This document shows, in pieces, positions 1 to 26,324 of a stretch of DNA of 26,324 bases; within the stretch, counting starts at the first letter, position 1; each line of letters opens with the position of its first letter. The stretch is taken from IMG/VR virus record IMGVR_UViG_3300042898_005599, positions 1 to 26,324 of that record; one strand, given 5' to 3'. The position numbers and the translations under genes were made by a program. Source of the stretch: a virus. The notes beneath the pieces were generated by a model. That model saw only the letters and a program-made list of their open reading frames with translations, did no database searches and was not told the DNA's origin.

Positions 1-702
1 CCACACATCGCGCTTGTTCCGTGTTGGGTTTTCCTCGTAAGGCTTCCCCGCTAAACCGTGATGCTTTAATAGCGGGTCTTGAGTGCCATCTCTCATCTCT
101 GACCTGTCTCGTGTGCCCCAATTTTGTGCAGGTTCCTTAATCGCATCGTTGTCAAAGAAGTAATGCTGAGACTTTGACAGCAGGAATATGTGCTCGTGTG
201 ACTTTGTGCATCGGTCGGTTACTGATTCAGGCATTGGATTAGGTTTAGCCCAGATAATCTCTTGCCTGAGATACCAACCGTCCGCTTGTAGAGCGAAAGC
301 CACCCGCCAAGGGATGCCAACAAGGTCTTTAGGCTTTAAGCCGTGTTCCTCCGCGCGAAGCAACAAACCACTGGTCGTTCCTTTAGAAGTTGACTGCTTA
401 GAATTGACATCAATGCTTGGACTGCCGTCACCGTTGCGTCCCTTGCCTGAACCAGCGTAGGAATCTCCGAGGTTGAGCCACAGAGTCCCGTCATCAGCCA
501 ATACGCGCTTGACAGCACTAAATACATGAACCATTTTGGCTACATACTCATCAAAAGACAGTTCTAAGCCAATCTGCGCGTCCATGCCGTAATCCCTCAA
601 CCCCCAATACGGTGGCGAAGTAATACAGCATTGAACCGACTTGCTTTCCAATTCTTGAAGTCGTGACATCACATCACCCTCAAGCAGTAAGTAATTAACC
701 AC
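1..702 (-). CDS. DNA methyltransferase (N4-cytosine/N6-adenine type), 3' end cut by window
   Basis: The reading frame runs open from a GTG at 702 to the window edge, giving 234 codons without a stop. Near the N-terminus it reads LLEGDVMSRL and then TSPPYWGLRDYG. TSPPYW is the catalytic motif IV of the beta-group exocyclic-amino DNA methyltransferases, and the EGD box before it is usual in this family. Further on come DGTLWLNLGDSY, GIPWRVAFALQADGWYLR and EIIWAKPNPMPESVTDR, all typical of phage and restriction-type modification methylases. The product would transfer a methyl group from S-adenosylmethionine to DNA, for self-protection or regulation. GTG 702 was chosen because the EGD box lies upstream of the first ATG (669) and GAAGG sits five bases before the GTG. 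The start overlaps the stop of the preceding gene. The C-terminal part with the SAM-binding motif is outside the window, so target specificity cannot be read. Confidence 0.9.
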   Translation of the reverse strand, partial: MVNYLLLEGDVMSRLQELESKSVQCCITSPPYWGLRDYGMDAQIGLELSFDEYVAKMVHVFSAVKRVLADDGTLWLNLGDSYAGSGKGRNGDGSPSIDVNSKQSTSKGTTSGLLLRAEEHGLKPKDLVGIPWRVAFALQADGWYLRQEIIWAKPNPMPESVTDRCTKSHEHIFLLSKSQHYFFDNDAIKEPAQNWGTRDRSEMRDGTQDPLLKHHGLAGKPYEENPTRNKRDVW

Positions 703-964
703 ACCGACCTTCAAATAGCCTCTGTGCTTTTTCAAGCGTGTAGCAGTAATCGCCGTTCGCCGCGCTAAAGCCGTCGGGACGACCGAAGATATCCCAGACA
801 ACAAACTGATGAAACGCATCCTTGCGCCAACAAATTGCTATCCACCAAGCATAGGAATCGCCTTCTACGCGCTCCCGCTTGCGATACAACGCCAACACTT
901 CTCTCGGCTCATCTGGGTTGCCGACGCTATCGCCGACCTCCAAATCCTTAAAGTTGTCCGTCAT
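695..964 (-). CDS. Hypothetical protein, 89 aa
   Basis: Small acidic protein with no recognised domain. It opens MTDNFKDLEVGD, contains a run rich in Trp and aromatic residues (YAWWIAICW, VVWDIFGRPDGF) and ends in a short helix. The frame extends four codons further to an ATG at 976, but the ATG at 964 is preferred: it overlaps the stop of the upstream 29-codon gene as ATGA and has GGGGAG just before it. It ends inside the start region of the DNA methyltransferase. The tight coupling suggests co-translation with the methylase, but nothing in the sequence states a function. Confidence 0.7.
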   Translation of the reverse strand: MTDNFKDLEVGDSVGNPDEPREVLALYRKRERVEGDSYAWWIAICWRKDAFHQFVVWDIFGRPDGFSAANGDYCYTLEKAQRLFEGRCG

Positions 965-1050
965 TCGTCTCCCCATCCGTACTTTTTATAGTCGCGATAC
1001 AACGCATACAGCGCCGAACTTACAAAGACCACCAGAAACACATCAAGCAT
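961..1050 (-). CDS. Small membrane protein, 29 aa
   Basis: A short frame begins ATG CTT GAT GTG TTT and reads MLDVFLVVFVSSALYALYRD, followed by a charged tail ending WGDE. One hydrophobic segment (about residues 4-18) is followed by Arg/Lys, as in a single-pass small membrane peptide. AGGAG stands seven bases before the ATG. The start overlaps the end of the preceding gene by eight bases, and the stop overlaps the next ATG as ATGA. Those couplings and the Shine-Dalgarno are the evidence for expression. No family is recognised. Confidence 0.6.
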   Translation of the reverse strand: MLDVFLVVFVSSALYALYRDYKKYGWGDE

Positions 1051-1306
1051 CGTCGTGCTCCTGTGCGAACCACGGGTGCAACTGACTGAGCGCCTCAACG
1101 CGAGTATTAGCCTTCTGTACTGCTTCTTTAATGCCTGTCATGTAGTCCATTGCTAACTTGTCATAGTCCAAAATCAGCAGGCTCAAGGCAATGTTGGACT
1201 GCTGATACCACATTATTTCGCTCAGCAACTCCTTCACTTCTTCTTGACCCAAAATGATTGGCGCGTCATGCGTCAAGAACTTTGAACTCGGTAAATCATC
1301 TGTCAT
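1043..1306 (-). CDS. Hypothetical protein, 87 aa
   Basis: Unrecognised, mostly helical protein starting MTDDLPSSKFL and ending with a charged EHDDA tail. A stretch around residues 25-65 (KELLSEIMWYQQSNIALSLL and following) looks like one or two amphipathic helices. The start at 1306 is preferred over an in-frame ATG at 1339 because it overlaps the upstream stop as ATGA and has GGAG six bases before it. The longer version would run 11 codons into the upstream gene. It is part of the coupled chain of small genes from 1765 to 695. Confidence 0.65.
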   Translation of the reverse strand: MTDDLPSSKFLTHDAPIILGQEEVKELLSEIMWYQQSNIALSLLILDYDKLAMDYMTGIKEAVQKANTRVEALSQLHPWFAQEHDDA

Positions 1307-1551
1307 GGTTTTCTCCAAACTGAGGGCGCGTGCCCCCACTCAACTGCTTCTCTTTGCTCTTCAGACTCGTATCTACGCATTACCCATATACAAACCTCAT
1401 CCCCTTCCATCATTGCGTCCATTTCAGGCTCAGATAGCCCAATACCGTCATGGCTTAGGCAGGTCATAGGACCAATCCACCCGCGTTTGACACCATTTTG
1501 ATACCACACATGAAATTCGGCGCTGTCATCTATTTGTTCCATTCGTTCCAT
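1303..1551 (-). CDS. Hypothetical protein, 82 aa
   Basis: Small protein of unknown function, rich in Glu and Met (EPEMDAMMEGDEV), with FHVWYQNGVKRGWIGPMT near the N-terminus, which could be a small beta domain. ATG codons at 1551 and 1542 are both possible. The first lies inside the end of the 28-residue gene upstream, and the second has GGGA eight bases before it. The stop overlaps the next ATG as ATGA, placing the gene in the translationally coupled chain. Confidence 0.65.
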   Translation of the reverse strand: MERMEQIDDSAEFHVWYQNGVKRGWIGPMTCLSHDGIGLSEPEMDAMMEGDEVCIWVMRRYESEEQREAVEWGHAPSVWRKP

Positions 1552-1616
1552 CCCATAATAAAGATGATTCCGACGACATTTATCACCACAATTATTGTGA
1601 TTACGGCGTCAATCAT
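1530..1616 (-). CDS. Small hydrophobic membrane peptide, 28 aa
   Basis: The frame reads MIDAVITIIVVINVVGIIFI and ends MGWNEWNK. Residues 4-21 are almost all Ile/Val, so it is a predicted single transmembrane segment. The ATG overlaps the preceding stop as ATGA, and GAGG lies ten bases upstream. It ends inside the N-terminal codons of the 82-residue gene. Function unknown. Small holin-like, superinfection or membrane-regulatory peptides are possible, but nothing in the sequence distinguishes them. Confidence 0.55.
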   Translation of the reverse strand: MIDAVITIIVVINVVGIIFIMGWNEWNK

Positions 1617-1765
1617 TGCGATAGTTCCTCACGGTACAAAGACAAAGCCTCATGCACCGCGTTTGCCTGCTCCAAAGCAAGGAACAGCGTTAACGCCATC
1701 GCCTTTGCCTCTTGTAGTTCTTTCCAAAGTTCTACATTGCTGTCGTATTCGTGCTTATCAGCCAT
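1613..1765 (-). CDS. Hypothetical protein, 50 aa, first gene of the promoter-led chain
   Basis: Short helical protein (MADKHEYDSNVELWKELQEA, ending LYREELSQ) with a heptad-like pattern of Leu/Ala over about residues 13-48, compatible with a small coiled coil. It has the strongest Shine-Dalgarno of this region, GGAGG four bases before the ATG, and sits about 18 bases below the predicted transcription start of the promoter at 1789-1817. The stop overlaps the next ATG as ATGA. No family recognised. Confidence 0.65.
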   Translation of the reverse strand: MADKHEYDSNVELWKELQEAKAMALTLFLALEQANAVHEALSLYREELSQ

Positions 1766-1788
1766 TACCCCTCCATCGGTTCAAAGCA

Positions 1789-1817
1789 AAGATACACCCC
1801 CGTCAACATCAAGTCAA
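1789..1817 (-). promoter_or_regulatory. Predicted sigma70-like promoter for the micro-gene chain
   Basis: On the minus strand TTGACT (1817-1812) is followed after exactly 17 bases by TATCTT (1794-1789). It lies in the 59-base gap between the methyltransferase stop at 1825 and the ATG at 1765. The implied leader is short and contains GGAGG. A second TTGACG lies between the boxes but has no matching -10. Confidence 0.55.
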
Positions 1818-1824
1818 GTATTAT

Positions 1825-2400
1825 TTACTCGCGCCACAACACTTCGTAACGCTTGATTGCTGACTTGTCCAAGTGCAACTCATAATCTGATTCCGTGTAG
1901 CCAAGGTTGCCACAATACTGCTCCCACCAATCCCACCTCCAGCGACCGAACAACGCATGCGGGACATCGTGAATCCGACACCATTCATCTGGGATACCAC
2001 AAGCCTTTAAGACTCCCTGCGGGACCGGACCGAGTGTGATGCTGATATGTGTGATTGCTACAGGCACTTGCCCCGCGCTCTCAGCACAAATTGCTAACTG
2101 CTCCCACGGGCAACCGAAGGCGTCAAGGTCAATCAGGTCAAAGGCTGACAAATCTAAGCCCTTCATCACTTTACGGTTATCACCCATAATCACATTTGCA
2201 GAAATGTATTTCTTTTTGTCAATGCCAAGAACTATCACTTCAACATCTGGCAACTTTTCCTGCACTGTCCGCCAAACCGTGCCAGACCCAGCGAACGCAT
2301 CAAGGATATGCACCTTCTCTTTGCCGATGCGCTGTAACGCTTCCACCCTTAGCCTGACCTTTGTCGGCAGGTGGCTGTTTTCGTTGTAGATATGCTTCAC
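1825..2400 (-). CDS. SAM-dependent methyltransferase with Trm1-like DLDAFG motif
   Basis: A 191-residue Rossmann-type methyltransferase. The SAM-binding motif I is LDAFAGSGT (residues 33-41). An acidic motif in VLGIDKKK follows at about 60, then a GDNRKVM segment, and a catalytic-position motif FDLIDLDAFGCPWEQLA (about 87-103). In DNA adenine methylases this position reads DPPY; in the tRNA guanine-N2 enzymes of the Trm1 family it reads D-x-DPFGSP. The DLDAFGCP here is closer to Trm1. The product could methylate tRNA or another nucleic acid; the substrate is not evident. The start is GTG at 2400, with AGGG four bases upstream, ten bases after the ParB-like gene. The protein is shorter than full-length Trm1, so only the catalytic fold is shared. 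Confidence 0.75.
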   Translation of the reverse strand: MKHIYNENSHLPTKVRLRVEALQRIGKEKVHILDAFAGSGTVWRTVQEKLPDVEVIVLGIDKKKYISANVIMGDNRKVMKGLDLSAFDLIDLDAFGCPWEQLAICAESAGQVPVAITHISITLGPVPQGVLKACGIPDEWCRIHDVPHALFGRWRWDWWEQYCGNLGYTESDYELHLDKSAIKRYEVLWRE

Positions 2401-2410
2401 AAAGCCCTAA

Positions 2411-2971
2411 TCAATTCGTCGCCGATGCGACATCCACTCCATCAATGCTGTTCAATGCCTCGCCCAGAATCATGCTGACGCGCCCTTGCTCACTAATAGG
2501 TGCCTTAACTAGCCAATAACAGTTGTGAAACGGCTCTAAATTGCGTTTTCTCTTAGCATTCGGCTCATCGGTGACATCAGCAAGCAGTTTGTCAAGGTCG
2601 TGGGCATCAAAGCCTGTGCCTGCCAGCGTCTCTTCTGAGATTACTTCCCTGAGCAACTTGGTCAACTCATCATTGTCGTATGTCGCGAAGTCGGAGGTTC
2701 TGTTGTCCGCCAACAGGATTTTCTTTGCTTGCGCGTCATCCACATCAATCACCATGCACGGGATAGTGGTCATGCCGACGCGTTTCGCCGCCTGCCAACG
2801 GTGATTGCCCGCCAAAATAAACATGGTGGACTTCTGCACCACCAGCGAACCGTAAAAGCCGTTGACCTTAATGCTTTCCACAATGGCGTCCACATTGCCT
2901 TTACGCGGATTAGCAGGGTGAGGCTTCAACTTGCCTATTGCTATTAACTCTGTTTTGCCTTCATCAGTCAT
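2411..2971 (-). CDS. ParB/Srx-like domain protein
   Basis: A 186-residue protein. The N-terminal half matches the ParB N-terminal (ParB/sulfiredoxin) fold: LKPHPANPRKGN (15-26), an IVESIKVNGFYGSLVV helix-strand (30-45), the AGNHRWQAAKRVG box (54-66; GNHR corresponds to the GERR/GxxR box) and TTIPCMVIDVDDAQAKKILLADNR. The family includes CTP-dependent partition clamps, nucleases and phage proteins that sit beside DNA methylases. There is no ParB-type central HTH, so plasmid-like partition is unlikely. The C-terminal part (about 115-186) is not recognised. The gene starts five bases after the WhiB stop, with AGGGTG before the ATG, and is followed by two methyltransferase genes. That context favours a role in DNA modification or regulation. 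Confidence 0.8.
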   Translation of the reverse strand: MTDEGKTELIAIGKLKPHPANPRKGNVDAIVESIKVNGFYGSLVVQKSTMFILAGNHRWQAAKRVGMTTIPCMVIDVDDAQAKKILLADNRTSDFATYDNDELTKLLREVISEETLAGTGFDAHDLDKLLADVTDEPNAKRKRNLEPFHNCYWLVKAPISEQGRVSMILGEALNSIDGVDVASATN

Positions 2972-2975
2972 CGCA

Positions 2976-3452
2976 TCACCCTAACATCGCGTTGAACCCG
3001 ATATACGCGCTCTCCAGAGTCTCGTACACCTCAACCTCCGCGCCATTCTTGACTGCCACCCATTCACTGCCGTGCCAAGTTCTTTCAGTGAATCGTTGCC
3101 ATAACTCACAATTTGATGCCTGCTCAATGACTGTCCAATGCCCCTGTGAGGGTTGCTCTACCCTCGTTGGTATTACCACAGGCGCGGGCTTTGCTACAAC
3201 GCTGACGCCCCGCCTCACGACGCTTGGTGCCATTCTTTGTGCGCGCTCTCGCTCGTTTAGCCCGCCCCAAATTCCGCTGTCCTCGTCCAACCCTGCAAGG
3301 AAACATTCGTCAACGACAACGCATCCACCACAGACCGCTTTGGCTTTTGCTTCACGCCTTTTACGGTCGCCATACTTCTCGCCCTCCACGGGAAAGAACA
3401 GAGCAGTCTCACTGGATTTGCAGTTTGCTTCTTCTTGCCAGTTTTTCACCAC
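2976..3452 (-). CDS. WhiB-family iron-sulfur transcription factor with C-terminal extension
   Basis: Residues 5-70 are a WhiB domain. WQEEANC gives Cys11, and CGGC plus DEC give Cys41, Cys44 and Cys50, the four ligands of the [4Fe-4S] cluster. SGIWGGLNERER (59-70) is the conserved G(V/I)WGG turn, with a basic/polar stretch after it. The family is confined to actinobacteria and their phages. A phage WhiB from mycobacteriophage TM4 is known to interfere with a host WhiB and cause superinfection exclusion. Residues about 90-158 form an extra segment with HWTVIEQASNCELWQRF that is not part of a standard WhiB protein. The start must be GTG 3452 or 3449, because an in-frame stop lies one codon upstream; no good Shine-Dalgarno is seen. 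The gene sits 25 bases after the glutaminase gene. Confidence 0.93.
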   Translation of the reverse strand: MVKNWQEEANCKSSETALFFPVEGEKYGDRKRREAKAKAVCGGCVVVDECFLAGLDEDSGIWGGLNERERAQRMAPSVVRRGVSVVAKPAPVVIPTRVEQPSQGHWTVIEQASNCELWQRFTERTWHGSEWVAVKNGAEVEVYETLESAYIGFNAMLG

Positions 3453-3477
3453 GCGTTACAGTAGCACCTACGCATGC

Positions 3478-4239
3478 TTAAACAAAAAGTTCGCGCGTGA
3501 CCCCAAGATGTTTCATCGTCATCAAGTCCACCATCTCAACAACGCGACCATTGAGCACCTGCATGTAGCGGTACTCTGGCACGCTCCACGATGACCGCAA
3601 AACCAAACCAGCATCAGCCACCGCCTTGCGAAGCGAGTTTTCAGTAGAAGCAAACACAAATGAATCGTTCTGTGTCCACCCGACTACTAACGGAGAACCC
3701 GTCACGCGCGCCACATGCAATACATCAGGCTTGTCGGTACGAATCCAGCCAAGAGAAGCCCTGCCTTGTAGCGAGGTTAATTCTTCCAATGGCTCATCAC
3801 TCAGACTCAGCAAATGAAATATCGCTTCCGAATCCACTTCACCAACGCGAGGTGCCCCGTAGTACTCAATGATTTCATCATCATTAGCAATGTGACCGTT
3901 GTGAACACCCACGATAGTTGGAATAACAATCGGGTGATTGTTGTCGTTATTGTTGGGGCTACCTTTGGTCGCGTACCGCGTATGCAGAATGGCAGTGCCA
4001 CAAGTGTTGGGGATGTCTGACAGATGCTCCACAAACTCCCGTGCTGTGATGTCATCCTTCATGTAGAACAACGCATCTTCAGACTTGCCGTGTTCGTCAG
4101 TGGCGCTATCTGCCCACGCCACGCCTGTCGCGTCAGTGCCCCTGTTCATAATTTCCAGCAACAATCTTTTAGTAAGAGTCCTGCTTTTGTGAAGCCCTTT
4201 GTCTGCTTCCGATAATGAGAATCCTGCTATGCCACACAT
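3478..4239 (-). CDS. Stand-alone class II glutamine amidotransferase (Ntn hydrolase)
   Basis: A 253-residue protein beginning MCGIAGF, so Cys2 becomes the N-terminal nucleophile after Met removal. Family motifs follow in order: NRGTDATG (32-39), HTRYATKG (86-93), VHNGHIAN (112-119) and VDSEAIFHLL (135-144). These are the glutamine-binding and oxyanion-hole elements known from GlmS, PurF and asparagine synthetase. The domain hydrolyses glutamine to glutamate and ammonia. No synthetase domain follows, so the ammonia must go to a separate partner. The obvious candidate is the amidoligase encoded one base upstream in the same unit. AGGGG lies nine bases before the ATG. The length matches an isolated glutaminase domain, and no active-site residue appears to be missing. 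Confidence 0.92.
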   Translation of the reverse strand: MCGIAGFSLSEADKGLHKSRTLTKRLLLEIMNRGTDATGVAWADSATDEHGKSEDALFYMKDDITAREFVEHLSDIPNTCGTAILHTRYATKGSPNNNDNNHPIVIPTIVGVHNGHIANDDEIIEYYGAPRVGEVDSEAIFHLLSLSDEPLEELTSLQGRASLGWIRTDKPDVLHVARVTGSPLVVGWTQNDSFVFASTENSLRKAVADAGLVLRSSWSVPEYRYMQVLNGRVVEMVDLMTMKHLGVTRELFV

Positions 4240-4240
4240 T

Positions 4241-5293
4241 TTATCGTGCCCCTATTTCTGTTTTACGCCGACTTAAATAGTCTGCTGATTGTTTGCGGAT
4301 AAGTCTTTTAGTTTGAAGGACTGACAACACCTCATCGGCGTCGGTCATGCCCAACATTGGAGTCATTGACGCGCTTAGTTCAAATAGACCAAGCAGGTAA
4401 TGAATCCAGTGCACTATCTTTGAGCCGTTCAATGTGCCCTGATGAAGTCTGACTTCAAAAGTTCCTATCTTGCTGAATGGCTTAATGTTGAGGCTCATCA
4501 TTTTGTCTGCTGTTGATGTTGAGGTTCCGCGTAGCATCATTGTGCTGTACTCGTTAATGGTGCTCGCGCTCATGTGTCGCGAGTACATTCCGTTCCGTCT
4601 GCTCGGTGCCACGAAACCTTGGTTAATTTCTTGTAGCGCACCCCAGTTTGTGACGATTGATGCCCGTTGCATTTTGGAAAGATGAGCCACACCGATGTGA
4701 ACATGAAGCCCACAAGTTACATCAGCAGTTCCACCCAAGGCTGAAATTTCTTTGACGATGGCTCGTATCTCTGGCATTTTTTCAACTGTCAAGATTGGTG
4801 AGACAACCTCGCCACCGCGACCGTAAATGTCACCGCGTCGTTGCGATACTGAAGAATCCTCTTCAATTTTCCACTGGTTGTAAGTAGCGCCGTCTGCGAT
4901 TGTCTCGTGGCAGGTCATACAAGTTTTACCGTGGTAGGGGAACAGGTGGACATGGTACCCAAGCAATCTGGTTAGAGCGACCGCGACTTCTGCGCGTTGA
5001 GTGTTTTTGAATTCAATCTCAATACCGAATGTCCATTGACCGACTGTGCCAAGCCCTTCGTTTCGTCGTGCCTGCCAAGTTCTCAGCGCAACCTCGCGAC
5101 CAGCAAGAAGTCTCCGCTCCGATGGTGGCGCTACTAGGGAAGGCAAACCGTTTCGTTGCGCGTATCGTTGAGCCTGAGCGCGAACCGTTGATTGGCTCTG
5201 GCTTGCTTCAAGTGCAATCGCTTGCCATGTCCATCCCGCGCGCCTGCGCTCATAAGACACCATTTCGTTTTCACGATTATTACTTACTGGCAT
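4241..5293 (-). CDS. Amidoligase (COOH-NH2 ligase fold) with N-terminal HTH
   Basis: A 350-residue protein with two parts. Residues about 12-50 look like a helix-turn-helix (YERRRAGWTWQAIA, then STVRAQAQRYAQRNG). From residue 87 the signature of the putative amidoligase family appears: TFGIEIEF (88-95), KIEEDSSVSQ (142-151), GGEVVSPIL (160-168) and CGLHVHIG (194-201). FEVRLHQGTLNG comes later. This fold is related to glutamine synthetase and is predicted to use ATP and a carboxylate to form amide or peptide bonds. A CMTCHE motif (Cys125, Cys128, His129) lies in the loop before the EEDSS box and may bind metal. The ATG has AGGGGGC three bases upstream and a promoter at 5317-5345. The neighbouring class II glutaminase can supply ammonia. 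The substrate is unknown: peptidoglycan, protein or DNA base are all open. Confidence 0.85.
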   Translation of the reverse strand: MPVSNNRENEMVSYERRRAGWTWQAIALEASQSQSTVRAQAQRYAQRNGLPSLVAPPSERRLLAGREVALRTWQARRNEGLGTVGQWTFGIEIEFKNTQRAEVAVALTRLLGYHVHLFPYHGKTCMTCHETIADGATYNQWKIEEDSSVSQRRGDIYGRGGEVVSPILTVEKMPEIRAIVKEISALGGTADVTCGLHVHIGVAHLSKMQRASIVTNWGALQEINQGFVAPSRRNGMYSRHMSASTINEYSTMMLRGTSTSTADKMMSLNIKPFSKIGTFEVRLHQGTLNGSKIVHWIHYLLGLFELSASMTPMLGMTDADEVLSVLQTKRLIRKQSADYLSRRKTEIGAR

Positions 5294-5316
5294 ATTGCCC
5301 CCTGTCCTCTGATGTC

Positions 5317-5345
5317 AGAATACCCGACAACTAAACCCGTGTCAA
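5317..5345 (-). promoter_or_regulatory. Predicted sigma70-like promoter of the amidoligase-glutaminase unit
   Basis: On the minus strand TTGACA (5345-5340) is a perfect -35, followed after 17 bases by TATTCT (5322-5317). The -35 lies inside the last codons of the zincin gene (stop at 5331). The implied transcription start is near 5310, leaving a leader of roughly 17 bases with AGGGGGC before the amidoligase ATG at 5293. GACA and TGTC arms ten bases apart lie within the promoter and could be an operator. Confidence 0.6.
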
Positions 5346-5795
5346 GTCATCTGTTGTGATGTGCAAAATCTCACCCGTGCCAACCAGCCGTGCAAAAGTT
5401 CTCGGCGCTACCGCGTAATACAAACTCAGGCTCCACGCGCGAGCGTCCACCTCGTAACCACCCGACCGATGCTCTGACCCCTTGGACGCATCGTAGAAAG
5501 ACAGCGCCCGTCCCTGCCTTTGCATGGCGTGGCGAAACTCATGGAGCGTTGTCACAATGCTCGGCTTAGGAATGAAGATTGCGTTATCCCGCGGGTAGTA
5601 GCAACCAGCGCCGACCGTTGAAGAAATTGTCAAAGACGGCGTGACCACCCCATAAATGTCAGACACTTCCCTGAGCCAAGTTTCCAGTTTTATTACCTTT
5701 AAGGCGTCTGGCATGTTTCCGAACCCACGCATCAACTGGCGCGTTTCCGCGACAGCCCTGCGGTCAAAATGTTTGAACACTTTATGGTATTTCAT
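5331..5795 (-). CDS. Zincin-type metallopeptidase-like protein (HEFRH)
   Basis: A 154-residue protein with TTLHEFRHAMQ at residues 82-92. His85, Glu86 and His89 form an HExxH zinc motif on a predicted helix. YEVDARAW (114-121) follows at the distance where ImmA/IrrE-type peptidases carry their third, acidic ligand (Glu115). CYYPRDNAIFIPKPS just before the helix resembles the strand-turn preceding HExxH in that superfamily. The role is probably proteolytic, or a zincin scaffold. Phage and host ImmA proteins usually cleave repressors, but no repressor gene is seen next to this one. The ATG overlaps the preceding stop as TAATG, and the 3' end carries the -35 of the amidoligase promoter. The subfamily is uncertain. 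Confidence 0.7.
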   Translation of the reverse strand: MKYHKVFKHFDRRAVAETRQLMRGFGNMPDALKVIKLETWLREVSDIYGVVTPSLTISSTVGAGCYYPRDNAIFIPKPSIVTTLHEFRHAMQRQGRALSFYDASKGSEHRSGGYEVDARAWSLSLYYAVAPRTFARLVGTGEILHITTDDLTRV

Positions 5796-6202
5796 TAGTT
5801 TGCCCCTTCTGTGAGTGCTGAGAAAATAGCGTCAGCAATTTTTTCGTTTTCCTCTGAATAGAAATCAAAGTAGTAGTAAAGGCAATCTGCCAATCCAAGA
5901 ACAATGCGCTCGTAAAACTCGTCGGCAACTCCCTTTTTGGTTTTAGAGTCAACATCAAAGAGGTGAAACTCGCCTTGACCACCAAGTAACTCAACAAAGG
6001 CGCTGTTGCTTAATCCGCAAATTGTCCACTCGGCTGTCCAGAACACGGCTACGGGATTGTCAACATCTTCGCCCGCCCGACGCTTTTCAACGATGTGCTT
6101 GTGATTGTTTGTCCATGTCTTGCGATAAGCCTTAACGGGCGTGAACTCCACGCGCGAGGCGATTAGTTCGGTTAATTGTTGCTGGGTTATCCCTGTCCTC
6201 AT
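5795..6202 (-). CDS. Hypothetical protein, 135 aa, apparently leaderless
   Basis: No recognised domain. The N-terminus (MRTGITQQQLTELIASRVEF) looks helical, perhaps a short HTH-like start. The middle has AVFWTAEWTICGLSNSAFVELLGG. The C-terminal part is acidic and aromatic (CLYYYFDFYSEENEKIADAI). The ATG lies seven bases after a predicted -10 box (6209-6214) and has no Shine-Dalgarno upstream, so the transcript probably begins at or near the start codon. The stop overlaps the zincin ATG as TAATG, so the two are likely co-translated. Confidence 0.7.
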   Translation of the reverse strand: MRTGITQQQLTELIASRVEFTPVKAYRKTWTNNHKHIVEKRRAGEDVDNPVAVFWTAEWTICGLSNSAFVELLGGQGEFHLFDVDSKTKKGVADEFYERIVLGLADCLYYYFDFYSEENEKIADAIFSALTEGAN

Positions 6203-6208
6203 ACAAGA

Positions 6209-6237
6209 ACTTTACCACGGTTTAGCCACCGCGTCAA
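6209..6237 (-). promoter_or_regulatory. Predicted promoter giving a leaderless mRNA
   Basis: On the minus strand TTGACG (6237-6232) is followed after 17 bases by TAAAGT (6214-6209), preceded by TGG, an extended -10. The A of the downstream ATG (6202) is the seventh base after the -10, the usual position of the transcription start. Confidence 0.55.
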
Positions 6238-6240
6238 CCT

Positions 6241-6480
6241 TTACTCAGGAGGCGAGCGGTGCAGGGCTTTCTCAGCCATCTCCAAAGCAATAACCATTGC
6301 AATCGTTTTCTGTGTCCCAGCAGATTCCAACTGAATCCAAGCCTTAATGAACTGCTCAACGCATCGCGCCAAAGCATCCCTTTCAGCCTGTGCTCTGGCA
6401 AAATCCTGCTCAGCAAACTGGACATCCTTGTCGCGGAGCCACTCGTAAGCATCGTCCGTGTGTATGTAATCACCTGTCAT
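6241..6480 (-). CDS. Hypothetical protein, 79 aa, helical
   Basis: Small protein starting MTGDYIHTDDAYEWLRDKDV, followed by a long Ala/Glu/Arg-rich helix (FAEQDFARAQAERDALARCV) that could be a coiled coil, and a second helix ending KALHRSPPE. The family is not recognised. An in-frame GTG at 6489 would add three residues. ATG 6480 is preferred because AAAGG lies eight bases before it. The gene ends four bases before the -35 of the next promoter, which makes it the likely last gene of the replication/recombination transcription unit. Confidence 0.65.
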   Translation of the reverse strand: MTGDYIHTDDAYEWLRDKDVQFAEQDFARAQAERDALARCVEQFIKAWIQLESAGTQKTIAMVIALEMAEKALHRSPPE

Positions 6481-6494
6481 CTTCGTCACCTTTC

Positions 6495-6830
6495 CTAAAC
6501 CTGTGCCCGCACATTGGCGTTCAGAGTCCTCAAAGCATCAATGGAAGTCCTCAACGAAATCAGCCGTTCCCTACCTGCCTTCATCAAAGCCTCAGCAATC
6601 TTGTACGCATGCCCCGTATCGCCCAGAGCCACATCTGCCAAAGCCTCACGCTGGCGAATAGAACCTTCCCCGCGCAAGTAACTCTTAGCCCACTCAGACT
6701 TGTACTCTGCCTCCAACGCGCCCGCGCGCTCAGACAGCACATCAAACAAATCGGTCTGCACCTCTAAATCATCCAGCAGTTTCATTAAGCGATACTCAAT
6801 ATCTACCTGAGTCAGCGGGTGAAGGGTCAT
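6495..6830 (-). CDS. Hypothetical protein, 111 aa, coiled-coil-like
   Basis: Helical protein with MTLHPLTQVDIEYRLMKLLD at the N-terminus and heptad-like Leu/Ala spacing over most of its length, ending SIDALRTLNANVRAQV. Small helical proteins of this general type occur among early genes of actinophages, but no function is known to me. The ATG overlaps the stop of the upstream gene as ATGA. Its place after the replication genes suggests an early product. Confidence 0.7.
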   Translation of the reverse strand: MTLHPLTQVDIEYRLMKLLDDLEVQTDLFDVLSERAGALEAEYKSEWAKSYLRGEGSIRQREALADVALGDTGHAYKIAEALMKAGRERLISLRTSIDALRTLNANVRAQV

Positions 6831-7111
6831 TCGTTTTCCTCTGGGTGCTTGCGAAGGTCAGCAAACAACGCTTGGTCAGTCACCCCACAGGAATCAGCGA
6901 TTTGACGGTAAGGAACCCTTTTAACCCGCAATTTACGGATAGTTTTGCGACGAATCTTGCCCAAACGAACAACCGACTGCTGATGCTCACGCATCATCTG
7001 GGTCAAAATCTTGACCTTTTCCAAATCGTCTTGTTCGCTTTCCTCTTGCAAACTCACAACATCCATCGTTACTTCACCTATTTGACGCTCGCGCGCATCC
7101 ACAATTTTCAT
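6827..7111 (-). CDS. Small protein with C-terminal HTH, 94 aa
   Basis: Residues about 55-90 read KIRRKTIRKLRVKRVPYRQI and then ADSCGVTDQALFADLRKH, a sigma-factor- or resolvase-like helix-turn-helix: a basic helix, then RQIADSCGVTDQALF as the turn and recognition helix. The N-terminal half is acidic and helical. A DNA-binding regulatory or architectural role is likely; the target is unknown. The frame can start at GTG 7120 or ATG 7111; the ATG is listed. It is coupled to the next gene by an ATGA overlap. Confidence 0.7.
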   Translation of the reverse strand: MKIVDARERQIGEVTMDVVSLQEESEQDDLEKVKILTQMMREHQQSVVRLGKIRRKTIRKLRVKRVPYRQIADSCGVTDQALFADLRKHPEENE

Positions 7112-7138
7112 AACGCCCACTCTAGTACACCGTGGTGG

Positions 7139-7492
7139 CTATCGTCCATTTGCGGTCAAACCTTCATCAGTGATGCGACAAACCCTCTGCTGTTCCCCAG
7201 CCGACGAGACGCGAGTCAAGCCCGTATCTTCCACCAGACCAGCCTTCAGCAACTCCCCGCACCGCTTCCAGTAGCAACAACTACGCCTTTGAGCCAAACC
7301 AGACAGTTCGCCCGCCTGCTCCGCTGTCAAACCATCAGCACCCGCTAACGCATACTCCTTCAAAAGCAACTGCGCCTGTGAAGGTGCCCGTTCAACTACC
7401 TTCTTGCCAGCCCGCTTAGATGTTGGAGGGTCAGAACCCCTGCTCAACCATTCCTCTGCCGTCAACTTATTCCAATCAAATTCCAACTGCAT
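7139..7492 (-). CDS. Winged-helix DNA-binding protein, 117 aa
   Basis: The pattern is typical of a small phage winged-helix family: a DPPTSKRAGKKV segment (21-32), a helix SQAQLLLKEYALAGADGLT, the turn and recognition region AEQAGELSGLAQRRSCCYWK with RCGELLKAGLVEDTG, and a wing ending QQRVCRITDEG. The probable role is binding DNA as a regulator or replication accessory. The ATG lies 17 bases inside the RusA-like gene, with GAAGGGA nine to ten bases upstream. An 18-base gap separates it from the next frame. Confidence 0.75.
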   Translation of the reverse strand: MQLEFDWNKLTAEEWLSRGSDPPTSKRAGKKVVERAPSQAQLLLKEYALAGADGLTAEQAGELSGLAQRRSCCYWKRCGELLKAGLVEDTGLTRVSSAGEQQRVCRITDEGLTANGR

Positions 7493-7850
7493 AACATTTT
7501 GTCCCTTCTACAACAAATACCATTACATCTTCTTTTGACTTCATTGGCGCGTGAAAGCAAATAGATTTCACATGGTCGCCCGTGTCGTCAATAAACAAAT
7601 TACCATCAACCATCCCGTCAATCGCGGATTTAACCGCGGGGTTGCACGACGCCGTATCTTGAAGCCTTCCCCGTTGCCACAGAAACACATCCACAGAAGC
7701 ATCGGTCAACACTTCCACCCGCGCGAATACAGTAATTTCCTTAAACAACTTACGCCAATCTGCAACATTCTTTTGCCTGACAAACCGATTGCCTGAACGC
7801 TCTGCGTTAGTAGTCCACGGGCGACGAAACACCACAAACACCCATTTCAC
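7476..7850 (-). CDS. RusA-like Holliday-junction resolvase
   Basis: The listed product has 124 residues. It opens with a strand VKWVFVVFRRPWTTNAERSG, the position where RusA proteins have their first strand and basic loop. The C-terminal half carries the RusA-type signature in relaxed form: QDTASCNPAVKSAIDGMVDG followed by FIDDTGDHVKSI. The D...NP..K...DGM.D......DD order matches the acidic metal-binding residues and catalytic lysine region of the family. RusA cleaves four-way junctions during recombination and before packaging. The start is uncertain: the frame stays open to GTG 7958, but that would overlap the HNH gene by 65 bases and add residues not seen in RusA. GTG 7850 (listed) or TTG 7901 fit better, though neither has a strong Shine-Dalgarno. 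Confidence 0.7.
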   Translation of the reverse strand: MKWVFVVFRRPWTTNAERSGNRFVRQKNVADWRKLFKEITVFARVEVLTDASVDVFLWQRGRLQDTASCNPAVKSAIDGMVDGNLFIDDTGDHVKSICFHAPMKSKEDVMVFVVEGTKCYAVGI

Positions 7851-7893
7851 TGCTTCGCCGTCAACATGCTTACTGGTGTACGCATCAAAGAAC

Positions 7894-8196
7894 TCAGCCA
7901 AGCCATCCTCGCTCTTTTGAGATTGCTGGATGCTCGTGAATCCACTGGTGACACACAAAACACAACCCCAACAGATTGCTCAAATCGTTTGTTCCACCCT
8001 GCGACCGACGACAAATATGATGCACATGCACCGCTTCACCAACACAACCAACACCCCTTGCCTCACAAATCCCCCCACAACGCTCCAGCACCGCCGTGCG
8101 AGCCTTGCGCCACGCCGATTGACCTTTGGGTGCTTTAGCCTTAATCGCCGACCTCTTAATCGGTTTCGTAGAACGCTTTAACGGGGTTCGGCGCAC
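7894..8196 (-). CDS. HNH endonuclease
   Basis: A 100-residue protein. The first 30 residues are very basic (LKRSTKPIKRSAIKAKAPKG). The nuclease core is VHVHHICRRSQGGTNDLSNL (about 57-76), with the paired histidines 59-60 and the Asn/Asp residues of the HNH motif. CFVCHQWIHEHP (79-90) supplies two zinc cysteines and the last histidine; Cys40/Cys44/Cys51 may complete the zinc site. Such small HNH proteins act as homing-type or packaging-associated nucleases. Here the gene lies between the initiator and RusA genes, far from any terminase visible in the window. The start is GTG 8196, overlapping the upstream gene by 19 bases. Confidence 0.87.
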   Translation of the reverse strand: MRRTPLKRSTKPIKRSAIKAKAPKGQSAWRKARTAVLERCGGICEARGVGCVGEAVHVHHICRRSQGGTNDLSNLLGLCFVCHQWIHEHPAISKERGWLG

Positions 8197-8975
8197 AAAC
8201 CCTCGTAAAACTCATGCAGGTCATGTTGAAAACGACCATCTTTGCCGTTAATAAAATCCCTAACATCCTCTTCGCATCTTTGCAACCGCCACAGATTCAA
8301 CACATCACTCTTGATACTGTCTAATGCCCTGTCCCCAGAAAGCACTGAACCAGCAACCGCCGTCACTTCATCCTCCCAGCGACCCTGCCTCAACCATGTG
8401 CTGGGGTGCGGAATAAACCTTGCCTCGGTGCCAGCATTTTTCCAAGCCAACTTTGACTGCACCAACCCAGCAACCAACACATCAGCCCCGACCGAACGCC
8501 TAGCCAACTTCCAACTCTTCAACGCGTCCGACTTGCCGACCTTCCGAGGGTAATCAACCCACCACTGCTCAAACTCCAACACAAGAGTATTTGGGTTCAC
8601 CTTGGGTTCTATTGGGCTTATGTCAACTGGCTTTACACCCCCTGTAACCTCACTTGACAGGGGGGTGTCAACTGGCTTTACACCCCAACGCGACTCGTAC
8701 ACCACTTCACACTCCACAAAACAGAACGCGTACCTCACAGTCCAGCCATCTTTACGCGAGATTTCCAGAAGCCAACCATCTGTTACCAAATTAGATAACG
8801 CATGCGAAACAGACTGTCTCGTGGTGCGCGCTTTGGTCGCCAATTTTTGCGTGCTCATCCAGAACTGATTGCCGTTCTGGTCATTGACCGAATCCGCCAC
8901 AGCCAAATGCACAGCAAAATTGACGCCCGTGTACGGGCTGTGGCGGTAAACAAAGCCCATAGCCTCAGCAGACAT
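8178..8975 (-). CDS. Winged-helix replication initiator-like protein
   Basis: A 265-residue protein with two domains. Residues about 15-95 form a winged-helix DNA-binding domain (FWMSTQKLATKARTTRQSVS, then HALSNLVTDGWLLEI), the pattern of phage replication proteins of the lambda-O/helix-turn-helix type. A linker of about 100-130 contains two GVKPVD segments. The second domain (about 132-205) has FEQWWVDYPRKVGKSDALKS and ARFIPHPSTWLRQGRWEDE, a motif widespread in phage initiators and helicase-loader-like proteins. It would bind the origin and recruit the host replisome. The linker DNA carries a repeat/hairpin cluster (see 8621-8686), as in phages whose origin lies inside the initiator gene. 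The ATG is 22 bases after the annealing-protein gene. Confidence 0.8.
   Translation of the reverse strand: MSAEAMGFVYRHSPYTGVNFAVHLAVADSVNDQNGNQFWMSTQKLATKARTTRQSVSHALSNLVTDGWLLEISRKDGWTVRYAFCFVECEVVYESRWGVKPVDTPLSSEVTGGVKPVDISPIEPKVNPNTLVLEFEQWWVDYPRKVGKSDALKSWKLARRSVGADVLVAGLVQSKLAWKNAGTEARFIPHPSTWLRQGRWEDEVTAVAGSVLSGDRALDSIKSDVLNLWRLQRCEEDVRDFINGKDGRFQHDLHEFYEGLCAEPR
8621..8686 (-). repeat. Direct repeats and hairpin inside the initiator gene; candidate origin
   Basis: Two identical 21-base direct repeats (tgtcaactgg...cacccc on the plus strand) occupy 8621-8641 and 8666-8686, 45 bases apart. Between them, ACACCCCCTGT (8635-8645) pairs with ACAGGGGGGTGT (8657-8668) across an 11-base loop, with one bulged G. 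TTGACA (8654-8659) and TGTCAA (8666-8671) form a second palindrome. All lie in the protein linker, where GVKPVD is encoded twice with identical codons. Confidence 0.6.
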
Positions 8976-8997
8976 AACTACTCTTTCTTGAAGAAAC

Positions 8998-9780
8998 TTA
9001 AAAAGGTTCGTCGGTGGGGTCAGCGAAAATTTCCCGCTGTGGATTTTGGTTTGGTTTCATTGCAATCAAATCACCGATAAAAGCAGAAGCGTCCTTGCCT
9101 GACAAATCAGACAAAGCAGACACTTTGCGACCGAGCAACTCAGAAGCCATAGCCATAGGGTCTAGCACACCCTTGTCTGCAATCATCTTGCGAATCAAAG
9201 TCATCTGCTTCTCCGAAGGTGGATACTTCTGGGTGCTTGCCGTCGGAGCAACCTTCGTTGCCACAGGCACTTCACTCAAGCCTTCAAAAGCATCTCTGAG
9301 GTAGTCCTCATCCTCACCCGCGCCACGAACAGGAGCCTGACGAGTCGCTGAAGCCTTCCTCACTGGAGCATCAGACCAATCGCCACCGCGCTCGGCTTCC
9401 CCCTTTTGCCAAAGCGCCAAACAAACGCCGAAACGCATACTGGCATTCCTCAAAAAGTCGCCGATAATTTCCTTTTCGTATTCAGGCTTATCTGCTCTAA
9501 CCGAACCGACACCAATCATGGATTTGCCATGAATCGTCATGCGTCCCCACATTGTTGCCATGCCATTCTCCACATGAATCATTGGACGACCGTCGCGAAT
9601 CTCCAACGGCTCCCACGACCACAAAGGGTCAACCTGAATCAAAATTTCCGTGATGGCACCGTGCCCTACAAAGGACAAAGTAACTCCACCCTTGGGCAAC
9701 TTGCCCACAATCTTCGGGTCTGGAGTGCGATACTTCTCCAAAACTTCCCGCAACAATTCTGCTGTTATCTCATCCATCAT
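8998..9780 (-). CDS. Single-strand DNA annealing protein (Rad52/Sak/Erf-like)
   Basis: A 260-residue protein. The N-terminal half carries the pattern of phage annealing recombinases: GVTLSFVGHGAITEILIQVD (32-51), PLWSWEPLEIRDG, a strand TMWGRMTIHGKSMIGVGSV, and IGDFLRNASMRFGVCLALWQ KGE. These proteins pair complementary single strands made by a partner exonuclease. The neighbouring YqaJ-type gene is that partner, and the two reading frames overlap. The middle is a disordered Ala/Pro-rich linker. The C-terminal part (about 185-260; PPSEKQMTLIRKMIADKGVL) is a small helical tail often found on such proteins. GGAG precedes the ATG by four bases; a second ATG follows directly. The exact superfamily (Rad52/Sak versus Erf) cannot be fixed by eye. 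Confidence 0.8.
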   Translation of the reverse strand: MMDEITAELLREVLEKYRTPDPKIVGKLPKGGVTLSFVGHGAITEILIQVDPLWSWEPLEIRDGRPMIHVENGMATMWGRMTIHGKSMIGVGSVRADKPEYEKEIIGDFLRNASMRFGVCLALWQKGEAERGGDWSDAPVRKASATRQAPVRGAGEDEDYLRDAFEGLSEVPVATKVAPTASTQKYPPSEKQMTLIRKMIADKGVLDPMAMASELLGRKVSALSDLSGKDASAFIGDLIAMKPNQNPQREIFADPTDEPF

Positions 9781-10724
9781 TATTCTCCCTTTGTTTCTTT
9801 CATCAAACGCATCGTCCGATACGGCGCGCCCTTTTTCATATACTCGGCAACCAAATCAGGGTGCTCCGTCTTTAGCCTTTTAGTGTCCAAAGATTCTCTG
9901 CCCATAGTCTGCTTCCACGAGACAACACTTTGCCCGTTGATAGTACCAACCTCAGCATCTTTCAATAACCGCGCTAACGCATCCTTCGCCTGCTTTTCCT
10001 GACCTTCTGCCACAGAGCGAGCCTCCCGCGCGATATCTAAACTAGCAATCCACAGACGAGCCTCCTCATCCAATTCAACAGTGCCCTTTACTTCTGTGTA
10101 CGCCCGCGAAATGTCATCGGCGCTCATCTCGTTAATGAGGTGTTCCAACCCGCGCTGAGAATCCACAACTTCGCCAAACAACTCAGACTCTTCTACTAGC
10201 CTTTCTAAAGCGCCATCCATCTGAGGTAACTCCACGAGAGAAAACACTTGACGGCGGTCTAAGACAACAAAGAACACGGGGCAACCAGTCACCAACTGTT
10301 GTGCCCAACCCTGCCAACGCCATTCCATTGGCAAATCACTTGACTCATCTACTGAGTAACGAGCAGTAGTTTTTGCTTCAACGACAACCGTAGGTGCCAA
10401 AGCATCATCAACTCCATCAGCAGAGATAACAAAGCGACCGCCTTGGTACTGCCATTCTGGAGTAACTAAATCAATGCCCATCTCTTCAGAAGCAAACTGC
10501 AAACACGCTGGTTCCAGAAGGTTCCCTCTACGCATCGCTGGGCTTGTCTCGCGAATGACTGGCATTTCCATCTTGTCAAAATACAAATCGGCGCGTGAGC
10601 GGTACGGCGAAGTCCCCATCATCACAGGAGCATCTGAAGCCCCGAACACTGCACGACCATCAACTTTCCAACGCTGATTCAGCCATTCAAGAGAGCCGTG
10701 AGTTGGTTTTGGTAATAATTTCAT
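9780..10724 (-). CDS. YqaJ-type viral exonuclease (lambda Exo-like)
   Basis: About 314 residues. Motifs of the PD-(D/E)XK nuclease family YqaJ appear in order: FGASDAPVMMGTSPY (28-41), MRRGNLLEPACLQF (65-78), FVISADGVDD (99-108) and VVVEAKTT (114-121). Asp104, Glu117 and Lys119 are the likely metal-binding and catalytic residues, with Glu72 in the GNLLEP box (numbering from ATG 10727). It would resect double-stranded ends 5' to 3' for the annealing protein encoded next. Of the two adjacent ATGs, 10724 is listed because GGGG is five bases away from it but only two from 10727. The C-terminal region from about 215 is helical and charged. This is the first gene after the promoter at 10794-10822. 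Confidence 0.88.
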   Translation of the reverse strand: MKLLPKPTHGSLEWLNQRWKVDGRAVFGASDAPVMMGTSPYRSRADLYFDKMEMPVIRETSPAMRRGNLLEPACLQFASEEMGIDLVTPEWQYQGGRFVISADGVDDALAPTVVVEAKTTARYSVDESSDLPMEWRWQGWAQQLVTGCPVFFVVLDRRQVFSLVELPQMDGALERLVEESELFGEVVDSQRGLEHLINEMSADDISRAYTEVKGTVELDEEARLWIASLDIAREARSVAEGQEKQAKDALARLLKDAEVGTINGQSVVSWKQTMGRESLDTKRLKTEHPDLVAEYMKKGAPYRTMRLMKETKGE

Positions 10725-10739
10725 CATGTCCCCATTCTG

Positions 10740-10757
10740 CTTGACGGGTGTGTCAAG
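10740..10757. promoter_or_regulatory. Perfect palindrome in the exonuclease leader; possible operator
   Basis: CTTGAC, six bases, GTCAAG form a perfect inverted repeat located 30-47 bases downstream of the predicted transcription start and just ahead of the exonuclease start. Its TTGAC half-sites resemble those in the palindrome inside the replication gene at 8654-8671, although the spacer differs by two bases. An operator for an unseen repressor is the simplest guess. Confidence 0.4.
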
Positions 10758-10793
10758 GTATTTGCGCTTTAGTCGCGCGTTTTGATTCGCCGA

Positions 10794-10822
10794 ACTGTAC
10801 CTAGTTAAAGGCGCTCTGTCAA
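10794..10822 (-). promoter_or_regulatory. Predicted sigma70-like promoter of the recombination/replication operon
   Basis: On the minus strand TTGACA (10822-10817) is followed after 17 bases by TACAGT (10799-10794). The -35 lies in the last codons of the proteasome-like gene. The implied leader to the exonuclease start is about 60 bases and contains the palindrome at 10740-10757. Confidence 0.58.
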
Positions 10823-11425
10823 GTTTTTAGTTTGAACAAACAAAACATACGGCGAACCCGTGTACGCATCAAAGGTAGAAGCACTGGCAAGACCCTTCAT
10901 CAGGCATTTCTTTGCCGAATCCACAGTGAACTTGCGAGGTCGCGTAGCCTGCATCGCCCCCAACGCGTATTGCGCGCCAGAACCAACAGCGTAAATACCG
11001 TCATCATCCGACGCCCACGAGTAATCCCCGTCAACTATGTACACGACAGCGTTGACCACAACCACCACCGTGGAATCGTGCTCTGCCACATGCGAACCTT
11101 TCGCGCTATCTGGGCGAGAATAACCGTGCTCTTCAAAGCAAGCGCGTAAAGCAGGAACAAACTTAACCGTAATAAAACGGTCTAACGCTGTCCCATCCAA
11201 ACTAGGAAAAGGCTTCGGCGGGGCAAACGCATGATGCAACAGGTTAATTGCGCGAACATCTCCAGCCGCGGCAAGCAGGTACCGTCCGACTTCCGCGACC
11301 TTGGACGAACCTTCCCTCATCGTTGACCGTTGAGAAGCAAAACCAGACTCGTCAATGGTGCTCAAACGCGAGTCAACACCGACAACGGCAAACCCGTCAC
11401 CCTGAATAGCCACAATCGTTGTCAT
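10805..11425 (-). CDS. Proteasome-beta/HslV-like Ntn hydrolase
   Basis: A 206-residue protein starting MTTIVAIQGDGFAVVGVDSR. After removal of Met the first residue is Thr, and Asp falls exactly at mature position 17, as in proteasome beta subunits and HslV (TTIV...D17). A hydrophobic strand and turn YLLAAAGDVRAI (49-60) and the YAVGSGAQYALGAMQA block (145-160) match the serine/glycine loop and helix of the fold. The usual Lys33 may be Lys42 here, in a longer loop. No propeptide is encoded, so activation would need only methionine removal, as in HslV. It would be an ATP-independent or host-ATPase-assisted protease; no AAA partner gene is visible. The ATG overlaps the metallophosphoesterase stop. 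A head-maturation protease role is unlikely this far from any head genes. Confidence 0.82.
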   Translation of the reverse strand: MTTIVAIQGDGFAVVGVDSRLSTIDESGFASQRSTMREGSSKVAEVGRYLLAAAGDVRAINLLHHAFAPPKPFPSLDGTALDRFITVKFVPALRACFEEHGYSRPDSAKGSHVAEHDSTVVVVVNAVVYIVDGDYSWASDDDGIYAVGSGAQYALGAMQATRPRKFTVDSAKKCLMKGLASASTFDAYTGSPYVLFVQTKNLTERL

Positions 11426-12645
11426 AGCACCGCTAAGTCAGCCCAACCCAAATCAGCATGAGTGCCAACAGTAAAAGTTAAAGTACCGCGCCTAGACCAC
11501 AAACCAGACCTGTCTGTCCACCATTTAGAACCACCGTCTAAAGTAGGGCACTGAATACGGGTGTAAGCACCAAAATCAGCAACAGACAAATGATGGCGAT
11601 GAGCAGTAACCCACAAATCAGGCTCTCTGCCTTCCTCGCGCAAAATCCGAATACTCTGACCCCTTATCCAATCAGCCTCTTTTGCAGGGGAAGGAATGGT
11701 ATGCCCGTGCGTAAAAGCGACATTGACGCCCGACAGAACGCTTGTAATCGTCATCTCGTCATGTGGAATTGACCACTTAATGTGTTGCAACTCGTCACGG
11801 TCAGCGAGGATTCTCTGCAACGCCTCAGCCAAAAACGCGCCAGCATTATCCGAATCACTTGTAATGGACTTCTGCCCTCTACGCATCCACTCGCCATGAT
11901 TGCACAAGACCGACAAAAACTCTGCATTTTCAGCAAGCACAGCCCACCGACCAACAGCCTGCGTCCACAAATCCAAAGCCAACAACAACTGCTGACGCTG
12001 ATTCAACTCAACAGTAAAAGTCTGCGACGCGTAATGGTCGCCACAACCCTCAATCGGGTCGCCCATATTGGCAATCACAATGTTCTCAATGTTCCGCCCC
12101 ATCTTGCGAAGGTCAGCAACGCGCGTAATCACATCATTAAAAGATTTGATGACATACGCGACAGTCGCATCAACGCCACCGCCAGCCGACTTGCCTAATT
12201 GCCAGTCCGCCAAACACACAACAAAAGTGCAAGGAACAGCATCAGAAACCTGCTTTTTGGGCGCTGAAGGACGCCATTTAGCCACGCCCTGCCGTATCGC
12301 ATCAATATCCTCGTCAGATATAACATTGCTTTGCCGACGGCGAAACCGCGCGCGATACGAGAACAACCAAATCAAATCTCTGTCGCCATTTTCAAGACGC
12401 TTAGATGACTGCCACTTGGAACACCGAACGGTGTCGTCCACAACCTCAAAAACATTTGGGTCTAAGTTAAACCCAAGCAAAATGGAATCCCAGTTGCCGT
12501 CTAACTCAACTGACAACTGCCCAGTAGAAATCTCACCACCATCAGAGGTAATTTCTACCCACGCTTTTTCTTTGTCTGGCACCGACTCAGATGCCGACGA
12601 ATCAAAATCATCCTTAAAGCCCACAACGACACCTGCCTTGTACAT
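11422..12645 (-). CDS. Calcineurin-like metallophosphoesterase
   Basis: About 407 residues. Metallophosphoesterase motifs occur in order: CLADWQLGK (the D-x-H motif, here with Gln), NMGDPIEGCGDH, LCNHGEWMRRG, FTHGHTIPSP and TAHRHHLSVADFG, then a conserved-looking QCPTLDGGSKWW tail. The first motif has Gln in place of the usual His. The family hydrolyses phosphomonoesters or diesters with two metals. In actinophages such a protein commonly follows a small HTH protein, as here; its role there is unknown. The N-terminal 130 residues are a separate unrecognised region. The start is uncertain: TTG/ATG-type starts up to 12672 overlap the HTH gene by up to 59 bases. ATG 12645 is listed; GTG 12624 with GGCAGG seven bases upstream is an alternative. 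Confidence 0.82.
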   Translation of the reverse strand: MYKAGVVVGFKDDFDSSASESVPDKEKAWVEITSDGGEISTGQLSVELDGNWDSILLGFNLDPNVFEVVDDTVRCSKWQSSKRLENGDRDLIWLFSYRARFRRRQSNVISDEDIDAIRQGVAKWRPSAPKKQVSDAVPCTFVVCLADWQLGKSAGGGVDATVAYVIKSFNDVITRVADLRKMGRNIENIVIANMGDPIEGCGDHYASQTFTVELNQRQQLLLALDLWTQAVGRWAVLAENAEFLSVLCNHGEWMRRGQKSITSDSDNAGAFLAEALQRILADRDELQHIKWSIPHDEMTITSVLSGVNVAFTHGHTIPSPAKEADWIRGQSIRILREEGREPDLWVTAHRHHLSVADFGAYTRIQCPTLDGGSKWWTDRSGLWSRRGTLTFTVGTHADLGWADLAVL

Positions 12646-12847
12646 GACGACGAACTGTGTCCTCCGACACAATGTAGCCGTTGTTTTTCAAAACAGTTGA
12701 CACAGTGGAAGAACTAAAATGACCTGACTCCAAGGCGTTAAGAAATTCGCCCCTGTCCAAGTCGCTCATAGCGTCAATCGTCTGCCCCATTAAACATTTG
12801 CTTTTACGGCTTTCATTAGCCGCCATCAAATCGTCAAGTAACCCCAT
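12614..12847 (-). CDS. Small helix-turn-helix protein, 77 aa
   Basis: The N-terminus MGLLDDLMAANES is followed by a helical core, SDLDRGEFLNALESGHFSSS then TVSTVLKNNGYIVSEDTVRRHVQGRC. This reads as a helix-turn-helix with recognition helix SEDTVRRHVQG. Small proteins of this shape stand directly before a metallophosphoesterase gene in actinophages. GGAGG lies five bases before the ATG, an excellent Shine-Dalgarno. The two cysteines at the C-terminus (CRCGL) are a minor feature of the type. A DNA-binding role is likely; the target is not known. Confidence 0.8.
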   Translation of the reverse strand: MGLLDDLMAANESRKSKCLMGQTIDAMSDLDRGEFLNALESGHFSSSTVSTVLKNNGYIVSEDTVRRHVQGRCRCGL

Positions 12848-12876
12848 CTGAACCTCCAGAACTGGCAGAAGGAACC

Positions 12877-13059
12877 CTACACCTTGCCTGTCACATGGTC
12901 GGTGATATGACCGTCTAATTTGTTTTCAATCCGCGTCAAACTTCCAACCACATAAGCGTGGTCGTTTTGATTTTCTTTACGAAACGATGACAGGAACGAC
13001 AAAACTGCCGCCAGCACCACCCCGATAGCGCCGATAAACGCGACAATGATTGCTTCCAC
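12877..13059 (-). CDS. Small membrane protein of the lysis region (DUF2746/holin-like)
   Basis: A 60-residue protein. The N-terminal 24 residues (MEAIIVAFIGAIGVVLAAVL onward) form one transmembrane helix. A charged segment follows, then an amphipathic helix with His pairs (GSLTRIENKLDGHITDHVTG). This arrangement resembles small actinophage membrane proteins found beside endolysin genes and proposed as holins or lysis regulators. The start is GTG 13059, eleven bases after the endolysin stop, with only a weak Shine-Dalgarno. A role in lysis is inferred from position. Confidence 0.65.
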   Translation of the reverse strand: MEAIIVAFIGAIGVVLAAVLSFLSSFRKENQNDHAYVVGSLTRIENKLDGHITDHVTGKV

Positions 13060-13070
13060 AAGAAATCAAC

Positions 13071-13637
13071 TTAGGAAGCAGAAGGCGACGCATCGCCCAA
13101 AACATACTGCCAGTGCCAAGCCTCAAACTCTGGAGACTTTGGATTATCACTCTGCAAGTAAAACCCGAAACGAGGAGCGTTGGCGCACATCCAAGCCATC
13201 GCCTTGTTCGCACTGCCCAAACCGACTAACTCGCCTTTTTTGCCTTCAACCGCTAGGTCAATAGCCAAACCCCAACCATGATTGGAACCGCTCTTGCCTG
13301 TTGGGTCTGGAGACGCCGATGGAGACTTCCCCTTCTTGAGAAACCAAGTCTTGCCTTCAAATTGGCGTGTCACCTGTGGCTTGCGCCCTTGGTCAACTAA
13401 CGCATAACGGTCACGAAACATAGCGAGTTGGTCATCAAACGAGCGATAATCGCCGATATTGCGGAGCGTAATGCCCGCTTTCTGCGCTTCGTCGTACATC
13501 GCGTTGAAAGACACCGAAGCGCCTTTCCACATTTTTCCGCCAGTTTTGACGCTCGCGAGAACTTTAGGACTTAACTTGCCGTTGATTTGCTGGCTCAACG
13601 CATCGGGCAAAACAAGTTTACGGTAAGGGTATTTCAT
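13071..13637 (-). CDS. Endolysin, M15/VanY-type peptidase
   Basis: A 188-residue protein. SGSNHGWGLAIDLA (116-129) provides His120 and Asp127, and FEAWHWQYV (171-179) provides Glu172 and His175. These are the zinc ligands and catalytic residue of the M15 D-alanyl-D-alanine carboxypeptidase/L-Ala-D-Glu peptidase family. IGDYRSFDDQLAMFRDRY (61-78) is the arginine-containing substrate-side motif. It would cut peptidoglycan cross-links or stems at lysis. There is no signal peptide, so release should depend on a holin. Membrane proteins lie on both sides of the gene. A short Ser/Pro insert (KKGKSPSASPDPTGKSG) precedes the active site. The ATG is two bases after the upstream stop. No separate cell-wall-binding domain is visible. 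Confidence 0.88.
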   Translation of the reverse strand: MKYPYRKLVLPDALSQQINGKLSPKVLASVKTGGKMWKGASVSFNAMYDEAQKAGITLRNIGDYRSFDDQLAMFRDRYALVDQGRKPQVTRQFEGKTWFLKKGKSPSASPDPTGKSGSNHGWGLAIDLAVEGKKGELVGLGSANKAMAWMCANAPRFGFYLQSDNPKSPEFEAWHWQYVLGDASPSAS

Positions 13638-13639
13638 CG

Positions 13640-13879
13640 TTATTCGTCACCCATTGTTAATGGCTTGCCATCGGCAGACGATGTGCCAATGAAAGAAGCG
13701 ACCGTCGGGTCGCCAATCTTGGTGGAGATATAAGAGAGCAAACCAGCGAACATCGGCAACGCCATGCTGGTCAGAGCAGGGTCAACATTAAACTTGATAA
13801 GCAAATAGGTCACGATTCCGAGGACACCGCCAGAAGCGGTAGCGTTAGCGTGGAATTGTTTGTTGGTTGGACTGCTCAT
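13640..13879 (-). CDS. Putative holin, 79 aa, two hydrophobic segments
   Basis: Two hydrophobic stretches, GGVLGIVTYLLIKFNV (17-32) and ALTSMALPMFAGLLSYIST (35-53), are separated by a short turn, and a polar tail follows. This is the size and topology of a class II-type holin. It lies between another two-helix protein and the endolysin, the usual lysis-cassette position. The ATG follows directly on the TAA of the upstream gene. Holin sequences are very diverse, so the call rests on topology and position. Confidence 0.65.
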   Translation of the reverse strand: MSSPTNKQFHANATASGGVLGIVTYLLIKFNVDPALTSMALPMFAGLLSYISTKIGDPTVASFIGTSSADGKPLTMGDE

Positions 13880-14044
13880 TTATTCACTGTCTTTCATCAG
13901 AAAACCGCCCAAATGGACGGCGAGGGCTATAACTGAAACCCAAATGCCCCATCGCCGAGTATCGCCACTTAGGGTAATAAGCACGAGTCCGACGCCTGCA
14001 AGAGTGAAAGCCAAAGCGTGAACTTCGCTCCAAAACGATTGCAT
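13880..14044 (-). CDS. Small two-helix membrane protein, 54 aa
   Basis: The frame reads MQSFWSEVHALAFTLAGVGL and continues to a second hydrophobic stretch (WGIWVSVIALAVHLGGFLM), ending KDSE. GDTRRW forms a positively charged loop between the helices, so both termini are probably on the same side. GGAG lies seven bases before the ATG, and the TAA is followed at once by the ATG of the putative holin. It could be a second holin, an antiholin or an unrelated membrane peptide of the lysis cassette. Confidence 0.65.
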   Translation of the reverse strand: MQSFWSEVHALAFTLAGVGLVLITLSGDTRRWGIWVSVIALAVHLGGFLMKDSE

Positions 14045-14135
14045 GTGACATCTCCGACGCTATTACTGTGTTGCTAGATACCGACTACGGACAAACAACC
14101 ACGCATCGGGGAGCACAAAAGATACACATTGCGCC

Positions 14136-14225
14136 CTAATTGCTACCCACAGGCACATGGTTGCCCGACATAAGCGGGTTTGAACCAATACTAAGGGCTA
14201 GAACACCCCCAAAGAGCACTAGCAC
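14136..14225 (-). CDS. Possible small hydrophobic peptide, 29 aa
   Basis: A frame starting at GTG 14225 (or TTG 14231) reads (M)LVLFGGVLALSIGSNPLMSG and ends NHVPVGSN. It has one hydrophobic N-terminal segment, like a minimal export signal or membrane anchor. It fills about half of the only sizeable gap in the late region (14045-14234) and does not overlap its neighbours beyond a few bases. No convincing Shine-Dalgarno is seen, so expression is uncertain. In the remaining 14045-14135 I see no gene or clear terminator. Confidence 0.3.
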   Translation of the reverse strand: MLVLFGGVLALSIGSNPLMSGNHVPVGSN

Positions 14226-14234
14226 GGTCAAGGA

Positions 14235-15977
14235 CTACTTGACTTTCTTGCCCCCGCCAGAACTAGCCGTCGGCGAGATAGCCCCCGACACAGCCCCAAC
14301 CATGCCCGAAACAGCCACCAAAGCACGGCGCGTCCCGACATCCACAAACGACCCAGCAGGCACATACTCGTCCAACCCCTCCGAATACACATTCACCGAA
14401 TCCTCAAAAACATCCTTAATCTCGTCAGGCTGTCCTGACAAAACCGTGACCAAAAGCAACTCCTCAGCAGGCGACAAGTCCTCAACCACCAACGCATCAA
14501 AAATCGCCTCAGCCTGTGTCTCCGAGACAACATCCAAAACATCCTCACTCAACGCCAAAACCAACGACTCATCCGCAGACAAACCCAACTCCACAATCGC
14601 CTCAACAGCGCCACTTATCTGCTCATCCGTAACATCATCCCCCGCCAAAGAATCCACCAAACTCTCAAACTGCACATCCGACAAAGGCTCCGCAAGCACA
14701 GCATCCAACACGGCGGTAAACGCATCGTCCGAAAGAGGCTCATCAAAAATCGCTTCCAACACCGAATCAAAGGCTTTATCCGACAAAGGCTCATCAAAAA
14801 TAGCCTCCAACACCGCGTCCAACTTAGTTTCGTCAAGCAACCCAATATCGGCAAACACAGATTCAGAAGCCACCGCCAACTCCTCATCAGACAAATCCGA
14901 CGAAAAAGCACCATCAATAACCTCAGCGAACTGGCTGTCAGACAAATCCGAACCCACCACAGCCGACAAAACCGCGCTTATCTCCTGCGGAGTTTCCACC
15001 GCGTCAACCAAATCCGTCACAGCATCAATCACTAACGCATCGCCCCCACCAGCATCAATAATCACCGCAACCTCATTGTCTGCTTCTTCCTGCATCTGCG
15101 GGGTTGGCTCTGTAATAACAGGCTCAATAACCGCTTCCTGCTCAGGCACGGCGATATCCACACTTGGCAAATCAGGCAGTGCTACGGTCGTATCGTCGGT
15201 AATAGTAATCGGCGGTAAAGTGATGGAGGTCACAGATGTTGTTGTACTGGATGGTGATATCGGCTCTAGTGCTGGCTCTGTTGTGTCTGGCTCAGGGAAA
15301 TAAAAAACCGTAGAAGTCGTCGTAGATGATGAACTGGAAGAGGTAGTCGTCGTTGACGCATCCGTCGTCGTAGAAGAAACTTGTACAGGAACTTGTACAA
15401 CTGTCGTCGTCGTAGAACTGCTCGTAGAAGTGCTAGTCGTAACCGCGCTCTCCTGCGTCGTAAAAGCCCCATCAGGAACAATCGTCAACTGACCCCCATC
15501 CAAAGACCACGCCAACATATAACAACTGTTCCCACCCCTTTCATACATCCAAGAATCAAAAGACACAGGCACCCCGCTCGGTAAAGACACCGACTCCGTG
15601 TTACTCCACGAACAACCCGTATCAAACCACCACTCCTCAGCAATCGCATCCCCTACGCTAAGAGTCGCCCCGTCGTCATGCGCCAACCAAAACTGCACCG
15701 TCTCATGCTCTGGAACCGTAATAAAACCCGAATAATGCAACAAAAACAAATCATCAGGGCACTGCTGGAACGGCTCATAATCAAAGTTCCGATTGATATT
15801 ATTCTCAATCTCCGAACCACACGACGGGTACAAATCCGAACTCCGCACAGGAATCTCGTCGTCAAAAACATAACCGACCGCTTCTAAACCCTGCACCCCA
15901 CTGGCATCAGCAGGTACAGAAAACAAAAACAAAACAATCGCGGGCAAAGCCACAATCCAACGGCTACGCATCGCCAT
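14235..15977 (-). CDS. Exported PA14-like protein with Ser/Thr linker, 17-residue repeats and C-terminal anchor
   Basis: About 580 residues in five parts. A signal peptide (RSRWIVALPAIVLFLFSVPADA, cut near residue 26) leads. A PA14-like beta domain follows (about 35-170; VGYVFDD..., FLLHYSGFITVPEHETVQFW, LAHDDGATLSVGD), with four cysteines (54, 74, 123, 153) that could form two disulfides outside the cell. Then come a low-complexity Ser/Thr linker (about 178-260), an acidic helical region with about ten degenerate 17-residue repeats (335-515), and a C-terminal hydrophobic segment ALVAVSGMVGAVSGA followed by GGGKKVK. This is the plan of a type I surface protein. PA14 domains often bind carbohydrate. 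It lies between fibre and lysis genes. The ATG overlaps the upstream stop as TGATG and has a weak Shine-Dalgarno; an ATG six bases later is possible. Confidence 0.75.
   Translation of the reverse strand: MAMRSRWIVALPAIVLFLFSVPADASGVQGLEAVGYVFDDEIPVRSSDLYPSCGSEIENNINRNFDYEPFQQCPDDLFLLHYSGFITVPEHETVQFWLAHDDGATLSVGDAIAEEWWFDTGCSWSNTESVSLPSGVPVSFDSWMYERGGNSCYMLAWSLDGGQLTIVPDGAFTTQESAVTTSTSTSSSTTTTVVQVPVQVSSTTTDASTTTTSSSSSSTTTSTVFYFPEPDTTEPALEPISPSSTTTSVTSITLPPITITDDTTVALPDLPSVDIAVPEQEAVIEPVITEPTPQMQEEADNEVAVIIDAGGGDALVIDAVTDLVDAVETPQEISAVLSAVVGSDLSDSQFAEVIDGAFSSDLSDEELAVASESVFADIGLLDETKLDAVLEAIFDEPLSDKAFDSVLEAIFDEPLSDDAFTAVLDAVLAEPLSDVQFESLVDSLAGDDVTDEQISGAVEAIVELGLSADESLVLALSEDVLDVVSETQAEAIFDALVVEDLSPAEELLLVTVLSGQPDEIKDVFEDSVNVYSEGLDEYVPAGSFVDVGTRRALVAVSGMVGAVSGAISPTASSGGGKKVK
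14436..14978 (-). repeat. Coding tandem repeats, 17-residue (51-base) unit
   Basis: The encoded protein repeats a 17-residue unit of the form (D/S)AVLEAIFDEPLSDxAF about ten times with decay. The two best copies, DAVLEAIFDEPLSDKAF and DSVLEAIFDEPLSDDAF, are adjacent and differ at two positions; outer copies keep only the LSD/ILSA helix pattern. This indicates expansion by internal duplication followed by drift. Confidence 0.75.
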
Positions 15978-16315
15978 CAATCATGCACAAAAAGCCAATC
16001 GTCTCGCTCGCCATCCCACCTATACATTTTCCCATCAGCAGGCATTGCATGCGGAGGTTCCCAAACATTATTTACTAAAACCCATGATTCAAAAGGCTTT
16101 GGAGACAAGTAGTTTACACCATCATAGAAATCACCCATATGCACATTGAGCGCGTCATTGTCGCCCACAAACACATACATATCAGAATCATCTAGCAGAT
16201 TGATGAACTCTTCTTCAGCAACAATTAGATTTTCAACGATATTTTCGCTATTTAACTTTGCCCAAACATTATTGCTTGGTTCTCTATCTATTGGGAATAA
16301 TTCAATGTTAGACAT
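15977..16315 (-). CDS. Fibre-associated hypothetical protein, 112 aa
   Basis: Contains ENIVENLIVAEEEFINLL, then DGVNYLSPKPFESWVLVNN and W-rich PP..MPADGKMYRWDG. This pattern (an NIVENVIVA strand, then Y...P.P..SW, then P..G..Y.WDE) is common in small proteins beside tail fibres of aquatic phages. They may act as fibre chaperones or minor virion proteins. The ATG lies eight bases inside the glycine-rich fibre gene, with AGG five bases upstream. The stop overlaps the PA14-protein ATG. Confidence 0.65.
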   Translation of the reverse strand: MSNIELFPIDREPSNNVWAKLNSENIVENLIVAEEEFINLLDDSDMYVFVGDNDALNVHMGDFYDGVNYLSPKPFESWVLVNNVWEPPHAMPADGKMYRWDGERDDWLFVHD

Positions 16316-17507
16316 ATATACCTACAAATATTACTGTTCCGTTTCCGCCCCTACCGCCAGCATAATAAGTTCCACTTACATAACCTCCGCCACCGCCACC
16401 ACCGCCGTATCCGTTAACAGCAGCACCTCCAGCACCATTCCCACTACCTATTCCGCCGTAGTTGTTTCCATCTCCAGCCCTGCCTTCAAAACCGTTATAG
16501 TTTCCGTGGTAACTACCACCACCACCAGAACCGAATGGCCCTAAATAAGTTCCAGAGATTGGCACTGGGATAATCATTCCAGTGCCACCATCTCCGTTTG
16601 CATATACTCCTGCTGATATGCCATGTCCTGTAGCACCACCACCACCTCCACCCTTGTATGGGTTGCCAGTCCATGAATAGCCACCATGACCACAACCTGA
16701 ATAACTATTGCCAGTAGTAATAGCACCAACTAGCCCTGCCGCTGAATAGGAATGACCTCCTCCGCCACCAGTTGCATTAGCACCGTAATAGCCTGAGTTT
16801 TGCCCACCACCACCACCGCCGCCAGAAGAAGAGTTTGAAAAATGTATTCCAGAAATGGAACAGGCTCCCCCATTACTCCCGTTACTACCGCCTGTTCCAC
16901 CTGCTCCACCTGCTCCAACAGTAATTGTGTAGGTTCCAACATTTATGAACATGTTTTTGTACTGCCTCACTTGACCTGCGCCTCCGCCACCGCCAAGTGA
17001 GCCACCACCTCCGCCACTTCCTACTGAAATGATGTCGCAGAAACCAGCAGATGTGCAAGTGAATACAGCACTGGTACTAAAGCCAACTATTTTTGCTACC
17101 TCGCCATAACCATCTTCTGAATAATTTGTTGAAAAAACAGTAGAACCAGTAACAGTTCCTCTTGGTGCAGTTCCAGCAGTAGGAAGCCAACCAGTCCCAC
17201 TATAAATAAATAGGCTATTCACATCCTGCAAATATGCAAGCATTCCCTCAACAGGAGAAGGAATAGCAGTAGAACGAGCAGTCGCATTGGCAAAAGCCAT
17301 AGTGCTTCCCTGATTAACCCAAGAAGAACCATTGTAAAACTCAAAAGCATTAGGGGTCGTCAAATATGTAAGCATCCCTTCAGTGGGGAATGGAAGAGCA
17401 ACACCGCGAGCAGTAGAAGTATCAAACACCATTACGCTTTGGTTCATTAGATACGCGTTAACATCCGAAGAAGTTAATGTTGCTGGAGTAAATTGTTTGT
17501 AACCCAC
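16308..17507 (-). CDS. Glycine-rich tail fibre / adhesin
   Basis: A 399-residue protein. Residues 2-63 are the fibre module shared with the two neighbouring fibres (GYKQFTPATLTSSDVNAYLM, QSVMVFDTS, PTEGML, FYNGSSWV). The second half of that module is repeated at about 70-112 (MAFANATARSTAIPSPVEGM). A beta region follows to about 165. The rest is a glycine-rich domain with long Gly runs between short hydrophobic or aromatic strands, ending GTVIFVGIYV. Glycine-rich sandwich domains of this kind form receptor-binding tips in other phages. The start is GTG 17507 with AGGA eight bases upstream. The host receptor cannot be read. Confidence 0.8.
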   Translation of the reverse strand: MGYKQFTPATLTSSDVNAYLMNQSVMVFDTSTARGVALPFPTEGMLTYLTTPNAFEFYNGSSWVNQGSTMAFANATARSTAIPSPVEGMLAYLQDVNSLFIYSGTGWLPTAGTAPRGTVTGSTVFSTNYSEDGYGEVAKIVGFSTSAVFTCTSAGFCDIISVGSGGGGGSLGGGGGAGQVRQYKNMFINVGTYTITVGAGGAGGTGGSNGSNGGACSISGIHFSNSSSGGGGGGGQNSGYYGANATGGGGGHSYSAAGLVGAITTGNSYSGCGHGGYSWTGNPYKGGGGGGATGHGISAGVYANGDGGTGMIIPVPISGTYLGPFGSGGGGSYHGNYNGFEGRAGDGNNYGGIGSGNGAGGAAVNGYGGGGGGGGYVSGTYYAGGRGGNGTVIFVGIYV

Positions 17508-17529
17508 AATAATGTTCCTGTCTTATTAG

Positions 17530-17787
17530 TTAAAGAGAATCTTGTTCGGCAACTCGTTGAGCAAGACTTTTAATATCTGCCTGTTCTACAAACTCTTCAA
17601 GATTGGCAGGCATCTGAGTTATATTTGGGTCAGCCATCATTCTTTGATATTCCATTTGGAAAATCTCTTGCATCGCTGCTTGACACCTACCCTTAACAGC
17701 ATTGTCAATCCAGTCCTGCACACTTAAAGCAACATACTCAAGTGCCTTTACTTCAATATCTGTTAATTCAATTGTGTATATGTTCAT
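17530..17787 (-). CDS. Fibre-region hypothetical protein, 85 aa
   Basis: Starts MNIYTIELTDIEVKALEYVA, continues SVQDWIDNAVKGRCQAAMQE and ends AEQDSL. This is the form of a small helical protein frequently found next to tail-fibre genes of marine and freshwater phages (ELTD.E..AL.YVA...QEWI.NAV..RC). Its role there is not established; assembly chaperone is one possibility. ATG 17787 overlaps the upstream stop as ATGA and is preferred over an ATG four codons earlier. Confidence 0.7.
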   Translation of the reverse strand: MNIYTIELTDIEVKALEYVALSVQDWIDNAVKGRCQAAMQEIFQMEYQRMMADPNITQMPANLEEFVEQADIKSLAQRVAEQDSL

Positions 17788-18947
17788 CCTAAAAACCATC
17801 CTGTAAATGTAGATTCATTTTGAAAACTGCTTGAGCCACCTTCACGACCAGCCCAAACACTAACATTATCTCCTGCCACGCAGTACATAACACCCGATAC
17901 AGCCATTGAATGATAATCACTAGAGTGTGCGCCACCAAAAATAGCGTGAAGATTAGGCGGTGTATAAACCGAGCCGTTGTTGCGAACTATTGCACATCTC
18001 ATATAACCACCAGCAGTAGCACCGTCAATACGAACTTGAGTAGAAAAAAAATATCTACCCGTTACAGGAACATTAAACTGACTAGAAGAAAAGTTGCCAC
18101 CCTGATGAACAACAGTCCAAGTCACTTTCACAACAGAAGAACCTGAAGAACCCGATGCGTTGCCCGCAACAAAGTAGGGCTGACCTCCTTGATAAGTTAT
18201 TCCCCCTACTGCAAGAGTATCACCAACAGTGAATTGACCGTTTGCCGTTGTATAACCATCGCCTACTAACAAAGTGTTGCTGTTGTTTGAGCCAATTTTT
18301 ACGGTTCCTGCGTCTGTTTTTGTACGCAAATAAACATTGGAGTCGGAAGCGGTGTTGTGAAGTAGCAAATACCCACGATTACCCTCAACCGCACCCCAAG
18401 CAGTAGGGGAAGATGACCACGAACCAATCGTCAACCCTGCCGATGGTGCCGTTAAATTAACATTTGAGAATGTTGGTGATGCGCTTGTAGCAACCGATTG
18501 ACCAATACTTATCGTTGATGCTCCAGTAGCACTTGAAACACCAACACCCGTACCAGCAACATTAGAAGTTACTCCAGTGTTAGTAACAGAAACAGCACCA
18601 GTAGCAGAGGTGTTAGTACTCAAGCCAGACGAAGAAGTAAGAGAAGTTACTCCTGTGTTAGTAATACTTACTGCGCCAGTAGCACCAGTGTTTGTACTAA
18701 GACCAGATGAAGTAGTAAGCGAAGTCACCCCACCTCCAACACCCACCCAAGCCGAACCACTATAATACTGCAACAGATTTGTGTCTTTAAGGTATGTAAC
18801 CATGCCCTCCGTAGGGGCAACAAGAGTTGCTGACCGCGTAGTGCTTGAATCAAAAACCATCACAGCCTGACTCATCAAATAGCCATTTACATCATCAGCA
18901 GTTAATGATGCACTCGTAAAACTTTTCCAACCCGAACCAGAAGGCAT
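17784..18947 (-). CDS. Tail fibre with C1q-like C-terminal domain
   Basis: About 387 residues. The N-terminus carries the shared fibre module (GWKSFTSASLTADDVNGYLM, QAVMVFDSS, PTEGMVTYL, YYSGSAWV). Next are 26-residue repeats (SSGLSTNTGATGAVSITNTG), a region resembling collagen-free fibre shafts (TVKIGSNNSNTLLVGDGYTT), and a C-terminal jelly-roll-like segment. The last part (FNVPVTGRYFFSTQVRIDG, then YHSMAVSGVMYCVAGDNVSV) looks like a C1q/TNF-type domain. The start at 18947 has GGGAGGGG seven bases upstream and overlaps the preceding stop as TAATG; an ATG five codons earlier would place the Shine-Dalgarno inside the coding region. The predicted role is host-surface binding. Confidence 0.8.
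   Translation of the reverse strand: MPSGSGWKSFTSASLTADDVNGYLMSQAVMVFDSSTTRSATLVAPTEGMVTYLKDTNLLQYYSGSAWVGVGGGVTSLTTSSGLSTNTGATGAVSITNTGVTSLTSSSGLSTNTSATGAVSVTNTGVTSNVAGTGVGVSSATGASTISIGQSVATSASPTFSNVNLTAPSAGLTIGSWSSSPTAWGAVEGNRGYLLLHNTASDSNVYLRTKTDAGTVKIGSNNSNTLLVGDGYTTANGQFTVGDTLAVGGITYQGGQPYFVAGNASGSSGSSVVKVTWTVVHQGGNFSSSQFNVPVTGRYFFSTQVRIDGATAGGYMRCAIVRNNGSVYTPPNLHAIFGGAHSSDYHSMAVSGVMYCVAGDNVSVWAGREGGSSSFQNESTFTGWFLG
18565..18720 (-). repeat. Two tandem 78-base coding repeats in a tail fibre
   Basis: Two adjacent 78-base units encode GVTSL(T/-)SSGLSTNT and GATGAVSITNT-type segments (26 residues each) in the fibre shaft. Unit boundaries can be set at the plus-strand motif gaagt(t/c)ac at 18565, 18643 and 18721. 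The copies differ at scattered third positions. Confidence 0.65.
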
Positions 18948-19093
18948 TACATCCCCTCCCATTCTTCAGCGGTGTTACCTTCAGCAACCCACGCGAGATA
19001 CGCCTGATAAAAACCTTCAGCATCTTCTTTGGTGAAAGTAACGCTAGTTAAACCGTCAACAAAAATAAAATGATTTCCTTTTTGGTAATACAT
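18947..19093 (-). CDS. Small fibre-region protein, 48 aa
   Basis: Reads MYYQKGNHFIFVDGLTSVTF and ends YQAYLAWVAEGNTAEEWEGM. The ending YxAWxAEGNT is a motif I associate with small proteins between fibre genes of aquatic phages. The ATG overlaps the fibre stop upstream as TAATG, and its own TAA overlaps the next fibre ATG in the same way. Its last codons contain the Shine-Dalgarno of the next gene. Function unknown; a fibre-assembly role is a guess from position. Confidence 0.7.
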   Translation of the reverse strand: MYYQKGNHFIFVDGLTSVTFTKEDAEGFYQAYLAWVAEGNTAEEWEGM

Positions 19094-20340
19094 TATAACT
19101 CTGCACTTCCTGCAAGGTTGGATACATAATAGTACCCACGACCAGTTGTAATTGGATTGGCATAAACTTGTATGTAATCAGGGCCTACTGCTGTTGCTGT
19201 CCATCCTTGGGTGTTGGAATAACCACCGATATTAAGAACAACCGAAGTTGGTCTTATGCGCATGGTTTGTGGAAATTTGAACCAACTTGTAATGTATGCA
19301 GTATTTATTTGATACCCATCTACAAAGTTCGCTCCAGTACCATCAACGAGGTAATCCATGTAGGCGTAATACCGTTGACATAGTGCTAGTTCTACACCGA
19401 TAGGTCGTTGTTCAAACGGCGGGGCAACAGAACCAATAGTTAATTGTGCTCCTGTCATCTGCCAATAGTTCACGGAAGCATTATTGCCTGAAGCAACATT
19501 AGTTTGACCTACAGCCATATTTGCAAGAGTAACTGTGTTCCAACTGGTATTTAGTGTTCCGCTTGTGTAACTGGTTCCAACCCCAAGCCACCACCTAACT
19601 CCCAAACCTGTAGCGTTTGTATTCTCTATAACACCCGACGCCGATGTGTCTGCTGGTATAACAATGGTTTTGTACTCCCAAACATTAATTGCAGAAATAG
19701 TGTATGCCTTTGATACTTGCCGTGAATTGCTATCAAACAAATCAACTATGTAAGTACCTGCTATTCCTGCTTTAACCCAAAATGAGAATGTAAGGGTTTG
19801 TGCAGAAGATGTCCCTTTGCAAATTGCTTGGCAATTTTGTGCTTCAACAAGTTGATTAATAGTTGCGTACACATTGCCAGCAAGAGAAGAAGGTGCAGTA
19901 GTGCATATCATTTTCAGTGAGTTTCTAAAACCTGAACCTGTTGGTGCATCTGCAATTGTTGTTTGACTCCATGTGCCAAAAGAGTTGACAGATGCTCTGA
20001 ATCTATCAGCACCATAATAATTCTGATTCGTAATGCCAGTAACGGCTGTACCAATGGCTGAACGCTGAGATATTTGCATTGCCCCATTGATTAACAAATT
20101 GCGAAAACCACTATTGTCGTTCAATTGTGTAACAAAAGCAACCCAAGCCGAACCCGTGTACAACTCCGTGGAATCAGTATCTTGAAGGTACGACACCATA
20201 CCCTCTGTTGGTACAGGAAGAGCAGAACTCCTAGCCGCGCTAGAAGCAAACACCATCACACTCTGTTGCATCAAATAAGTATTCACCTCATCAGAAGTCA
20301 ACGACGACGGCGTAAAACTTTTGTAACCCGCACCAGCCAT
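19093..20340 (-). CDS. Tail fibre with carbohydrate-binding-like domain
   Basis: A 415-residue protein. Residues 5-68 are the shared fibre module (GYKSFTPSSLTSDEVNTYLM, QQSVMVFASS, PTEGMVSYL, LYTGSAWV). From about 78 comes GFRNLLINGAMQISQRS, which opens a beta-sandwich region with SFWVKAGIAGTYIVDLFDSN, similar to CBM-type modules of aquatic phage fibres. It closes with QLTIGSVAPPFEQRPIGVEL and ALCQRYYAYMD, a phrase typical of that group. The C-terminal 90 residues are a separate small domain. The start overlaps the upstream stop as TGATG. Confidence 0.8.
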   Translation of the reverse strand: MAGAGYKSFTPSSLTSDEVNTYLMQQSVMVFASSAARSSALPVPTEGMVSYLQDTDSTELYTGSAWVAFVTQLNDNSGFRNLLINGAMQISQRSAIGTAVTGITNQNYYGADRFRASVNSFGTWSQTTIADAPTGSGFRNSLKMICTTAPSSLAGNVYATINQLVEAQNCQAICKGTSSAQTLTFSFWVKAGIAGTYIVDLFDSNSRQVSKAYTISAINVWEYKTIVIPADTSASGVIENTNATGLGVRWWLGVGTSYTSGTLNTSWNTVTLANMAVGQTNVASGNNASVNYWQMTGAQLTIGSVAPPFEQRPIGVELALCQRYYAYMDYLVDGTGANFVDGYQINTAYITSWFKFPQTMRIRPTSVVLNIGGYSNTQGWTATAVGPDYIQVYANPITTGRGYYYVSNLAGSAEL

Positions 20341-23300
20341 CAGAAACCCAGAATATCCGTTGAATCAAGAGCAGAACCATCAAAATAATTATTCAAATTA
20401 CCCAAAGTAAAAGTCCCAACTCGGCTTGTGTTCGCATCCACGAAAGGCGCGACCGTCGCGTCAATTACACGAAAAGGATACACAGCATCCGATTCACCAA
20501 ATTGAAAATAAGGGCGCTCCACATTTGGATATGGACTGTAAACAATATCACGGTCGCCTAAAGGAGTTTCAAAAAGAAACCCAGTAAACCACCATTCAGA
20601 GTTTGCTTTTGCATTAGTTATTTCTATCTGAATCTGCACAAACGCAGTATTGGCAGGAGCAGTACCAGTAACAAAAGCCTTCCCCGTGTCGCGGTCAGGA
20701 TAAATGTAGTCACCATAATCTGTTTGCAACAAAGTCCCAGTATCGTCTTTGAAAGTGACCTTAATTCTAAGTGTCTCGCTGTAGTCCACGATTCCGACTG
20801 CGTAATAATAGTCAAACTGGGCAAAGTAATACCCGTTGAGTTTGCTTCCATTGGCTATCGCCAAACCATCAAAATAAGGGTTCATCTCCCCAGTAGCAAT
20901 GAGAGTTATGTTATTAGGTCCAAATTGCGCTGGAGTATTGGCAGAAAAAGTAATCTTATTTCTTTGAAGCCCGTCGTAACCAAAGTATTCGTCAAAACCA
21001 AAAGCCGCCATAATTCCCGTAGCAGTAGTTATCACATGCGGTGGAGAAGGCTGTGTATATGGTGGTTGCGGAGGCGCAATAACCGACATAGACAAAAGGG
21101 TTTGCATCAGATTCTTTTTCTCGCCCCAAGAATAACGAGAAACGCCCCCGTAAGTAAAAACCTGTGCATAGCCATAATTCTGAATAGGGTTAGTTTCAGT
21201 CGTAGTCGTCACATTATACAAAACAAAATCGCTAAACAAATACCCGTCACCAACAGTATTTGTGGAATACATATTTATTTTTGGTCTAACATAAGCCGCA
21301 CCTACAGGTGGTAACGCTGAATCGCCAAATATGATTTTCCATCCAGAGTTATTTTGGAAAGGATATAGTACTTCGTCTCCGCTCGTACCAGTATCAGTGC
21401 GCAACAAAGTAGAAGAAGAATTGTACCAAAGCCAATCAATTCGTATCCGTCTTTCTCCATTTACTTGAAACTTGTACCAACAATAAAAACTGTAAGACAT
21501 CCCTTCTGTTACAGCAGTTTGGTAACTACTCTGAGCAGTCAAAGTCATAGCGCCACTGCTACTAATTCTTTCAATGCTTATCGCATCAACTCCTCTGCGC
21601 CCGTTGCCTTCTTCAATGGCGGTTCCCCCACCAGAACTTGTCCACTCTGAACCCATAGTAAGTTCGCTTTGACCTGTAAAACGGTTAACAAATGTTTCCT
21701 GCTCCGTGTAGCCACCCAAAATAAAAAACGAATTAACAGGACGCGCCGACGCGTACACACTAAACACATACTTATCGGGCGTGATGTTGTGCTTAACCTG
21801 CAAAACAGTCAAATACTCTTCAACGGGGTCGCCCACACCTTGAGGCAAACGACTCACAGCAATCAAATCACCAATTTCCATGAGAGATAGTTGTTGCGCC
21901 TGATACTTGTTGACAGGCATCACCGTCATCTCTTTAATCCGCAAAATAGGGTCTTTATAGATGTTGGTCAACGCCTCAGACATGTCATACGCATCGCTGA
22001 CCTCGGAAAGCAAGGTGTCAATAGTCAGGCTTTTCTTCCCCACAGCATTAACAGAAGTGCTATCTTCATACGAACCTTGACTGCCACTGCCCAAAGCAAC
22101 CTGCGTGAAGTTGGCTAGTTGGGCATCGTCAAACTCAAAACCAAAGTTTGTGTACCCAATATAAAACTCCCCCTGCGGGTCATCCCTATCCGCTGGCAAA
22201 TAGTTCGGGTTATCGGTAAAGGTTATGCGAGGCAAACCGATGAGGGTCTGGGCAATGGCGTAGCGAGGCAGAAAAGTGAGTTTTCCATAGTTTGAGGTAA
22301 ACAAGAAACCTTGTTCTGTTCTGGCAACATCTTGAAGGGATTGAAGCAAAGTTTTCCCAGCAAAATTTAATTCCAAGCATTGACCTAAATACTCGGCTTC
22401 CGTTTCTACATCTGTTTGGTTTGCTACATCAAACGATGACAAAGCACACAAAAGAAAAAACCTGTCGTATGTGCTCATCAGGGCTTGGTTGACGCCTGCC
22501 CCATACAAAATCCGAGGGTATAAAGACGGTGTTTCGCTGTTCCACAACGCCACAGTAGGAAGTGCGCTTGACAGAAAAAACACCCAGTCTTGAGCATAAA
22601 AAGTGTAATAAAGACTGTCAAAAACGATTGCATCCGACGATAGAACCACAGAAGAAATTGATGTCCCTGTGCTGTCAACGCCGTTTATATAAATTTTGGC
22701 AGTGTCGGTAGTCGTATTGTAATAAAACATAATGTGGCGAGCAACATTGTCGTCAACGACGGTAGTGGTTCCCGACACAAGGACTCCACTGGCATTGTAA
22801 AGACCAATGTGACCAGCAGTGTTTAGCCCCACTTGGAATTCGCCGACCGTGACTATCGCCCCTGAAGTCAACCCTAAAAAGTTTGTGGTTGTCGGTGCAA
22901 TAGAAATCCAACCTCCAAAGGCTACATCTGTATTAGAGGGAGTCAATGTAACGGCGTGTGTCACTTGTGTTCTGTACAAAGCACTTACAGAAGGTCCAAC
23001 AAAATACGAAGATGTCCCGTTTAGTTCTGGCGACAACTCAGGACCAATATGGCTCACCGTGCTTGGGATTACACCACCGCCAGCGCCAAGAGAGCAATAC
23101 GCATTGGTTGTTCCGCCCGTGTCGTAAACGGTGTCGGCTTGTTGAAGAAAATCTCCAAACCTAAAAAACTTTGATGCCGCACTCGGAGGTCCACCAACAT
23201 AACCAGTTTGAAAAAGAGACATTACTATCCCCTTGGACGCATCGGTCGGCAAGTCAATCTGGCTCATAATCGCCGTCAAGTCATAACACTCAATAACACA

Positions 23301-23678
23301 AGTAGCGTCAACACCGTATTGACCAAACGATTGGGGCCATCCTGAGATAAAACCACTGAATATAGGCAAACCCATACTGTTGGCGATTGCTGTTATTTTG
23401 ATTCTCGTCCTCGGAAGCAAGTCTCCAAAATATGGTCCGTCCACATACGAAGGGTCAAATCTTCTATCCCTATTATCTAGCGTTATTGTTGCTTGACCAG
23501 CAGAAAAATCTTGCAAGTCGTCAGTTTTCCCGCGAGTAATACTAATATCGCGAACATAAGTAGAAATCTCGGTGTACACGCCTGTTGGGTCAATCGTGCT
23601 AATTCCAAAACCTACATCAACTTGAAACGCGAGGGCTTGGTTAGAAGGGTGAGCAAAACCTTGAGAGTAATGAGTCAT
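20340..23678 (-). CDS. Minor tail / tail-hub protein with LamG-like insertion
   Basis: An 1112-residue protein. The N-terminal 1-200 resembles siphovirus minor tail proteins: VRDISITRGKTDDLQDFSAG then QATITLDNRDRRFDPSYV, and a GLPIFSGFISGWPQ strand. Residues about 215-385 read like a LamG/concanavalin-type lectin (ELNGTSSYF, GGWISIAP, HIMFYYNTTTDTAKIYING). From 390 the hub fold resumes (QCLELNFAGKTLLQSLQDVA, YGKLTFLPRY, then QLSLMEIGDLIAVSRLPQG). Two further beta-sandwich domains follow (about 665-820 and 890-1050), each with a SFYCWYKF- or FAQFDYYYA-type carbohydrate-binding-module phrase. The last 60 residues repeat the hub phrase TFTLGNLNNYFDGSA. The start overlaps the tape-measure stop as TAATG. 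It sits at the tail tip and likely contacts host glycans. Confidence 0.85.
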   Translation of the reverse strand: MTHYSQGFAHPSNQALAFQVDVGFGISTIDPTGVYTEISTYVRDISITRGKTDDLQDFSAGQATITLDNRDRRFDPSYVDGPYFGDLLPRTRIKITAIANSMGLPIFSGFISGWPQSFGQYGVDATCVIECYDLTAIMSQIDLPTDASKGIVMSLFQTGYVGGPPSAASKFFRFGDFLQQADTVYDTGGTTNAYCSLGAGGGVIPSTVSHIGPELSPELNGTSSYFVGPSVSALYRTQVTHAVTLTPSNTDVAFGGWISIAPTTTNFLGLTSGAIVTVGEFQVGLNTAGHIGLYNASGVLVSGTTTVVDDNVARHIMFYYNTTTDTAKIYINGVDSTGTSISSVVLSSDAIVFDSLYYTFYAQDWVFFLSSALPTVALWNSETPSLYPRILYGAGVNQALMSTYDRFFLLCALSSFDVANQTDVETEAEYLGQCLELNFAGKTLLQSLQDVARTEQGFLFTSNYGKLTFLPRYAIAQTLIGLPRITFTDNPNYLPADRDDPQGEFYIGYTNFGFEFDDAQLANFTQVALGSGSQGSYEDSTSVNAVGKKSLTIDTLLSEVSDAYDMSEALTNIYKDPILRIKEMTVMPVNKYQAQQLSLMEIGDLIAVSRLPQGVGDPVEEYLTVLQVKHNITPDKYVFSVYASARPVNSFFILGGYTEQETFVNRFTGQSELTMGSEWTSSGGGTAIEEGNGRRGVDAISIERISSSGAMTLTAQSSYQTAVTEGMSYSFYCWYKFQVNGERRIRIDWLWYNSSSTLLRTDTGTSGDEVLYPFQNNSGWKIIFGDSALPPVGAAYVRPKINMYSTNTVGDGYLFSDFVLYNVTTTTETNPIQNYGYAQVFTYGGVSRYSWGEKKNLMQTLLSMSVIAPPQPPYTQPSPPHVITTATGIMAAFGFDEYFGYDGLQRNKITFSANTPAQFGPNNITLIATGEMNPYFDGLAIANGSKLNGYYFAQFDYYYAVGIVDYSETLRIKVTFKDDTGTLLQTDYGDYIYPDRDTGKAFVTGTAPANTAFVQIQIEITNAKANSEWWFTGFLFETPLGDRDIVYSPYPNVERPYFQFGESDAVYPFRVIDATVAPFVDANTSRVGTFTLGNLNNYFDGSALDSTDILGF

Positions 23679-26324
23679 TACTGAACCCTAACTGGGAGTG
23701 CGCCGTTGCGCCGTTGCCATGCAATTAACTCGTTCACAATTTCTTGACCTACCTGCGCGCCGTTCGTTCCCATTCCTGCCGTAACAGTTAGGTAGATATT
23801 AGTCTCTCCCTTGCCTCCAACCATGTCTCCCAATTTAGACAAAGGAATGATTGCTTCTGACTCGCCACCTTCGCCCACCAAACCGATTGTTGGCTTCGTT
23901 ACCACTCCTCCCGTGGCGAAAGTAGCCAAACCACCAACAGAAATACCAGCAAACATGTCGCCAAAGTCAATCCCAGACCAATCAAAGTTCGCGAAGTCGG
24001 GCATCACGGCTGGAGCAATTACAACAGGAGGAGGTGCAGGGTTGCTGAAGGCAGGTCCACTGAACCCAGCCAGTCCGCCGATGTCGCGCGAAATCTGGTC
24101 AGCAATATCAGGAGGCAAAGTAAACACAAAATCAGGAGGCAAAGTAATTACCAAATCAGGAGGCAAAGTAAGAACAGGAGCCGTGTAAGTCGTATCCATA
24201 ATCGGCGTCTTGATGTCGGGTCCAGGCTGTGTAACCTTGTTCGCATCAATGACCGCTTGGTCAAGAACCTTCTTCAGTTCTGGCTCCGTCATCTTGTCAA
24301 TTTTTGGCTTCAACTCCTTCCATTTGGCGTCTAAACCGTCATAAATGGCTTGAGCAAAAGCAATACCAGCGTCGTAATACTTCTTTGCCGCCGCCTGAGA
24401 AGCAGAACCCGCCGCATTCTCAAGAGCCGTCTGAATCGCGTTCGTCTGGGCAATCGCATCCTTGCCACCCTTAATTAAACTGTCCGCAAGTTTTGTACCA
24501 GCAGTAACACCAGCCGCCAACACCTGCTGGAGACTCGTTTCGTTAAGCCCCATAGCAACAAGGGTTTTGATTCTTTCAGCAAACTCAACTGCCTTCTCAG
24601 CCTGTGCCTTGAAAGCGTCTATCGTGGCTTGACCAGAAGTAGTCCCAATATCGTAAAACGAGTCAGCAATCCCCACCCCAATGGTTTTAGCCAATTCCGA
24701 TGCTTCATTGACCAACTTATTAGTTTCACCGATTGTGCCAAGACCGTCAGCCGCGCCCTTAATCAACTCATCAGCCATAGCCCCACCAGCAACCGCGCCA
24801 GCACCAATAACCTGACTCAAAGCATTCTCATTCAAGCCAAGCGACTTCAACTGTTGCAGTTTTTGCCCAAAGTCTTTAGCCGCCTGAACCTTCAGTCGCA
24901 ATCCCTCAATAAACGACTTGCCAGCCTTGTCGGATTCTTTCTGGGCGTCAGCAACAGCCGTGTCTGAAAGCGCCAGTTTCTCCTGTGCTTTCGTAAGGGC
25001 TTCCGTATTGCGCGCTAAATCATCATAGATTTTAAGTTGGTCCTCGCGAGTCTTAGCCCTGCCGTACTGCGCCAACAGTCTGCCTTGCTCCGCTTGAAGG
25101 TTATTAACCAGCGATTGAGCATCACTTTGACCAAGCAAAGACTGCTTCAACGCTTCCTGAGCCGCCGTTTGACCTTCAATAATGCCTGTAAAAGCAGAAA
25201 CCGAAAGCATCGCCTCACTGACAGAAGAACTTAGTCTGTCGTGTGACTCCTTAACTTTGGCGCTATTTTCCTCAACCGCCGCGAACGCTTGCCCAAGGGA
25301 AGCCATGTCCTGAATGCTGTCTTTGATGCTCTTAGCAAAACTTTCCTGCGCGTCTTTCGCATTCTTGATTCGTTCCGTTGCCTTCGCGAGCGCGCCTTCG
25401 TAGGTCTTGGTTATTTCATCCCTCAAGCCCTTCATCCTTGACGCTGTTTCTGCACCCTTATCCGTCTTGGTGGTTTCAGTAAAAGTCTTTCCCGCGCTAA
25501 CCAAAGCGGTCTTTTCTTTCTTCAAATCAGCAATAAGTTTTTGTAAATTGCCCATTAACTGACCCTGAACATAACCGCTCTCGCCACTGAACATTGACAG
25601 CCCCTTGCGAAGCAACTCTAATTTGTTGACGGCGGCGGTCATATCTAAATCAACGATTGCCACAGTGCGGATGTTTTGAAGCAAACCGAGAGCAGTCATC
25701 AACTTTTCAACAGCCCCTTTTTGAAAGCCCGCATTTTTAGCCACTTCCAAAAACTTAGAAGCCAACACAGACTGCATCGCCGCGATATCGGCGCTTGACT
25801 TGCCCATGTTCTTCATCTCGGTCGCGTTTTTAGCGATATTGTCAGCCAGTTGCAAAGCCGAACCCGTCAAAGAATCAAAATTGCCCTTATTGGCGCGAAC
25901 CTCGTCATGCAACGCGGTCATTTCCTTACGCATCTCCAACACCGACTTCGCGTTCTTATTAAACTCAATCTGTGCAACACCAAACAGTGCAACAGCCAAC
26001 TCCTCGGTCTTAAACTTGGCGTCGCCCTCCGCCAAAGTCAAAGCCTCCAACTTGTTAATCAGCGTTTGCATGGCTACAGCGGTTGTGCCAACCACCTGTG
26101 TTGACTTCAAATCCTCCGCTGTCTTTTCTTTTTGCTTAGCAATAAACTTGGCATAACTAGCATTCAACTCAACCAAAACACGCTGAGCAACAATGGTTTC
26201 GTTCGTCAATCCTTCTGTCGCGGCTTGAGCACGAACTTTCTCCGCGACATCTGAAGCATAAGCCGCCTGCTCTTTACCCAAAGCAGAAATTTGAGACAAC
26301 CTTGCCGTCACCAAATCCTGAATA
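23678..26324 (-). CDS. Tail tape-measure protein, 5' end cut by window
   Basis: The frame is open to the window edge (first residues IQDLVTARLSQIS), so the gene begins outside. The visible 881 residues are long, alternating Ala/Lys/Leu-rich helices with coiled-coil character, the normal body of a tape measure. Near residue 690 come octapeptide repeats (TLPPDLVI-type), then a Pro-rich stretch. The protein closes with GGLATFATGGVVTKPTIGLV GEGGESEAIIPLSKLGDMV, the classical GxGGxEAIIPL motif close to the C-terminus of tape-measure proteins. It sets tail length and helps DNA ejection. The stop overlaps the next ATG as TAATG. Confidence 0.92.
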   Translation of the reverse strand, partial: IQDLVTARLSQISALGKEQAAYASDVAEKVRAQAATEGLTNETIVAQRVLVELNASYAKFIAKQKEKTAEDLKSTQVVGTTAVAMQTLINKLEALTLAEGDAKFKTEELAVALFGVAQIEFNKNAKSVLEMRKEMTALHDEVRANKGNFDSLTGSALQLADNIAKNATEMKNMGKSSADIAAMQSVLASKFLEVAKNAGFQKGAVEKLMTALGLLQNIRTVAIVDLDMTAAVNKLELLRKGLSMFSGESGYVQGQLMGNLQKLIADLKKEKTALVSAGKTFTETTKTDKGAETASRMKGLRDEITKTYEGALAKATERIKNAKDAQESFAKSIKDSIQDMASLGQAFAAVEENSAKVKESHDRLSSSVSEAMLSVSAFTGIIEGQTAAQEALKQSLLGQSDAQSLVNNLQAEQGRLLAQYGRAKTREDQLKIYDDLARNTEALTKAQEKLALSDTAVADAQKESDKAGKSFIEGLRLKVQAAKDFGQKLQQLKSLGLNENALSQVIGAGAVAGGAMADELIKGAADGLGTIGETNKLVNEASELAKTIGVGIADSFYDIGTTSGQATIDAFKAQAEKAVEFAERIKTLVAMGLNETSLQQVLAAGVTAGTKLADSLIKGGKDAIAQTNAIQTALENAAGSASQAAAKKYYDAGIAFAQAIYDGLDAKWKELKPKIDKMTEPELKKVLDQAVIDANKVTQPGPDIKTPIMDTTYTAPVLTLPPDLVITLPPDFVFTLPPDIADQISRDIGGLAGFSGPAFSNPAPPPVVIAPAVMPDFANFDWSGIDFGDMFAGISVGGLATFATGGVVTKPTIGLVGEGGESEAIIPLSKLGDMVGGKGETNIYLTVTAGMGTNGAQVGQEIVNELIAWQRRNGALPVRVQ
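24107..24171 (-). repeat. Three 24-base coding repeats in the tape-measure gene
   Basis: The 17-base plus-strand string atcaggaggcaaagtaa occurs at 24107, 24131 and 24155, a perfect 24-base period. It encodes TLPPDLVI-TLPPDFVF-TLPPDI, a proline-rich octapeptide repeat between the helical rod and the C-terminal domain. Confidence 0.85.

Follow-up and report, generated by a model that had tools for sequence, protein, structure and literature searches.

The window analysed here is a 26,324-base virus fragment from IMG/VR (record IMGVR_UViG_3300042898_005599, positions 1-26,324). Its main genes lie on the minus strand; genes for the tape measure and the tail occupy the right end. The features that concern us are listed below in window coordinates.

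1825-2400, minus strand: methyltransferase-like protein (PF02005, TRM1, E=0.0045, below the cut-off); same place in relatives (cluster 6)
2411-2971, minus strand: ParB-like protein (PF02195, E=5.9e-11; phrog_723); same place in relatives (cluster 3)
2976-3452, minus strand: WhiB-like regulator (PF02467, E=1.7e-16); same place in relatives (cluster 2)
3478-4239, minus strand: stand-alone class II glutamine amidotransferase (glutaminase) domain, 253 aa, MCGI start, predicted Cys2 nucleophile (PF13522, phrog_14519)
4241-5293, minus strand: amidoligase (Amidoligase_2, GS/GCS2-like fold), 350 aa (Pfam PF12224)
4910-4954, minus strand: H-x-H-x4-Y-H-x3-C-x2-C insert of the amidoligase, residues 114-128 (present in 23 zincin-linked representatives)
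5317-5345, minus strand: amidoligase promoter TTGACA-17-TATTCT (position conserved across 22 loci)
5331-5795, minus strand: small HExxH metallopeptidase-like (zincin) protein, 154 aa, with H85-E-F-R-H89 and E115 (AF2 model, conserved motifs)
8998-9780: single-strand annealing protein, a recombination gene
9780-10727: RecE-like exonuclease, a recombination gene
10805-11425, minus strand: Proteasome/HslV-like N-terminal-nucleophile peptidase
13071-13637: VanY/M15-type endolysin (Pfam/ORF scan of the window)

The amidoligase and glutaminase ORFs are one base apart, the stop codon of the former occupying 4243-4241 and the ATG of the latter lying at 4239. An earlier sequence-only reading of this DNA had given the coordinates, strand, motifs and one-base gap of the pair correctly, as judged by ORF and Pfam/PHROG matches. 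Neighbours among the glutaminase, WhiB, ParB-like and methyltransferase-like ORFs are separated by 4-25 nt, in an order that is the same in relatives, and the transcription unit probably continues from the glutaminase into the other three genes. The WhiB gene downstream of the pair suggests an actinobacterial host, and the virus probably infects actinobacteria. Small early-type genes lie between the recombination genes and the amidoligase-glutaminase block. The methyltransferase-like protein, which follows ParB in relatives, carries VLDAFAGSG-like and DLIDLDAFG motifs and is weakly TRM1-like; it had no PHROGs match at E<=0.001. The phage-borne proteasome-like peptidase starts with MTTI and matches PF00227 (E=4.2e-07) and phrog_1040 (E=6e-20).

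The amidoligase matched Amidoligase_2 (PF12224) at E=1.9e-26 with 93.9 bits against a cut-off of 22, and the motifs FGIEIEF, GGEVVSP and CGLHVHIG were confirmed in the ORF. A single-sequence search of viral contigs with this protein gave no matches, and relatives were gathered with a narrow alignment as query. Ten columns were invariant across 28 aligned amidoligases, E92, E94, D146, E162, G195, H197, H199, E280 and R282 among them. The best Foldseek matches of the AF2 model (pLDDT 89.6) were glutamine synthetase and YbdK at E 1.7e-6 to 3e-5, with TM scores of only 0.36-0.45; matches to PafA and Dop were weaker (E about 1e-3). No solved Amidoligase_2 structure was found by sequence search. Profile, glutamine-synthetase-like fold of the model and conserved Glu, His and Arg residues of active-site type all place the protein among the predicted members of Amidoligase_2, for which ATP-dependent amide bond formation is a well-supported prediction.

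Ahead of the ligase domain, residues about 7-47 form three helices (7-18, 23-30 and 34-47) in the confident AF2 model. This upholds the helix-turn-helix (HTH) proposed in the sequence-only reading, although the N-terminus of the window protein matched no Pfam HTH model. Among relatives, the N-terminus of L010 passes the Sigma70_r4_2 cut-off and that of L015 matches HTH_23/HTH_18 below the cut-off. The HTH is carried by the amidoligases of Arthrobacter phages, by most of the window's subgroup and by the branches L015/L016, L021/L023 and L079/L097; a stretch resembling an HTH also lies ahead of the Porphyromonas phage enzyme (L043). Neither L026-L034 nor the LUZ24-type enzyme L004 has the HTH. 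No description of an HTH on these many actinophage-type amidoligases was found in the literature reached. As in BirA, the amidoligase may use its HTH to control a promoter; autoregulation would explain the HTH no less well than a DNA substrate would.

The glutaminase matched GATase_6 (PF13522) at E=2.6e-14 and phrog_14519, 'glutamine amidotransferase', at E=8e-49, and its profile matched the GlmS glutaminase domain (1xff) at E=1.1e-31. Its HTRYAT, HNG and VDSE motifs align with HTRWAT, HNG and TDTE of GlmS; C2, R88, N114-G115 and D136 all have aligned counterparts there. In 29 glutaminases H86, R88, N100, H102-P103, H113-N114-G115 and D136-S137-E138 were invariant and Met1-Cys2 nearly so. The profile, N-terminal Cys, Arg, Asn-Gly oxyanion hole and Asp are those expected of a class II glutamine amidotransferase, which the protein is accordingly predicted to be. 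Catalytic residues are thus intact in relatives of both partners (28 amidoligases and 29 glutaminases). The cellular relatives of the glutaminase, in Gaiellaceae, Thermoleophilia and Ignavibacteria MAGs, mostly have no amidoligase nearby.

Linkage of the two genes and their promoter

A search of IMG/VR viral contigs with the glutaminase as query gave 37 loci, and a same-strand amidoligase lay close to the glutaminase in 35 of them. The two exceptions were L031, which is cut by the contig end, and L038, which has no amidoligase. All 14 glutaminase-bearing Arthrobacter phages carry the amidoligase immediately before the glutaminase, so the two genes are normally linked. In close relatives they overlap by 1 base or are 1-3 bases apart, and in the window's branch a tightly spaced glutaminase was present in every locus uncut by a contig end.

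Approached from the amidoligase, the linkage is looser. No glutaminase was present within 4 kb on the same strand in 29 of 87 amidoligase clusters (90% identity), and the true share is probably higher because the sample was partly collected via the glutaminase. The amidoligase family is therefore not dependent on a glutaminase and need not draw its ammonia from a partner. Fusions of the two domains were looked for and none was found. Pairwise distances of the two families correlated weakly (Spearman 0.20 over 51 loci), too weakly to argue either way. Other arrangements were also seen. Two different amidoligases flank a single glutaminase in L036 (8105-12783), L039 (8064-12717) and L024 (9008-13258), and one flanking amidoligase in L036/L037 has a long N-terminal extension of about 360 aa. 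A contig binned with an actinobacterium (L126, 591-3969; JAIBBP010000027.1, Microthrixaceae MAG), possibly phage-derived, has the order cyclotransferase, amidoligase, amidoligase, glutaminase.

The -35 hexamer of the promoter before the amidoligase falls within the 3'-terminal part of the upstream ORF (5331-5795). Scanning the first 12 kb of the window alone gave 10 promoter-like sites compared to 9.2 ± 3.0 in shuffles, which is chance level. In the 110 nt before the amidoligase of 22 subgroup loci, however, the best site scored a mean of 9.5/12 compared to 6.3 in dinucleotide shuffles (highest shuffled mean 7.3), while control 110-nt regions before the glutaminase (5.1) and before the upstream gene (5.9) were at the null. 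In most relatives the stretch that separates the amidoligase from the upstream gene contains hexamers of the type TTGAC(A/T)-17/18-TA(T/C)A(A/C)T. This recurrence at the same place in related loci, above shuffles, indicates that the promoter is real. It had been described as the pair's own; its position is conserved, but it is one of several phage promoters, since the same type repeats at several sites per phage. The element is therefore a phage promoter class, and its role as a private operator of the HTH-amidoligase was rejected. The spacer, too, is conserved in part (TTGAC..GG..TAGT...TATA.T) in L007, L010, L047 and L051, each of which carries the promoter at several sites.

The metallopeptidase-like neighbour and the amidoligase insert

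Directly upstream of the amidoligase lies a conserved metallopeptidase-like gene that the sequence-only reading had missed. Its product was modelled at a pLDDT of 89.4, and HEFRH and a downstream E-x-DAR-x-WSLS are kept among the zincins of the subgroup. Pfam gave only weak DUF6782/DUF3920 matches below the cut-off, and the best Foldseek matches, IrrE/PprI/ImmA-like proteins, were non-significant (E>=0.2). The protein thus has the HExxH and downstream Glu ligand of an IrrE/ImmA-like metallopeptidase but lacks a significant profile or fold match to one. Homology to Laroye gp97, Ottawa gp64 and an Alcaligenes phage 'peptidase' was tested and rejected; gp97 and gp64 are cyclotransferase-like.

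Of the 87 amidoligase clusters, 22 have the HExxH form as neighbour of the amidoligase. Beyond these, three distant phages have a zincin homologue without HExxH and with a long acidic tail, located between the glutaminase and a cyclotransferase (L032, 10952-11884; L033, 11522-12391; L034, 11494-12312). A search with the zincin as query, which reaches close relatives only, gave 27 loci, and an amidoligase was present in the analysed stretch of all except L155 and L163, where the analysed sequence ends close to the zincin; in L164 the amidoligase is about 3.4 kb away. All 23 zincin-linked representatives have the H-x-H...C-x2-C insert in the amidoligase, and no other amidoligase examined has it. 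To judge from its His and Cys residues, the insert is a possible metal-binding site. Amidoligases with an HExxH zincin as neighbour fall into a single clade (100/99 support), which requires one change compared to 17.6 with shuffled labels. Because the group is monophyletic, the co-occurrence of zincin and insert counts as one evolutionary event and not as 23. Zincin and insert persist even where identity among the amidoligases drops to about 30%, and four of the amidoligases concerned lack the HTH. No description of this subgroup was found in the literature reached, which covers Iyer 2009 through papers that cite it.

Other phages have a gamma-glutamyl cyclotransferase (GGCT/AIG2) in the neighbourhood. 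It precedes the amidoligase in Laroye, Ottawa and Kovu and follows the glutaminase in L026-L034; it was not seen in the window or in 13 close records, which may be fragments. Zincin and cyclotransferase are locally exclusive (Fisher p=0.0009, for loci that are not phylogenetically independent). Strict replacement of one by the other is weakened by three zincin-linked phages that carry a cyclotransferase far away in the genome.

Two views of the zincin were considered. It may well be a stable neighbour outside the module, an ImmA/IrrE-like phage regulator, and this possibility, which we hold open short of favouring it, is compatible with any reading of the target. The conserved promoter separates the zincin from the amidoligase, the best structural matches are of IrrE/PprI type, though non-significant, and the co-occurrence with the insert traces to the single event noted above. 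Against a bystander stand the adjacency in all evaluable subgroup loci, down to amidoligases of about 30% identity, and the restriction of the insert to the amidoligases of this subgroup. Alternatively, three parts would make up a distinct phage system, a reversible amidation switch on a host target: an insert-bearing, mostly HTH-carrying amidoligase, its glutaminase and a zinc peptidase dedicated to removing or maturing the mark set by the ligase, with the peptidase in the neighbouring place held elsewhere by the cyclotransferase. We consider such a switch improbable.

Predicted function and candidate targets

A glutamine-dependent ligase of two subunits is the likely product of the pair. The glutaminase would hydrolyse glutamine via its N-terminal Cys2 to yield ammonia, and the GS/GCS2-like amidoligase would use ATP to convert a carboxylate to an acyl phosphate and would then couple the ammonia to this activated group. 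Arguing for this are the family and fold of both proteins, the GlmS-aligned residues of the glutaminase and the invariant active-site-type residues of the amidoligase. The two-component amidation enzyme of the sequence-only reading is strengthened by the adjacency (35/37 and 14/14 loci), the tight spacing and the intact residues; the transfer of ammonia and the formation of a complex are inferred. Two of the outcomes which that reading had named as refuting it, homologues that are usually unlinked and relatives with lost catalytic residues, were checked for and did not occur. More tentatively, we propose that this ligase acts early and most likely on a carboxylate of a peptidoglycan precursor. 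The pair would be switched on early from the phage promoter together with the WhiB, ParB-like and methyltransferase-like genes, and the most likely target would be a carboxylate (D-iso-Glu or meso-DAP) in the stem peptide of host peptidoglycan or in the cytosolic precursor. The phage might benefit from a wall changed against superinfection or tuned for its own peptidase-type endolysin. The choice of peptidoglycan draws on published prediction and on plausibility. The VanY/M15-type endolysin of the window and the L-Ala-D-Glu peptidase endolysin of Laroye (PMC5513430) are of kinds that act on stem peptides, which favours a wall target; against it, the hosts of pair-bearing phages span actinobacteria to Gram-negatives, and an HTH would be unexpected of a wall enzyme unless it is autoregulating.

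The cell wall, a host protein and a DNA base had been named as candidate targets in the sequence-only reading; the wall precursor stays the favourite, followed by a protein or peptide tag, a small molecule and, least, a DNA base. Under tagging, which we think unlikely, a PafA/Dop-resembling amidoligase would modify a side chain of a host protein through a gamma-glutamyl or amide bond, and a peptidase or cyclotransferase would remove or mature the mark. The Foldseek matches to PafA and Dop point this way, but that likeness is the one shared by the whole GS superfamily (E about 1e-3). An HExxH peptidase-like gene adjoins the amidoligase in the window's subgroup, and a gamma-glutamyl cyclotransferase lies near it in Laroye, Ottawa, Kovu, Bacillus phage 055SW001 and others, also in keeping with a removable tag. 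In small-molecule chemistry, a further reading, the ligase would convert an amine to its gamma-glutamyl amide, and a cyclotransferase or peptidase would later take the group off, as in butirosin-type protection, the glutaminase supplying only glutamate or ammonia. For this somewhat less likely reading speak the Bacillus phage amidoligase that has a cyclotransferase and no glutaminase, the 29 of 87 clusters that lack a glutaminase and the GS/GCS2-like fold, whereas the window's branch always has its tightly spaced glutaminase and no cyclotransferase nearby.

Hypermodification of DNA, with the HTH bringing the ligase to DNA or with the carboxylate of a precursor nucleotide amidated, would serve to evade restriction. 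Many members have the N-terminal HTH, and ParB-like and methyltransferase-like genes lie downstream. Two phages, L021 and L023 (records G017 and G019), both from a related branch, have QueC about 5 kb from their HTH-amidoligase/glutaminase pair, which suggests 7-deazaguanine chemistry in that branch. QueC is absent from the other 21 of 23 records, however, and thymidylate synthase from all 23, including contigs of 47-90 kb (contigs may be fragments), and many amidoligase-glutaminase pairs have no HTH. We regard a DNA target as very unlikely.

Comparison with known phage and cellular systems

The sequence-only reading was right that such pairs had been predicted in phages with no settled substrate, but it understated the point, as the arrangement is a published cassette (PMC5498523, PMC11945000, PMC10580990). 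Amidoligase and GAT-II, often with GGCT and ATP-grasp, form the phage 'peptidoglycan modification cassette' predicted by Iyer et al. 2009 and Hardies et al. 2013 (as cited in PMC5498523, PMC11945000 and PMC10580990). Amidoligase, GAT-II, COOH-NH2 ligase, ATP-grasp and GGCT are found in LUZ24-like, phiEco32- and RIO-1-like phages (PMC3890496, PMC5498523, PMC11945000, PMC10580990), bearers including phiEco32, RIO-1, HP1, LUZ24, PaP3 and tf (PMC5498523, PMC11945000, PMC10580990), and gene content varies among the published members (PMC11945000). Wider cassettes were noted in LUZ24-like, phiEco32, RIO-1, OM43 and Laroye phages. Pseudoalteromonas phage HP1 has a homologous cassette whose expression starts immediately upon infection (PMC7082346). 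No experimental substrate or peptidoglycan change was found in the literature reached on the cassette. The window shares with the cassette the proximity of Amidoligase_2 to a class II glutamine amidotransferase among early genes. It differs in that no ATP-grasp, COOH-NH2 ligase (PF14395) or GGCT Pfam match was present among the scanned ORFs of this fragment, in the HTH, insert and zincin neighbour that are additional here, and in a glutaminase that lacks the extended C-terminus seen in the 470-aa Alcaligenes phage protein.

Closer in layout are the Arthrobacter phages. The cyclotransferase and amidoligase of Laroye were reported in 2017 (PMC5513430), and its genes are gp97 (AIG2-like), gp98 (amidoligase) and gp99 (glutamine amidotransferase) (PMC5513430 and GenBank). 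Laroye, Salgado, Ottawa and Kovu share with the window the order of the two genes, the HTH on the amidoligase and a glutaminase 36-42% identical. In contrast, Laroye, Ottawa and Kovu have a gamma-glutamyl cyclotransferase upstream instead of the HExxH gene, and the amidoligases of the Arthrobacter phages are only 26-31% identical to that of the window and lack the insert.

The pair is a widespread phage enzyme module. The 2009 prediction of wall modification could be tested in a simple way on its minimal two-gene version, which has cultivable relatives in Arthrobacter phages such as Laroye, and the zincin-linked subgroup, with its insert and peptidase, adds a specific, testable clue that is the added value of this analysis. 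In MurT/GatD and LtsA/AsnB-type peptidoglycan amidation, a glutaminase and a synthetase amidate a carboxylate of the wall precursor. The window pair is like these systems in the working of glutaminase with synthetase, and unlike them in its synthetase, whose fold is unrelated to theirs; GatD, moreover, is a class I glutaminase. The pair is thus of a previously predicted kind, and the window holds its minimal two-gene form, in a distinct zincin-linked subgroup.

Follow-up and report, generated by a model that had tools for sequence, protein, structure and literature searches.

A proteasome-like Ntn hydrolase gene often coupled to a metallophosphoesterase gene in a clade of phages with probable actinobacterial hosts

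The protease gene and its locus

The window, meaning the whole 26,324-nucleotide stretch of IMG/VR record IMGVR_UViG_3300042898_005599 that was analyzed, derives from a freshwater phage, very probably with an actinobacterial host. It encodes a proteasome-like Ntn hydrolase, referred to below as the window protease. An earlier note on this DNA had located the reading frame at 10805-11425 without giving a strand; the plus strand of that interval is broken by stops, and the protease frame lies on the minus strand only. The genes that define the locus are as follows:

10805..11425, minus strand: proteasome-like Ntn hydrolase, 206 aa (profile matches, catalytic residues, AF2 model)
11422..12672, minus strand: calcineurin-like metallophosphoesterase (phrog_284; PHROG E 1e-49), upstream of the protease gene, its stop overlapping the protease start (ATGA)
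12614..12847, minus strand: small HTH-like ORF, 77 aa, upstream of the phosphoesterase gene and recurring at the same place in relatives
9780..10727, minus strand: RecE-like/YqaJ exonuclease, immediately downstream of the protease gene (PHROG/Pfam-type profile matches)
8998..9780, minus strand: single-strand annealing protein (profile match)
2976..3452, minus strand: WhiB-like regulator, a marker of actinobacterial hosts (profile match)

The placement between a metallophosphoesterase gene and recombination genes, already described in that note, was recovered, the latter being the RecE and single-strand-annealing genes, and the protease cassette directly follows the lysis genes. At the junction (ctATGAcaacg), the protease start and the stop of the phosphoesterase gene share nucleotides. 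A scan for Sigma70-like promoters gave no more matches than were found in shuffled sequences. Elsewhere in the window, positions 14235-15980, between the tail and lysis genes, encode a 581-residue secreted-looking protein with a Ser/Thr-rich stretch and AIFDEPLSD-type repeats.

The window protease begins MTTIVAIQGDG, with Thr2 directly after Met1. It has no propeptide, the reading frame being open for just four codons upstream of Met1, and the mature enzyme is expected to begin at Thr2 once Met1 has been removed. The MTTIV start, the Asp at mature position 17, the GSGAQYALGAMQA block (residues 148-160) and the missing propeptide, from which the family had originally been recognized, were all confirmed in the sequence. 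Between the window protease and that of L007, its nearest divergent relative, dN is 0.049 and dS 0.86 (dN/dS ∼0.06), and this low dN relative to dS indicates that the protease is under strong purifying selection.

A complete proteasome-type active site

Conservation was assessed in 155 IMG/VR locus sequences, some of which are the same contig taken twice. Proteasome residue numbers follow PMC8665760 and general knowledge. The codons of the catalytic residues, with the predicted pore loop discussed below, map as follows:

11420..11422, minus strand: Thr2 (catalytic Thr1 of the proteasome), invariant in 155/155
11372..11374, minus strand: Asp18 (proteasome Asp17), invariant in 155/155
11300..11302, minus strand: Lys42 (proteasome Lys33), invariant in 155/155
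11261..11263, minus strand: Gly55 (oxyanion Gly47), in the clade motif AAGDVRAIN; Gly in 155/155
10868..10870, minus strand: Asp186 (proteasome Asp166), invariant in 155/155
11072..11125, minus strand: predicted pore loop G101-S118 (AF2 model and alignment)

Thr2, Asp18 and Lys42 are also unchanged in four further sequences; for Thr2 and Asp18, this answers the conservation check that the earlier note had proposed. The spacing between the Asp17 and Lys33 equivalents contains 8 extra residues. Ser149 aligns with proteasome Ser129, and Thr189 replaces proteasome Ser169, a threonine that is itself invariant at this position in the 155 locus sequences.

Profile matches and predicted fold

Profile searches further support assignment to the proteasome/HslV-like N-terminal-threonine hydrolases, an assignment for which catalytic residues, fold and tree also speak. 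The PHROG profile phrog_1040 ('peptidase HslV family') matches the window protease over its full length (E 6e-20), Pfam PF00227 (Proteasome) scores 30.2 bits against a cut-off of 22.4 while covering the C-terminal half only, and the closest PDB sequence match, again full length, is the BPH of Thiobacillus (5ovs, E 8e-5). No unrelated fold came out best. The NCBIfam equivalogs for HslV lie far below their cut-offs (28.2 bits vs 137 and 26.3 vs 157.75), as does that for the archaeal beta subunit.

The weakest NCBIfam match is the bacterial 20S beta subunit (TIGR03690), at 13.9 bits against a cut-off of 191.9, compared with 26-29 bits for HslV and archaeal beta. This score lends no support to the suggestion that the enzyme replaces the host beta subunit, and neither does its grouping with AAH-like homologs on the HslV/BPH side, where the solved members are double rings free of alpha subunits.

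A structural model of the monomer was generated with AF2 from an alignment of 64 window-clade sequences (pLDDT 87.3, pTM 0.85). Foldseek with this model returned BPH (5ovs/5ovt) first, with E 2e-11 and TM 0.70. VIA-align gave Z of 19-20 both for BPH and for beta subunits, and superposed model residue 2 on residue 1 of 5ovt. The nearest predicted viral structure is an uncultured-phage protein already called HslV. The model thus supports a proteasome/BPH fold and membership in the Ntn threonine hydrolase family; it contains helices at both 57-66 and 78-99. The predicted pore loop spans 17-19 residues and is net negative in 64/64 aligned members, with a mean net charge of -2.5. In the model it resembles the loop of BPH, which has a long acidic pore loop and no known unfoldase, rather than that of HslV, which is very short (PMC8665760).

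A separate phage clade

Phage-borne proteasome homologs, namely PPH and AAH, are already known (Fuchs 2021). One pattern scan of IMG/VR recovered 504 relatives of the window protease, and the 155 locus sequences together with 4 from GenBank phages formed 43 clusters at 90% identity. In a tree of 50 proteins, which holds no CPH sequence, the window protease forms a clade with those of Actinomycetia phage DSL-LC01, Arthrobacter phage Hum25, Microbacterium phage Pumpernickel and Caudovirales ct2KA10 (support 99/97). An AAH-like branch (95/80) joins Rhizobium and Streptomyces plasmid proteins with Moorella, Geobacillus, Psychrobacter, Vibrio and T5-like phage proteins, and BPH (86/90) and HslV (100/99) each group apart from the window clade. 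Removal of the longest branches left the split between the window clade and the AAH-like branch in place (97/97 and 99/97), with BPH at 91/96. A grouping of the clade with just the five AAH-like plasmid proteins, named after the tree had been seen, was disfavored by the AU test (p 0.026).

Within the AAH-like group, Ser or Thr stands in place of Gly47 in 12 of 15 sequences and Asp166 is retained in 2 of 15, so that, of the two, it is the actinophage clade that has the full proteasome-type site. Membership in AAH proper was rejected on tree and motifs; the AAH-like label of the plasmid proteins is itself inferred from taxonomy (alphaproteobacterial and actinobacterial, cf. Fuchs 2021) and not from the reference WP_035979212. 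Membership in BPH was likewise rejected, as BPH groups separately. A bacterial genomic origin was also considered and rejected: narrow patterns run over 84,980 species genomes found one relative (L166), on a 21-kb contig of a Gammaproteobacteria MAG that is probably a mis-binned virus. Of the remaining matches from 398 Pseudomonadota genomes, those inspected proved to be HslV and BPH, and a BPH query against plasmids gave no match. The window protease is therefore known in kind, as a phage proteasome homolog; in the literature consulted, the clade, its full active site and its coupling to a phosphoesterase have no earlier description.

Several homologs differ in sequence or setting. Some carry Lys/Arg-rich C-terminal tails of 20-40 residues with net charge +5 to +13 (L082 12001-12690, L203 4001-4660, L069, L073, L079, L098); these might bind nucleic acid, and the window protease is tail-free. 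AAH-like genes occur on rhizobial megaplasmids (L169, L170), once near nifHD, and on a Streptomyces plasmid (L168) beside a helicase, a PD-T4-6/mads_6-like protein and a DEDDh exonuclease, a setting that resembles a defence island.

Genomic neighborhood and host

The metallophosphoesterase is the recurrent partner of the protease. It lies within ∼700 nt upstream in 22 of 43 clusters, and in 11 of those 22 its stop and the protease start overlap or are at most 10 nt apart (ATGA, GTGA, TAATG). Two phosphoesterase families take part, phrog_284 in the window and L107 and phrog_20266 in the others, and parsimony requires at least 8 changes in the pairing on a partly resolved tree. A phosphatase gene also adjoins the distant homolog of an Ochrobactrum phage. 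The pairing reflects common ancestry as well as function.

WhiB regulators are confined to Actinobacteria and their phages (PMC6802176, PMC10202952, PMC10611076). A WhiB gene is present in 33 of the 40 records with the protease gene, as opposed to 1 of 14 control genomes (C. glutamicum), which indicates that the hosts are probably Actinobacteria. It lies within ∼1.1 kb downstream of the protease gene in 14 of the 40.

ThyX was considered as a partner of the whole clade and rejected. Its gene lies within 4 kb of the protease gene in 10/40 records (G013, G017, G021-G023, G027, G035, G036, G038, G039) and 8/39 window-clade clusters, 2.6-4 kb upstream in one sub-lineage, and overlaps the protease gene in Pumpernickel. 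Neither the window nor most phosphoesterase-linked members have it, which makes it a lineage feature rather than a general partner. Other distant homologs sit among nucleotide-metabolism and replication genes, and phage and plasmid proteasome homologs from unrelated genomes repeatedly lie a few kb from ThyX or ThyA with DHFR, RNR or MazG genes nearby (L084, L172, L204, L205, L206, L208).

Proposed role

The reading we favor, to which we give about even chances, is that the gene encodes an active, self-compartmentalizing group-I (HslV/BPH-side) Ntn-threonine peptidase that works independently of an ATPase in the early/middle programme and removes particular host or early phage proteins. It builds on the complete set of catalytic residues, the fold, the missing propeptide, purifying selection, the separate clade and the phosphoesterase coupling. 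Host methionine aminopeptidase would remove Met1 and expose the catalytic threonine, and the subunits would assemble, like those of HslV and BPH, into a stacked double ring without alpha subunits. The acidic, BPH-like pore loop of 17-19 residues may limit entry to the chamber, so that the ring would cut unfolded proteins and peptides with no dedicated ATPase. Judging by its neighbors, the protease would be co-produced with the phosphoesterase in the early/middle programme and not as a head-maturation enzyme, its most likely job being the removal of particular host or early phage proteins during takeover. The position of the cassette directly after the lysis genes in the window counts against this timing.

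Less probable is that the protein forms the proteolytic chamber of an ATP-dependent machine, fed by a host unfoldase (ClpX, ClpC or Mpa) or, in some relatives, by a phage Cdc48-like AAA. 20S core particles and HslV operate with AAA rings, and to our knowledge HslU is not expected in Actinobacteria. The earlier note saw no AAA unfoldase gene; this holds for the window, a 26-kb fragment in which neither AAA_2 nor AAA gave a match, and for its sister contig (G033; 40,646 bp, matching the window at 97.6% in the cassette and at 93.3% in the tail genes), but not for all relatives. A strong classical Cdc48/VAT-like AAA of ∼530-560 aa occurs in 8/40 records (L213-L220), always ∼8-10 kb upstream of the protease gene and on the same strand, so some lineages may have a cognate unfoldase. 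The Bacillus plasmid pBP1 carries a related AAA (L221 8503-10176; 31% identity over 344 aa) together with DUF1257 and DUF2997 genes, 2.8 kb upstream of a gene for an AAH-like homolog. Against this reading, no strong Cdc48-like AAA is present in 32/40 records, the window and its sister among them, and the eight that have it are probably one related lineage. Among the 40 records, which are fragments, AAA_2 (HslU/ClpX-like) exceeds its cut-off in 4, leaving 36/40 with no match above it, the window and its sister included. The same Cdc48-like type occurs in 124 GenBank phage records, the majority of them not recovered in the protease searches, which makes the co-occurrence weak evidence; moreover, no HbYX motif is present at the C-termini of these AAAs. 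No AAA partner was found for the new proteasome homologs by Fuchs 2021 either.

An extension of the ATPase-independent peptidase reading is more speculative still, and we offer it as a doubtful proposal: a proteasome-like chamber evolved by actinophages, its translation coupled to that of a metallophosphoesterase and its gene often preceding WhiB, would constitute a host-takeover module that removes specific host regulators, separate from the host Clp and 20S systems.

A role in head maturation, in which the enzyme trims scaffold or virion-delivered proteins, appears improbable. Portal and scaffold-like genes directly follow the protease gene in 6 of 37 clusters, so the earlier statement of a position away from head genes is true of the window and fails for these relatives; in four portal-adjacent records searched (G006, G011, G014, G018), neither S78 nor XkdF was found. 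However, S78 prohead protease is present in 13/40 records, none of them portal-adjacent, and S78 and XkdF together account for 14/40, including the sister contig. There the head module starts ∼24 kb or more from the protease gene. It encodes, ∼31 kb from the Ntn gene, a protein in which an XkdF-like protease (PF14550, 43-47 bits) is joined to a zeta-toxin domain. The distribution of S78 and the XkdF of the sister contig argue that the Ntn enzyme is not a general prohead protease, although it may have that role in the portal-adjacent lineage, and they disfavor the earlier proposal that it processes a phage protein in that capacity. Its usual neighbors are instead phosphoesterase, WhiB, HTH or recombination genes. 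SPP1-type portals, moreover, often accompany protease-free heads.

The sister contig also encodes seven large ORFs between MuF and a scaffold-like gene (L210 482-12177), each with a near-identical ∼24-residue motif, KASFASRSEAARYAASIRWKGN; one of the seven also has the XkdF and zeta-toxin domains and one has DUF6321. The motif may serve to target virion-delivered proteins to the capsid or to mark them for cleavage; tblastn of it against phages gave no match.

Still harder to sustain is a specialized non-protease function, as a connectase-like ligase or an amidohydrolase. Connectase is a precedent for the conversion of this fold into a monomeric ligase (PMC8665760), and the window itself contains a class-II glutamine amidotransferase gene adjoining an Amidoligase_2 gene (3478-5293), but the model lacks connectase-type inserted helices, Asp166 and Gly47 are retained, and Amidoligase_2 occurs in only 2/40 related records, a count on which the idea of an amidoligase/glutamine-amidotransferase tag-and-degrade link was also rejected. 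Least credible of all is the idea that the protein counters host defence or acts as a poison by competing or co-assembling with the 20S proteasome of the host: host proteasome genes go up during infection by Rhodococcus phage WC1 (PMC10986025), so proteolysis by the host may be relevant to infection, but profiles and phylogeny put the protease away from bacterial 20S beta subunits and PADLOC gave no match among the window proteins.

Phage proteasome homologs were catalogued in 2021 with neither a function, a telling gene context nor actinophage AAH members. With hundreds of viral contigs, a complete active site and a recurrent gene partner, the window clade makes the purpose of a phage proteasome testable. 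If the ATPase-free activity proposed here is real, it would bear on the proposal that chambers of the proteasome type first arose as peptidases needing no ATP.

Comparison with known systems

AAH and the window clade are both group-I proteasome-like proteins of ∼180-230 aa with no propeptide and with Thr1, Asp17 and Lys33, both are found in phages, and Arg58 is common to the window protease and the AAH-like sequences compared. AAH-like proteins differ in their MTCIVGL start (MT(C/V)IVGL), their FTSSFRMG motif, Ser for Gly47 and the lack of Asp166; the window clade lacks these motifs and has instead AAGDVRAIN, Gly47, Asp166 and Thr169. PPH is likewise phage-borne, compact and an Ntn threonine enzyme, but measures ∼140 aa and lacks helix 2, whereas the 206-residue window protease has both helices in its model.

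BPH is the best Foldseek match, at 23-24% identity, and shares the long acidic pore loop and the lack of a known unfoldase. Unlike the window protease, it is cellular, forms a separate clade, lacks Arg58 and, between Asp17 and Lys33, has ∼4 extra residues as against 8. HslV (ClpQ), whose name PHROGs and GenBank annotators use, shares group I, Thr1, Lys33 and the GSG block; in contrast to it, the window clade keeps Asp166 and a long pore loop, and the window protease scores far below the HslV cut-offs. Actinobacterial PrcB has the same fold and catalytic residues, but the window protease lacks a propeptide and matches the PrcB model most weakly of all. For AAH, no actinobacteria-specific phage carrying one was found (Fuchs 2021); the window clade, though not AAH by the tests made, fills the gap neighboring these missing actinophages.
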